A stretch of DNA of 64,000 bases from Candidatus Poseidoniaceae archaeon. GTDB taxonomy: Archaea; Thermoplasmatota; Poseidoniia; Poseidoniales; Poseidoniaceae. The stretch covers positions 1 to 64,000 of the forward strand of contig CASIAP010000005.1 of assembly GCA_949372645.1 (NCBI GenBank). The letters run 5' to 3'. Below, piece after piece: positions 1-64,000 of the stretch (positions within the stretch are counted from its first letter, which is position 1; every line of letters starts with the position of its first letter). The notes beneath the pieces were generated by a model, which made no database searches, had not been told where the DNA came from, and saw only the letters and a list, made by a program, of their open reading frames with translations. The translations under genes were made by a program, and so were the position numbers.

Positions 1-683
1 TAGAGATTGGAGAGATGCGACAAGTCGATCAATCTCGAATAGATGGACTTTTGAAGCTGGTCGGATTACGTAGTCGAATCGATGCCCCTTTGAATGAATT
101 AAGTCAAGGTATGCGGCAACGGCTCACGCTCGCAGCAGCATTGCTTGGTTCGCCGAATATCCTTTTGCTTGACGAGCCCCTCAATGGACTTGATCCCGTC
201 GCAGCTGCCGCATTTATCGTCCTACTTGGAAAGTTAACTGACAAAGGAGTATCGATTGTGATTTCCTCTCACCAAGTTGAAGGATTAGTTGGTATTATCG
301 ACCGATTAGCACTCATGCACCGAGGTCAAATCCTTGCAGAAGGTACCATGCTCGAAGTTGCTCAACAGTTAAAACTCGATAAAAAGACTGAAATTTCTGG
401 CGAGGGGAATGCACCTGACTTCTCCAACTACCTCTCCGATACAAAGCTCATTGAAGTTGAACAATCCTCTGTAGAGTGGCGAGCAACCCTCAACCAAAGT
501 GAACCTGGGCTGTTACAGAAATTAGTGGGGGATGGAATAGAAATCACCTCATGGGCGATCCGGCAACCAAATGTGATTGAGATGTTATGTGCTGCAACTG
601 GACAATCGATTGAGGATGTAGGGCTTGAAGTATCTTCGACTGCAGTCATGCCACTGCGTACTTTCCGAGGTGAAGAAGAATGA
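1..683 (+). CDS. ABC transporter ATP-binding protein, 5'-truncated by window edge
   Basis: ABC signature LSQGMRQR, Walker B ILLLDEP and H-loop ISSHQ are present. Walker A is absent, and the frame stays open to base 1, so the start lies upstream. Confidence 0.9.
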   Translation, partial: EIGEMRQVDQSRIDGLLKLVGLRSRIDAPLNELSQGMRQRLTLAAALLGSPNILLLDEPLNGLDPVAAAAFIVLLGKLTDKGVSIVISSHQVEGLVGIIDRLALMHRGQILAEGTMLEVAQQLKLDKKTEISGEGNAPDFSNYLSDTKLIEVEQSSVEWRATLNQSEPGLLQKLVGDGIEITSWAIRQPNVIEMLCAATGQSIEDVGLEVSSTAVMPLRTFRGEEE

Positions 684-1510
684 GTGATTTTTCACGAATC
701 ATGGTCTTTGCCAGACGTCTCATGCGAGAACGTTTATTCTCAACAAGAATGTACATCATGCTGCCGATTTTGCTCTTGTTTATTCCCGGGATGGCTTGGG
801 GATTTTCCGATCCAAATATTGTACTTCCGGGTGGACACCAACCTGAAAGTCCAATGGAGGTACTGTTCTATGCCAGTCTCGGTGTCGTTTTTGGAGCAAC
901 GATGTGTGCGGTTTTACTTTCGTATGATGCTGTGAGCCGAGAAAGAGCAAGTGGAGTGTTAGAACTACGACTCTCTCAACCAATGCCCCGGGCTCATCAA
1001 GCTCTAGCCATGATTCTTGGGTCATGGCGAGCCATCTTGATTCCAACATGGATTTTGCTTCTCTTTTCGATACTTATCGTCCGATACCGTATGGGTGACT
1101 GGCCGTCACTCGTCGATGGTTTCGTTTATTTTATCTCGACTGCATTGATTCTGCTTTGGTATGTTTTGTTTACTCTCTTGGCCTCATCATATACACGTGA
1201 ACAAGGTACTGCAATCTCTTTTGGAGTTGGTCTTTGGTTCCTTTTCACATTCCTTTGGGCTTTGGTAACCACCATGATAGCTTATGCCTCAGGCGTTTCA
1301 ATAGGTCAAGAAAACGATGCTACTTGGGTCATGCTCGAAGGTGGATTGGATTTATTTTCACCGAACGGAGTCTACCACCATTTGCTTGAAACACGACTAC
1401 CGCAAATAGACAGAGGTATTGCAGCATGGCAAACCTGGGCTATGGCTTTGGCTTGGACTGTACTCCCCTGTTGGTTATTTATTCGAAGAATGGAACGAAT
1501 TCTTCCGTAA
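680..1510 (+). CDS. ABC-2 type (NosY-like) transporter permease
   Basis: Several hydrophobic TM segments. The start overlaps the ATPase stop by 4 bp. Motif LLSYDAVSRERASGVLELRLSQPMPR is typical of ABC-2 permeases. Confidence 0.85.
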   Translation: MSDFSRIMVFARRLMRERLFSTRMYIMLPILLLFIPGMAWGFSDPNIVLPGGHQPESPMEVLFYASLGVVFGATMCAVLLSYDAVSRERASGVLELRLSQPMPRAHQALAMILGSWRAILIPTWILLLFSILIVRYRMGDWPSLVDGFVYFISTALILLWYVLFTLLASSYTREQGTAISFGVGLWFLFTFLWALVTTMIAYASGVSIGQENDATWVMLEGGLDLFSPNGVYHHLLETRLPQIDRGIAAWQTWAMALAWTVLPCWLFIRRMERILP

Positions 1511-1576
1511 GTAATCCATGATTTGAACGGCCATTTGTGCGAAAGGCTCTTTGAGGCTGGATGATGACCGACAGGT

Positions 1577-3604
1577 ATGGCAGAACACACCCGGTTTGGA
1601 TTCTCACACTTCCTTTCACGCAGTTCCACAGCAATTAGTTTGATTTTCTTGATGATTCTTATGGGATGTTCCCCACTTTTTACTACTCAAGTCACATTGG
1701 ATTCTACAGAACAAGCGCCTGCAGATGGACGACAGGCTGAGCAAATTACAGATGAGTGTGAAGGTTTGAAATTTGAAGATCTTTTTAATTACGACTTTGC
1801 TGACTTTATCATTAATTTCGGTGATGATTGGGCAACGGCAGAGATGGATGCTGGCGCCTTTGTCAACGGAAGTAAATCTTCAATCGTTCGAGACAATCTT
1901 GACGGTTTATTCGAAGGCCTCTCTGGTGGAGGAAATGAATTTATCAGCACTGATGAACGTGATGCAGTTCGTGCAATTGGTCCAAAATGCATCGGGGTAA
2001 TGGACACGAGAGTGGGCGTACGTGAAGGTATTCCTCATCGAGGAACTCCAGATTGGAATAACATGTCTTTTGTTGAAGATGGCATCGGATTAGATGAAAT
2101 TGATCTCGTGCCAGCAAATCATCCAGAACAACGCTCTTGCCAGAACCTTGGTTCTGCAAACGGATGCAAAGAAGTCCCTGTCTCGATTACTGATGACTTG
2201 CAAATTATGATGTTCTTGGATGAGGGGCAAACAAATAACGTTCGTTTCGATAAACTTCCGAACAGTGGCGATTCCAATTTTACTTTAGCAGTGAATATTA
2301 CCAACATGTCCTATGCGCATTTAGAAATCAACTTCCCACTTAATCAAGGATTACGCATGTTAAATTACTCCATTCAAGATACCTTAACTGCTTCTGATGG
2401 AACTGTCACAGTATCGGAAAACGCGGTGATGGAAGGCCCAGAAGCCATGTATCTCCCTGACGGCCGACTCCGCGTCAACCAAGTTGTCACCTATGCAGCA
2501 TCCGAATATCCAATGCTTCGTGAATTATTCATCGATTTCACGACGATGGCTCCAGAAACAAATGAAGCACCTGAATGGAGTTCAAATGCTCCTCAAGATG
2601 GGACAATAATTCCTTTAATTGGAGTGACTCCAGGCCAGAATGCAAATGTAATGGCCGTTACTGGGCAAAAAACCGAGATGTGGGCTACCGATGAAAGCGG
2701 ATGGGGACTGGAATGCAGTTTCACAGAAAATGGTTGGACTGCTTCACTCGATAGTGATGGAGACCTGATCGTCTCTACTGTAAACTCACAAGCTGAGTCT
2801 TCAAATGCAGAATGCTATGTTGTCGACCCCTTTGGTGAAAGTTCTATTGATTCACGGAACTGGACGTTTGGCCAGGTCTTTACTTCCAGTGCTATGCTCT
2901 CTGAAACTGGAGACAGTATCGAATTTACCATCACGCCAACAGGTTTAATCAACGAATTGGAAATTTCTGCACACGCTCACCAAATGAATAGCATGGGGCA
3001 AATGCGTAGTGTTACCCTTGCTGCAGATGCTGCAACTATTTCACTACCGCTCGAGGGATTATCACCCGGTGCAGTCATGGTCATGGGTGACGCTCAAAGT
3101 TCAACCATGTTAGACCTTGACTTCATGCTCGACTTTAATCTTGAAAAGGCAAGTCTACCTCCAATGATATCTGTCAAGAAAAACCTTGATGGAGGGAATG
3201 CAACATGGGAAGCAAGTGGACTTACCTTTACTTTGCAAGGAGATGTGCTCGATCCTGATGGTGAAGAAGTCTCTCTTTCCCTTGAACTATGTGGCTATAA
3301 AACGAACAATTTCTTGCGTGATGGAAGCAGCTGGGAAATCGAGGTCTACATCGTGTCCTGCTCCGAGCAAAACCCACCTGTGACTGCTTATGATGTCGTA
3401 TTTACTGCAACAGATGAATCGGGCACAATGACAACTCTTACCGCGTATATTCCTGACCCATATGCCAATAATAACGGTGATACGCCTGGCGATGACAACA
3501 CGATTACGGTTGAAGAAGAAGGTCTCCCTGCACTCTCCATGGTGGCAACTTTGAGCATCACACTCCTCGGTGCAGCCTTTGCAGGAAGAGCCCGAAAGGA
3601 GTGA
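1577..3604 (+). CDS. Exported protein with lipobox-like N-terminus (LMGC) and C-terminal hydrophobic anchor followed by RARKE
   Basis: 675 aa ORF. N-terminal hydrophobic segment ending ILMGCSP; C-terminus LPALSMVATLSITLLGAAFAGRARKE. Confidence 0.8.
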   Translation: MAEHTRFGFSHFLSRSSTAISLIFLMILMGCSPLFTTQVTLDSTEQAPADGRQAEQITDECEGLKFEDLFNYDFADFIINFGDDWATAEMDAGAFVNGSKSSIVRDNLDGLFEGLSGGGNEFISTDERDAVRAIGPKCIGVMDTRVGVREGIPHRGTPDWNNMSFVEDGIGLDEIDLVPANHPEQRSCQNLGSANGCKEVPVSITDDLQIMMFLDEGQTNNVRFDKLPNSGDSNFTLAVNITNMSYAHLEINFPLNQGLRMLNYSIQDTLTASDGTVTVSENAVMEGPEAMYLPDGRLRVNQVVTYAASEYPMLRELFIDFTTMAPETNEAPEWSSNAPQDGTIIPLIGVTPGQNANVMAVTGQKTEMWATDESGWGLECSFTENGWTASLDSDGDLIVSTVNSQAESSNAECYVVDPFGESSIDSRNWTFGQVFTSSAMLSETGDSIEFTITPTGLINELEISAHAHQMNSMGQMRSVTLAADAATISLPLEGLSPGAVMVMGDAQSSTMLDLDFMLDFNLEKASLPPMISVKKNLDGGNATWEASGLTFTLQGDVLDPDGEEVSLSLELCGYKTNNFLRDGSSWEIEVYIVSCSEQNPPVTAYDVVFTATDESGTMTTLTAYIPDPYANNNGDTPGDDNTITVEEEGLPALSMVATLSITLLGAAFAGRARKE

Positions 3605-3661
3605 GAACTCCAACCGGCACCCTCAAAAGAGGGAGGTTCGGCCCATTAAGCAGGTGAAGGT

Positions 3662-5122
3662 ATGTTCGCGGGTGTAATTGAGTCAAAAAGTCATGAAGGA
3701 GGATTTCTGGTTTCGTTCACGGGATCTTCTCCCGCCCTTGAATCCATCATCATCAATGCCGAGACAGGTATTTACATCGGTAAAGTCGATGCTGTACTAG
3801 GTAATACCAACTCTCCACTCGCTCACGTCGCCCATGTTGACCGAAAACTCGACCTCGATTCATTACTCGGTATTGAAGTAGGAATTCGTGCCAAGAAACA
3901 ACGTGAAGAACGTCGTGAACGTTCTGATCGAGGCCAAAGAGGGAACGATCGAGGGTACCAAAGTCGAGATAATCAAGGTGGACGCTTTGAGAGAAATGAC
4001 CGAGGACAAGACAACCGTAACGGTGGAGACTGGGACTGTCCAAAATGTCAGAATAATAATTTCGCATTCCGACAAGAATGCAATCGCTGTGGAGAAGCAC
4101 GTGGCGCTGGTGGAGGACGTGGTCCTCGACAAGACGATCGCCGGGGTGGGAATCAAGGATATCAAAGTCGAGACCGACAAGGTGGACGCTTTGAGAGAAA
4201 CGACCGTGGACAAGACAACCGCAACGGTGGAGACTGGGACTGTCCAAAATGTCAGAATAATAATTTCGCATTCCGAACAGAATGCAATCGATGTGGAGAA
4301 GCCCGTGGTGCTGGTGGAGGACGTGGTCCTCGACAAGACGATCGCCGGGGTGGAAGCCAAGGATACCAGAGTCGAGACCGGCAAGGTGGACGCTTTGAAA
4401 GAAACGACCGAGGACAGGGTAACCGTAACGGTGGAGACTGGGACTGTCCAAAATGTCGAAATAATAATTTCGCATTCCGAACCGAATGCAACTCATGTGG
4501 ACTTCCAAAAAGCGGTAGCAATGACCGACGTGGCGGAAATGACCGATATGGTGGCAATGACCGACGTGGTGGGAATGACCGTGGTCGTGAAACGAAAGTC
4601 TACACCGATAACGATTGGGATTGTCCAAAATGTCAAAACTCAAACTTCGCATTCCGCCAGGAATGCAATCGCTGCCAAGCACCTCGCTCTGGCGCCGGTG
4701 GCGGTGGCGGACGAAGCCAACGTCGAGATGATGGTGGAAGACCACCTCGTAGAGATAGCGGCGGAAGACCACCACAACGCGATGACCGAAGAGCACCTCG
4801 ACGCGATGATGGTGGAAGACCTCCTCAACGTGACGACCGATCTCGAGCACCTCGACGCGATGATAGTGGAAGACCTCCCCAACGAGACGATGGTGCAAGA
4901 CCTCCTCGACATGAAGGCGCTCGACCTCCTCGACGTGATGGCCGAGACCGACGTAGCGACGGTAGCGGGTATCAAAGCGGAGGTTCATACGGCAATCAGG
5001 ACAGAGCTCCTGAGCGTAATTCCCGGGAGCCTCGAAACTTTAGAAAATCACGTGGTAATGGTCCCGGTCATGCTCATAACCGCCCACCAAAACCTCTCAT
5101 CAACCCAGACCGAGATGATTGA
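3662..5122 (+). CDS. Gar1-like H/ACA RNP domain protein fused to four RanBP2-type zinc fingers and RGG/RPP-rich disordered regions
   Basis: N-terminal ~85 aa (AGVIESKSHEGGFLVSF...IGKVDAVLGNTNSPLAHVAHVDRKLDLDSLLGIEVGIRAKKQREERRE) matches the Gar1 pattern. Four copies of WDCPKCxNxNFAFRxECNxC (W-D-C-x2-C-x10-C-x2-C). Preceded by GGTGAAGGT. Confidence 0.8.
   Translation: MFAGVIESKSHEGGFLVSFTGSSPALESIIINAETGIYIGKVDAVLGNTNSPLAHVAHVDRKLDLDSLLGIEVGIRAKKQREERRERSDRGQRGNDRGYQSRDNQGGRFERNDRGQDNRNGGDWDCPKCQNNNFAFRQECNRCGEARGAGGGRGPRQDDRRGGNQGYQSRDRQGGRFERNDRGQDNRNGGDWDCPKCQNNNFAFRTECNRCGEARGAGGGRGPRQDDRRGGSQGYQSRDRQGGRFERNDRGQGNRNGGDWDCPKCRNNNFAFRTECNSCGLPKSGSNDRRGGNDRYGGNDRRGGNDRGRETKVYTDNDWDCPKCQNSNFAFRQECNRCQAPRSGAGGGGGRSQRRDDGGRPPRRDSGGRPPQRDDRRAPRRDDGGRPPQRDDRSRAPRRDDSGRPPQRDDGARPPRHEGARPPRRDGRDRRSDGSGYQSGGSYGNQDRAPERNSREPRNFRKSRGNGPGHAHNRPPKPLINPDRDD
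3945..4510 (+). repeat. Tandem repeat with 204-bp period (68 aa), about 2.7 copies, within the Gar1-ZnF gene
   Basis: The segment CAAAATGTC[AG]AATAATAATTTCGCATTCCGA recurs at 4041, 4245 and 4449, with near-identical flanks. Confidence 0.9.
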
Positions 5123-5131
5123 GGAGGCGGA

Positions 5132-6169
5132 ATGATGGGTGCTGAACATCACTATCTTAATGCCGTAGAAGCCTATGATGACGGCGATATTGAAACCGCC
5201 TACGAAGAGGCCTTCAAGGCAGTCCAAATTGACCCGGAACATGTGGATGCTTGGCAATTGTGTGCTGAAACTGCGCTTCCTCAGAAAGGAGAAAAACCAA
5301 CTTTACTTCAAGCTGCTAAATCATTAGCTGCTGTTCGAAAAATTATAGCTTTAGATCCAAATCGAACCGCAATGTGGATGTTGGGTGGACGGTTGCTTAC
5401 GGATGAGTTAGGATTACTCAGTGAAGGCTTGCAATGGTGGCAAGACCTTCGTCATCAGTTACCCAAAGAAGTTACGCCACTTGTGGAACAAGCATCATTA
5501 TTAGCAGATATGGGACACTATCTTGAAGCAAAATACCGCCTTGATACCATCATCGAAGATAATTTAGATGGTGGACCTACTCAAATTGCTAAAATTCATC
5601 AACTGCGAAGCCAAGTAATTGCTGCAGCAAATCTTCAAACTTCTGAACATTTCAAACCTTGGGAAAAGCATCACAACGGCTGGGGTGCAATTGAACTCAA
5701 GATGGGCAAAGGCCCGGTATCGGAAAGTTTTCTTTTTCTCATAACAACTGTTCCAGTGTTGATGATTGTCGTCTACTTCTCGAACCAAGTAGCTGGTCGA
5801 GGCTGGGGGGCGTTTTGTCTGACAAGTTTGGTAATCTTTGGTACCGTTTTGTTTGGAATGCGAATGGCAAAGCGTATGTTCCACAGTATTAATCGGCCAG
5901 CGTTTAACTTGCTTCGCGCAATGAATTTCGAAGCAAACACAGGCTATTCGATTATCCATTCCGATATTCGAACTTCTCCTCTTTACATGTTTATCATGCA
6001 AAGAAAACCAAAAGCATGGCAAGAACGGATGCTGAAAATTATTGATTCGAATACGGACTTACCAAAGAATTGGAAGCCAAGTTTCCCTGATTTCGAATCA
6101 CACTTGGATGAAATGGGATATATCGACGAAGAAGGTGAAGAGAGTTTCGAAGCCTTTGAAGAAGAATAA
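5132..6169 (+). CDS. TPR-like repeat protein with two C-terminal-half TM segments
   Basis: Start preceded by GAGGAGG, 9 bp after the Gar1 stop. N-terminus HYLNAVEAYDDGDIETAYEEAFKAVQIDPEHVDAWQLCAE is TPR-like. TM segments ESFLFLITTVPVLMIVVYF and WGAFCLTSLVIFGTVLFGM. Confidence 0.8.
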   Translation: MMGAEHHYLNAVEAYDDGDIETAYEEAFKAVQIDPEHVDAWQLCAETALPQKGEKPTLLQAAKSLAAVRKIIALDPNRTAMWMLGGRLLTDELGLLSEGLQWWQDLRHQLPKEVTPLVEQASLLADMGHYLEAKYRLDTIIEDNLDGGPTQIAKIHQLRSQVIAAANLQTSEHFKPWEKHHNGWGAIELKMGKGPVSESFLFLITTVPVLMIVVYFSNQVAGRGWGAFCLTSLVIFGTVLFGMRMAKRMFHSINRPAFNLLRAMNFEANTGYSIIHSDIRTSPLYMFIMQRKPKAWQERMLKIIDSNTDLPKNWKPSFPDFESHLDEMGYIDEEGEESFEAFEEE

Positions 6170-6171
6170 TT

Positions 6172-7368
6172 TCAGGAATCATTCACTGTGGTCGGTTCTG
6201 GAAGAATAGACATGATCTCTACACGTGATTGGTCGAGAAACAATTCAAAATCTTCGAGGTAAGAGTCCCGGGTGGAATTGAAGTTCCTCTCAAAGGAGGC
6301 ATCGAAGCCAAATTCATCGAGATCTCCATAAAACCCATCGAGAAAAGCCGATTCGCCTTCATTGTGAATGAGGAAAGCAATGAACCAAGCCCCGACATCA
6401 TAGACATTTACATCAGATTGGTAGGTCAAATTATCGAGACGGACATCTTGAGCTTTGTAACCATCAAGTGAATGATTAAGTTTCCTTTCCATAACTTCAC
6501 GAAGGTAATTATCGTCAACGCCGGGTTGTTGAGCATACAAGGATTGGCCCATGAATTCTGCACCACCTTCGGAGAACCAGGGATTATTTTTACCACCCAT
6601 TTTGTCATCTCGAAGACAAACGTCACGTGAATCGTCAGTGCATTTATCCTGGATATGTGCATGTTGGTAAATATGGAAATATTCATGCAGCATCACCGGT
6701 TTGTAATCATCTTCTTCAGGCCCCGGATACTTTGCTGACATGATGAGCGTGCTGAAATCATAGTCAGTATGGGCCTTCATGAAGGTCCCTACTGCTGCGC
6801 CACCTTCTTCAACATAGTGAGTGAAAATTTGATAATTGGCATTGGCGCAATCCCATTCTTCTTTCCAGTTGTCATCCAATGCCTTGTGTCGTTCACAGTA
6901 CTCATCTTCAAGTTCTTCAGCAGCAGAAAGGCTTTCACCAATAATGTAGATTTCAATTGGCCCGTAATTACCCCAAGCAATGCTGCCAATTCCATACCAT
7001 TCCAGCGTCAAGTTAAGCGTTTCTTGAGAAACATCAGAGGCGGCAAAAACTTCAGGGGTTGCACAGGTTTGTTGGCCCCACTGAACCACTGTCTTCGAAC
7101 CGTCAGGACATTCCACTACACGTCCATCCAACTGTTCATCGGACTGGTTGCCTGCATCATTATCCGAATTATTATCAGAGTTATCAATGGAATTGTTTTC
7201 TGACTCATTATTGGATGATTGATTATTTGATGCTTCATCTGGAATATCATCAGAGTGATCATCCGAATTTGTATCTGAATCGGGTGAGGCGTCCGAATCT
7301 CCAATACAACCTGATAAGGAGGCAAACATAAGAATCAAAGCAAAAAGAAGGGCATTCATTCTGTTCAT
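6172..7368 (-). CDS. Lipoprotein with gluzincin-type zinc metallopeptidase motif
   Basis: Signal MNRMNALLFALILMFASLSGC (lipobox LSGC), Asp/Ser/Asn-rich linker, HEYFH (HExxH), then downstream WFSEGGAEFMG. Confidence 0.8.
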   Translation of the reverse strand: MNRMNALLFALILMFASLSGCIGDSDASPDSDTNSDDHSDDIPDEASNNQSSNNESENNSIDNSDNNSDNDAGNQSDEQLDGRVVECPDGSKTVVQWGQQTCATPEVFAASDVSQETLNLTLEWYGIGSIAWGNYGPIEIYIIGESLSAAEELEDEYCERHKALDDNWKEEWDCANANYQIFTHYVEEGGAAVGTFMKAHTDYDFSTLIMSAKYPGPEEDDYKPVMLHEYFHIYQHAHIQDKCTDDSRDVCLRDDKMGGKNNPWFSEGGAEFMGQSLYAQQPGVDDNYLREVMERKLNHSLDGYKAQDVRLDNLTYQSDVNVYDVGAWFIAFLIHNEGESAFLDGFYGDLDEFGFDASFERNFNSTRDSYLEDFELFLDQSRVEIMSILPEPTTVNDS

Positions 7369-7464
7369 ACTTTTCTACTTGGATACTTGTTGAAGTATTT
7401 ATCCCATTGAGAATAGCTGGAGCTTACGCTCTTACTACTTTCCACGAAACTGGAATCTTATGAT

Positions 7465-10400
7465 TCACTGCTGGCTTTGAGCATACTGTAACGCGTATTG
7501 CTGGGCATAAGCGGCGGCTGTAGCCGCATCATAACCTTGCGAAGCAAACTGCTGGTAGTATTGCTGGTAAACCGCATCATCCATCACTGAAGCTGCGGCA
7601 ACTGGAGCTGCGGCAACTGGAGTTGCGGCGACTGGAGCTGCGGCAGCTGCCTGTGAGGCATATTGTTGAGCATAAGCACGAGCTGTTTCCTCTGGATATC
7701 CTTGAGCAATCAATTGTTGAACGTATTGTTCAGTTTGGTCAATAACTCCACCGAATCCAGTCTCGCCGACTTCATATCCTTTGGTGTCATCTTCTGAACC
7801 CTTCCGAATAAACAAGAGTGTCAAGAGAACAACCACAACCAAAACTATACCGATGAGTCCTGGTAAAATAAAACCAGAAAGGGCACTTTCTGTTCCATCC
7901 ACTTCCTCCGAACTTTGAGGTTCATTCCATTCCCCATCGACATAGGTCCAGTCGCCAGACCATTGGCACTTCCCATCGATATCAAGAATCCAAAATCCGC
8001 CTGCTAAGGCCTCTAGAGGTGGTTCAACACCCTTACAGGCCGGTAAAATAATATCAATCTGTTTGTACACAGCGTTGATATAATCACTCCCTTCGGAAAC
8101 CTTGATGTAAATCGTCAGATTTAATGCTTCATTCAAATATTTACGATCAAGTTTAAGATCAAGAGAAAATGTATCTCCATCTTTGAGTTTATCCTGTATG
8201 GAATAGTCACCTAATGTATCATTTTGAAACTTCTCAGTAGAAGTGCCAACATCCAAAAGGAAACGGCCAAAGGCAATTTCGACGGTCACGTCACCAGTTG
8301 CTGCACCTTCGTTTCCAGCCAATATCGTACCGGTAATGGTAATCTCATCTGTCTGTGCTTGGCAAGGTGTGTTATCTTCTGAAGCTTTTACACAGTCTTG
8401 ACCACCGATTAGCAGTGAATAATCAAAATCCGGAATTTCATCGCCATATGTTGGAGATACTACTTCGAAATACATTTTATGTTCCAAAGAGAATTTACCT
8501 GCACCGTCGAACACAATCAATTCGAATCGTATTTGAGTCGTTGCAGCGGTTGAGACATCATCAGGCTCTGTTTGATTCTTGAACGTGTAAGCAAACATTC
8601 CATTACTTGCAGATGTTTGAACAAACGAATGACCGGTAATATCGAAATTGTCATCATCCCATTCAGCATCGAACAAAACCCTCCATTCATACCGCTCAAT
8701 TCCATTTCCGTCAAGTGAATCCTCGTCAGAAGAATTACTTGCATCGAAGTAAATTGTAACTGCTCCAGTATCATCAAGAGTAATTCGATGGACGTCCCAA
8801 TCTTCCCCTTGAATGGTATTGGTGCCAATGTGTTCTACTTGATCTGCATATCCTTCACGCATATCGATTTGAGCATCTGCAATTGGCTGGAATGAATCTG
8901 CAAAGACATCGTTGGTTTGAACGGTTACAGAGATCATTCGTGAATGGCCCGCTGCATCGTGAAGAATGAGAGTAATATCCCATTCTACGCCTTGAGCGCA
9001 ACCGGTTGCAGAAGCAAGGTCAATCTTACAGAATGTCGCCACTGGAGATGTATCGGTGATATGGTCAGTACCCGTTGCCATGGTGCTACCAGACCAAGAA
9101 CTTGGACCATCAAGAATCCAATCGGTTTCAAGTGATTCAGTCGTTTCTGTTGTGTAAGAGAAAGTCAATTCAGCATTACTCTTGATATAGATATCTGCAT
9201 ATCCACCAGTACTCGCATTATTATCCGGTACAACACCGTTTATTGCGAGATCTAGGCCATTCCCAAGAACACCAAAACCAGTTGGATAAGGTGTGACTTG
9301 ATAATTGAGCATATTTCCAAGAAGAGGTAAGGTCGAGGAGTCAGCACGTTCAGAATGGGTTGCAACGTCGATGGTTGAAATGATCATTCCACCCGATTGG
9401 TAACTGCAGACGCCCAGAATCGTATTTTTCTGGTCAGCAAGCGTTCCATCTTGCCGAATAATTCGTTGAAGTGTACCCTCTTTCTTTGATTCACTGTCGC
9501 CACCACAAACTGCTGGAATAGCAGTCACGCTTTGCTTCGACGTATCCAAAACAGCAGTCGCAACTGTACCACTTCCATCAAAACCTTGGAAAGAAGACAA
9601 AGCCACATTCTCCATCAATGGATGATAGGGGTCTGCGAATTTTGTGTCACCAAATTCAATCGGAGGGGAATCATCACTGGTTCTCGAATTGATCGTCAAA
9701 TCCAATGGTAGCCTTAGATTAAGGTCATTCTCCGTCCCGTAGACTTGGCTTGATTGAGGCCCAAGGTGGGCTTGAATTGTTCCACCTGCGGACATGAAGT
9801 TATTCAGAGTATTTTTCCTCTGACCTGAACTAAGTTTTTGGAAGTATCCACGGCCATTATCTTCTGCCGAAAGAGTCGTTTGCCATGGCAGTACAATCTT
9901 GTCGTAATGTGTAAACCAGCCACTCAAGAAGTAGGTATCCCAGTCGTTAATCTCGAATTGTGTGTATGACATTCCAAGAATGTTAAGGTCTTCTTTAATT
10001 GTAGAAGTTCGAGTTGAGGTGTCGGAAAGAATTGCCACGTTGATTTGGTCAGCAAAGGTTGCATGGAAATAACGAACGTTACCAGATGGATTCCCGTTAC
10101 TCAGTTCAGCATCGAAACTAATGTTGTATTCGTGTCCATCCACCCAGCCATTCCATGGAGTGAAAGTCACATCATGAAGTTCGTTCGAGTTCAAACTTAC
10201 AGCTGGACCAGCTGTTGTAGAGTGGGCCGTATTGCTGCTGGTCATGTCATAGATGTTCATGTTAAAGATATAATCACCAGCAAGAACTCCATTTATTGCC
10301 TTAAATTCCCAATTGTGGGCTAAAGCACTATCAATTGGCATTACACATTCCAAGGTTTGGTCATTCAAACAAATGAGTTTGTTTGGTGCATAAAGTGTGA

Positions 10401-13400
10401 TATCGACAGATTCAACATTGAAGATCACAGTTTCCCTGTTATTGGAGACAGATAATTCATCATCATTAAACCAAGACTTCCCAACTGTTGAATTGTCAAA
10501 GATCGTTTCAACATCAATCTTATAGACACCTGAATAGAATTCATGATTTCCAACGATGTCAGATGAACTTTGTTCTGCATCCACATTTGTTCGGGAGATG
10601 GTGTAAGAATTGTCTTCAACGAATGTAAACTCTTGAAGACTTATATTGTTAAAAGCAACACCTTTGAAACCGTCATTAATACCGTTTCGTCCATCATCAT
10701 CGGATTGGAATTCGAAGTTAATATCAATGGTTGAGCCAGCGAGGGATGTGCATTCATAGGCCCAATTCCCAGTGTTTGCATCAGTGGTATTGAGCATATA
10801 CAAGTGAGTCAAATCAATACTTGTAGTTTGGACAAGATCATTGGTGTTGAAGAAAACATTGTAATTACCAGCTGTACCATCGGTTGAAGCATCATCACCA
10901 ATGTAAGAGATTTCACTAAAGTCGATTGGTTCAGAAGCGTTGACGATGTTATCACCGTTTTCATCTTCTTGGCAAGTTCCATCTTCATTATAATCGTTCC
11001 ATTGCCCCATAACCACACTGCTGTAAGTTGCACCATCACGTAGAATATCAAGAGTCATTGCTGCATAATCATTGACATCGACAATAGTGGTTCCATCAGA
11101 ATCGATTCCATAGAAGGTATCGGCATAGTATTCGAAATTAAGGGATACGAAGTCACCGCTCATTGAAGTCAAATCTACATCAGGGATAGTAAGCGTTTCA
11201 TTGGCCCAAAGGTCACCATATCCGTTGGAACCCGTATCACAAGGATGTCCAAACCAATAGGCATAGCCTGTGTTGAAAATCTTATCTTGGCAACTCGCTT
11301 CACCATAGATTGCACCTTGAGGGTTTTGGCTTTCTTCATATCGGTAGCCTGCTGCCCCGCCTTCAAAGTTCTCTTCACACAAAGCACTTGGAGTGCCACA
11401 GTAAATATCAGAAGGAGTGGCAGAATAAACAGTTGCCTTGACATCAAAATCAACTGGTGTATTACCCCAGTTATTGGTAGCCACTTCAATGTCGAAGACG
11501 CCTTCTGCATACAATCCACCGGGATTGAAATACTCGAGACCTTCAACCATTGGGTCATAGAGATTGAATGGTGTGATATATCCGATGATTTCATCATTTT
11601 GAGATTGTTCATCCCATGAATTGCCGGAAAGTGTTGCGGATATACGATAGGTCGTATCATTCAGCAAATCAGCTGTAATCGAAGAAGTATATTCTTGTCC
11701 TGGGCCAAGGTTGTTGAGATTAATGCTTGTCTGTTGAACCTGTGGGTTTGTCTCGAAAGCAGTCGTCTGCTTCCAAATACTCAGGTTGTCAACTGCATAT
11801 CCATCTCGGCCTGTCCATAGACTTTCATTATCATCAGAAATCGAACCTTCAAAACCAGTTCGGAGACGGAATCGAATATCGACGGTCTCACCAGCCCAAG
11901 GGCTGAGGTCGAAGGCGCCAACGCCTTCTTCAGTGAAGTTATTCCAACCATAGTAGGTTCCGAATGAATAGACTCCGTAGTAATAAATTCCTTCAGGTGC
12001 GCCACCGATGGATTGTTTGTACATTCTGTCCATGTCAAATCCGCCCCACATTGATTCACCAGATGCACATGCACCAGCGATTTGAGCTGTTTGAGGGCAG
12101 GAAAGAGTAGACCAGCCTGTTTCAACACTGCCGATTTCAATCATTGCGATGTCATCCCAGACATCTCCAGCAAGGTATTGTCCGTTCGCATCCAAACTTC
12201 CCAGCACACCGTGTCCAAGGTGTTGGAACAGTTCGAGACTCATGAAAGCACGATCTGAGCCGGTCAAATCGACGTCTTCGAGAACCATTGCATCGTCCCA
12301 GTTTCGTCCGTATCCAGTCCAAGTGTCTCCACTGGAGTTGGTATCAGAGTAACCTGCCCACATGAAATCAGTTGGGTTGAGGTAATTCGCTGAAACGTTT
12401 GGATCATTGTTTCCATCGGTTGCACCCGTGGAATGGTTGGTTTCTTCGTGCCAGTATGTTGATTGATCAACATATTCTTCGTAGGACCACGTACATCCAC
12501 TACAGGATGCCTTGTTCTCTGGGGCATCCCAATCCATTTCGTAAACGGAAGTGTTGGATGAGTTCGCTTGGTCGACAACCTTCAACTCGACGTTGAGGGT
12601 CGCTTGTTGACCGTTGAGGACATCCATTCCGGTGTTGGTAACGGTGACGTTGATGTCACGAGTTCCTTCGCCGACAACGCCGTAGAATTTGTCAACAGGA
12701 GAAAACTCAATTGAAGAGACTGACAAATCTTTGCTGTCCATTTCAATGACAGAGATGGTGTCGTATTGTCCTTCCCAGCCGAAATTGTCTCTCCAGCCAG
12801 AGAATCGCCAATTTGCATGACCCACGACCAAATCGTCAGCTGAGTTAGCTGAACCTGCGAGTTGGCCTACGTCAACTACATTCGGGCGACGGCCTGAAGC
12901 ATACGACAACGGGCTTAAATGGCCGCCATTACCGTCTGAAAGAGTCACTTGGACCGTAGTTGGGAAATTCAAAAAGAATGAAGAAGTTGAACCGCCAGCA
13001 GAATCGGTCGTGTTTTGTTGATAAGCAATTGTCGGGTTAATGAAATCAGGCTCTTGATCGCCGTTCAAATCAGTAACTGCTACTTGCCAAGAGATGTAGG
13101 GGCCAAAATAAGCCAATGTCGGTGAGTTCCAAGTACCAACTGCGGAAGAGGTAACATACGTAACATTCTCCAAGTTGGCATCGTTGAGCACCATGACATC
13201 AATGACACCGTCTTTATCCATGTCCCCGATATCAAAATTTTCTGAAGTGACCGTGTTCATGTTAATGACGTGAGAGTTTGGTGGAGGATTGGTTGCACTG
13301 AATGTATAGGTAGCGGGATAGGTGTTGGTTAGACAACTGAACTCAATGATGCTCATATTGTCGTCATTACCTGGATTGGTGACTTGGCCTGAGCTGTAAT

Positions 13401-14190
13401 CAAGACCTTCACCACGATGAAGCCAAATATCATCATCAGTGCATGTGCCTGAGAGTCCACCTGTTTCGGTTTCTCCCCAGTCGCCAACTTCCATATTTCG
13501 GTATGTATTTTGCTGAGAGGATCCAAGAGTGGTGATCAATCCTTGCGTGTTGCTTGTGATTGGTCCACGGTATGTTACGACCCGTTGAGTGGTAATATCA
13601 GCCAACAAATCGAGGACGTATACGTCATCGTTTCCGTCTTGATTCGCATCGCCCACGGCAAGGTCCCAAGCCCAGAAGTGAGTAAATCGAGCACCAATAC
13701 TCCATGATTTTTCATCACAGCCACCGTTTTCGATGATGGTGACGTTTCCAGGTTCGCCAGCAGGTGCACCGTTAGCATCGGTCTTGAACGGGTTGTTTCG
13801 TTGGAAGATGACGATATCAGTGGCTGAGTCGCCAGTGAACTCACCAACTTCGATAAATTGAACATTTGAGAAGTCGTCCCATTCAGCGTTACGGCTCGTG
13901 TTCTTTGAAACCCAAATGTCTTGACGTTCGCTAAAATCGCCATTACCATCATTCCAGAGAATAGAGATCGTGTGCGTTCCATCTGTTGCCATAGCCAAAT
14001 CGTTGAAACCATCACAATTGAAATCTCCAATCGCTACATCATGCGGGTCGCGGTTGGTTGTGTATGAACGAGCCACAGACGCACTGGCTGTAGAAGCAAT
14101 GGCAAGGGTTGTCGAAAGTAACATCAGCATAACGAGAAACATGCTTAGGGCGCGGCTCTTGAGGTGGTGGTTCTTGGGAATCATCAACAT
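7465..14190 (-). CDS. Giant exported FG-GAP-type repeat protein with C-terminal TM and Gln/Ala-rich cytoplasmic tail
   Basis: The ORF is open from 14286; the start is chosen at MLMIPKNHHLKSRALSMFLVMLMLLSTTLAIASTASA (signal). Motifs DVAIGDFNCDGFNDLAMAT and VGDANQDGNDDVYVLD. TM LSGFILPGLIGIVLVVVVLLTLLFIRK. Confidence 0.85.
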   Translation of the reverse strand: MLMIPKNHHLKSRALSMFLVMLMLLSTTLAIASTASASVARSYTTNRDPHDVAIGDFNCDGFNDLAMATDGTHTISILWNDGNGDFSERQDIWVSKNTSRNAEWDDFSNVQFIEVGEFTGDSATDIVIFQRNNPFKTDANGAPAGEPGNVTIIENGGCDEKSWSIGARFTHFWAWDLAVGDANQDGNDDVYVLDLLADITTQRVVTYRGPITSNTQGLITTLGSSQQNTYRNMEVGDWGETETGGLSGTCTDDDIWLHRGEGLDYSSGQVTNPGNDDNMSIIEFSCLTNTYPATYTFSATNPPPNSHVINMNTVTSENFDIGDMDKDGVIDVMVLNDANLENVTYVTSSAVGTWNSPTLAYFGPYISWQVAVTDLNGDQEPDFINPTIAYQQNTTDSAGGSTSSFFLNFPTTVQVTLSDGNGGHLSPLSYASGRRPNVVDVGQLAGSANSADDLVVGHANWRFSGWRDNFGWEGQYDTISVIEMDSKDLSVSSIEFSPVDKFYGVVGEGTRDINVTVTNTGMDVLNGQQATLNVELKVVDQANSSNTSVYEMDWDAPENKASCSGCTWSYEEYVDQSTYWHEETNHSTGATDGNNDPNVSANYLNPTDFMWAGYSDTNSSGDTWTGYGRNWDDAMVLEDVDLTGSDRAFMSLELFQHLGHGVLGSLDANGQYLAGDVWDDIAMIEIGSVETGWSTLSCPQTAQIAGACASGESMWGGFDMDRMYKQSIGGAPEGIYYYGVYSFGTYYGWNNFTEEGVGAFDLSPWAGETVDIRFRLRTGFEGSISDDNESLWTGRDGYAVDNLSIWKQTTAFETNPQVQQTSINLNNLGPGQEYTSSITADLLNDTTYRISATLSGNSWDEQSQNDEIIGYITPFNLYDPMVEGLEYFNPGGLYAEGVFDIEVATNNWGNTPVDFDVKATVYSATPSDIYCGTPSALCEENFEGGAAGYRYEESQNPQGAIYGEASCQDKIFNTGYAYWFGHPCDTGSNGYGDLWANETLTIPDVDLTSMSGDFVSLNFEYYADTFYGIDSDGTTIVDVNDYAAMTLDILRDGATYSSVVMGQWNDYNEDGTCQEDENGDNIVNASEPIDFSEISYIGDDASTDGTAGNYNVFFNTNDLVQTTSIDLTHLYMLNTTDANTGNWAYECTSLAGSTIDINFEFQSDDDGRNGINDGFKGVAFNNISLQEFTFVEDNSYTISRTNVDAEQSSSDIVGNHEFYSGVYKIDVETIFDNSTVGKSWFNDDELSVSNNRETVIFNVESVDITLYAPNKLICLNDQTLECVMPIDSALAHNWEFKAINGVLAGDYIFNMNIYDMTSSNTAHSTTAGPAVSLNSNELHDVTFTPWNGWVDGHEYNISFDAELSNGNPSGNVRYFHATFADQINVAILSDTSTRTSTIKEDLNILGMSYTQFEINDWDTYFLSGWFTHYDKIVLPWQTTLSAEDNGRGYFQKLSSGQRKNTLNNFMSAGGTIQAHLGPQSSQVYGTENDLNLRLPLDLTINSRTSDDSPPIEFGDTKFADPYHPLMENVALSSFQGFDGSGTVATAVLDTSKQSVTAIPAVCGGDSESKKEGTLQRIIRQDGTLADQKNTILGVCSYQSGGMIISTIDVATHSERADSSTLPLLGNMLNYQVTPYPTGFGVLGNGLDLAINGVVPDNNASTGGYADIYIKSNAELTFSYTTETTESLETDWILDGPSSWSGSTMATGTDHITDTSPVATFCKIDLASATGCAQGVEWDITLILHDAAGHSRMISVTVQTNDVFADSFQPIADAQIDMREGYADQVEHIGTNTIQGEDWDVHRITLDDTGAVTIYFDASNSSDEDSLDGNGIERYEWRVLFDAEWDDDNFDITGHSFVQTSASNGMFAYTFKNQTEPDDVSTAATTQIRFELIVFDGAGKFSLEHKMYFEVVSPTYGDEIPDFDYSLLIGGQDCVKASEDNTPCQAQTDEITITGTILAGNEGAATGDVTVEIAFGRFLLDVGTSTEKFQNDTLGDYSIQDKLKDGDTFSLDLKLDRKYLNEALNLTIYIKVSEGSDYINAVYKQIDIILPACKGVEPPLEALAGGFWILDIDGKCQWSGDWTYVDGEWNEPQSSEEVDGTESALSGFILPGLIGIVLVVVVLLTLLFIRKGSEDDTKGYEVGETGFGGVIDQTEQYVQQLIAQGYPEETARAYAQQYASQAAAAAPVAATPVAAAPVAAASVMDDAVYQQYYQQFASQGYDAATAAAYAQQYALQYAQSQQ

Positions 14191-14343
14191 CACTAATCTT
14201 CTCCAACCTCTGTTGCACTTTAATTCCTTTGCTTTCCAGTTCCAAGCGAAATCCGTAATAATGCTACGCAGTGGGGCGAATAACATGTCAGATTCACGTT
14301 TGGAACCTTTTTAAAATTCTCGTAAAGTTTCAACTTGGTTTTT

Positions 14344-15015
14344 TTAGAACTTACCTGCTAACCATCGAGGAGAAGGGCCCCATCCAGTTGCATCGCCACC
14401 GTGTACTTTGACAAGCTTTCCAGCAGAGAAAAGAGATTCAAGCCAAACCTCAAGTTTTGAACCTTCTCGTCCACCTAACTTTTTACTCGCAATCTCCTCA
14501 ATATCTTCTGTTTTGAGGGCTGTTATTCCGTATTCTCGGACAACAAGATGGAGGAGTTCACGAAGCCATGCTTCCGCAATAGGATCCACACTCATTGCCC
14601 CTTGAACGGGTTGGGGAGGTTCCATCTCTTCCAAAGTCGCCATCAGTTCAATCGGGTCAGGGCGAATAGGTGCTTTGAGGCCAAGTAATTCGAGTTCTTC
14701 AGCGAGATTTAACTTACCAATAGGGCGACGAACAACTGGTATTCGAGAGGGGTCAGGAGTTGGACCCATGTCGGCTGGTTTTTTATTCATCGGAGCGTCG
14801 CTGTCTTCCTTCAACTCCTCTTCGGTTGGAATCTTAATGCCTGAAGTATTTGTTGCCCGAACTTTAGACGCGATTGGCATAGTCCATCCTACGCCTTCTA
14901 ATCCGAGTTCTCCCACTCGTTGCTTTACCCAAGGTGCTTCACCTTCAAGAAGAACTTGGACATCGTGCTCGTCTGAACGAAAACGATAACGAACTTGCCC
15001 TCTGAGTTCAGCCAT
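14344..15015 (-). CDS. Conserved hypothetical protein
   Basis: 223 aa ORF with a normal composition and no strong competing frame. Confidence 0.65.
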   Translation of the reverse strand: MAELRGQVRYRFRSDEHDVQVLLEGEAPWVKQRVGELGLEGVGWTMPIASKVRATNTSGIKIPTEEELKEDSDAPMNKKPADMGPTPDPSRIPVVRRPIGKLNLAEELELLGLKAPIRPDPIELMATLEEMEPPQPVQGAMSVDPIAEAWLRELLHLVVREYGITALKTEDIEEIASKKLGGREGSKLEVWLESLFSAGKLVKVHGGDATGWGPSPRWLAGKF

Positions 15016-15071
15016 TCATCTCAATCCATTTTGCAGTGGCTAATCAACTTGGTGATGTCGATGTTCTCTTT

Positions 15072-17741
15072 TTATTCCGATTTCGCAAGTTGGCGAAGAA
15101 CTGTATGTAAAATACCGCCGTTTCGATAATACTCGACTTCAACCGGTGTATCAAGCCTCACTTGAGCTTGGAAATTTGAACTCTCTCCACTCGGATGAAG
15201 GGCAGTAACCGTAAGCATTTGCAAGGGTTGGACGTCATCTCCAACAGGAATTGAATAGGATTCAGTACCATCGAGACCGAGCGTTTCATGCGATTCACCT
15301 TCTACAAAAGTGAGGGGAAGTACACCCATTCCAACAAGGTTAGAACGGTGGATTCTTTCAAAGGAAGTTGCAATGACTGCTTCAACACCAAGGAGATACG
15401 TACCTTTGGCAGCCCAATCTCGTGAAGAACCGGTACCATATTGACTTCCAGCGAGAACAACCTTTGCTCCGGCATAGGAATGTGCAGCATCATACACAGA
15501 AACGACTTCGCCCGTGTTGAAATCCATTGCATATCCACCTTCGGTTCCAGGAGCCATTTGATTACGAATTCGGACATTGGCAAATGTCCCTCGCATCATA
15601 ATCTCATGATTCCCCCTACGGCTACCAAAGGAATTGAAATCTCCTTTCGCTACATTACGTTCCACTAACCATTTCCCAGCAGGCCCATCTGCAGGGAAGG
15701 CTCCAGCAGGAGAAATGTGGTCGGTTGTAATCGAATCACCTAACTTTAACAGAACTCGAGCATCATCGATACTGGTAATCGGTTGAGGTTCTGGAGAAAG
15801 ACCGGAGAAGAAGGTCGGTAATCGAATGTAGGTCGAATCGGTTTGCCAAGGGTACAGAGGGCTGGGTTCGGAAGGGATACTGTCCCAACGAGGTTCATTC
15901 ATTGCATCTGCATACCGTTGACGGAACATATCTGGTGTAATTACACTCAGTGCTTCAGCCAACTGCTCATCACTCGGCCACAAATCACTCAGCATCACTG
16001 GTGTGCCGTCCTTTGAGATGCCAACTGGCTCAGTTGCCAAATCAATTTCTAAAGAACCTGCTAGTGCATAAGCGACTACGAGAGGTGGACTTGCCAAATA
16101 TGACGCTTTGACTTTACCATGTACACGACCTTCAAAATTTCGGTTTCCAGAGATGACTGAACCTACAATAAGACCTGCTTCATCAACGGCTGCTTCAATC
16201 TCTTCAGGAAGGGGCCCTGAGTTACCAATGCACGTAGTACAACCGTAACCAACAACGTGGAATCCCAGAGCGTTCAAATCTTCTTGCAGCCCGGATGCCT
16301 CGTAGTATTCAGTTACAACTCGACTACCAGGTGCAAGTGAAGTTTTGACCCATGGTTTGACTTCAAGGCCGTGAGCACGTGCATTACGTGCAAGAAGACC
16401 TGCAGCGAGCATGACCCCTGGGTTTGAGGTGTTGGTACACGAGGTAATTGCAGCGATGACAACGTCACCATGATTGAGATCATAGGTCTGACCGTCCCGT
16501 TCGACGATGGCGCCATTCGAGAGTTGTTCAGTGGAAAGACCGTGCCCATGATGCCCAAGTTCACTGGTGAGTGATTCCTTGAAATGATGTTTCATGTTGG
16601 TGAGATCTACTCGGTCTTGAGGGCGCTTGGGACCGGCGAGAGCTGGTTGAACTGTTGAAAGATCAAGTTCCAAAGTATCGGTATATGATTTTTCAGCATC
16701 ACCAGGTGAAAACCACAAGCCTTGAGCACGAGCATAGGCTTCGACTCCGGCGATTGCATCATCTTCGCGACCGCTTAAGCGAAGGTATTCGAGTGTACGT
16801 TCATCGACAGGGAAAAAGCCACACGTAGCACCGTATTCTGGCGCCATATTGGCAATAGTTGCTCGGTCAGCCAAGGTGAGAACAGACATCCCAGGTCCAA
16901 AGAATTCTACGAACTTTCCAACAACGCCGTGATTGCGAAGGATTTCTACGATTCGTAAGGTCATGTCAGTTGCTGTCACTCCGGGATTAAGAGCACCAGT
17001 GAGGCGCATTCCAACCACATCAGGAGCAAGCATGTAGATGGGTTGGCCGAGCATAACTGCTTCAGCCTCAATTCCACCAACACCCCAGCCAAGAACACCA
17101 AGACCGTTGATCATCGTGGTGTGTGAATCGGTTCCAACCAATGTGTCTGCAAGCCAAATCCCATCTTCTTGACGGGCAACACTGGCAAGATACTCGAGAT
17201 TAACTTGATGGACAATTCCACGTGAAGGAGGGACTGCTTGGAAATTATCTAAGGATTGTTGGCCCCATTTAAGGAAAGTGTAACGTTCCATGTTTCGATG
17301 GTATTCAATATCAAGGTTGAGTTGTAAAGCATCACTATGACCTCCATCAACATCGACTTGAACCGAATGGTCAATGACCAAATCGACTGGAACTTGAGGA
17401 TTGACCTTTTCAGGATCGCCACCCATTTCGACCATGGCGTCACGGAGTGCTGCTAAATCGACAACTGCAGGGACTCCAGTAAAATCTTGGAGAATCACTC
17501 GTGAAGGGCGGAACGGTATTTCGCCACGTTCGCCGTTTGGCGTCCATCCAGCAATGTTTCGAATGTCTTCATCTCGAACAAGGAAACCGTCGTGACCTCG
17601 GAGGGCACCTTCAAGCAATATTCGAATCGAATAGGGGAGAGAGGACGTGTCGATTCCATTTTCATCAAGCCCATCAAGGGCAAAATACTCTCCGCCAACC
17701 GAGAGACTGCGGCGAGCATTGTAAGGGTCGAGAGGCGTCAT
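15072..17741 (-). CDS. acnA: Aconitate hydratase (AcnA type)
   Basis: [72 protein letters not shown]. These are hallmark aconitase A motifs. Confidence 0.95.
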
Positions 17742-17820
17742 GGTTCAAGCCATACGGCTCTCGTCTATGAACAAAACCCTTCATCGAGTTTGGATGAAGT
17801 GCAGGTTGAGAATCGTTGGC

Positions 17821-18897
17821 TCACCAGAATTGGTACCAAGGTTCGCCAGCATCATCGCCGAATGTGGCTCTTTCCAAAGTCACCGGTTCAACAGGGGTGC
17901 TTCCATCAACCAATACAGCATCGATTTTATCGATGATGTCTTGGCCTTCGATGACCTTACCAAAGACGGTGTGAACACGATCAAGGTGGGACGGTGGATT
18001 ACTACTTGGTGAGACAATAAAGAATTGTGAACCACCTGTATTGTCTGCACTTGTTTTCGCCATTGAAAGGGCATAGGGTTCGTGGATTAATCCATTGTCT
18101 GCCTCATCAGGAAGAGTCCATTCAGTCTTTGAACAATCACTCGAAGAGGAGGCTGCGACACCATTGCAATATCCAGACCAAATAACTGCATGTCCGCCCG
18201 TACCATCGGAATTCGTGAAGTCGCCACCTTGCAGCATGAAACCTTGTATGATTCGGTGATAAATTGTTTCATCATAGTGACCTTCACTTACTAATGCTTT
18301 GAAGTTTTCAACATGCATTGGAGCGTCATCGGCATACAATTCAATGATAACAGTACCCGATTCTTGGACACCATCGGGGTTGGTCCAACTCATTTCAAAA
18401 GTCACTTCATCGCCATAGGTCTTCGGCGATGTAATGATTCCAAGTCCAGCCAACAGAAGGATGATACTGGCAACAAAAGCAAAAGCGCCAGCAACGGTCG
18501 GCGTGCCATCGTTGACCAATCGAGGAATGACGCTTTCACTGATTCTCTTATCTTGCATTTCATTGAGAACCTCATTATATGACGCATTCGATTTTTTGTC
18601 CTTAGGATTGAGGTCAACAGATTCCCGTAGCAGGGAAGCTGCCTTTCGGTACTCGGACTTGGAGTTACTTCGTTGTGCTATTTTATGAGTTGCTTCTCCA
18701 GCAAGACGGAGCGTTGTAGCATGGGATCCACTCGGGTCAACTTCCCTCAATGCAAGAAGAGCCCCTTCAGGCTTCCCTTTGGAGATTAACTTCTCGGCTT
18801 TGGTCCAAGCACTTTTTCGGTTTTCTTCAGAATCAAAGGGGGTTTTCTTCTGAACTTTGTCTACACTCGATTTAACCTTATCTTGAGAGTCCGCCAT
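17821..18897 (-). CDS. Membrane-anchored cyclophilin-type peptidyl-prolyl cis-trans isomerase
   Basis: YHRIIQGFMLQGGDFTNSDGTGG, LSMAKTSADNTGGSQFFIV, VFGKVIEGQDIIDKI. An upstream TM (VAGAFAFVASIILLLAGLGII) is preceded by a TPR-like soluble region. Confidence 0.9.
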   Translation of the reverse strand: MADSQDKVKSSVDKVQKKTPFDSEENRKSAWTKAEKLISKGKPEGALLALREVDPSGSHATTLRLAGEATHKIAQRSNSKSEYRKAASLLRESVDLNPKDKKSNASYNEVLNEMQDKRISESVIPRLVNDGTPTVAGAFAFVASIILLLAGLGIITSPKTYGDEVTFEMSWTNPDGVQESGTVIIELYADDAPMHVENFKALVSEGHYDETIYHRIIQGFMLQGGDFTNSDGTGGHAVIWSGYCNGVAASSSSDCSKTEWTLPDEADNGLIHEPYALSMAKTSADNTGGSQFFIVSPSSNPPSHLDRVHTVFGKVIEGQDIIDKIDAVLVDGSTPVEPVTLERATFGDDAGEPWYQFW

Positions 18898-19089
18898 AAA
18901 CCTCCGAGAAGGGGTGGGTTTTTGAGTCTCACGGCCCGAAAGGAAATACTTTGCAATTGAATTGTAGGCTGAAAGGAGTCGTTTTTGCGGACTTGCGCAT
19001 CAACATGTTCAAAGGGTGTATGCTAAACCCAGCGATAAGAGAGCCAAGTGCAGAATCACAATGGACTCTCACACAGGGGAAAAAAAACA

Positions 19090-20877
19090 ATGGAAACCAT
19101 TGCAAACGACTTCACCATCAATATCGCAACAGCCAACGGAACCGGTTCGCAATCAGCCAACCTCATTCTTCTTCAATCCCTGTTCGAAATGGGAGTCCCT
19201 GTCAGCGGGAAAAATATGTTCCCATCAAACATTTCAGGTCTACCAACATGGTATATCGTTCGCCTTTCGGACCTTGGCTACCAAGCACCTGGGAACCGAA
19301 CCCATATTCAGGTTCTTTTGAATCCAGCAACTTGGGATGAAGACTTAGAGAGCCTTGAACCTGGTTCAGTTGTCATTTGGAATGAAAATGCAAAGATGGA
19401 AATGACTCGTGACGACGTTGTCTCATACCCAATCCCAATGTCAGCATTGGCCCGTAAAATCAATCCAAAAATTGCAAAGCTCGTTACCAACATCATCTAT
19501 GTCGGTGTTCTTGCTGAAATGCTTGGCATCGATCAGGCAGAACTCGAAGCTGCAGTTGCAAAGCAATTCAAAGGAAAGACATCAGCGATTGAACTCAACA
19601 TTACTGCTCTTGGCCTTGGTCGTGATTATTTCAAAGACAATCACACAAAGAACGACCCGTATGTGGTTGAAAAGCGGAAGATCAAGAAACCTCAGTTTTT
19701 CATTGAAGGGAATGAAGCAGTCGCTCTGGGATGTCTCTTCGGTGGTGTGCAGTTACTTGCTTGGTATCCAATTACTCCTTCTTCTTCACTTGCAGAAGGC
19801 ATCATCAATTACATCCCTCAACTTCGAACGGATGACGATGGAAACACAACATGCGCTGTGGTACAAGCAGAAGATGAACTTGCTGCTGCAGGTATGGTAT
19901 TAGGTGCTGGCTGGGCCGGTGGTCGAGGTATGACTGCAACGTCTGGACCAGGTATTTCACTCATGCAGGAATTCATTGGACTCGGTTATTTTGCCGAAAT
20001 CCCTTCGGTGTTCTGGGACGTCAACCGCGTTGGACCCTCGACAGGTTTGCCAACTCGAACGCAACAATCTGACATTACAATGCTGTATGAAGGAAGCCAT
20101 GGTGATACCCAACACATTGTGCTCATGCCTGGAACCGTTGAGGAGTGTTTTGAATTCGGATGGCGTGCCTTCGATTATGCAGAACGATTCCAAACACCTA
20201 TTTTTGGACTCAGTGACTTAGATCTCGGAATGAACCGTTGGGCATGTGAAGGATTTGAGTACCCAGACCAAGATATGGACAGAGGTAAAGTTGTTCGAGA
20301 CCGAGATGTATTCGAAGCCTTCGAAGAATTTGGACGATACCTCGATGTCGATGGAGACGGTATCCCTTATCGCACACTGCCAGGTTCAGGCATGGACCCA
20401 ATTCTCTACCGAGGAACAGGGCACAATTCAAAGGGTGTTTACTCCGAAAAGCCTGACGATTATTACGAACTCATGCAACGTTTGAAGCGTAAAATAGATG
20501 GTGCACGAGACATTCTACCAGCACCGATTCTACGAGAAGAAACCGAATGTGAAATCGGAATCATTTACCTTGGAAGTATGGAAAACACAATCCAAGAAAT
20601 CGATGACATTCTCGAAGCAACTGGAATCAAAGTCAGTCAATGCCGTGTACGTGCTCTTCCAATGCACAGCGAAGTTGAAAACTTCATCAGTCGGCATGAA
20701 ATGACGATTGTTTTGGAAATCAATCGTGATGGACAATTGTATGGTATTCTCCGGAAGGAGTTACCAAATAGTTTGATTACAAAAGTGCGTTCTGTTGCTT
20801 ACAGTGACGGATTACCTCCAAGGGCCGGCATTTACGCCGAACGTATTCTTGAAACTCTAAAGGAGGAAGTAGAATGA
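19090..20877 (+). CDS. korA: 2-oxoacid:acceptor oxidoreductase, gamma-alpha fused subunit
   Basis: N-terminal gamma-like domain (IATANGTGSQSANLILLQSLFEMG) followed by alpha (GNEAVALGCLFGGVQLLAWYPITPSSSLAE, TSGPGISLMQEFIGL). Start chosen at METIANDF; the ORF is open from 19048. Confidence 0.92.
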   Translation: METIANDFTINIATANGTGSQSANLILLQSLFEMGVPVSGKNMFPSNISGLPTWYIVRLSDLGYQAPGNRTHIQVLLNPATWDEDLESLEPGSVVIWNENAKMEMTRDDVVSYPIPMSALARKINPKIAKLVTNIIYVGVLAEMLGIDQAELEAAVAKQFKGKTSAIELNITALGLGRDYFKDNHTKNDPYVVEKRKIKKPQFFIEGNEAVALGCLFGGVQLLAWYPITPSSSLAEGIINYIPQLRTDDDGNTTCAVVQAEDELAAAGMVLGAGWAGGRGMTATSGPGISLMQEFIGLGYFAEIPSVFWDVNRVGPSTGLPTRTQQSDITMLYEGSHGDTQHIVLMPGTVEECFEFGWRAFDYAERFQTPIFGLSDLDLGMNRWACEGFEYPDQDMDRGKVVRDRDVFEAFEEFGRYLDVDGDGIPYRTLPGSGMDPILYRGTGHNSKGVYSEKPDDYYELMQRLKRKIDGARDILPAPILREETECEIGIIYLGSMENTIQEIDDILEATGIKVSQCRVRALPMHSEVENFISRHEMTIVLEINRDGQLYGILRKELPNSLITKVRSVAYSDGLPPRAGIYAERILETLKEEVE

Positions 20878-21929
20878 GCGACACACCGAAACGCCCAGCA
20901 CGTGCAATTAAACTCAATGTTCTGAACGAACCGAAGGAAAGTTACACTGGTGGAAAGTCATCTCTCTGCCCAGGTTGTGGACACGACCAAATTTCAAGCG
21001 TTATCATTAACGCAGCTTGGGAAAACGGCATTGAACCTCATCGTGTAGCAAAGATGTCGGGTATCGGATGTTCTTCAAAGACGCCTGCTTACTATCTTGG
21101 CCAATCGCACGGATTCAACACCGTTCACGGAAGAATGCCATCGGTCACTACAGGCGCCTATACCATCAACAAAGACTTGCTCTACATTGGTGTCTCTGGT
21201 GATGGCGATTCTGCTTCGATTGGAATTGGACAATTGATTCACGCCATCCGTCGCAACATGGATATGGTCTACATCATTGAAAACAACGGTGTATATGGTT
21301 TGACAAAAGGTCAATACTCCGCCACAGCCGATATTGGTTCGAAAAAGAAAAAGGGAACACCAAACACCACGCAACCGATTGATTTGTGTGCACTTGCAAT
21401 CAATCTTGGTTGCACTTTTGTTGCACGCTCATTCTCTGGTTCCAAGAAACAATTGGGTTCCTTAATCAAAGCTGCAATGTCGCACAAAGGTTTCGCCCTT
21501 ATCGATGTTATCAGCCCCTGTGTAACGTTCAATAACAATGATGAGTCGATGCGCTCGTATGGGTATGTTAAAGAAAATGAGATTACTCTTCACATGACTG
21601 ATTATATCCCCCACTTTAATCCAGTTGAGGAAATCGATGTACCGGAGGGTCATTATCGCGACATTACACTGCATGATGGTTCTACAATACGTCTCGAAAC
21701 TATTTCTGCTGAACACGACCCTGAAAGCCCAGTTGCAGCACTCACTGCACTTCACAATGCCGAAAGCGACAAGAAACACGTCACTGGACTCTTGTATTTC
21801 GATAATACAAAACCTTCGCTTGCTGAAGATTTAGGCTTGGTTGATGTGCCGTTGGTCGATGTGCCTGATAATGTATTGCGGCCTGGTAAAGAAATGCTTG
21901 ACAAGATCAATGCCGCATTACATAACTGA
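20874..21929 (+). CDS. korB: 2-oxoacid:acceptor oxidoreductase, beta subunit (TPP-binding)
   Basis: CPGCGHDQISS, HGRMPSVTTGA, GVSGDGDSASIGIGQLIHAIRRN, YIIENNGVYGLTKGQYSAT. 4-bp overlap with the alpha gene. Confidence 0.95.
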   Translation: MSDTPKRPARAIKLNVLNEPKESYTGGKSSLCPGCGHDQISSVIINAAWENGIEPHRVAKMSGIGCSSKTPAYYLGQSHGFNTVHGRMPSVTTGAYTINKDLLYIGVSGDGDSASIGIGQLIHAIRRNMDMVYIIENNGVYGLTKGQYSATADIGSKKKKGTPNTTQPIDLCALAINLGCTFVARSFSGSKKQLGSLIKAAMSHKGFALIDVISPCVTFNNNDESMRSYGYVKENEITLHMTDYIPHFNPVEEIDVPEGHYRDITLHDGSTIRLETISAEHDPESPVAALTALHNAESDKKHVTGLLYFDNTKPSLAEDLGLVDVPLVDVPDNVLRPGKEMLDKINAALHN

Positions 21930-21955
21930 AGATGTAAAATTCATGGGAGATAAAC

Positions 21956-22906
21956 ATGCAGACCTCCTTAATCCTCCTTACAATTGGTATTGTTGGTGGA
22001 TTACTCTTTGGAATCTTTCGTTCACGTTTATTGCAAAGTCGACTGCTTGATGCTGCTGCACGACGTGAAAAGCATGCCCCAAAGGCCACTGAAATTCCAA
22101 CATACATCCCCTCATCAGGAAATCAAATGAAAGACTCTGATGAAAGGTATCAATCAGTCGTATCAGAAGAAAGCAAGGAACCAACCATACTTGAATCATC
22201 AAGCCGTCAAGTCAATGAATTATCAATTGAAGAACGCGAAGAATATAATATCCGAGACCAAGCTCGCGACCAAAACATCACCAATCTTCGTCTCTTAGTC
22301 GAAGATTTGTTTGAAGACGATGCCGACTCAATTGGCGAAGTTGGAACGGATTCGGAGAAAGAGCAATCCTCAGTTGAATTACGAAGGACATGGATTGAAC
22401 AATATGAGCAACCTTTGAATGAGCATGCTGCATTCATCGAAAAGGAAGAAGTTGGTAGTGGTATCAAGATTCTCGACTCTTCTGTTCTCGAACATGATGA
22501 TATACAAACCCGACTTGAACGCGAAGGTGGAAAAAATGGTGAAGTTCAAGTTTCTTTAGCCTGGGATGATTTCAACGACCTCGACCTCCATTTATTTTGT
22601 CCATCCGGGGAACGGATTTATTTCAACAATAAGAAAAGTGCATGTGGTGGCGAGCTCGATGTTGATATGAACGTCCGACCCACGAGCGAAAATGCAGTAG
22701 AAAACATCGTTTGGATTGAGAATGCACCATTAGGCCAGTACAAGGTTGGTGTTCATTTCTACAAACATCACTCGGAAAAGGAGACGCTTCAAATCTGTGA
22801 ATTCCGAGCCCGCATTATCGTTCATGGCGAAGTTCGTGATTATTCTGGAAAGATTGCCCACGATCAAGCCATGCAAATGGTCACCAGTTTCACTTTGAAT
22901 CGATAA
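21956..22906 (+). CDS. N-terminally anchored protein with C-terminal YfaP/DUF2135-like domain
   Basis: N-terminal TM SLILLTIGIVGGLLFGIF. C-terminus VSLAWDDFNDLDLHLFCPSGERIYFNNKKSACGGELDVDMN...ENIVWIENAPLGQYKVGVHFY. Confidence 0.7.
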   Translation: MQTSLILLTIGIVGGLLFGIFRSRLLQSRLLDAAARREKHAPKATEIPTYIPSSGNQMKDSDERYQSVVSEESKEPTILESSSRQVNELSIEEREEYNIRDQARDQNITNLRLLVEDLFEDDADSIGEVGTDSEKEQSSVELRRTWIEQYEQPLNEHAAFIEKEEVGSGIKILDSSVLEHDDIQTRLEREGGKNGEVQVSLAWDDFNDLDLHLFCPSGERIYFNNKKSACGGELDVDMNVRPTSENAVENIVWIENAPLGQYKVGVHFYKHHSEKETLQICEFRARIIVHGEVRDYSGKIAHDQAMQMVTSFTLNR

Positions 22907-22919
22907 ACGAAACTCTTAC

Positions 22920-23246
22920 TCAGTAAATACGACCGGTGAGGGTTCGAATAATACGTTGAAACAATGAAACATGAGGACGCTCACTGAGGCCTAATCGCCA
23001 ATCTAATTCATTTGCCTGTTCATATTTTTGTAACTCTTCAAAGCCACCAATCCATTCATCATCAATAAAAATTTGTGGAATCGTTTTACTCCCATTGGTT
23101 CGAATATGAAACTCAGCATCGGTACGCTTTGATGAACCGAGACGTATTTCTTGATATTGGATTTTTTTAGAATCCAGTAAACGTTTGGCATTGACACAAG
23201 CACCACACCCTCGATTGGTATAGACCTCAACCTTCGCCATATCCAT
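22920..23246 (-). CDS. Glutaredoxin-like protein
   Basis: VEVYTNRGCGACVNAKRLLDSKKIQYQEI...TIPQIFIDDEWIGGFEEL: CxxC, cis-Pro and GGFEEL motifs. Confidence 0.9.
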   Translation of the reverse strand: MDMAKVEVYTNRGCGACVNAKRLLDSKKIQYQEIRLGSSKRTDAEFHIRTNGSKTIPQIFIDDEWIGGFEELQKYEQANELDWRLGLSERPHVSLFQRIIRTLTGRIY

Positions 23247-23291
23247 CGGAAAGACACACTTGTATCAAACCCTTTCATTCAACAGAAGCGG

Positions 23292-23367
23292 TGGTAGTCC
23301 CTCCCGGATTTGAACCGAGGTCAGAGGACCCAGAATCCTCCATGATGGACCGCTACACTAAGGGACT
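23292..23367 (-). tRNA. tRNA-Gln (anticodon CTG), CCA encoded
   Basis: Reverse complement AGTCCCT-TA-...-GAGGA TTCTGGG TCCTC-...-CTCGG TTCAAAT CCGGG-AGGGACT-A-CCA folds as a cloverleaf with anticodon CTG. Confidence 0.93.
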
Positions 23368-23493
23368 ATATTCGGCCCAATGTTCACTCCCTCTTCAATT
23401 CAGCGGTGTAAATCTTCGGGAAAAAACCCCCTCAGAGGCTATTTTCGCTGTTTCCACCTATGCATTAATATACAGGTTGTATGAGGACTTACA

Positions 23494-26400
23494 ATGACTG
23501 ATTCTATATCAATCAAATTGAAGCCCGGCGCAGCCATCCTCATGGCACTTGCTCTGATTACGACAACCTTTGCTGGCGTATCCTACGCAGACCCCGCAGA
23601 TGACGGAACTGGCTCAGGTGCTGGAAGCACTGGAAACAATACAACTGTTTTCATGGATTACCAACTTCTTACTCTTGATGTCGACCAAGCCGAAGACCCA
23701 ACTGCATTCGGAGTGATGTCTGTAACCGTTCACATTTATGACGACGAAAACTTCTCTGTTCATTATGGACCTGAAGAAATGTCGGAGGAAATGAATGCGA
23801 ATCAGATGACTAACCACTATTTCGACTTCGACATGACTCTTTTCTTTGTAGGGAACGATACACTCGGGCCTATGGCTGGGGAAGGTGTCTGGTATCACGT
23901 TGATGCAAATATCACTGATGAAGACCAACAATATGTTGGCACCGCACATACAGACATCTGCATGGCTAACGGAAGCGTTTGTGAAGACGGCATGGTCGAT
24001 AACAACACCGATTCATGGGAAGAAGAAATGTTTGACGAAGTTGACGCTGATGGCGATGGTGCAATCAACGGGACTGAACTCATCAATCACGAGAACTTGA
24101 TGCGATCTGAAAACAATGATTCCCCAATGAACACCTCAGAAGAGACCGAATTACTCGATGCTATGGCTGACTACGATACAGGATTCACGAGCGCAGACGG
24201 CAATGATACCGAAGATGCGAACGACGGTATGCTTGAATTCAATGAATTCATGGATTTCTATAACGGTTATATCATGGGTGACTATGAGACAGTTGAGGCT
24301 ATGCTTGATGAAACTGGAGTCCTCACAGTTATGATTCACAATGATGATGGCAACATTGCATACGTTCAAATTGTGATTATGGACATGTATCAAAACGATC
24401 TTATTAACGAAACTCTCTTCCCGGCAGACAGCAGTGACCCTACCAATGGCTTCGATTATTGGACCAGTCCGGATTGCTGTGCCGATTCGGGGATGTACAT
24501 GATCTTGGTTTATCTTTACGATGAAAACAATTCCATGATTGGAATGGAGTACCTCACAGTTGGAGAAATGCCAACTGAAGAAGAAAGTATGTTCCTGATG
24601 TTCGACAACGACGGAAATGGAAATATTTCAATCGATGAATACTTCGCATTAATTGAAGGCAGCAACAATGAAACTATCGACGAACAAACAAAGAGCATGA
24701 TTACCAATCTCTTCATGGGCGAGGACGTCGATGGCGACCAAGAACTCAATATGGATGAATTCTCTTCTTTCCTTGAAGCCATGATTAACATGGGCGAAGG
24801 CGGCGAAGGCGAATACTCCGAGATGGAAATGATGATGATGATGCTCGATGCAAACCAAGATGGAAACATCTCGCTTTCTGAAATCCTCGTCATGGTTGAA
24901 GAAAACCAATCTGATGCAAGTCAAATGACCACCTTCTATACCAACATGTTCAACAACGAAGATGTCGATGGAAATGCACTTCTTGACGCCAGTGAATTCG
25001 CTGTATTCTTCCGAGTATTGGAAGAACTCGATGGCGAAGATTGCTACGAAGTAATGGACGGAGATGCCTTCATGGTAGAAGGAGAGTTCGAAGATGAAGA
25101 AGGAAACTACACTGATTACATGGTTGGAGACACAGCCCCTTCAAACGGAACCTACTGCGTTCAGACTGGTATGGACTCTGATGGATTCTTGTACATGCAC
25201 GACACTAATGGAGACGACCAACTCAGTCTTACTGAGATTTTAGCCGCTATCTCAGACGAAAACTCAACATCCATGGACCTGATGATCATTGCATGGGTGT
25301 TCGAATCCTACGACGACGACTCAAACCAATTGCTTGATCAGAACGAACTCGGTGAGTTTATCGACCGCATGGACAACGAATACGACTACCAACCAACTCC
25401 AGTCCAGATGATGGATTTGATTGATACCGATGGAGACGGCAGCGTTTCAATGGACGAAATTGTTCTTTGGATCAGTGCAGAGAATGAAGAGCCAATGTCT
25501 GAAATCGAAAAGGAATACCTTGGAATAATGTTCATGATGTTTGATGCAGATTCCAATGCAATGCTCAACCCCTCAGAATTCCCTGACTTCTACTACGCTA
25601 TGCAATCCCAAGACCACGACAACGGTGGAGACGATGGCGGAGAAGCAAACATGGTGTGCTACGATAAGGTCAACCACATTGTCGTCGGAGGCTTCACGGA
25701 TGCTACATCTTGCGAAACTGCTGGTCACCTGTGGACTGACATGAGTCAGTCCTCTGGTGGCGATGATCAGAACAACACCGACACTGAAGACGAAGGCGAT
25801 GATATTCAATTTGAGTCCCTTGACGTTTGGTTTGAACAATGGGACAATGATAACATCGAACTTGTCTTTGTTGAACTTGCCGTGGTCGATAACGCTGAAG
25901 ACATTGCACGCCTCTCAATGATGGCTGACTCAATGTATGGTAACAACGACTCAGTGCTCAATGTGTCAGAAGTTGAAATGCTCATGGCCCTTTACGCAAT
26001 GAACCTCGATATTGATGACATTTCTGAAGGAATGACATTGGACGGACAAAACGGAACAGCTGTTGACTTCTGGGTTGAAATTGACGGATTGCTCGAAGGC
26101 GATGATGTTGTCTTTATTCGGGTTGGAACTGTTATTGAATTCCCAACTACTGCTTACGACACCTCAACAACACACACATTCGTGGTCAACCATTCAGATG
26201 ACTCCGAAGAAGAACGTATGCAAGAGTCCAATGGAGACGAGACCTGTGAAAACAATGTTCGTGTTCACAACAGTGATGCTTGGGAAATCTCCAGCGTAAT
26301 CACAACCGGAAACGAAATAGTGTTCACCTATGAGGATACCAACGACATGTGGATTGGCGGCAATGACAACTGTCACTCGTCCGGCATTATTACATTCAAC

Positions 26401-26955
26401 CTTGTCAAGGTCGAAAACGGCACCATGCCTGCTGAAGAAGACGATGACTGGACTTGGGAAGATGAAGAAATGAACCTTCTCCCAATCTGTGACTGGTTCT
26501 ACTCCGTTACTTTCGCTGATGGAGCGGGCACCAATATGTCCGACAAAGGCGTTGACGAAGCTGAGTCCGGCGACCGAATAATCGTTCTTGTCGATAATGC
26601 TGCTTATGAATTTGCAATGTATTGCTGGGACCCTGAGGGCGGCAACATGACCGTCGACATCTCATCCTCGTTCGCAAACGACACGAGCAACACCAGCATG
26701 GGCTTCGCTTGGAGCAGAATGAGCTTCAAACTCCCTGCTGGCACCGGCGGAAACTTCTCTGTTGACATCGCATGGACCGATGGATACCACACAGGAAACG
26801 GAACCCTCACTGTCATCGCTACTGGCGATGGAAGCACGGGCGACATCTCTGAAGTTGAAGCTGACAGCGAAGGAATCCCTGGATTCACTGCTGCTTTGGG
26901 CGTTGTTGCAATGCTCGGCGCTGCATTGATTGCTGGCCGTCGAAACGAAGCTTGA
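23494..26955 (+). CDS. Large exported multi-EF-hand protein with PGF-CTERM-like C-terminal sorting signal
   Basis: Signal-like N-terminus (PGAAILMALALITTTFAGVSYA). EF loops DADGDGAINGTE, DNDGNGNISIDE, DVDGDQELNMDE, DANQDGNISLSE, DVDGNALLDASE, DTNGDDQLSLTE, DDDSNQLLDQNE, DTDGDGSVSMDE, DADSNAMLNPSE. C-terminus GIPGFTAALGVVAMLGAALIAGRRNEA. Confidence 0.88.
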   Translation: MTDSISIKLKPGAAILMALALITTTFAGVSYADPADDGTGSGAGSTGNNTTVFMDYQLLTLDVDQAEDPTAFGVMSVTVHIYDDENFSVHYGPEEMSEEMNANQMTNHYFDFDMTLFFVGNDTLGPMAGEGVWYHVDANITDEDQQYVGTAHTDICMANGSVCEDGMVDNNTDSWEEEMFDEVDADGDGAINGTELINHENLMRSENNDSPMNTSEETELLDAMADYDTGFTSADGNDTEDANDGMLEFNEFMDFYNGYIMGDYETVEAMLDETGVLTVMIHNDDGNIAYVQIVIMDMYQNDLINETLFPADSSDPTNGFDYWTSPDCCADSGMYMILVYLYDENNSMIGMEYLTVGEMPTEEESMFLMFDNDGNGNISIDEYFALIEGSNNETIDEQTKSMITNLFMGEDVDGDQELNMDEFSSFLEAMINMGEGGEGEYSEMEMMMMMLDANQDGNISLSEILVMVEENQSDASQMTTFYTNMFNNEDVDGNALLDASEFAVFFRVLEELDGEDCYEVMDGDAFMVEGEFEDEEGNYTDYMVGDTAPSNGTYCVQTGMDSDGFLYMHDTNGDDQLSLTEILAAISDENSTSMDLMIIAWVFESYDDDSNQLLDQNELGEFIDRMDNEYDYQPTPVQMMDLIDTDGDGSVSMDEIVLWISAENEEPMSEIEKEYLGIMFMMFDADSNAMLNPSEFPDFYYAMQSQDHDNGGDDGGEANMVCYDKVNHIVVGGFTDATSCETAGHLWTDMSQSSGGDDQNNTDTEDEGDDIQFESLDVWFEQWDNDNIELVFVELAVVDNAEDIARLSMMADSMYGNNDSVLNVSEVEMLMALYAMNLDIDDISEGMTLDGQNGTAVDFWVEIDGLLEGDDVVFIRVGTVIEFPTTAYDTSTTHTFVVNHSDDSEEERMQESNGDETCENNVRVHNSDAWEISSVITTGNEIVFTYEDTNDMWIGGNDNCHSSGIITFNLVKVENGTMPAEEDDDWTWEDEEMNLLPICDWFYSVTFADGAGTNMSDKGVDEAESGDRIIVLVDNAAYEFAMYCWDPEGGNMTVDISSSFANDTSNTSMGFAWSRMSFKLPAGTGGNFSVDIAWTDGYHTGNGTLTVIATGDGSTGDISEVEADSEGIPGFTAALGVVAMLGAALIAGRRNEA

Positions 26956-27048
26956 TTCACATCAGGTTCACTTGGGTGGAGCAATCCACATCAGGCTGAC
27001 GAAAGTCATCGATAGACATCGTGAAGTGTTCACAGGTGCTTGACAAAA

Positions 27049-27243
27049 TCAGAACGATACGAATCGAAAGAGAACCTTCGAGACGGCACTCAGCATGAGG
27101 ACGATCATAAACAAACCAAGAGCCCAGCGCGCCCACGGGCGGTCAGGCTTTTCTGCAGGCCACGGGTCAATTCCCAAAGCTTCGGCTTCACGAACGAGTG
27201 CTGCGAGTTCTTGCAGTTCTTCTTCAACCGATTGTGCCGCCAT
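27049..27243 (-). CDS. Small single-pass membrane protein
   Basis: 64 aa with acidic helix and TM (WALGLFMIVLMLSAVSKVLF). Sits between flanking genes and divergent from the NUDIX-MBL gene. Confidence 0.55.
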   Translation of the reverse strand: MAAQSVEEELQELAALVREAEALGIDPWPAEKPDRPWARWALGLFMIVLMLSAVSKVLFRFVSF

Positions 27244-27335
27244 GCCTCATGGGAACATTGGGTCCTACATGAGATTCACGCCTTACCAGCGGTTGAGAAA
27301 CAAAGCCTTGAAGCCAATGGCGAACAGCGAATTGT

Positions 27336-28841
27336 ATGAGTGAAGTTCCCGAAGGCATGACACTGGGTCCGCAACAGCGTCGGCCACCTCGGCCAACAGC
27401 CACCATGACGATGACTCGTGATGGAGAAGGTGGTATCGAAGTCTTGCTTGGCCTTCGTTCAGAAACAATGGTAGCATTCCCTGGTTACTGGGCCTTCCCC
27501 GGTGGTGGATTGTCACGCGTGGACACCGCAGCCGTAGAGGCACTGAAAGGTTTTGAAGGTACAGAAGCAAAAGCGATTGCTTGTATTCTCCGTGAAATGA
27601 GTGAGGAATTAGGACTCGCACCGTCCGAACACGGATTGGTTGCGCTACCAATTGAAGCTCGTAAGGAAATTGTTGCTGATAAAAGTCGATACTTGCCACT
27701 TGCTCTCGAAGGGGCATTTCCGTATGATACTCGCTCCCTCAGGGTGTTAAGTCACCGAATCACTCCTCCTTTTGGCCCAATTCAATTTGATAATGCTTTC
27801 ATGCATCTTCATGCCGGTCTAGCCAAAGATGTACCTGAAATCGACCTTGAGCCTCAAACCGAATTCACTGAAATTCTATGGGCAACACCAAATGAAATCC
27901 TGCAGAAATGGGCAAGCCATGAAATGAAGGTCGCTCCACCGGTCGTCACCCTCCTTATGGAGATTGAACGTACGCTCGAACGTAAAGACCGTGATATGCT
28001 CGAAGCGGCCCGTGACATCAGTGAACGATTACCTGGCCGTCGCTCCATCTTGTTTGCACATGGCGTTGAAGTGGTACCGGTGCGAACAGCCACCCTCCCT
28101 CCTGCTGACCATACCAATTGCTATCTTGTTGGCGACCCTGAAGGTGATTTCATTCTGGTTGACCCTGCATCTCATCTACGTGAAGGGATGGAAGACATGG
28201 CCAAAGCAGTCGAACGGCACAAAGGGACCCTCATTGCCATGATGTTCACCCATTCACATGGCGACCATGTAGGCGATATCGGATTGCTTCGAGAAGCGTT
28301 TGATGTCCCGATTTGGGGCAGTGAATATACGGCTCGTACCGTCGAATGCCAACGAATTCTCACCGAAGGCGAGATGCTTGAACTTGGCAATCAGACATGG
28401 CAGGTTCTCATCACACCTGGTCATCATCCCGGACATATCTGCTTACTTGGTGACGCTGGACTTATTGCTGGAGATATGGTTGCAGGTATCGGCACCATTC
28501 TTATTCCACCACATACTGGAGACATGAACATCTACATGGAACAACTTGAACGCTTGAAGAAGCTCAAGCCACACCTCTTGTTTCCGAGCCATGGACCAGT
28601 CATAGCCCTCCCGACAATGAAATTCGACCACTACTTATCCCACCGAAAAGCACGCCATGATGCCGTCTACGCTGCTGTCAAGTCGGGAATTCAATTGCTC
28701 CCAGACATTGCCAAAGCAGCCTATGCAGACACCCCTGATGCACATCCGGGTCTTGCTGTTGACCAAACGCTCTCACACCTGATGTCGCACCAGCGTGCTG
28801 GTACAATCGTTGAGGATTCCACAAAGTGGTCTGTTCAATGA
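27336..28841 (+). CDS. NUDIX hydrolase / metallo-beta-lactamase-fold fusion protein
   Basis: N-terminal NUDIX features (FPGYWAFPGGGLSRVD...CILREMSEELGL). C-terminal MBL motif MFTHSHGDHVGD plus LITPGHHPGHICLLGDAGLIAGDMVAG and LFPSHGPVI. Confidence 0.9.
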   Translation: MSEVPEGMTLGPQQRRPPRPTATMTMTRDGEGGIEVLLGLRSETMVAFPGYWAFPGGGLSRVDTAAVEALKGFEGTEAKAIACILREMSEELGLAPSEHGLVALPIEARKEIVADKSRYLPLALEGAFPYDTRSLRVLSHRITPPFGPIQFDNAFMHLHAGLAKDVPEIDLEPQTEFTEILWATPNEILQKWASHEMKVAPPVVTLLMEIERTLERKDRDMLEAARDISERLPGRRSILFAHGVEVVPVRTATLPPADHTNCYLVGDPEGDFILVDPASHLREGMEDMAKAVERHKGTLIAMMFTHSHGDHVGDIGLLREAFDVPIWGSEYTARTVECQRILTEGEMLELGNQTWQVLITPGHHPGHICLLGDAGLIAGDMVAGIGTILIPPHTGDMNIYMEQLERLKKLKPHLLFPSHGPVIALPTMKFDHYLSHRKARHDAVYAAVKSGIQLLPDIAKAAYADTPDAHPGLAVDQTLSHLMSHQRAGTIVEDSTKWSVQ

Positions 28842-28878
28842 ACCAAACCTTAGAACACCCCCACCGTTAGGAGGATTT

Positions 28879-29898
28879 ATGCCTCGTAGAGTTGAATTCA
28901 CCAAAGCCGGCTCCCCGAGTACGATTCGAATAGCTGAAATGCCGATGCCAGAGCCTACAAGCGGTGAAGTGCGGGTCAAGGTGGCTTTTGCAGGAATCAA
29001 CTTTGCAGACCTTTTGATGCGTCTCGGATTCTATCAACCTCGCCCACCTTATCCGTTTACTCCAGGTTACGAAGTCAGCGGTGTCATCGATGCTGTAGGC
29101 GATGAAAAAACTGGATTTACCGTTGGACAACGAGTCGTCGCTGCAATGTCCACCGGTGGTCAAGCAAGCCATGTCGTTGTTGACCAAAACCGTGTATTAC
29201 TACTTCCTGACGAGATCGAATTAGATGTTGCGGCAGCCATGCCCGTGACCTACCTTACAGCCCACCATATGCTGCATCATTTAGGCCACATGACAAAAGA
29301 TGAGTCCGTATTGATTCATGGCGGTGCTGGAGGCGTAGGTACTGCTGCTCTCCAATTATGCCAATTAGCCGGCGTTACCAAGGTCTGGGCAACAGCCTCT
29401 GGCTCGAAATCGAAGATCATTGAATCACTCGGTGGTCGAGCAATCGACCGGCATAACGAGGATTTTGTGAGTATCATCAAGAAAGAAACTGAAGGTGCTG
29501 GAGTCGACCATATCCTTGACCCAATCGGCGGGGACCATCTTACTCGTTCTCTCTCAGTGCTGAAAGAAGGTGGACGCCTCTATACTTACGGAATGTCTGC
29601 TGCCGCCCCAACAGCGAAACGCTCTCTTCTTCGAACCTATTTGGCATGGAGAAAAACTCCAGCATTCGACCCACTTCGTTTGATGACACGAAACCGAGGT
29701 GTGTTTGGTGTCCACATGGGGACATGGAAGGATGAAAAAGTAATGCAAGCACAACTCCAAAAAATCTTGGAGGGAATAATGAGCGGGGCTCTCTCGCCGG
29801 TTATTGATTCAGTGTTTGATGTTGAAAATGTAGCAGAGGCGCATCAATATCTGCACGATGGGAAAAACATTGGAAAAGTTCTACTTCGTTTCAAGTGA
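28879..29898 (+). CDS. Zinc-independent MDR / quinone oxidoreductase-like (VAT1-like) protein
   Basis: PGYEVSGVIDAVGDEKTGFTVGQRV, LIHGGAGGVGTAALQLCQLAG. Start at MPRRVEF preceded by AGGAGG; the ORF is open from 28795. Confidence 0.9.
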   Translation: MPRRVEFTKAGSPSTIRIAEMPMPEPTSGEVRVKVAFAGINFADLLMRLGFYQPRPPYPFTPGYEVSGVIDAVGDEKTGFTVGQRVVAAMSTGGQASHVVVDQNRVLLLPDEIELDVAAAMPVTYLTAHHMLHHLGHMTKDESVLIHGGAGGVGTAALQLCQLAGVTKVWATASGSKSKIIESLGGRAIDRHNEDFVSIIKKETEGAGVDHILDPIGGDHLTRSLSVLKEGGRLYTYGMSAAAPTAKRSLLRTYLAWRKTPAFDPLRLMTRNRGVFGVHMGTWKDEKVMQAQLQKILEGIMSGALSPVIDSVFDVENVAEAHQYLHDGKNIGKVLLRFK

Positions 29899-29943
29899 GG
29901 ATTGAAGAAGCGTCGGCTGCAGGTATGTTCGAGGGCGAGATGC

Positions 29944-32118
29944 ATGAAAGCAACAATGTCGGGCTTTGACTTACGTGCGGTTGCCCGTGAGTTGAACGAA
30001 TACGCTGGCGCTTATGTCAAGAAGGCCTACATGCCGCACTATGAACAAATTGTATTGCGTATTAACCCCAAAGACATGGATCAGTTCGATTTAGTGCTGG
30101 TGCGTGGCGCTCGTATCTACACATCGAATAGAGACCGCCCAATGCCCATGGTACCTCCTCCTTTTGCTATGGTCCTTCGAAAGCATCTGAAAAATGCCCG
30201 AATGATCGGCGTTCGACAACTTGGGTTTGACCGAGTTTTGTGTTTCAATTTCGATACGAAATTTGGACAATATCATCTCTATGTCGAGGTTTTTCGTGAT
30301 GGTAATATCATTCTCACCGATGCGGAAGACACGATTATTCTGCCTCTGACTCATGCATCTTATGCAGGCCGTACGCTGAAAAAAGGGGTCACCTATCAAC
30401 CGCCACCACCGGCAATGGACCCCCATGAGATTGAATTAGCACACCTCGTTGAAATGTTTGAATCTTCAGACCGAGACCTTGTTTCAACCCTTGGTGGTAA
30501 AGTCAATCTCGGTGGCACCCATGCAAACGCAGTCTGTGCACTGGCGGGCATGGAGCCCAACATCGACACCCAGGTTGCTGACGCAGAGAAAGTGCATGCA
30601 GCACTCAAGTCCCTGCTCAATGACTTAGCAGAGAGTCGCGAAGGATACCTCCTTCTCAAACCTGACAAAGAAAACTCGAATGAAGAGCTTGAATCCCAAG
30701 CAGCGAGTCACGAACCAAATGGGAAGAGAGACCGCTTCTTTGAACAATTTGCATGTGAAGCAACACCGACCCTTTTACCAAATCATCATCAATTCACGAA
30801 GGTAACGTTTCCAACGCTGTGTGAATCGGTCGATGCATGGAAAGGTGCCCATGATGCAATGGCATTAGCCCGACGTGAAGCTGAAAAATTGGATATCGCT
30901 GCACCAGGACGTGGCCACTCAACAGATGTTGAGCGATTAGAACGCCGGAAAGTACAGCAGGAAAAAGCACTCGAAGGTTTCTCTGTGAAAATCGAGAAGC
31001 AACAAATGCTTGGACACCTTATTCAAAATAACTGGACGCACATTGAAAGTCTACTTTCACAAGTATCTGCTGCGATTGAAGAGAAAGGTTGGAAGCAAGT
31101 CAAAAAAGACGTAAAGGAAATCCCTTGGATTGTGTCATTGAATCCTGCAGGACGTAGTTTTGTAACGGTTTTACCTGACGATGAGAGCCTACCAAATGGC
31201 CCTCAAGCAACCCTTTCGTTGGATGAGAATGTCCACCAGAATGCTCAACGCCATTTTGAAGCAGCCCGTAAACAAAAGGACAAAACGAAAGGAGCTGTTG
31301 AAGCGCTTGAAGAAACAACTCTTTTCTTACAGCGTGCAAAAAAGAAAGAAGTGAAACAGCAAGAGAGCGGTAAACTCAACAAAATCAAACGGAGTAAACG
31401 CCTTTGGTTTGAAAACCACCGCTGGAGTATGATCAGTGGAGGGCATTTACTGGTCGGTGGAAAAGACGCAAAAGGAAACGATGCGATTGTCAAGAAACAT
31501 CTTTCAGGTTCTGACATGTACCTTCACGCCGACTTACACGGTGCCCCAAGTTGCAGTTTACGAGCAACTCAAGGGTTTGCTGAAGACCAACATAAGCCCG
31601 CCCATATTCCAGATGATGTCCCTGCTTTCCGACTGATTGACAAACTCGGTGATGAACGTATTACACCCGAAAAACTCGAGGAAGCCGCTACTTTAGCACT
31701 GTGTTGGAGCCGTGCATGGGCAGGAGGCGGAGCACATGGCACAGTCTACTCAGTCAAACCTGCTCAAGTTTCAAAGACTGCCCAAACGGGAGAATACGTT
31801 GGCAAGGGTGCATTCATTGTACGAGGTCAACGGCAATGGTTCAAAGATTTAGATGTACAAATCGGAATCGGAATTGTTGCTATCAACGGAGTACCTCTCC
31901 TCATGGGAGGATTGCCGGAGACCATACGTTCAATCTGTCAACGGTTCGCAATTCTACGACCAGGGTTAGTGAAAAAAGAACAACTCGCCAATCGAATTTA
32001 CAAAAATACGGGTTTAATGACCGATGATGTGCTACCGGTCTTACCGGGTGCTGCAGAAATCATTGAAGATAATGGAATCTTTAGCCCTGCTAAAAAACAA
32101 GTTCAGGAAGAAGAGTGA
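29944..32118 (+). CDS. rqcH: RqcH/NEMF family (NFACT) ribosome quality-control protein
   Basis: NFACT-N SGFDLRAVARELNEYAGAYVKKAYMP. NFACT-R WFENHRWSMISGGHLLVGGKDAKGNDAIVKKHLSGSDMYLHADLHGAPSCSLR. Exact start uncertain (29902, 29944 or 29956). Confidence 0.9.
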   Translation: MKATMSGFDLRAVARELNEYAGAYVKKAYMPHYEQIVLRINPKDMDQFDLVLVRGARIYTSNRDRPMPMVPPPFAMVLRKHLKNARMIGVRQLGFDRVLCFNFDTKFGQYHLYVEVFRDGNIILTDAEDTIILPLTHASYAGRTLKKGVTYQPPPPAMDPHEIELAHLVEMFESSDRDLVSTLGGKVNLGGTHANAVCALAGMEPNIDTQVADAEKVHAALKSLLNDLAESREGYLLLKPDKENSNEELESQAASHEPNGKRDRFFEQFACEATPTLLPNHHQFTKVTFPTLCESVDAWKGAHDAMALARREAEKLDIAAPGRGHSTDVERLERRKVQQEKALEGFSVKIEKQQMLGHLIQNNWTHIESLLSQVSAAIEEKGWKQVKKDVKEIPWIVSLNPAGRSFVTVLPDDESLPNGPQATLSLDENVHQNAQRHFEAARKQKDKTKGAVEALEETTLFLQRAKKKEVKQQESGKLNKIKRSKRLWFENHRWSMISGGHLLVGGKDAKGNDAIVKKHLSGSDMYLHADLHGAPSCSLRATQGFAEDQHKPAHIPDDVPAFRLIDKLGDERITPEKLEEAATLALCWSRAWAGGGAHGTVYSVKPAQVSKTAQTGEYVGKGAFIVRGQRQWFKDLDVQIGIGIVAINGVPLLMGGLPETIRSICQRFAILRPGLVKKEQLANRIYKNTGLMTDDVLPVLPGAAEIIEDNGIFSPAKKQVQEEE

Positions 32119-32121
32119 AAC

Positions 32122-33774
32122 TCACTTTCGATCTCGACTGTAGCCGCCTTTATTGCCGCCATAGCCACCGCTTGATTGTGGCTTCTGACCACCTTGGTAG
32201 CCTTTGCTTGAACTCTTACTTGGCTTGAAATTCTGACCGCGTGCTTCGCCACGGTATCCACCGCCACCGCCGCCGCCATTACTGCTGCCGCCATCGGAAT
32301 TTCGACCACCGCCACGGTATCCACCGCCGCCACCGCCACGGCCTCCGCCGCCACCGCCACGTCCACCGCCGCCACCGCCACGGCCTCCGCCGCCACCGCC
32401 GCCACGATATCCGCCGCCGCCTCCGCGACCACCGCTTGAATTTCCTCGGCCACCGCCGCCACCGCCACGGTATCCACCGCCACCGCCACGTCCACCGCCG
32501 CCACGACCACCGCCACCGCCGCCACGGTATCCACCGCCGCCGCCACCGCGACCGCCACCGCCATTTCGTTGGCTGTAGTGACCATTATTTCCACCTGAAT
32601 TTTCATTTCTTGGACGTTGCCGTCGTTCAGCTGCAATAAATTCGACTTCGAACTCGGGTAATGTTGTAAATTCCGGAGGTTCAAATTCAACACGAATTCC
32701 AACTTCACGTTGGATTTTACCGTATTGCTTTTTTTGTGGTTTTTGAACTAAAGAGATGACGATACCGGTTGCACCACCACGGGCTGTTCGGCCACTGCGG
32801 TGTTTGTATGCCTTGCCGTTTTCCGGTGGATCGTAATGAATCACGCAGTTGACACCTTCAACGTCAATACCTCGTGCTGCAACATCGGTTGCGATAAGTG
32901 CCATGCATTCTCCATGTTGGAAGCGAGACATTGCACCATCACGCTGGCGTTGAGACAATCCACCGTGAAGCGTTTCAATAGCCATTCCATCATATTGCAT
33001 TTCTTCTCCGACACGGTCAACACCGTTTCGGGTTCGACAAAAGATGATTGTTCGACCACATTTACGTATGATTTCAGAGGAGATTGTTGATTTTTTGGAG
33101 TTTGGCATCAACCAAAAGTAATGCGTCATACTTTCCATTGTTACTTCTTTCGGACCGACTTCAATTGTCACTGGGTCTGTCTGGTAATCACGTACTAAGT
33201 CAGCGACTTCGTCGTCCAAAGTTGCACTGAATAAAATTGTTTGACGGTCTGATTTACACTTGTCGAGAATTTTACATACTGGTTCCATGAAACCCATATC
33301 CGCCATTCTGTCTGCTTCATCGAGAACGACAACGCCAACATCTTCCAAAGACACTGCGCCACGGTCCATCATATCGATCAATCGACCAGGACATGCGACG
33401 AGGATGTCAACTCCTCGGTCAAGAGACCGGAATTGCTTGTTGTATGAACTTCCACCATACATTGCAAGAACGTACAATTGGAGTTCGTAAGCAAGGGGAT
33501 CTAGCACTTTGAAAATCTGTTCTGCCAATTCACGTGTTGGTGTAAGAATAAGAGAAGTTGGTCGACGAGGTTCCGCTTCTTGTGTTCGTGCAAGCAAGGG
33601 TAATCCAAACGCAAGCGTCTTTCCTGAACCCGTTGGAGCTCGGCAACAAACGTCACGTCCAAGCATTCCGTGTGGAATCGATTCAAGTTGAACTTCAAAT
33701 GGTTCAAGAATGCCTTGTTTTTTCAAGACTTCAACTATAACAGGCTCAACGCCAAGATCTTCGAACGATACCAT
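32122..33774 (-). CDS. DEAD-box RNA helicase with long RGG/YRGGGGGG C-terminal tail
   Basis: APTGSGKT, PTRELAEQ, VVLDEADRMADMGF, SAT, HRSGRTARGG motifs. C-terminal (R/Y)GG-rich tail of about 140 aa. Start chosen at MVSFEDLGVEPV. Confidence 0.93.
   Translation of the reverse strand: MVSFEDLGVEPVIVEVLKKQGILEPFEVQLESIPHGMLGRDVCCRAPTGSGKTLAFGLPLLARTQEAEPRRPTSLILTPTRELAEQIFKVLDPLAYELQLYVLAMYGGSSYNKQFRSLDRGVDILVACPGRLIDMMDRGAVSLEDVGVVVLDEADRMADMGFMEPVCKILDKCKSDRQTILFSATLDDEVADLVRDYQTDPVTIEVGPKEVTMESMTHYFWLMPNSKKSTISSEIIRKCGRTIIFCRTRNGVDRVGEEMQYDGMAIETLHGGLSQRQRDGAMSRFQHGECMALIATDVAARGIDVEGVNCVIHYDPPENGKAYKHRSGRTARGGATGIVISLVQKPQKKQYGKIQREVGIRVEFEPPEFTTLPEFEVEFIAAERRQRPRNENSGGNNGHYSQRNGGGGRGGGGGGYRGGGGGGRGGGGRGGGGGYRGGGGGGRGNSSGGRGGGGGYRGGGGGGGRGGGGGGRGGGGGGRGGGGGGYRGGGRNSDGGSSNGGGGGGGYRGEARGQNFKPSKSSSKGYQGGQKPQSSGGYGGNKGGYSRDRK
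32255..32575 (-). repeat. GC-rich low-complexity repeat (CCGCCACCG-type) encoding RGGGG/YRGGGG tail
   Basis: Runs of ccgccaccgccacgg... on the + strand. Confidence 0.85.
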
Positions 33775-33862
33775 GAGTTCTACCCCATTTGGAGGCCGTT
33801 GTCCTGCCCTATTTGATACCCACAGTCGGAAAAACCGTTTTTTAGGGGTCTCAACAGTTGCT

Positions 33863-35060
33863 TCAAGAGCGCCGAACAAGCATAGCAACAGCATTACCGC
33901 CGCCAAGGCAGAGCGTTACAATTCCAGAATTTGCTTCACATCGGCGCATGACGCCAAGAAGAGTAATCAGACAACGTGTGCCGCTTGAACCGAGAGGATG
34001 TCCAAGACTTACTGCCCCTCCATGAAGATTAAATCGATCTTCTGGGATGTTCAATTCTTGTGCCACTGCACATGATGCTGAGGCAAAGGCTTCATTGTGT
34101 TCATAGATGTCGACATCTCCAAGACATCCAGTTGGTTCCGTTCTAAGAGCATCTTAACTGCGGGAATAGGAGCACTCATCACTCGTTCCGGCTGCAACAC
34201 CACTGGTGCAATAATCGTCAATATAAGCAAGGATTTCCCAACCTTGTTGCTTGGCATATTCTGCGTTTGCAAGAACGACTGCACTCGCACCGTCATTGAG
34301 CGTGCTTGCATTACCTGCGGTCACTTGCCCATCTTTTTGAAACACAGGGCGAAGTTTAGAAAGGGCTGCTGCATCAGTATTCCGCTCGAACACCTTCATC
34401 GTGAGAAAGCTGCACTGCGGGGCCTCTACGTTGAGGTATTTCGACAGTGAAGGTTTCCCAATCAAACCACCCATTGGTTTGGGCTTGGGCCGCACGGTGA
34501 TGGCTTCGAGCTGCAAAAAAATCGGATTGTTCACGAGTAATCGAACATTCCTTGGCCACAGTTTCACCAGTATTCCCCATGTGAACACCATTGTAGCCAT
34601 CCCATAATCCATCGTGAATCATCGAATCAACAAGGGTAGAATCACCCATCTTCGAGCCTTTGCGATGATTCATTAAAAGGTGAGGAGAATTTGACATACT
34701 TTCCATTCCGCCTGCAATAATAACATTGTATTCACCTGAACGGATACTGTTTGCAGCCATCATCGCTGCTTTGAGAGAACTTCCACAGACTTTGTTGATG
34801 GTCACGCAGGGAGTGGTCACGGGTAAACCTGCTCCGAGAGCGACTTGCCGCGCCGGGTTTTGTCCAGATCCTGCTTGTAAGACTTGACCGAAGATCACCT
34901 CGTCCACGTCACCTTGGTCAGGTTGAATACCTGCTCGCTCACAGACTTCTTTAACAGCAAGAATGCCCAAATCAACCGCACTCATGCTTGTCAAAGCACC
35001 CATGAACTTACCAATTGGAGTTCGTGCAACGCCACATATTGCGACTTTCGGTTGGCTCAT
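33863..35060 (-). pseudogene. Acetyl-CoA acetyltransferase (thiolase), disrupted by three frameshifts near 34385, 34188 and 34118 (or sequence errors)
   Basis: N-terminal part MSQPKVAICGVARTPIGKF...NKVCGSSLKA...GGMESMSNSPHLL. Continues in other frames as TDAAALSKLRPVFQKDGQVTAGNASTLNDGASAVVL, then PERVMSAPIPAVKMLLERNQL, then DIYEHNEAFAS...GGAVSLGHPLGSSGTR...CLGGGNAVAM. Confidence 0.85.
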
Positions 35061-35156
35061 ACCACCCCTAATCGATTGGTATTCTTCAATGTGCGCGCAC
35101 ATCTCTTCGGACGAATTGAGGAGAAGACTTGATGAAGTGAAGGTGCTGGCGACATC

Positions 35157-35981
35157 ATGGCCAAATTCAAGACCGAGTTTAACACTGACCGCAAAGCAAA
35201 CGAGATGCGACACGTGGAAGTCGAAATCGATTTCACACCAAACGCTCTTGCTTCGATTCTCTACCGTCAAGGCGACACGGTAATTTTGGCTTGCTGCACC
35301 AAAGAGTCACGTCTACCGGGATGGTTCCCTCGTGACTCGACCAAAGGGTGGGTTCACGCTGAATACTCTTTACTTCCTGGTTCCACAGACTCTCGATTCC
35401 GTAGAGAACGACGTGGTGCAAAAGGGCGAACTCAAGAGATTGAACGGCTCGTAGCTCGTTCTTTACGTGCTGCTGTCGACCTTGAAGCACTCGGGCCAGT
35501 GGCTTTGAATGTTGACTGTGACGTACTCAACGCAGATGGGGGTACACGATGTGCATCCATCACTGCAGCTAATATCGCTCTGCGACTCGCGGTTCGACGC
35601 TTGATTGCTCGAGGGCAATGTCTGCCATTGGATATGCGACCTACAGAAGACCAACGGAAAGCTGGTTGGACTGCGCCAAATCTCTCCGAAACAGAGAAAA
35701 CTAATCATGAGAATGCAGTTATTCCTCATGATTTGGCTGCAATCTCTGTTGGACTTATTGATGGCGAGGTGTACCTCGATCTTGACTATGTGTTGGATTC
35801 AAATGCAGATGTCGATATGAATGTCGTTAAAACCGCTGATGGGAAATATGTTGAAATCCAAGGCACTGGAGAAGAATCAACGTTTTCGAGTGAAGAATTG
35901 ATTGCCCTGCTTGCAAGTGCAGATGGTGGCATCGATGCTTTGTTTGAAGCACAAAAAGTAATTCTTGAAGGAATTGAATGA
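35157..35981 (+). CDS. rph: Ribonuclease PH (bacterial-type)
   Basis: GWVHAEYSLLPGSTDSRFRRERRGAKGRTQEIERLVARSLRAAVDLEALGPVALNVDCDVLNADGGTRCASITAANIAL, VGLIDGEVYLDLDYVLDSNADVDMNVV. This matches RNase PH rather than archaeal Rrp41. Confidence 0.9.
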   Translation: MAKFKTEFNTDRKANEMRHVEVEIDFTPNALASILYRQGDTVILACCTKESRLPGWFPRDSTKGWVHAEYSLLPGSTDSRFRRERRGAKGRTQEIERLVARSLRAAVDLEALGPVALNVDCDVLNADGGTRCASITAANIALRLAVRRLIARGQCLPLDMRPTEDQRKAGWTAPNLSETEKTNHENAVIPHDLAAISVGLIDGEVYLDLDYVLDSNADVDMNVVKTADGKYVEIQGTGEESTFSSEELIALLASADGGIDALFEAQKVILEGIE

Positions 35982-36055
35982 ACCTTGAGTGTTTCCTTCA
36001 TCCAACATCCATTGGCGAAAGCCTTGATATGGCAGGGGTTCTCGCCGAACTGCAC

Positions 36056-36128
36056 GGGTCAGTAGCTTAGTTGGGAGAGCGCGGCACTGAAGATGCCGAG
36101 GTCGCTGGTTCAAGTCCGGCCTGACCCA
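36056..36128 (+). tRNA. tRNA-Phe (anticodon GAA), CCA not encoded
   Basis: Acceptor GGGTCAG/CTGACCC, anticodon arm CGGCA CTGAAGA TGCCG, T arm GCTGG TTCAAGT CCGGC. Confidence 0.95.
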
Positions 36129-36247
36129 CCTCAACTCCATACTGCGAAAGCCTTGACTCAAAGATTGGAGTTTAATCCAATGATAAAATATTCATCTCTA
36201 TAGAATTCAATCGTTGGGTTCATGTGCTATGTCTTTCTGCTTGAACT

Positions 36248-38350
36248 ATGCCCGAAGGGAAAGGTGATTCTGGTGATGAGACCGAGCACATCGACCACGA
36301 GGTAAAAGCTCACAATAAGATCACCAAAGAATTGGTCGAAATCCGCAATCGACGAACTGGAGATGACAAACAAAGCTTCCTGGCAAAAAAAGAAAACTTT
36401 GTCCTCGTAGGTGGAGCCATCTACACTCTGTTGTATGTGGCACTTATTTTTGGGATGACGTCAGGAACCTTCGGAAATTCAACATACATCGATCATGCTG
36501 CTTCGAAAACCTTTCTCGACATTGGTGGAGAATGTGAAGAAATAACTGATGAACCTTGGATTCTAATCTTCCCAAACGAAGATGATGGTACCTTTTCCAT
36601 GTATGGGTACAATCTTCCGACCGGTTACGCCATTGGAGAGTTTAACATAACGAATTCAGAAAATACTGAATCGACATATGGTTTAATCAATAAATTCATA
36701 CCTCCTGATGGTGAAACTGATGCTGGGAAAATGTATTTTTCAGCTCCTTTTGATGACTTAGAAGAAGGAACATATGGGCTGAATTTTTCAATATCGGTTT
36801 ACAATCAATCCAATATATCAACTGCCGAAATTGTAGATGGTGGAGAAGAAATATCCAAGACCATCGAATTTGAATTGGACATATCCAAACAAACCTTTGC
36901 CTTCCTTCCTTTTGTAGATTCTGAAAAGAAACATCAAGTTCGAATGACGGACACAGGTGCCCGCTCTTGCTGGGGTGTTCAAGATCTTGGCAATTGGGGC
37001 TATGTGTTGATTGGAGCCGAGTTGGGCGGTGGACGTGAAACTGCAATGCTTGCAGGCGGAGCTGCTGGAATACCCGCATGGTGGATGGCGTTTTCTTCAC
37101 TCTCCCTTTCTGCCATGACCTTGTTGATCATTTATCCACTGATGTACAAAGTCTACCATCAAGACAGTGATGATATTTTGTCTCGAACGCATATTTCACG
37201 ATTGGTTGAAGACTCAATTAACAAAACAGCTCATCGGTTAAACATTGAGATTGATTGGGAATTGTATAAAATTGAACCGAGGGATTTATCGATTGACATC
37301 ATGGTACCATACAAAAATACTCAATCAACACTTTCAGATAGCAAGGATGTACGTGCTGAAGTACTTCGTGAAGTTCTCGAAGAGTTTGCTATATTCAGAG
37401 TCTTCAAGCCAGTTCAACTTACAGTCCGTACCATTGGAGTCAACCAAGCGATTGATTTTGAATCCGGAGTTGGTATTGGAACTTCTGTAGACCAAAATGA
37501 TGACGAAGAGCAAAACTATGCAGATTTCTTTTCTGAATTGCACACCTTATCGCGTGTAGAAGAAGAAGTCCGAGAAAGTTTAGAATTATTTTTCGCACGA
37601 CGGAACGATTTGAACATGGAAGCTGCAGTTGTTACAAGTGATGACCGTGTCATCTTTGTCTCTGTAATCTACCGCCCAACCCAACGTTTTGCTTTCTTCA
37701 GATTCAAGAAGACTCGCGATGAAGTACAAACTGAACTTCACCATTTCATCTCGAAACGAAATGCCGACCTTTTGGGCTCGCAAGAGTTGATTGTGAAAGG
37801 CCGAAACCAAGTTTCAACGCTATCAGAGCGCTCGGGAGCAGGACGCGTAGAACGTGATTTGAAGAATGATGAACGAATTGTAGCGGTTGCAAAACAAGAT
37901 GGTTTTGGAGGGAAGATGTTACAGACTAAACTCCTTGGGGACACTCTTTCTACGGTCGAATATATGGCGAATGAAAAGCGTGAAATGATTAACAAATGGG
38001 GATTCTGGGGGCTAATTGTCTTTGTTTGGATTCCGTTTATGGCATCAGGCGTACTTGTTGGAGCCATGCTTGGACTCTTGTCCCGAATGAATTTCATGCG
38101 TGTATTGAGTGCGACCTTTATTGGCGGAACGATAGCCTCAGTCACCTGGGCATACACAGCAGAAGGCATTGTCAAATTCATGCACCAATACAAGCTTGAG
38201 GCGGTTATTCCATTGATTATCATCGTGTTTATTGGTGCTGCATTCTTGCACATTCGTTCAACAAAGATGCGACGTCAAACCGAATTATTTGAAGATACTT
38301 TACTTGATAACTTCCACGCTAACATCAAAGCCAAATACGGCAATCAGTGA
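36248..38350 (+). CDS. Multi-pass membrane protein with C-terminal small multidrug export (COG2426-like) region
   Basis: 700 aa. TMs near the N-terminus, an extracellular-looking insert, a cytoplasmic-looking middle. C-terminal GFWGLIVFVWIPFMASGVLVGAMLGLLSRMNFMRVLSATFIGGTIASVTWAY. Confidence 0.65.
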   Translation: MPEGKGDSGDETEHIDHEVKAHNKITKELVEIRNRRTGDDKQSFLAKKENFVLVGGAIYTLLYVALIFGMTSGTFGNSTYIDHAASKTFLDIGGECEEITDEPWILIFPNEDDGTFSMYGYNLPTGYAIGEFNITNSENTESTYGLINKFIPPDGETDAGKMYFSAPFDDLEEGTYGLNFSISVYNQSNISTAEIVDGGEEISKTIEFELDISKQTFAFLPFVDSEKKHQVRMTDTGARSCWGVQDLGNWGYVLIGAELGGGRETAMLAGGAAGIPAWWMAFSSLSLSAMTLLIIYPLMYKVYHQDSDDILSRTHISRLVEDSINKTAHRLNIEIDWELYKIEPRDLSIDIMVPYKNTQSTLSDSKDVRAEVLREVLEEFAIFRVFKPVQLTVRTIGVNQAIDFESGVGIGTSVDQNDDEEQNYADFFSELHTLSRVEEEVRESLELFFARRNDLNMEAAVVTSDDRVIFVSVIYRPTQRFAFFRFKKTRDEVQTELHHFISKRNADLLGSQELIVKGRNQVSTLSERSGAGRVERDLKNDERIVAVAKQDGFGGKMLQTKLLGDTLSTVEYMANEKREMINKWGFWGLIVFVWIPFMASGVLVGAMLGLLSRMNFMRVLSATFIGGTIASVTWAYTAEGIVKFMHQYKLEAVIPLIIIVFIGAAFLHIRSTKMRRQTELFEDTLLDNFHANIKAKYGNQ

Positions 38351-38363
38351 TGGAGTTGAATCT

Positions 38364-38948
38364 ATGGAGTCTGTCCATCACCTCGATGGAGTTGAAAACC
38401 ATAGTGGTGAACATGCTGTTCTTGGGATTGTTACTGTAAGCGACCGAGCCAGTTCAGGCACCTATCAAGACGAAGGTGGACCCGCAGTTCTTGCTTTTTT
38501 CAAAGAAGCTTTAGCAAGCCCATCTACCGTTCATTATCGATGTATAGCAGATGAGCAAGCGCTCATCGAACAGACGCTTATCGAACTCAGTGATGATTTA
38601 GGGTGTCACGTCATTGTAACAACGGGTGGAACTGGACCCGCAGCTCGGGATGTGACACCTGAAGCAACTGAAAAAGTCTGTGAAAAAATTCTTCCGGGTT
38701 TTGGAGAACAAATGAGGGCGATTTCCTTGAACTATGTCCCTACAGCCATTCTTTCTCGACAGATGGGAGGAATCCGAGGTTCATGCCTTCTGTTCAATCT
38801 TCCGGGACGGCCAAAATCGATACGGGAAACAATTGATGAGATCTGGAAAGCAGCCCCTTACTGTGTCGACCTCATTGGTGGCCCCTACATCGATACTGTC
38901 GACCATGTATGCAATGCATTCCGACCGAAATCTGCTCGTCGTCGCTAA
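38364..38948 (+). CDS. Molybdopterin adenylyltransferase / MoaB-MogA family protein
   Basis: LGIVTVSDRASSGTYQDEGGPAV, VIVTTGGTGPAARDVTPEAT, GIRGSCLLFNLPGRPKSI. Confidence 0.92.
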   Translation: MESVHHLDGVENHSGEHAVLGIVTVSDRASSGTYQDEGGPAVLAFFKEALASPSTVHYRCIADEQALIEQTLIELSDDLGCHVIVTTGGTGPAARDVTPEATEKVCEKILPGFGEQMRAISLNYVPTAILSRQMGGIRGSCLLFNLPGRPKSIRETIDEIWKAAPYCVDLIGGPYIDTVDHVCNAFRPKSARRR

Positions 38949-39021
38949 ATGAACAATGCGATAGTTCATGTGGTGGATGCGTTCAAATCAATTCATGGAG
39001 TCAGTCCGAACCCTTGGTAAC

Positions 39022-40416
39022 ATGCTTATTCTCGGTGCTACCGTCGTCTTGCCAGATTCAACACGCCTTGCTGATGTTCGTATCTCTGAAGGTATCATTG
39101 AAGCCATAACTGAACCTCAACAACTCCAACCTCTTGACAATGAATTACTCATCAACGGTTCTGGCTTGCATCTTTTACCGGGCGCAATTGACCCACAAGT
39201 ACACTTTCGAGACCCAGGCCAACCCGAAAGAGAGGATCTCGAAAGTGGCTCTGCTGCTGCTGTGAGTGGGGGCATAACTTCATTCCTCGATATGCCAAAT
39301 AACAAACCTGCCATTACAGACATGGCAGGAATGCAAATGAAACTCGATACTGCTGCTGCAAAATGCATCAACAATTATGGTTTCTTCATCGGTGCGACCC
39401 CTGAAAATGTAGAAGATTTGCAAGAGGTTGTTGGAACCCCTGGCGCACCTCTTTCAATACCTGGCATTTGTGGAATCAAGGTATTCATGGGCTCTTCAAC
39501 GGGGACCTTATTGGTCAATGAACGGGAAGCATTGGAAATTATCTTTTCCAAGACCTCTGGACTCATCGCCGTTCATGCTGAAGATGAAAAGCGCTTGAAC
39601 TCTCGATACCCAGACTTTGAACATCGCACTGACATCGCCGCACATGCCGAATGGCGTGATGCTACTACTGCCTTACTTGCCACTCAACTGGCCGTTGAAC
39701 TGGCTCAAACTTACAACCACCGGTTACACATTCTACACCTCACCTCCGGCATTGAGGCGGATTGGTTGAATGGAATCACTTCCTTACCTTCTGAAGCAGG
39801 AGAAGGAGCAATCATCACAACGGAAACACTACCTCAACATCTCACCTTTAACGATAAAGACGTTGAAATCCATGGTACACGTTTGCAAATGAATCCACCA
39901 ATTCGATATCAAGAAGATAAAGAAATTCTTTGGAATCGCTTGCTCGATGGCACGATTCAGTGTATTGCTACAGATCATGCACCTCACACCCTTGAAGGCA
40001 AAGCACTCGGCTTCCCTCGTGCGCCGAGCGGGATGCCTGGCGTCGAAACTTCACTTGCCGTCATGTTGACCCATGCAAAAGCAGGAAAGTGCACAATCGA
40101 AGAAGTTGTTCGCTTGATGTCAACCAATGTTGCCGATTGCTACAATATGATTGGAAAGGGACGCATTGAAATTGGTGCTGATGCTGATTTTGTATTAGTT
40201 GATATGGAAAATGAACACGAAGTCAAAGATGAGCATGCCTGGACTCGAGTTGGCTGGAATCCATTCAGTGGCCGCCGTTTAGTCGGATGGGCAAAGGTCA
40301 CAATTGTCGGTGGCGTTCCTGTGTTTGAACGAACTGAAGCAACTGGACCAAAAGGCCGCCTTTTGGTGGAAAAAGGGACTTCTGGCACTCCAATCATTAT
40401 GGCGCCTTGGAAATAA
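39022..40416 (+). CDS. pyrC: Dihydroorotase
   Basis: LLPGAIDPQVHFRDPGQPEREDLESGSAAAVSGGITSFLDMPNN, CIATDHAPHTLEGKA, APSGMPGVETSLAVML. Start chosen at MLILGATVV; the ORF is open from 38968. Confidence 0.93.
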   Translation: MLILGATVVLPDSTRLADVRISEGIIEAITEPQQLQPLDNELLINGSGLHLLPGAIDPQVHFRDPGQPEREDLESGSAAAVSGGITSFLDMPNNKPAITDMAGMQMKLDTAAAKCINNYGFFIGATPENVEDLQEVVGTPGAPLSIPGICGIKVFMGSSTGTLLVNEREALEIIFSKTSGLIAVHAEDEKRLNSRYPDFEHRTDIAAHAEWRDATTALLATQLAVELAQTYNHRLHILHLTSGIEADWLNGITSLPSEAGEGAIITTETLPQHLTFNDKDVEIHGTRLQMNPPIRYQEDKEILWNRLLDGTIQCIATDHAPHTLEGKALGFPRAPSGMPGVETSLAVMLTHAKAGKCTIEEVVRLMSTNVADCYNMIGKGRIEIGADADFVLVDMENEHEVKDEHAWTRVGWNPFSGRRLVGWAKVTIVGGVPVFERTEATGPKGRLLVEKGTSGTPIIMAPWK

Positions 40417-40495
40417 GTGTTCTTTTTTACATTTATTCCATATCATTGGGATAGAATTATACACTCGGCCCGTTATTTTCCATTTGGGATACTAT

Positions 40496-40783
40496 ATGAG
40501 TTGGCTCGAAGAAAATATTGGAGAAGGATACCAGCAAGTCGTTATCGGCTTTACTGTGTTTATTATTGGCGCAGTACTTGGCTGGATGCAAGCAGCAGAT
40601 GGAATGATGACTGCATCAGATGTCTATATGCCTGCAGTCATCATGTTGTCAGGCGCAATGGTCACTATGCTCGGATTATCGTTTGGAACCGATAGTGAAG
40701 AAGACCGAACAGATGATTTGATGAATGCCATCAATGAACTTACTGCTCGAATGAATTCAATGCTGGGTTCAGAAGAAGAGTGA
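40496..40783 (+). CDS. Small membrane protein with two TM segments
   Basis: MSWLEENIGEGYQQVVIGFTVFIIGAVLGWMQ...VYMPAVIMLSGAMVTMLGLSFG plus acidic tail. ORF open from 40304. Confidence 0.65.
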   Translation: MSWLEENIGEGYQQVVIGFTVFIIGAVLGWMQAADGMMTASDVYMPAVIMLSGAMVTMLGLSFGTDSEEDRTDDLMNAINELTARMNSMLGSEEE

Positions 40784-42280
40784 TTACAAACCATACAGCG
40801 AACCGTATTTACCTTCGACATATCGAAGGAAGGGTTCGGGAGAAGGTGGAGATCCTGTAGCAAATTCAATGAGTTCCGAAGGTGTCATCTTGCTTCCTTG
40901 CTCATGGATCCTTGGTCGAAGCCATTGGAGTAAACTGGACCAATCTCCTGAAGTTATTACCTCATCAATATCTCCTAGATCTTCAGCCATTGATTCAAGC
41001 AATTGAGCTGCGTAAAGATTACCCAATGTGTAGGTTGGGAAGTATCCAAAAGCGCCCATAGACCAGTGAATATCTTGTAAACATCCAACCCTGTCTTCTG
41101 GAACTTTTACTCCAAACCATTCTTTAAACATTGAATTCCAAGTCTCGGGCAACTGCGAGATAGGTAAATCTTCATTGAATATTTTCTTTTCAATTTCGTA
41201 ACGTAACATCACATGTAAGTTATAGGTTACTTCATCTGCTTCAACCCGTATAAAACCTTTTGAAACAGTATTTGCAATCCGGTTCAGCGTTGTAGGGTCC
41301 CAATCCGGTGCATCAGGGAAGTGTTCTCGAAACCAAGGTAAAGCAATACTCCAGAACGCAGGTGTTCTTCCGATTTGATTTTCCCAAAATCGGCTTTGAG
41401 ATTCATGTACTCCCAGTGAAACCGCTGCACCTCTTGGAGTCAAAGAGAAGTCTTTCGAAAGGCCTTGTTCGTACAAGGCATGGCCGGTTTCATGCATAAC
41501 TGCATACAGGCAGGAAAACGGATCGAGCTCATCAAAGCGCGTTGTAAAGCGGGTATCACCGGGCCAAAGACCTGCTGAGAAGGGATGTGTGGATGCATCC
41601 ATCCTTCCACCATCAAAATCAAATCCCATTGCTTTTGAAACTTTAATGCAGAACTCAGTTTGTGATTCAATAGAAAATCGAAGTCCGTCGGGTAAGACTG
41701 GATCAGGATTTGTCTCTTGAGCGATTGTAATCTTTTGGAGAAGTGGTACAAGACGAGAACGAAGACCGGCAAATAAGGGGTCATAATCAGATACTTTCAT
41801 GCCGACTTCGTACTCATCGAGTAACATGTCGTAGGGATTATCTTGCCCTCCATAATAAGCAATTTTTTCTTTTGTCATGGCTATAAGAATCTCTAATTGG
41901 GGCTGAAAGGCGGAGAAGTCTGAATCTTCCCGAGCTTTTTGCCAAGACAAAAGGGCTTCAGATTTGGCTTTTGCAAATGATGCGACAAATTCTGATGGAA
42001 GTTTTACAGCTTTGTCATACTCTCTTCGCATTTCTCGAACGTTGGCTCTTTGGTCATCGTTCAAGGTTTTATCTTGCTCAAGAGAATCAAGCATCAGGCC
42101 CATCTCTGGATCGATTAAGCGGTTATGCCGTTCTGCAGCAAGCCAAGATAAGATGTCTGAGCGTGCTTCTGAGCCCTTCATTGGCATAAGAGTCTCTTGA
42201 TCCCAACCCATATGTCCCTGTAAAGCTCCAAGACGATGAATGTCTTTGACGCGTTCGATGAATATTGAATAGGCCTGCAT
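40784..42280 (-). CDS. M32 family (thermostable carboxypeptidase Taq-type) metallocarboxypeptidase
   Basis: HETGHALYEQGL (HExxH), HPFSAGLWPGDTRFTTRF, GVHESQSRFWENQIGR. Confidence 0.93.
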   Translation of the reverse strand: MQAYSIFIERVKDIHRLGALQGHMGWDQETLMPMKGSEARSDILSWLAAERHNRLIDPEMGLMLDSLEQDKTLNDDQRANVREMRREYDKAVKLPSEFVASFAKAKSEALLSWQKAREDSDFSAFQPQLEILIAMTKEKIAYYGGQDNPYDMLLDEYEVGMKVSDYDPLFAGLRSRLVPLLQKITIAQETNPDPVLPDGLRFSIESQTEFCIKVSKAMGFDFDGGRMDASTHPFSAGLWPGDTRFTTRFDELDPFSCLYAVMHETGHALYEQGLSKDFSLTPRGAAVSLGVHESQSRFWENQIGRTPAFWSIALPWFREHFPDAPDWDPTTLNRIANTVSKGFIRVEADEVTYNLHVMLRYEIEKKIFNEDLPISQLPETWNSMFKEWFGVKVPEDRVGCLQDIHWSMGAFGYFPTYTLGNLYAAQLLESMAEDLGDIDEVITSGDWSSLLQWLRPRIHEQGSKMTPSELIEFATGSPPSPEPFLRYVEGKYGSLYGL

Positions 42281-42401
42281 GGTTTAACCCACCAGTTACT
42301 CCATCATGAACACTTGTACCTCTGCTTTCATCGTGCCAAGAAAAAAAATTGGACAGTTCTTACTGCCACACATTGAAAGTATAAGCCCCCCTCGCTGTTG
42401 T

Positions 42402-43574
42402 ATGGTGCGACCTTTTTCCCGTAAGGAGAAAAAGAAAGAACCTTTGAACATCGAAGATGATGAGCTTGAAGAAGTCGTTGATGAAGTCAAAAAAATTGGC
42501 GAAGAGCCTGTCGATATGATGGGTCAACCCAATGGTGCGGCGAAAGAAGAAGTTATTCCATTTGATGAGCTTTCTATAGAACAAGTCGTTGAACAGTTAA
42601 AATTTAGTGCCCAAACGGTGATCAAGACATGTATGGATATTCGTAGGGGCGAAAATGTTCTCATCGTCTGTGACCCAACAACTGGAGATATTGGTCAAGC
42701 CTTGCATGAAGCAGCGAACGAACGCTCTGCCCGTGTTCTTCTCATCGTCATGCCAAAAGCTCGCCATCATGGAGAAGAGCCCCCCGCTCCAGTGGCAAAT
42801 CTGATGCGTCAACAACAAGTGGTTATTGCCCCAACTCGCTATTCCTTGACCCATACACGTGCTATCCGTCAATCACTTCGCAGTGGTTCACGTGTTGCAA
42901 CAATGCCAGGGATGACAAATGAAATGTTTAGTCGAGGTGGAATGTCGGCAGACTTCTCCCTCATCAAGCAAAAGATCAGTGATCTTGGACCTTATTTCCG
43001 CCGAAGGAGAATGGTGAAGGTCAAATCTGAAGAAGGTACTGATGTGACTTTCGAGGTGAATTGGCGAGAATGGAAACTCGACGATAATGGTATTTGTAAT
43101 CGTCCGAAAATGCTGACAAACCTGCCTGCTGGTAAAGCATTCATTATGCCGCGTGAAGGTTCGATGAACGGAACCGTCGTGATCGACGGCTCATGGGAAT
43201 CGAATTTGGTTGACGAGCCAATCGCATTGATTATCGAAAATGGAATGGTCATGGATGTCAAAGGAGGCACAATTGCTGCAGCTATTCGACAAGAATTCGG
43301 CGAGGCGGCAAAACGCCTGCGTACGAAGGACAGAGAAAATGTTTGGACAATGGCTGAGTTTGGCTTCGGAATGAATCCACAAGCTCGGCTTTCAGGCAAT
43401 GTTCTTGAAGATGAAAAGCGACTTGGTACTTGCTATTTCTCAGTTGGAGATAACACGGCATTGGGTGGTAATTCATCTGTCGGTATTCATATTCCGGGCG
43501 TTCTGAAAAATGCCAGTGTTTGGCTTGACGATACGCTCTTTATTTCTAAAGGTGAATTCGTTCTTTGGGAATAA
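42402..43574 (+). CDS. M29-like leucyl aminopeptidase family protein
   Basis: MAEFGFGMNPQARLSGNVLEDEKRLGTCYFSVGDNTALGGNSSVGIHIPGVL. Start chosen at MVRPFSRKEKKK; the ORF is open from 42306. Confidence 0.8.
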   Translation: MVRPFSRKEKKKEPLNIEDDELEEVVDEVKKIGEEPVDMMGQPNGAAKEEVIPFDELSIEQVVEQLKFSAQTVIKTCMDIRRGENVLIVCDPTTGDIGQALHEAANERSARVLLIVMPKARHHGEEPPAPVANLMRQQQVVIAPTRYSLTHTRAIRQSLRSGSRVATMPGMTNEMFSRGGMSADFSLIKQKISDLGPYFRRRRMVKVKSEEGTDVTFEVNWREWKLDDNGICNRPKMLTNLPAGKAFIMPREGSMNGTVVIDGSWESNLVDEPIALIIENGMVMDVKGGTIAAAIRQEFGEAAKRLRTKDRENVWTMAEFGFGMNPQARLSGNVLEDEKRLGTCYFSVGDNTALGGNSSVGIHIPGVLKNASVWLDDTLFISKGEFVLWE

Positions 43575-45155
<1,581 letters not shown>

Positions 45156-45178
45156 TCACTATCCAACACAACTCCATT

Positions 45179-48100
45179 TCAGCGGCTCCGACCCATGTTG
45201 AAAATAGCTCTTGATTGTGGTGCGGACCAACCTGTTTCTTGCAACTGCATCATGATTGAACGTTCCTCATCCCCTTCAGCAAGAGAACTTCGAACCCAAT
45301 CTGCAGCGGATTCTCTGTCTTCAGCTTGCCAATCTTCAAAGATAGATAAGTCGATTTTAAATGACGCTTTTCGAACTTTTGCGGAGCTTTCTTCTTCAAC
45401 CTCAGATTCAGGTTCTGATTGATCTGCGAATGATGGACTCATTGGTGAACGTCCTCGCGGTGAACGACCGCTTCGAGAAGGGCCACTTGCAGGCGGTGTT
45501 GAGCTTGGTCCTCTGCCTTGTGGGCCTGATGGAGCTTTAGAAGGACCTCTGGATGGCCCTTTGGATGGCCCACTTGGAGGTGCACTGCTTGGACCGCTTG
45601 TTGGGCCACTCGTTGGGCTCCGAGCAGGTGCTGATCGAGCTGGTGGTGGAGATTGGATACTACGACTGTTCCGAGATGGAAGCGGTTCCTCATCATCCCA
45701 ATTCTCGTCATCCTCGTCATCCTCGTCGTCATCATCGTAATCAAAACCTCGACTACGCATAAAAATGACTGCACCAACAAGCAAGATTACAACTCCAACA
45801 ATAACTGAAACTATGATTGCTGGTGAACCGAACAAGCTGATGAACCGAACGAACAGTGAAGAGGTTTTATCATCGGAGTTCGCCGAACGAAGCGGACAAC
45901 CGTCAGGATACCCATCATCCCCATTGGGTTGGCTCGGACACTGATCAATAAGGTCAGAAACACCATCGCCATCTGAATCCAGTTGATCGGGTGTACATCC
46001 ATTTGAATCAACATCAGATCGCTTTGAGTAAAGCGTACCAAGACAAAGATCAGGTGAAGTGCCATTTAGATTATCTCCAAAGCCATCGTAATCCTCATCT
46101 AACCATTGAGTAGGATTGCCTGCAAGACCCGCAGGTTCGAACTCGTCCCGATAGCCATCACCATCATCAAAACAGCCCAAGAAGTCAATGTAAGATGTGC
46201 CGAATTCAGTGAGACAATCATCAGTTTCAGAGCCATTCGGATTATCTCCATAGCCATCACCATCTTGGTCAAACCATTGTTCACTGTCAGTTGGAAAGGC
46301 ATCACCGGATTGGTTTTCTCTCAGACCTGTCCCCTCATTAAGTGAGAAATTGTACGCCCCTGCAAAGCCATCACCATCAAAGTCTTGCTCGAAAGCGCTT
46401 TCATCGGTGCAACCGTCTGATAGAATTGGATAACCTGTAGGCGTATCAAGACAAGCATCGTTAGCATCCGTAACCCCGTCACCGTCGGAATCACGTTGAG
46501 AGGCTGAGCAGCCGTTTTCATCAACATCTCCTCTTTCATCATAGATTGTATCTGGGCATAAGTCTGAAGGACCTGTAACATTATCGAAATCTGCATCGGT
46601 TTGAAGTTGAGCATCACTGCAACCGCTAGCATCGACTGCATCATTCAATGGAGTTTGAGGACAGAGATCGAGATCATTCATGACATTGTCACGATCTTCA
46701 TCCAATTGATTTTCTGCACAACCAACGGAGTTAACGGAAAGTCCTACATCTGTACCAGCACAAATATCTTCTAAATTGGGTATGAAGTCTCCATCATCAT
46801 CGGTATCATCCAAAAATCGGCAACCAATACCAGTGCCATCGGCAAGAGAACTCGTTCCTTCAAGCACCCCGGGGATTGTTGGACATTCATCAGCTTGATA
46901 CCCCGTTGGATTGTCTCCGAATCCATCAGAATCAAAGTCAAGCCATTGTGATGGTTCAAGGGGGAATTCATCTTGTGAATCCATCCAACCATCACCGTCT
47001 GTATCGGGGCACCCAGGATAGGGGTTGGTCGAATTACCCCACGTACCTGGACAGCCATCGAGAATGAGTCCACCACCATCATTTTCGGTCAAGTTATCTG
47101 ACAAATCATAGTATTGAGTCCATCGGTCAGGATAGCCATCTGAATCATTATCTTCCGCTGCACCAATGTTATCAGGGAATTGGTCAGGGTTGGTTGCACT
47201 TTGTGAACTGTTATCACCGTACCCATCACCATCTGAGTCTGCCCATTGAGAGCTGTCAAGTGGCCATGCATCTGCGCCATGAGATACATTCCATTCGAAA
47301 CCCCCCGTAGTTGAAGGGTCTGAAGAGCCATCAAGGTCGGTATCCAGACATCCTTTGCGGTCTCTCCATGATGCACCCCAGTCCCATTTACATGCATCGC
47401 CATCAACGGGGTCTGAGGAGTTGTCACCCCATCCATCACCATCTTGGTCTTTGTATTGTGAAGGGTTGAACGGGAACAAGTCTCCATCTGTTTGACTTGA
47501 ATCGTATTCTGTAATACAACAATCTGGCCCCGAATTATCTCCATAACCATCACCGTCACTGTCTGAGGCGAGCTTCCAATTAAAAGTAAAAAAGTCTCCA
47601 TCAAAGTAATTGAAATTGTTATTCGACCATCCATCTTGGTCGTAATCATTACATCCCTTTCGATCAATCCAGGATGTACCATCATCATCATTACAATCAT
47701 CTTCGAGATCCGCATAGCCATCGTTGTCATAATCAAGACAACCATACACGTAATACGATGATGGAGCATTGGTAGATTCACAAGCATCATGAAGTGGGCC
47801 AAGTGGATTGTCTCCATACCCATCACCATCTGCGTCAGACCATTGATTTCCTAACAATGGGAGATCATCAACTAAATCGAATATGAGGTCCCTATCAGCA
47901 TCAGGATACAGTCGTAAGACTTCGATATCCCAAAGGACACTGTCTTGAATGGCAAGATGGAAGGTTTCATTTGAATCGGTATACAAACCAACCGTCCCTG
48001 TGGCAGTGATGTCGCCAAAGGTGAGACTTGTCCAAATATACTGTGGAGTTACTTGATCTCCTGAAACGGAATCAATGTTAAGACTGTTCCATGTCAGTAG

Positions 48101-51100
48101 ATTGGTAGAACCTACACTCGTCATCAAGATATAGATCCCATCTTCAGAGGAAAGGTCCCATGCCCCTTCGAGAGTGGAAGTGGGTTGTTCGCCAAATGAA
48201 TGCCAATCCAAGGACCCGTTTCGGACATAAAGAACGTCACTGTTGACATCACCTCGCACGGCCATGGCAGGTTCAGCGCCACCCGTAAGATCGAGATTGA
48301 AACTGTTGATGGAACCAGTTGGTTGCGTAAGGGTTGTCGAGTTCCAAGCCGAATTCTCAGCCCAGGACGATTGATTCAATTGACGTTCATAGAGATTCAA
48401 TACTCCGGTCGAGGTGAGTGTTGCCACCATCATTGTTCCATCATCAGCTAAGGCGAGATGAATTTTACTGGAAAGGTCGGTGAGACCTGCGATAGGGCTC
48501 GGAACCAAATTGGTGCCATCATACATCCAAACAGAAAGGTTTTGATTTTGACCATCATCAGAAATCAAAGCGATTGCAATATCATCGTTTGGCAAATATA
48601 TGGCTGGGAAATCACTGGAAACGACTTCTCCTTGGGAGCCGATCATTGAAGTGGACCAACTGCCATTGAGATGAGCCATCATCAATTGATTGTCTGTTGA
48701 ATCGCGGTAGAATAAACTGGTCGCGTCACTTTGATTCGTCAGAACAACGATTGGATCAGCAAGGTCAAGGTTTGTTGCAACTTGAGTATTGGTCCAACCA
48801 GAATCACTTTCAATTGAGGTGAATATTTGATGGCCTCCAACGCCTGTGGTAGCATGTGCAATGTGCTGGTGGCCTTCTGAATCGAGTGCAGAACCAAGTA
48901 AAGCACCCATCGTTCCGCTTGTTAGAATACTCTTTTCAACAGCCGTGTAACTTGAAGTGGTTTGCATTTTCAAACCTTGGCCACCTTCTGTCGAAAGAAT
49001 CACTGGCCGCCCTGCACTGGTTCCTGCGAAAGCAAAACTTGTCAAATCTAAAGTCGCTGCTGAAAGGGTATTATCTGCCCATATTCCGGTCGCTGTTCCA
49101 TCATCGACATGCTCGAGGAAATGTAACGATTGCCAATTCTTGAAAGATAATACCATACTTGCTTCACCACGACTTGCGGTAGAAACATCAAGGAATTCAA
49201 GTTCATCAGCATAGGTGAAAGTCGTTGATTCCCAATCACGTTCTGAATACAATTCATGGACGACTTGGAAAGATGTTCCCGAAGTTGATTGACGGTAACT
49301 CAAACTGATTTCGTTCAATCCATCGCCATCGAGGTCACCGAGTGTTGACATTGACAGGCCTTTGTATTCTTGAGCTGAACCTGTGGCAAGTAATTCCGAA
49401 CTGCTAAGAAGCCCAGATGCCGAACCAAGAATCAACTCAATCTTACCGTTTCGAGTTGCACCTTGTTGCATAAGTAAAACATCATCGAATCCATCTTCAT
49501 TGACGTCTCCAGCACCCATAAACATCCGACCAAGCATTGCATTAGCAACATCACCGGTTTTCGTCCAGTTCGGAATGACCGAGTGAATTCCGGTAGAAGA
49601 ACCGTGGTACAACCACATTTTTCCAGCCTGATACTCATTTGTCCCATTATACACTTCTGAGAACATCATGTCGTCATAACCGTCGGCGTTGACGTCACCG
49701 ATGAAATCAATGGTGTGTCCAAACATTTTCCCTTGGACTGTGGAAAGAATTGTTTGGTCTGCAATTCCATTGAAACCGAAAGAGCTACCAAAGTAAATTT
49801 CAATGGAAGGAAAACCACTAAACGATTCGAAACTGGCTGCATTTGAAACAAGTAAATCATCAAAGCCATCGCCATTCAAATCCCCAGAGCCACTCAGAGA
49901 ACGACCAATAAGCGTATTTTCTTGAGTTTGCGTAATGTTTCGAACATGATTCATCATCGAGCTGTTTCCTTTGAAAATCACGATCTTACCTTTGTGAACA
50001 ATTTCATTTGGAATCGTTGATACTATGACCGAATGGTTAACGGCTACAGCAGCTAAGTCAGCAAAGCTATCACCGTTCATACTTGCAATTGCTTCAACTT
50101 TCCAGCCGAGTGCTTCGCCTTCATTACCCGATATATTCCACCATGATTCACTGTCAACTCCTGAAGAATTACCAAGGAATATTTCAATCAAACCATGGTC
50201 GCCAGATTCATTGGCCTGAGTATTGTTCCAGCCAGGAGAACCGATTGCTAAATCATAGAAACCATCACCGTTGAAATCCTGAACTGCAAGACCAGAGCCA
50301 AAGCGTTGACCTGCTTGCGTACCCGTCATTGACCAAACATTGGATGAAGAGATACCTTGAGAAGATCCAAATGATACTGTTACTTTGCCTGTTTCAGTAT
50401 GAATATTCGAAAAAACTGGTTCAGCGTAAATGAAATCGTCAAAGCCATCGCCATTGAGGTCACCCATTGCCGAGTCGCCTTCTTCAAGATCAACTGAAGC
50501 GGTTGATTGGAAGTTTGGAACGGGATTAATTCGACCTTCATCTTGCCCAGAAAGACTCCGCAATAATTGCAAAGTTGTCACATTATTGGCAAACGAGGTT
50601 GTCGCAATTTGTTCAACTGCATTGGTATCAAGACCCATGCCGATATATTCGGCTAGATTGGAGTCACGTGCAAGTACTCGGCGGTCATAGGTCGATCCAT
50701 CATAGCGAATCAATCGTACTTCTTCACCAGCAGTATAGAGTATATGGGCAACTCCATTTTGATCCATTTCCAATTCAACGGAGTGGCCCACTGGGCCGAT
50801 GTCAAGTCGATGGTCATACCAGATATTACCGCTGTAATTGAGTTGCCAGAGTGAACCATTTACATCCCTATACACGGCTAATTCTAACTGATTTGGAAGA
50901 AGGACCATCTCGATATCGGTTGGTTGAACGTTATACCGAATCGTAATTTTTTGCCAAGAAAGTTCAGAGAAAACCGAGTTTGGATAGGCGATGTGAGCTG
51001 ATTTGATGTTACTACCATCAGCATACAGAACGTATTGTCGGCCGTCTTCATTTACACCAAGAGCACAATCAACAAGGGTGCTTTCATTTGCTGGCGTAAC

Positions 51101-51544
51101 TGAGTCAACCAAATACATGGTCCAACCCGATTGAACTGAAGAGTAGGACGCATTACCACCGTTGAGAGAACCAACGTAGACATTTCCTTGTTGTGTGGTC
51201 CAGCACGCATCAAAGCCCTCTTCATGATTCATTTTCAGATCAGGTGCACCCATTGTCTCATTTGGCAACATTTGAAGAATTTCAGTCATCCAGATATCCA
51301 ATGCAGATTCTTCGCGGACTGTTCCATCAATCAATCCATCAAAGGAAAGACTCGTACCTGCAAACTCATGGCTGTATGAGTTATTGAATGGCACATATTC
51401 GTTAGAAGAGTGAACCTCTAAACCGTCTAATTCAGCTTCGGATTCCATTGGATGTTGTACCAATGGTGAGAAAAGATGAACGACAAACAAGAGAGAAAGC
51501 AGTAACGATACTGTAGGAAAAGTTCTGCCTGTCGTCGCCGCCAT
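45179..51544 (-). CDS. Giant exported protein: FG-GAP repeats plus thrombospondin type-3-like calcium-binding repeats, TM and Ser/Pro/Gly-rich cytoplasmic tail
   Basis: GDLNGDGFDDFIYAEP and GDVNADGYDDMMFSE repeats; DSDGDGYGDN repeats; TM PAIIVSVIVGVVILLVGAVIFM; tail DDDDEDDEDDENWDDEE...SGPTSGPSSAPPSGPSKGPSRGPS. Confidence 0.9.
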   Translation of the reverse strand: MAATTGRTFPTVSLLLSLLFVVHLFSPLVQHPMESEAELDGLEVHSSNEYVPFNNSYSHEFAGTSLSFDGLIDGTVREESALDIWMTEILQMLPNETMGAPDLKMNHEEGFDACWTTQQGNVYVGSLNGGNASYSSVQSGWTMYLVDSVTPANESTLVDCALGVNEDGRQYVLYADGSNIKSAHIAYPNSVFSELSWQKITIRYNVQPTDIEMVLLPNQLELAVYRDVNGSLWQLNYSGNIWYDHRLDIGPVGHSVELEMDQNGVAHILYTAGEEVRLIRYDGSTYDRRVLARDSNLAEYIGMGLDTNAVEQIATTSFANNVTTLQLLRSLSGQDEGRINPVPNFQSTASVDLEEGDSAMGDLNGDGFDDFIYAEPVFSNIHTETGKVTVSFGSSQGISSSNVWSMTGTQAGQRFGSGLAVQDFNGDGFYDLAIGSPGWNNTQANESGDHGLIEIFLGNSSGVDSESWWNISGNEGEALGWKVEAIASMNGDSFADLAAVAVNHSVIVSTIPNEIVHKGKIVIFKGNSSMMNHVRNITQTQENTLIGRSLSGSGDLNGDGFDDLLVSNAASFESFSGFPSIEIYFGSSFGFNGIADQTILSTVQGKMFGHTIDFIGDVNADGYDDMMFSEVYNGTNEYQAGKMWLYHGSSTGIHSVIPNWTKTGDVANAMLGRMFMGAGDVNEDGFDDVLLMQQGATRNGKIELILGSASGLLSSSELLATGSAQEYKGLSMSTLGDLDGDGLNEISLSYRQSTSGTSFQVVHELYSERDWESTTFTYADELEFLDVSTASRGEASMVLSFKNWQSLHFLEHVDDGTATGIWADNTLSAATLDLTSFAFAGTSAGRPVILSTEGGQGLKMQTTSSYTAVEKSILTSGTMGALLGSALDSEGHQHIAHATTGVGGHQIFTSIESDSGWTNTQVATNLDLADPIVVLTNQSDATSLFYRDSTDNQLMMAHLNGSWSTSMIGSQGEVVSSDFPAIYLPNDDIAIALISDDGQNQNLSVWMYDGTNLVPSPIAGLTDLSSKIHLALADDGTMMVATLTSTGVLNLYERQLNQSSWAENSAWNSTTLTQPTGSINSFNLDLTGGAEPAMAVRGDVNSDVLYVRNGSLDWHSFGEQPTSTLEGAWDLSSEDGIYILMTSVGSTNLLTWNSLNIDSVSGDQVTPQYIWTSLTFGDITATGTVGLYTDSNETFHLAIQDSVLWDIEVLRLYPDADRDLIFDLVDDLPLLGNQWSDADGDGYGDNPLGPLHDACESTNAPSSYYVYGCLDYDNDGYADLEDDCNDDDGTSWIDRKGCNDYDQDGWSNNNFNYFDGDFFTFNWKLASDSDGDGYGDNSGPDCCITEYDSSQTDGDLFPFNPSQYKDQDGDGWGDNSSDPVDGDACKWDWGASWRDRKGCLDTDLDGSSDPSTTGGFEWNVSHGADAWPLDSSQWADSDGDGYGDNSSQSATNPDQFPDNIGAAEDNDSDGYPDRWTQYYDLSDNLTENDGGGLILDGCPGTWGNSTNPYPGCPDTDGDGWMDSQDEFPLEPSQWLDFDSDGFGDNPTGYQADECPTIPGVLEGTSSLADGTGIGCRFLDDTDDDGDFIPNLEDICAGTDVGLSVNSVGCAENQLDEDRDNVMNDLDLCPQTPLNDAVDASGCSDAQLQTDADFDNVTGPSDLCPDTIYDERGDVDENGCSASQRDSDGDGVTDANDACLDTPTGYPILSDGCTDESAFEQDFDGDGFAGAYNFSLNEGTGLRENQSGDAFPTDSEQWFDQDGDGYGDNPNGSETDDCLTEFGTSYIDFLGCFDDGDGYRDEFEPAGLAGNPTQWLDEDYDGFGDNLNGTSPDLCLGTLYSKRSDVDSNGCTPDQLDSDGDGVSDLIDQCPSQPNGDDGYPDGCPLRSANSDDKTSSLFVRFISLFGSPAIIVSVIVGVVILLVGAVIFMRSRGFDYDDDDEDDEDDENWDDEEPLPSRNSRSIQSPPPARSAPARSPTSGPTSGPSSAPPSGPSKGPSRGPSKAPSGPQGRGPSSTPPASGPSRSGRSPRGRSPMSPSFADQSEPESEVEEESSAKVRKASFKIDLSIFEDWQAEDRESAADWVRSSLAEGDEERSIMMQLQETGWSAPQSRAIFNMGRSR

Positions 51545-51596
51545 GGCCCCTTGTCGGTCGGCATCCTTGAAAACGCTTCTTGAAGTTTGTATTCAT

Positions 51597-51615
51597 TGAC
51601 CCCCGTAGGGGGTCA
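51597..51615. promoter_or_regulatory. Perfect inverted repeat TGACCCCC-GTA-GGGGGTCA in divergent intergenic region
   Basis: 8-bp arms with 3-nt spacer, between the giant FG-GAP/TSP3 gene start (51544, -) and thiamine pyrophosphokinase start (51692, +). Confidence 0.55.
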
Positions 51616-51691
51616 GAACATTGAACCACAAAGTGACTGATTCAATGCCATCAATCGGTGGGTTTGACAATACGAACCACCTCGCAGTAGT

Positions 51692-52324
51692 ATGGCGATG
51701 AAGACCTACCTCATCGTAGCGAATGGTCTTTGGCCAGAGGAAGTTGTTTGGAGACCACTGGTCCAACAAGCAACACACCTCATTGCATGCGATGGTGCTG
51801 CTAAGCAATGTTTTGATTATCATCTCTCAATCAATACTGTCATCGGGGATATGGACAGTCTTTCAGAAGAAGTTCAGCAAAAACTCTTGCAGCACTCCTC
51901 ACCGCAATTTATTCTGCAAGAAGGGCAGGAGAATAATGATCTGGTCAAAGCGATCGAATGGTCCGTTAATCAGGGGGCAGACCAAATTGAGGTTTTTGGA
52001 ATTGAAGGCGGAGATCTGGCCCACCAATTTGCAGCAATCTTGGCTTTGTGTGAGGTACCTTCGAATACCCGATTACACACTACAAAATCGACCATTCAAT
52101 TACTTAGGAAATCAGGCTACAAAAACTCTTCTATAGAACGAAATACCGTGTTTTCTTTGTTCGCTGTTGATCTGGTTAAAGGCATAACTCTCACCGGAGC
52201 AAAATGGAATTTGGACAAGAAACAATTACGGCCAGGAACTCAAGGGCTTCATAATCAAGTGGAAGAGAGTTGTTTGAATATTGAATATTCATCAGGTCAA
52301 TTATTACTTTTTTTGGATCGATGA
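51692..52324 (+). CDS. Thiamine pyrophosphokinase family protein
   Basis: IACDGAAKQCFDY, VIGDMDSLSEE, EGQENNDLVKAIEW, GIEGGDLAHQFAAIL. Confidence 0.85.
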   Translation: MAMKTYLIVANGLWPEEVVWRPLVQQATHLIACDGAAKQCFDYHLSINTVIGDMDSLSEEVQQKLLQHSSPQFILQEGQENNDLVKAIEWSVNQGADQIEVFGIEGGDLAHQFAAILALCEVPSNTRLHTTKSTIQLLRKSGYKNSSIERNTVFSLFAVDLVKGITLTGAKWNLDKKQLRPGTQGLHNQVEESCLNIEYSSGQLLLFLDR

Positions 52325-53146
52325 ATGAGGTAAATGCTTACGGAGCATTTCAGAATAACTTCCTTCGCCATCCCATTTTTGAGCGATGAGGTCGATTCTG
52401 GCTTTTTCAAGAGTTCCTTCCAACCCACCCCAGTCTTCTACTAATCCGAGTTTTAGTGCTGCACGAGGCGTATATCCTGGAAGAAAGTTCCGCCACAAAA
52501 ACGGTACACGGCCCGGAGTTACTCGGTTAACCATGCGGACAATTGATGTGTTACACGTTGTCAAGAATGAATGGTACCATTCTGGGTCTACAGCAAGTTT
52601 GTTTGCCTTTTGGGCTAAACGGCGCAATATGTCCTTATCTTTCCCAGGGGGTGAAATAGCTCGAAACATGTAGTCCTTGTTTCCTCGAGCGTTCGTTCGT
52701 AATCCGGTAAGGTCTCTTTCAAAACCAACCAAGAGATACAATTCATAATTACGCCAAAGGCCATCCCATGGATGGTAGCGTTGCTTGACTCTTCGACGGG
52801 CTTCAAACGAAAAGGAAAGGCAGGTCCCGTCATTGAATTCAAAGGTGAGGTAGGTGTGTGCCATACCGTGAATAGAATGGAAATGATCGACGATAAACCA
52901 AATGTCCTTCAGCTCTTCAACATCAACAACCACTTCTTTGGCCCAATCCTCATCACGGTCTCGAGTCGTCCTCCAAAAGAAATCCCGAACATTACGAAAG
53001 GTGATTTTACTTCCTTCTGTTGTCGTGGTCGTCAAATATTTGCAATCCGTGTTCCATTCCGCATCGGTTTGAGGTTTTCGTGGACGGACTCGAATGAACC
53101 AAATGGCGAAACAAATCAAGAAAGGCAAAAGGAGAAGTTCAAGCAT
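52304..53146 (-). CDS. Hypothetical protein with N-terminal TM
   Basis: 280 aa. MLELLLLPFLICFAIWFIRVRPRKP, then a Trp/Arg-rich soluble domain. 3' end overlaps the convergent TPK gene by 21 bp. Confidence 0.7.
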   Translation of the reverse strand: MLELLLLPFLICFAIWFIRVRPRKPQTDAEWNTDCKYLTTTTTEGSKITFRNVRDFFWRTTRDRDEDWAKEVVVDVEELKDIWFIVDHFHSIHGMAHTYLTFEFNDGTCLSFSFEARRRVKQRYHPWDGLWRNYELYLLVGFERDLTGLRTNARGNKDYMFRAISPPGKDKDILRRLAQKANKLAVDPEWYHSFLTTCNTSIVRMVNRVTPGRVPFLWRNFLPGYTPRAALKLGLVEDWGGLEGTLEKARIDLIAQKWDGEGSYSEMLRKHLPHSSIQKK

Positions 53147-53158
53147 AACAATCAGTAC

Positions 53159-54490
53159 TCACCATTTGTGCCAAATACGTAGTTGATTATCCCACCAATC
53201 GGTAGAACCATCTGGATGTTGGCGCCAAAGAACGCCTTCATCATCCGTCATTGTAGGGAAACCTTGCGCATCGGGGGAGCCATCTGGAAGAATCATTGGT
53301 GTTGGCCCAAGGTCCCGTAATGAGCCAGTTTCTGCTTCATCCTTGACTCGGACCAAGAGCATAAACACGACGATACAGACGATGAGACCAAGCACTCCGA
53401 TTGAGAACCAACCAACAGACTTCGTCGGTGTTTCTTCACCAAATGAGCGGCTTGGAAGGGAAGCGGCCTCGCTCTCCGAGATGTTCAATCCTGGGAGCCG
53501 GACAAGATTAATTCCGTGAACTGTTCGAATTTGTTCATCATTTATGACTTCTAACGTAATCAAGTGCACTCCAGCAGGTAGAATTGTGCAATCATAAGTC
53601 GTACTGCGGTTACCAGGTAGTACTGTACCTTGAATGGTCCAAATCTTCTCAAAGGTTGAAAAGTCAACACCGACCATGTTTGGAGTCATCGTGATTTCGC
53701 ATGGATTGTCAGTGTCGTTTCCATTTCCGATGACCGTCATTGAGAAGGCTGGAGCTGGACGATTATGAATCGAAAGATTGAGCCAATACTCTGCTGTTTG
53801 ACCCAGATCGTTTCGATAGGCCTCTTTCAAAGTATATTCACCTGCAGGCCAATGTGAACAGTCCAAAACCGTCTGATTATCAAGAACGGTGAAAGGAGCT
53901 CCTGAGAAAGTACGGATCCCTGATGCATCGTATCGAGGACCAGTTTCATCATCAAAAATTCGGTTGATGGAGCAATCGTCTCCGGTTTCAATCCATCCGG
54001 GAGCATCTAAATCAAGCATCAAATGTGGAGTCTTCAATGCAGGTTTGAGGACATAAGATGGTAACTGAAGCGTTACAATCGTACTACCATCTTGCTTAAC
54101 GAATTCGAGACGCAGAGTATGTTCACCCGCTGACCATGCATCATAGACTAAACTCGCATTCGATTGGCCAGCAAACGCCATGTATTGTTTCTGTTGAACT
54201 TCCTTGTCTTTGTGGAGTCCATGTAATCGCAATTCAATTTCGGTCCAATCAGAAGAGGAGTTGAGAATCACAACCACACGAATTGCATCGGGCTCACCGT
54301 CTTGATTCATATCCATTGTATCATTACGCAAGGCAACCAATGTCAACCCTTCAGCAGCAAGTGCATCATCAACGGCGGAAGGCTCTGCTTGCACTTCCTG
54401 AACAACACCGATAGGAGAAAGAAGGCAGCCAAGTAAAAGAGAAACAAGAACAATCGGTAAAATTTGTTTCGAATCACGCACCGGGTTCAC
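53159..54490 (-). CDS. Exported/membrane protein with cytoplasmic tail ending in a Trp-rich WW-like segment
   Basis: Signal ILPIVLVSLLLGCLLSPIG; TM SVGWFSIGVLGLIVCIVVFMLLV; tail DDEGVLWRQHPDGSTDWWDNQLRIWHKW. Confidence 0.75.
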   Translation of the reverse strand: MNPVRDSKQILPIVLVSLLLGCLLSPIGVVQEVQAEPSAVDDALAAEGLTLVALRNDTMDMNQDGEPDAIRVVVILNSSSDWTEIELRLHGLHKDKEVQQKQYMAFAGQSNASLVYDAWSAGEHTLRLEFVKQDGSTIVTLQLPSYVLKPALKTPHLMLDLDAPGWIETGDDCSINRIFDDETGPRYDASGIRTFSGAPFTVLDNQTVLDCSHWPAGEYTLKEAYRNDLGQTAEYWLNLSIHNRPAPAFSMTVIGNGNDTDNPCEITMTPNMVGVDFSTFEKIWTIQGTVLPGNRSTTYDCTILPAGVHLITLEVINDEQIRTVHGINLVRLPGLNISESEAASLPSRSFGEETPTKSVGWFSIGVLGLIVCIVVFMLLVRVKDEAETGSLRDLGPTPMILPDGSPDAQGFPTMTDDEGVLWRQHPDGSTDWWDNQLRIWHKW

Positions 54491-57050
54491 CTCCTGGTTC
54501 TGGAATAGTAGGTTGAGAGGGTAATTCCATCCCTGTTGGACTCGGAAGAGGCGGCAAATGTTCCAATGGAATCATACCCATAGGCAATGCTTCCAACGTT
54601 AGAGCGTCTAAATTCGCTGTAACTTTTGATTCAAATAAATCCTCTTGAAGGAAATCATTATCGCGACCCTTGCGAACGATAAGGGCGAAAGTCGCGCCAA
54701 GAATGAAGCCGAATCCAATCACTAAATAGGTCAACCATGATGCTGCTGGATCTTCACCCAAGATCGCAACTGCTGCTGAAAATTCACCATATGAGTCGGA
54801 CCAACCATCGCCATTTGAATCTGCACAACCTTGCTTATCACGTTTGGAAACTCCCGATACTTCTGGACAATCATCTCGAAGGGCTCCCAAAGGAACATCG
54901 CCGAAACCATCTCCATCGGTATCGCGCCATTGAAGAGATTCTGTCGGGAACGAGTCTGCTGAACCGTAAGGATGAGCTTGCCAACTTTCAGTTGGGTCAG
55001 ACCAGCCATCGCCATCTGTATCACGGCAACCCAATCGGTCAAGAATTGAAGTTCCACGAACTTCGGGACATGCATCACCTTGATTGCCGTCTTTGGAATC
55101 TCCAAATCCATCCCCATCGGTATCTCTGGACTGAGTCGGTTCGTGAATGAAAGCATCACCGAGGTCAGACCAGCCATCACCGTCGGTGTCAGGGCAACCC
55201 CAACGGTCTCCACCGGAAGAAGGGCCAACGGAAGTTCCTGCTTGGCTCGGGCAGACATCAGCAGTTGTTCCAAGAGGGTTATCTCCTCGTCCATCGCCAT
55301 CGATGTCATGCCACTGCGTGTAATCCATAGGCCAAGCATCGCCTTTACCTCCGGGACTTGCTAGCCATGAACTTGTTGAATCGGACCAACCGTCTTCATC
55401 ACTGTCTGGGCAACCCCAGCGGTCAAAAGTTGAGGTTCCTTGTGTTGTTCTGCATCCATCACCACGGTAGGCAAATCGAAGTGTTTGTCCATCGAAATAT
55501 TCCAAGTTGTCACCGTAACCATCGTGATCGGTATCATACCATTGACTTTCATCACCTGGGAACGCGTCTGCAAATCCATCCGGATGAGCGATCCAATCAT
55601 TGGTCGGGTCCGAATAACCATCGGTATCAACATCTCTACAACCAAGACGGTCGTAGCGAGATATCCATTCGGATTCAACTTCTTCAGCCGATGAAAAGAC
55701 GCATACGTCGGCTTCAAAGCCATTGATATTGTCGCCATAACCATCGCCATCCGTATCACGATATTGAGAATCTATGAATGGGAAATCGTCGATTTGGTAA
55801 GCACCATACGATTGATTATCGCCCCAGCCATCTTCATCTGAATCCGCCCATTGCGTTGGGTTATCCGGGAAATCATCTACTTGGAGAGCGCCTTCGGATT
55901 GGTTATCACCCCAGCCATCAAAATCACGGTCTTGCCATTGTGATGGTTCGAGAGGGAAAGCATCAGACCCATTGGCTTTGGTCCAGTTGAGATCACCATC
56001 CGAAAAACCATCATCATCAGTATCTGTACAACCATATCGGTCACCGGTTGAAGTGCCGGTAATGAAAGGGCAGGCATCGGGTGTAGAGGCACTTGGCAAC
56101 CAGGTTCCAATACCCCAACTGGCACGTGAGAGGTTCCACTCACCGTCTTCCCAATTATCACCAAAGCCATCACCGTCGGTATCTTCCCATTGAGTCGGGT
56201 CGAGAGAAAAGGCATCGCCAAATCCGATAGGGTGAGCATACCAAGCAGTCACACCATCTAAGGCACCAGGGTCTTCGTTTGAGAATCCGTCACCGTCAGA
56301 ATCAAGACATCCATACCGGTCTTGAATCGAATAACCTCGACGGAATGGGCAATGGTCTCCTTCGAATCCATCAAGATTATCGCCATAACCATCGTTATCG
56401 CTGTCCAACCATTGAGTCACATCGCTGACAAAGGCATCAGCTCCATTTTGAGGACCCCATCCTGAATCTGGGTCTGACCAACCATCTGAATCTGAATCTG
56501 TGCACCCTTTTCGATCATTCGTAGAAGTCCCAACGAGGTCTTCACAATCATCTTCATTATCGATAAACCCATCTTCATCAGAGTCCCGATTAGCTTTGTC
56601 AATCGAAGGAGTGAGCGTATAATCAAATCCATCGTTGCACCATGAATCCTCAGATTTAATCTTGACATAGACAAAACTGGCTGCGTTCACGGTTGTCGAG
56701 AGCACTTTTGAAGAAGCACTATCGTCAGCAGAGGTATCGACAATTGTACTACCTTGAGCGTTCACAAGAGAGAACGTACCGGTCCATCCATCACCTGGGC
56801 ACCACCATGCTGCACCATTCATCGATCCAGAAAAAGACACTTGAATGATGTCACCTTTTTTGGCTTCAATCTTCCAGAAATCGGTTTGATCATTACCTGC
56901 ATCACAGTCAGGGTCACAGACATAACCGTTCGAAGTTACGCCATCTGTGAGTGGATTTGCACTTTGAAGAGAATCATCCGCAGAAACAGGTGAAATCATT
57001 GAAATCAGCATCGCGGCGAGGCAGAGGGCCATCAACCGCTTCGCGAGCAT
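54474..57050 (-). CDS. Exported thrombospondin type-3-like repeat protein with C-terminal TM
   Basis: Signal MLAKRLMALCLAAMLISMISPVSA; many DxDxDGxxD repeats (DSDGDGFSNEDP, DTDGDGYGDN). TM WLTYLVIGFGFILGATFALIV. Overlaps the downstream gene start by 17 bp. Confidence 0.88.
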   Translation of the reverse strand: MLAKRLMALCLAAMLISMISPVSADDSLQSANPLTDGVTSNGYVCDPDCDAGNDQTDFWKIEAKKGDIIQVSFSGSMNGAAWWCPGDGWTGTFSLVNAQGSTIVDTSADDSASSKVLSTTVNAASFVYVKIKSEDSWCNDGFDYTLTPSIDKANRDSDEDGFIDNEDDCEDLVGTSTNDRKGCTDSDSDGWSDPDSGWGPQNGADAFVSDVTQWLDSDNDGYGDNLDGFEGDHCPFRRGYSIQDRYGCLDSDGDGFSNEDPGALDGVTAWYAHPIGFGDAFSLDPTQWEDTDGDGFGDNWEDGEWNLSRASWGIGTWLPSASTPDACPFITGTSTGDRYGCTDTDDDGFSDGDLNWTKANGSDAFPLEPSQWQDRDFDGWGDNQSEGALQVDDFPDNPTQWADSDEDGWGDNQSYGAYQIDDFPFIDSQYRDTDGDGYGDNINGFEADVCVFSSAEEVESEWISRYDRLGCRDVDTDGYSDPTNDWIAHPDGFADAFPGDESQWYDTDHDGYGDNLEYFDGQTLRFAYRGDGCRTTQGTSTFDRWGCPDSDEDGWSDSTSSWLASPGGKGDAWPMDYTQWHDIDGDGRGDNPLGTTADVCPSQAGTSVGPSSGGDRWGCPDTDGDGWSDLGDAFIHEPTQSRDTDGDGFGDSKDGNQGDACPEVRGTSILDRLGCRDTDGDGWSDPTESWQAHPYGSADSFPTESLQWRDTDGDGFGDVPLGALRDDCPEVSGVSKRDKQGCADSNGDGWSDSYGEFSAAVAILGEDPAASWLTYLVIGFGFILGATFALIVRKGRDNDFLQEDLFESKVTANLDALTLEALPMGMIPLEHLPPLPSPTGMELPSQPTIPEPGGEPGA

Positions 57051-57128
57051 GGTTCTCCAAGAGGTGGTGTGCCTATGAACACCTCGCCTGTTCAAGCGAC
57101 ACTCTGCGGATGTCAAAACCGAATGTTA

Positions 57129-58862
57129 TCAGCTGCGAGCAGCGAGAATCAATTCCCCGATTGAAAAGGCAGGCATTTCCATAGAGGTATCCTCAGATTC
57201 TGAAACAATACTGTGTGACAAAGCCATATCACCTCGAATAAATTTGATGTAGCGTTGTTCTTCATTCTCTTCAAATGGATGCAAACCAATGTTTTCTTGA
57301 TAGGCAATCCCCATCCAAGTTCCATCTGGAGACATCACTGTTTCAAAGAAATCGTGGAGCGCGTGGGTATCGCCACTGCTTTCCTCATAAGCAGTTACCG
57401 TATGAAGTGGGGTCGGATCAATAATTCTAAAATCCCAAACATCGCCTTCCATTGGATGGTGAAGTGCACCAGCGTAGAGGTACCAATCCTTTCCAGCAAC
57501 ATAGTCATCTTCACTGTTTTTTTGGCCATAATCAAGCCCATAGAACGCCACACTGACCACTTGGTCTTCAGTAATCGAGACGAAGGGATACATTTGGATT
57601 CCACGGTCAAATGCAGTTGCATTCCATGATTGCCAACTGGTGCCGTTATCGTATGAAACTGCAATACGCATTTCCCAAGCACCGGTGTTTCCATTTGGAC
57701 AATCTGCCCAAGTCACGACAACCATGCCGCCTTCGTTATTGTTGACCACTGGATAACCTTCGGGACAATTACCTTCACGAGGGCCGACTGTAACAGGTGC
57801 TTGCCAAGTTCCATCGCTTGGACTTGGCCCAGTGCCTCGACCATAGTCATCACTGATGCGAACTTGAACCGTTCCTGAATCAGAATCGGCATCTTCTTGA
57901 GCTACAAAGACATAAGGACCATTATTTTGGCTGGAAATGGTCGACCAGCCACCTGGCATTGCATAGCATTGTGAAAAAGGAGCACGACCTGTTTCCGAGT
58001 GATAATACCAGTACCGCCCACTATCACCTGAACACTCTGGAGGCGAAGCTCCTGAATTTCCAAGATAGTGAATGATGCCATCTCCTTGAGCTGCGACCCA
58101 TGGCCGATCATCAGCGGCCATTGTCTGCATTCGTTCACAAACTACAGGTGACATGTAGGTGTTGCCACCATCTTCAAACATGTGCCACCAATTGTCTTCC
58201 AAAGTGGTATCGAGATAGTAGACGACGTCATTCGCGTCGACTGCAATATCTCCTTCATCGCCGAGGCATTCGGAACCTGCACCCGTACCAGAACCAACCA
58301 ATGAATTTCCTAAATTACCTGGTGTGGGGTTGAAATTATCCCCATGGCTCCATGTTTCACCGTTATCGTTTGAAATCCAAAACCAAGATGCCCAATAATC
58401 CCAACTGGTCATCTCTCCGTCTTCGCAAGCATACCATGTATCGAGGTTGCCGCCAATGACTGGAGCAAATGGATTACCTTCACCACCCCAACGCAAATCT
58501 TTGTGTGCTGTGACGAAAAGATTTCCTTGGCTGTCGATGGAAAGACTTGGCTCATAGCCAATTCCATAACCTTCGTAACCTGCATCTTGCCCATTATCGG
58601 GGTCGATACATTCCTCATGGCGAGGCATGTATTCGGGTTCATTCCAAGTAAAATACACTTGATCTCCTTGGAGTGCCTCTTGCGTTTCGCTTGGATTCAA
58701 ACCGTTTGACATCGAAGGGCCCCAAATGGCTGCTAAAAGAAGGGTAATGATGGCAACGGCTATGGTGGCACCTGCAGCCAAATTGAGGTCTCGCTTACCA
58801 GAGGTATCAGCAGAAACGGTTGATTCTCCAAGCAAAATAGCTGCGGGAGGAGAGGTCGACAT
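57129..58862 (-). CDS. N-terminally anchored BNR/Asp-box (sialidase-like beta-propeller) exported protein
   Basis: TM NLAAGATIAVAIITLLLAAIWG. Asp-box-like SNDNGETW and SYDNGTSWQSW; SIDSQGNLFVT and AVDANDVVYYL propeller-like blades. Confidence 0.75.
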   Translation of the reverse strand: MSTSPPAAILLGESTVSADTSGKRDLNLAAGATIAVAIITLLLAAIWGPSMSNGLNPSETQEALQGDQVYFTWNEPEYMPRHEECIDPDNGQDAGYEGYGIGYEPSLSIDSQGNLFVTAHKDLRWGGEGNPFAPVIGGNLDTWYACEDGEMTSWDYWASWFWISNDNGETWSHGDNFNPTPGNLGNSLVGSGTGAGSECLGDEGDIAVDANDVVYYLDTTLEDNWWHMFEDGGNTYMSPVVCERMQTMAADDRPWVAAQGDGIIHYLGNSGASPPECSGDSGRYWYYHSETGRAPFSQCYAMPGGWSTISSQNNGPYVFVAQEDADSDSGTVQVRISDDYGRGTGPSPSDGTWQAPVTVGPREGNCPEGYPVVNNNEGGMVVVTWADCPNGNTGAWEMRIAVSYDNGTSWQSWNATAFDRGIQMYPFVSITEDQVVSVAFYGLDYGQKNSEDDYVAGKDWYLYAGALHHPMEGDVWDFRIIDPTPLHTVTAYEESSGDTHALHDFFETVMSPDGTWMGIAYQENIGLHPFEENEEQRYIKFIRGDMALSHSIVSESEDTSMEMPAFSIGELILAARS

Positions 58863-58909
58863 GGTAACTTGTAGAGGCGTTGTGCTTTGGAGGTTACGCT
58901 TGAAGGTGT

Positions 58910-60181
58910 TCAGTCCTTTGACGCAACCATTGAAAGGTAGATTTTTTCGTAATCTTCAGCATTATGCTCATAGGTGTAAGTATTGAGAACCCGCTCTCGC
59001 CCTCGGAGAGCTTGAGCAGTACGTCCTTCAGGATCTTCAAGTGAACGACAAACTGCATTTGCTAAAGCACTGGGGTTTCCAGTTTCAAAGAGTTCACCGA
59101 CCGTGGAATCAATCATTTCAGTGAGGGGAGGTTGGTCGACGGTGACGACCGGAGTGCCGCTTGCTAATGCTTCCAAAGGAATGAGCCCTTGGCCCTCATA
59201 ATACGATGGATAAACAACTAAATCTGCACTTCTGAAATGTTGAGCTAAATCTTCAAACGACATTCCTGGTCGAATGAAAACTGCATGTCCAACACCAAGT
59301 TTCTTTGCTTGGCGTAGGAGGGTTTTGGCCATATGCCCTCTTCCGATGATGCATAAGCGAGCGCCTGGAAACCGACTGAGGATTTCAGGCATAGCCCGTA
59401 GGAGTGTACGGTGACCTTTTCGAGCAACTAAACGGCCAACAGCAAGTAAAAGTGGGGTTTGTTGTGAGGCTCGGCCACACAAAGAATCTTCATCAGCAGC
59501 ATCGTATTTTTTGCGAAGTGCTTCATGCTCCAATTGTTCATCTTCATCGTCGTGGTTCATAGGTCGAAACACTAAATGGTCAACTCCATACAAAATTGTT
59601 TCACATTTCCACTGCTCAGGAGGTGAATACCAACGCTGGAATTCCTGTTTAGTAGAGTCGCTAATCGCAACACATACCGATGATTCAGTAATTCCAGCTT
59701 GTTCGTATTTCGCATACCATTTTGCAGTGGTGAGAATCGCTAAATCGTTGGGGTTTTTCCACGTCGCAGATTCACGATGTTTGGCTGCTAAACGCATCCC
59801 TTCGCGTTCTCCGATCCAACTACCGTTGAGAGCAGAAAGAACTGGGGCAATGTTTTCTTGAACCATACGGTATTCTTTTTTTGTCCAACTCACCAGCGGT
59901 AATAAAGTGTGAATCACATCTATTGGTTCACGCTTATGAAGGATTTTGAGCGCTTGAAGTGCATGTTTTCCGTAGGAACGTGTAAACGCCATTGGTGCTT
60001 TGAGCCAAGGAACTTCAATGACCGAAACACCTTGTTGAGAAGGAGCTCGCCCTTTGTGGGTACGGGTAATGATGCTCACATTGTGACCACGTGCTGCTAA
60101 ATGACCTGCCAAATGGTAGACCACAGAACCGATCCCCCCCCATCGCGGAGGGTATTCACCGGACACCATCGCAATGTGCAT
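58910..60181 (-). CDS. Glycosyltransferase family 4 (GT-B) protein
   Basis: MVSGEYPPRWGGIGSVVYHLAGHLAARGHNVSIITR, LLAVGRLVARKGHRTLLRAMPEIL, VYPSYYEGQGLIPLEALASGTPVV. Confidence 0.93.
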   Translation of the reverse strand: MHIAMVSGEYPPRWGGIGSVVYHLAGHLAARGHNVSIITRTHKGRAPSQQGVSVIEVPWLKAPMAFTRSYGKHALQALKILHKREPIDVIHTLLPLVSWTKKEYRMVQENIAPVLSALNGSWIGEREGMRLAAKHRESATWKNPNDLAILTTAKWYAKYEQAGITESSVCVAISDSTKQEFQRWYSPPEQWKCETILYGVDHLVFRPMNHDDEDEQLEHEALRKKYDAADEDSLCGRASQQTPLLLAVGRLVARKGHRTLLRAMPEILSRFPGARLCIIGRGHMAKTLLRQAKKLGVGHAVFIRPGMSFEDLAQHFRSADLVVYPSYYEGQGLIPLEALASGTPVVTVDQPPLTEMIDSTVGELFETGNPSALANAVCRSLEDPEGRTAQALRGRERVLNTYTYEHNAEDYEKIYLSMVASKD

Positions 60182-60267
60182 GTGTGTGGGACGGGCCGTT
60201 GTGGTTTCAATGTCACCGACATCAACATCAGAAAATCATCTTTTGAACCCAATGACTTCAAGGGGGT

Positions 60268-61062
60268 GTGCTGGGTGGGGGACTCATGGGCGATAAACTC
60301 CCCGTAACCGTTACAGTAATTCTTCCGACTCGAAATGAGGAAGAAGCGCTTGGTCCTACAATTGATGCAATTCCGCGTGGATGGTGTAAAAACCTCGAAA
60401 TAATGATTGTAGATGGTAATTCTTCTGATCGAACGCGTGAGATTGCATTGGAAAAGAAAATCCGAGTTCACCTTGAAGAAAGAAAAGGCTACGGTCGTGC
60501 ATACCGAACTGGATTTGATGTTGCCAAGAACGATATTATCGTCACCATGGATGCTGATTGCACCTATCCAGCTGAATTAGTTCCTACATTAGTCAAGCGT
60601 TTGATTGATGATGATCTTGATTTCATAACTTGTGACCGCCTTTCATTGGCAGAAGAGGGTTCGATGCCGGGAATCCATGGCTTTGGGAACTGGGCACTTT
60701 CCTTCACTGCTCGGCTTTTGTTTGGCTATGGCATCAAAGATTCCCAATCTGGAATGTGGGTTTTCCGAAAATCAATCTTCAATAACGATGCCATGCGTCC
60801 AACCAATGATGGAATGCCTCTCTCAGAAGAAATGAAAATCCTCGCCCGTCGGGTTCTTGGAAAGGATAAGGCAGTTGAAATCTCAGTCCCCTATCGACCC
60901 CGAGTTGGTGAAGCAGAGATTCACACATGGGGCGATGGATGGAAGAACTTCAAATTCCTCTTTGCTCGACGAATCGGTTTGCATCGCACGCTCACTCCTT
61001 GGGGCGGGCGCGACTCAAACCCAGATTCAACTAACAAGGATTTGCCAGAACAAAAGAAGTGA
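60268..61062 (+). CDS. Glycosyltransferase family 2 (dolichyl-phosphate mannosyltransferase-like)
   Basis: VTVILPTRNEEEALGPTIDAIP, IMIVDGNSSDRT, IIVTMDADCTYPAELVPTLVK. Start may be GTG at 60268 or ATG at 60286. Confidence 0.92.
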   Translation: MLGGGLMGDKLPVTVTVILPTRNEEEALGPTIDAIPRGWCKNLEIMIVDGNSSDRTREIALEKKIRVHLEERKGYGRAYRTGFDVAKNDIIVTMDADCTYPAELVPTLVKRLIDDDLDFITCDRLSLAEEGSMPGIHGFGNWALSFTARLLFGYGIKDSQSGMWVFRKSIFNNDAMRPTNDGMPLSEEMKILARRVLGKDKAVEISVPYRPRVGEAEIHTWGDGWKNFKFLFARRIGLHRTLTPWGGRDSNPDSTNKDLPEQKK

Positions 61063-61161
61063 ATAAATCACTCGAAACTTTGGTTTGAGTCAATTTGAAC
61101 GATTTGAGATTCATCATCGTTTACGCTCTCTTCGATAGAAGGAAATGTGAGTTGGTTCTTC

Positions 61162-64000
61162 TCAAACATCATCCCAATCCAAGTCTACACCTGTGACGGG
61201 TTTTGACTCAGTTGGTGTATCTTCTACAATTATGCTCTCTGGTTGTTCAAGAAGTTCATCTTCTGCAAGTACTTCTTCTGCCACATCGACGACTCCACCT
61301 TCAAGATTAACCAGTGCTTTTTCACCCGATGGTTTAGAGGAGATGCCACCGAAAGAATCCCATGAATCAATCATGGCAAGTTCTGCCTTTTTCTGACGTC
61401 GTAGTGCAATCACGGCAATCAGCACGAGAATACCAACAAAACCACTACCACCAGCAACAAACATTGCCACTCTGCTATCAGCTTCAGATTCTTCGGCATA
61501 AAGAGTAACGCTGAGTATATCGATCATGGCATCATCACCCATTCCATCGGTTGCAATGACCTTGAGATTCGGACGTCCTGCAGCTCCAGGGTTCATTTCA
61601 ACCATACCTTCCCAGTAACCATCGCCGTCTTCATCAGTGAGATTAAATGCCCAAGATTGTGTATTGAATACGATCGTTGCTCGAACACTTTGTGTTGTTC
61701 CATCAGGATCACTCATCTGAACTCGAACGGTGAAAGTGTTCTTCTGTTGTGCAATAAGCGTATCAGGCATGAAGGTGAGATTAGAAAGTTTCGGAAGGCT
61801 TGATTGAACTGTCACATTGGTGTGAGCCTCATCAACGGCGCCTCGGCTGTCTTCAACAAACAAAGAAAGGTGGTGCTGGCCAGGTGGAAGTTGAATTGTA
61901 TCACTGCTCAAAGTTGAGATCACTTCGTAATTTCCAGTGATCAACCAACGGCGCCATTCTCGCGTTTGCATATCTCCATCTGCATCGGAGGATTGTTCCT
62001 CTAACACGACCAGTTCACCCGGTGCGATTGATACCAGGTTTTTAGGTTGAAGTAAAACAGCCACAGGGTCTGATTGACCAATGGTGAGCGTGATGAATGA
62101 AATTTGTTCTTTTCCAGTTTCATCAGTCAGCGTAATTTTGATGATATGTTCACCCGCAGGAAGTGCAGAGGAATACAGTTGTGAAGTCGTCACGTCACTC
62201 AGCAAGGGTTCATCCAACAAATCACTTCGAATGGTCATGGTGAAATTGTCACCATCATAATCTACAGATTGATGAGCATCCCATTGGATGAGTGAACTGG
62301 ATGAAAATGCTGCTCCATCAAGAGGAGTGAGGAGGTCTAATTGAGGTGCTGAAGGAAGAACTTCAATTGTCTGAGATACAGTAACTGGTTCGTGAATGCC
62401 ATCATCAAGACTCAAGGTAATGGTGTGCGTACCAGCACTCAGTCGTCCATCATAAATCAGCCAATCTTCTCCTTCAGGCGTCAATCGGCCGTCCAAATCA
62501 CTGCTCCAAACAATGACAAGATATTCTGAGCCGCTGAAGGGTTCTGCCTCAGCACAATGCCAATCGCCTACAGGAGGGAAGGTTGAGCATGCAGCATCGT
62601 AATCTCCTGAACCGTTTGCAGAGAACCAGATGAGTTCCGCAGAAGTATATGTTTGAGTTGAGATGGGTGTTTCAATCACTGCTTGAGGGAGTGAGTTTTC
62701 AACATCGACAAGCATCGAAGTCACACGCGTTGCATTGATGTGTTCGGGGCGATTGTCAACAACTCTCATCTCAATAGAATGTACCCCACGAGAGAGATGA
62801 CCTGTCCAAACCTTTCCTGCCTCGGTATCATTCCATGACAGTTGCCCGTCAAGGCTCGACCAGTATTCGATTTCGAGGGTGTCACCTTCTGGGTCGATGG
62901 TAGCAGTACCATCGAGTGTGACTTCATCTTCACTGGCATTTCCAAGACGAGTTAATGTGAACTCAGGTTCTGGAACTTCATTGTACAATTCTACTGGAAT
63001 AATATACTCAGATGGAGGGGTGTTAATACCATCATAGGCGTAGATTTCCAAGTTAAAAGTTGAAGGAACTGTTTCAGCCATTGAAAGGTTTATCCAAACC
63101 TCTGTAGGACAACCGCTTTGTTGGCCTACGCCATCATTTTGATACGAACGCTCAATCCAACAAATCAGCGTATCACCTTCTGGGTCAAAGGTTCCAGTCA
63201 GATTGAAGACAACATGTTGGGTTCGGGGAATGATAAGTTCGGACCATGACGTCATTGCAGGTGTGACATCGAAGACAATTGTAGGCGCTTGATTGACAAG
63301 TTCGATTGTTCGGCTTTCAGAAACACAGTGACCAGCGTCATCGCAGACTTCCAAAGTGATGACATGTATACCGTCGGATAATTGACATCCCATATTCAGA
63401 TAATTTGTATTGACTGTGAATGGAACCCCATTGGTCATATCTTGTTGAGTAATCCCCTGCCCGTTGCCCACCCCCTGTCCGGTACATGACGCCACAATAT
63501 CCCCATCGAGGTCACTGGTCCATGTGAACGTGAGTTCATCATCATCAAGGTCCCAAGAATCGGAGGCATTGAATTCTACAGGCCCTTGCGAAATGAACAC
63601 GCCGAGATCAACAGGTGTCGCCCACATCAAAAACGGTGCTTGGTTTTCAAGTGGGAGAACACAGTTGACAAGACGGTCTTGGTCAATGGTTACGGTTGTT
63701 GAGTTCGAAACGCTGTCATACCCACATGAAATGGCGACTGTCGTAAAACTTGATGGTCCGGTATTCGTCCATCGCTGCCCAATGAAGTTTGTCAGTGAAA
63801 GATAACCTAAATCATTGGTAGAATCTTGTAGAGTTGGCTCAAATTGAGAAAAGGAAACATCGACATTTGCTCCGGGAATACCATTGAGGTTGTTATTGAC
63901 GACCCAGATATTGATGTCATAAGCAACGTCAATTGTTGCGCCAGAAGCAATGGTTGGGTACGATTGATTCAAATCGACATTGACCGGTTGGTGTAGGTGT
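61162..64000 (-). CDS. Large exported PKD/Ig-like repeat protein with C-terminal TM and acidic cytoplasmic tail; 5'-truncated by window edge
   Basis: Repeated SxSWDxDxDxLxFTWxSDLDGxI and LxxGxHxIxLxVxD motifs. TM VAMFVAGGSGFVGILVLIAVIAL. The frame is open to base 64000; the listed start at 63972 is an internal TTG. Confidence 0.88.
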   Translation of the reverse strand, partial: HLHQPVNVDLNQSYPTIASGATIDVAYDINIWVVNNNLNGIPGANVDVSFSQFEPTLQDSTNDLGYLSLTNFIGQRWTNTGPSSFTTVAISCGYDSVSNSTTVTIDQDRLVNCVLPLENQAPFLMWATPVDLGVFISQGPVEFNASDSWDLDDDELTFTWTSDLDGDIVASCTGQGVGNGQGITQQDMTNGVPFTVNTNYLNMGCQLSDGIHVITLEVCDDAGHCVSESRTIELVNQAPTIVFDVTPAMTSWSELIIPRTQHVVFNLTGTFDPEGDTLICWIERSYQNDGVGQQSGCPTEVWINLSMAETVPSTFNLEIYAYDGINTPPSEYIIPVELYNEVPEPEFTLTRLGNASEDEVTLDGTATIDPEGDTLEIEYWSSLDGQLSWNDTEAGKVWTGHLSRGVHSIEMRVVDNRPEHINATRVTSMLVDVENSLPQAVIETPISTQTYTSAELIWFSANGSGDYDAACSTFPPVGDWHCAEAEPFSGSEYLVIVWSSDLDGRLTPEGEDWLIYDGRLSAGTHTITLSLDDGIHEPVTVSQTIEVLPSAPQLDLLTPLDGAAFSSSSLIQWDAHQSVDYDGDNFTMTIRSDLLDEPLLSDVTTSQLYSSALPAGEHIIKITLTDETGKEQISFITLTIGQSDPVAVLLQPKNLVSIAPGELVVLEEQSSDADGDMQTREWRRWLITGNYEVISTLSSDTIQLPPGQHHLSLFVEDSRGAVDEAHTNVTVQSSLPKLSNLTFMPDTLIAQQKNTFTVRVQMSDPDGTTQSVRATIVFNTQSWAFNLTDEDGDGYWEGMVEMNPGAAGRPNLKVIATDGMGDDAMIDILSVTLYAEESEADSRVAMFVAGGSGFVGILVLIAVIALRRQKKAELAMIDSWDSFGGISSKPSGEKALVNLEGGVVDVAEEVLAEDELLEQPESIIVEDTPTESKPVTGVDLDWDDV

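Follow-up and report, generated by a model that had tools for sequence, protein, structure and literature searches.

A Gar1-family protein with a tail of RanBP2-type zinc fingers in marine Poseidoniales archaea

Bound to Cbf5, Gar1 steers its partner's thumb loop and helps both to position the substrate and to release the product (PMC4551948). In archaea, guided as well as unguided rRNA modification requires Gar1 (PMC6138745). The archaeal protein has no GAR regions, as a first-pass annotation of the DNA studied here had stated for characterised members, and makes no contact with the guide RNA (PMC7991803). The RGG regions of yeast Gar1 alter turnover, which suggests contact with the substrate, and the role of the eukaryotic RGG regions has been called elusive (PMC8096250). 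Among RanBP2-type zinc fingers, those of ZRANB2 contact RNA through D4, N14, R19, R20, and N24, and in FUS and EWS a tryptophan stands at R19 with specificity unchanged (PMC6384913). A literature search, which was limited and is not proof of novelty, returned no paper that joins Poseidoniales with Gar1 and no description of RGG tails or RanBP2 fingers on an archaeal Gar1. The Gar1 and RanBP2 families are already known; what appears to be new is the combination of Gar1 with a finger-bearing tail.

We analyzed a 64,000-nucleotide stretch of DNA (the window) from Candidatus Poseidoniaceae archaeon, a member of the Poseidoniales, the order of marine Marine Group II (MGII) archaea. A 486-aa open reading frame (ORF) with an ATG start occupies exactly the span listed for the whole gene in Table 1. 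The Pfam search that the first-pass annotation had proposed matched PF00641 in four stretches of this ORF (E 2.2e-31), confirming the four RanBP2-type fingers that had been read from the letters; the R-P-P-R/Q repeats reported in the tail were also present. The tail had further been described as RGG-rich disorder. R/G/D-rich disorder was indeed found (R 21%, G 17%, D 12%, N 10%), but the tail of the window protein contains 16 RG and only 4 RGG, so "RGG-rich" is overstated and "RG/DR-rich" fits better; some relatives have up to 20 RGG (L048). Another RNA enzyme of this genome also has RGG disorder: 30 kb from gar1, the window encodes a DEAD-box helicase (PF00270, PF00271; 32125-33894, -) whose C-terminal tail of about 160 aa consists almost only of RGGGG-type repeats.

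Table 1. Features of the gar1 locus, in window positions
Feature	Position	Strand	Basis
Whole gene: Gar1 domain, four RanBP2 fingers, and R/G/D-rich disorder, 486 aa	3662..5122	+	ORF, Pfam, dN/dS
Gar1 core domain, residues 1-84	3662..3913	+	profile and fold
RanBP2-type zinc finger 1, GDWDCPKCQNNNFAFRQECNRCGEAR	4025..4102	+	Pfam PF00641
RanBP2-type zinc finger 2	4229..4306	+	Pfam PF00641
RanBP2-type zinc finger 3	4433..4510	+	Pfam PF00641
RanBP2-type zinc finger 4	4610..4687	+	Pfam PF00641
204-bp tandem repeat (finger plus linker), 2.7 copies, 90% matches	3948..4501	+	
R-P-P-R/Q-D repeat region of tail	4721..4910	+	repeat analysis, translation
Conserved C-terminal motif FRKSRGNGPGHAHNRPPKPL...	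5018..5119	+	52/60 complete Poseidoniaceae proteins
Upstream neighbour: conserved 675-aa membrane-type protein without Pfam match	1577..3604	+	
Downstream neighbour: conserved 345-aa TPR-like membrane protein	5132..6169	+	

Low-complexity repeats yield long ORFs in other frames too, and two of these (415 aa, +; 411 aa, -) overlap the gene; the ORF might accordingly be repeat-rich sequence that resembles a protein, or its likeness to Gar1 might be due to chance. We compared codons of the window ORF with those of three close relatives. The dN/dS ratio was 0.03-0.04 in the Gar1 domain, 0.02-0.04 in the fingers, like the Gar1 core, 0.045-0.065 in the linkers, and about 0.04 in the C-terminal 40 aa. 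These low values along every segment indicate that the whole frame is selected as protein. Together with conservation of the 86-aa N-terminus in 56 of 60 relatives, they rule out a chance or wrong-frame ORF. An artefact, refuted by purifying selection in frame, order-wide conservation, and the fold match described below, thus retains practically no probability, and the overlapping ORFs are by-products of the repeats. The 204-bp repeat, which makes up part of the array, reflects a recent duplication of finger and linker, and such a tandemly repeated module explains how finger numbers change.

The N-terminus had been read as Gar1-like from its motifs. The Pfam Gar1 signal is weak (E 0.011 for the isolated N-terminus; 16 bits versus a cut-off of 29.3), and the NCBI Gar1 equivalog gave 17 bits versus a cut-off of 107; that the window protein falls below the cut-offs of both curated models (Pfam and NCBIfam) counts against the Gar1 reading. 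A single-sequence PDB search with the Gar1 core gave no match. Because single-sequence evidence leaves Gar1 unproven, we carried out four further tests. The domain was gathered from the 60 related genomes (56 with a match) and aligned (A1), and a profile built from the alignment was run against 247 Thermoplasmatota genomes. It matched 61 of the 64 sampled Poseidoniales and, weakly, 21 non-Poseidoniales (E 8e-6 to 6e-3). With the 56 matching relatives, this shows that the architecture, for which the first-pass annotation had proposed a survey, recurs across the order. All 20 of these distant non-Poseidoniales loci that were inspected contained a Gar1-like ORF without fingers; all five of these ORFs tested matched PF04410, and one matched Pyrococcus Gar1 structures (E 2e-11). 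When the Poseidoniales and canonical Thermoplasmatota Gar1 profiles were compared by hhalign, they matched with 98.2% probability (E 4.8e-14, 78 columns), and the canonical-Gar1 profile found the window ORF at E 1.1e-7. The AlphaFold2 model of the Gar1 domain had a pLDDT of 88.8, and its first 14 PDB fold matches were Gar1 or Naf1, headed by 2ey4 and 2hvy, with a best TM of 0.73 by query and 0.83 by target. The best Foldseek E-value was a modest 1.6e-3, as is to be expected of so small a domain. Archaemetzincin (2x7m), the top PDB sequence match of the family profile, was dismissed as chance (E 0.09, 39 columns, partly a tag-like stretch). Every defining feature of the Gar1 family that sequence or model could address was found; the protein belongs to this family and is almost certainly a Gar1 homologue, as the motifs had suggested.

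PF04410 covers both Gar1 and Naf1, and the domain might instead be that of a Naf1-like assembly factor or another non-H/ACA protein, the true Gar1 having diverged beyond detection or been lost. Naf1 structures are among the fold matches, and Naf1 too has long disordered flanks. Gar1 structures, however, outrank those of Naf1 (TM 0.72-0.83 versus about 0.6), and profile searches found no other Gar1-domain gene, so that we regard a Naf1-like protein as improbable. Across the 60 relatives, all NF009632 matches with E up to 0.1 were the finger-Gar1 gene, with no other gar1, and in a single-contig relative (G074) a PF04410 search with E up to 10 returned this gene only. No separate gar1 was found by profile searches in the window's own genome, the assembly of which is 83.7% complete; most relatives are metagenome bins. 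On the point of a standalone gar1 in the same genome, which the first reading had raised as a check, that reading held both there and in the single-contig relative. A weak PF04410 match on contig 3 of genome G020, considered as a second gar1, proved to be a spurious frame. Diverged copies of the Gar1-finger gene occur within one metagenome bin (G167; L116 and L117) and within record PBUZ01 (L170, L172, and L201), representing either mixed bins or true paralogues.

Cbf5 scored over the cut-off in 58 of the 60 relatives, and Nop10 was found in 57. The Cbf5 of the window's own genome keeps GGTLDP, the motif that surrounds the catalytic aspartate in the TruB/Cbf5 family. One 90% complete Poseidoniales genome (G051) had no detectable Gar1 and no above-cut-off Cbf5 or Nop10, a point against the explanation favored here. 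Since Cbf5 and the Gar1 family do occur in further members of the genus, we did not take this co-absence as a functional link; it likely reflects incompleteness, or loss of the machinery. Taken together, these findings make it most likely that the window protein is the Poseidoniales Gar1, the only one detectable, enlarged by an RNA-binding-type tail, and it very probably acts as the Gar1 subunit.

Outside the order, the Gar1 of a sister family of the same class (f3) is short, at about 75-89 aa, and tailless, and in a few other Thermoplasmatota Gar1 proteins the tail is basic and some tens of residues long but bears no fingers (L089, L090, and L103). This distribution is most simply explained by a gain of the tail in the Poseidoniales lineage. 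Viral carriage was considered and rejected, as viral contigs contained no relative. In 17 of 20 distant Thermoplasmatota loci, gar1 lies immediately upstream of the gene for transcription factor B (tfb), whose TFIIB identity was confirmed by Pfam in two of them. Poseidoniales gar1 has no adjoining tfb and lies between large membrane-type and TPR-like genes in nearly all loci of both Poseidoniales families where the contig extends sufficiently; this flanking pair is a new gar1 neighbourhood that replaces the gar1-tfb pair. Elsewhere in the window, a 2273-aa surface-type protein (7465-14286, -) contains two repeats of the type GY....A.AYAQQYA in a short tail that follows its transmembrane segment.

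The fingers belong to the RanBP2 family, with the four cysteines of C-x2-C-x10-C-x2-C and W and N at conserved places. D, W, one N, and one R do not vary across the 142 distinct fingers compared, and four of the ZRANB2 contacts are kept (D4, 100%; N14, 97%; R20, 100%; N24, 97%); the two asparagines that contact U in ZRANB2 are retained in 97%. At the position of R19, F predominates (78%; R 11%, W 5%) and is present in all four window fingers. The predominance of F, where ZRANB2 has R and FUS and EWS have W, counts against an RNA-contact reading. The nearest PDB chains to the fingers are those of FUS and ZRANB2, the style in which the first-pass annotation had placed them. Some members of PF00641 bind proteins, and the weaker PDB matches include Nup153; fingers of this kind could recruit a protein partner rather than RNA, as in Npl4-type or Nup153-type RanBP2 fingers. 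The conserved C-terminal motif likewise suggests at least one protein contact. We nonetheless judge protein recruitment by the fingers very improbable, as the best matches are RNA-binding fingers and most RNA-contact residues are conserved. Their sequence gives good reason to expect that the fingers bind G-rich single-stranded RNA.

The C-terminal motif, [FY]R[KR][AS][RK]G[KN]..[GN]HAHN..P, was seen in L104, L115, L118, and others; its GHAHN..P part is kept despite linker divergence and even in a fingerless protein (L115). In 21 genomes, strong matches lay in gar1 or in short open frames, perhaps contig fragments of it. The HAHN motif probably serves as a short binding site of its own for a partner.

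Finger number varies among relatives. In 77 complete proteins we counted no finger in 8, one in 13, two in 26, three in 21, and four in 9. Three genera (g4, g8, and g17) have no recognisable finger and some others have degenerate ones; in both cases the basic R/G-rich tail is kept. The fingerless genera indicate that the gene can fulfil its core role without fingers. Above-cut-off RanBP2 fingers were present in 46 genomes of the phylum sample, 45 of them Poseidoniales, where they lie in gar1 or in contig fragments consistent with gar1 (one fragment checked, G130); the sole exception was an unrelated proline-rich protein (G063). It is conceivable that the protein is Gar1 but that its tail serves as a general RNA chaperone or forms condensates, for instance to suit life in cold sea water; the tail would then have no particular link to H/ACA substrates, and the fingers would bind any nearby single-stranded G-rich RNA. 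This would suit linkers that change fast while their composition persists, the R/G-rich tail of fingerless members, and the RGG-rich tail of the nearby helicase. By contrast, the constraint on the fingers in close relatives equals that on the Gar1 core, and their near confinement to Gar1 within the phylum points to a Gar1-linked role. A general chaperone therefore seems to us unlikely, though not negligibly so, and we lean towards a main role of the fingers on H/ACA substrates rather than in general RNA binding.

We cautiously favor a Poseidoniales Gar1 with an added single-stranded-RNA grip on its rRNA substrate. By analogy with other archaea, the core would dock on Cbf5 within the Cbf5-Nop10 RNP and control the thumb loop, and the fingers, on flexible RG/DR-rich linkers, would bind G-G-(U/G) in nearby single-stranded rRNA, weakly when single and multivalently together. 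The finger array might concentrate substrate locally, ease its exchange, or retain pre-rRNA while it is modified, and finger number (0-4, shifting by tandem duplication) might tune the grip on rRNA. The functional side of the first reading, from binding of Cbf5 and GGU to targeting and condensation, is plausible, although we consider condensate formation rather unlikely. It is doubtful that a built-in GG(U/G) reader and multivalent tail on Gar1 target pseudouridylation to, or concentrate it in, an rRNA-processing condensate; if true, a free-living archaeon would have arrived convergently at a finger-based counterpart to the nucleolar GAR system of eukaryotes. The presence of several RNA-binding-type fingers on the Gar1 of a widespread marine order, against the small archaeal core described so far (PMC7991803), hints at an extra way of gripping ribosomal RNA and provides a natural experiment on how H/ACA enzymes benefit from RNA-binding extensions. 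It also places the FUS-like arrangement of finger and RG disorder in archaea, with natural variants of 0 to 4 fingers.

Like FUS/EWS/TAF15 and ZRANB2, the Poseidoniales protein has C4 fingers with D, N, N, and R contact positions surrounded by RG-rich disorder, and, like FUS, it has an aromatic residue at the R19 position. It differs from them in that F takes the place of W or R at R19 in most fingers, in its up to four tandem fingers, in having no RRM, and in the attached Gar1 domain. Pfam detected no RRM in the window protein, and its N-terminus is Gar1 rather than a FET-type SYGQ-rich region. With eukaryotic Gar1 it shares a core combined with arginine/glycine-rich disorder. Eukaryotic Gar1, however, has GAR regions at both termini, pure RGG, and no zinc fingers, whereas the Poseidoniales core starts at residue 1, the extension is C-terminal only, and the window tail is RG/DR-rich. 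The window protein is thus neither a FET family member (no RRM) nor a eukaryotic-type Gar1 (no N-terminal GAR region). From canonical archaeal Gar1 (Pyrococcus furiosus, 2HVY/2EY4; PF04410, NF009632), which is about 75-115 aa long and has no fingers, it is set apart by its 400-aa tail, by a SHEGG-type motif specific to the family, and by the genes that adjoin it. The two nevertheless have collinear cores of the same fold, with the elements G-F-L-I/V, P-x-L, and I/V-G-x-V-x-x-V/I-x-G in common, and, as in canonical systems, the Poseidoniales protein is the sole Gar1 detected alongside Cbf5 and Nop10.
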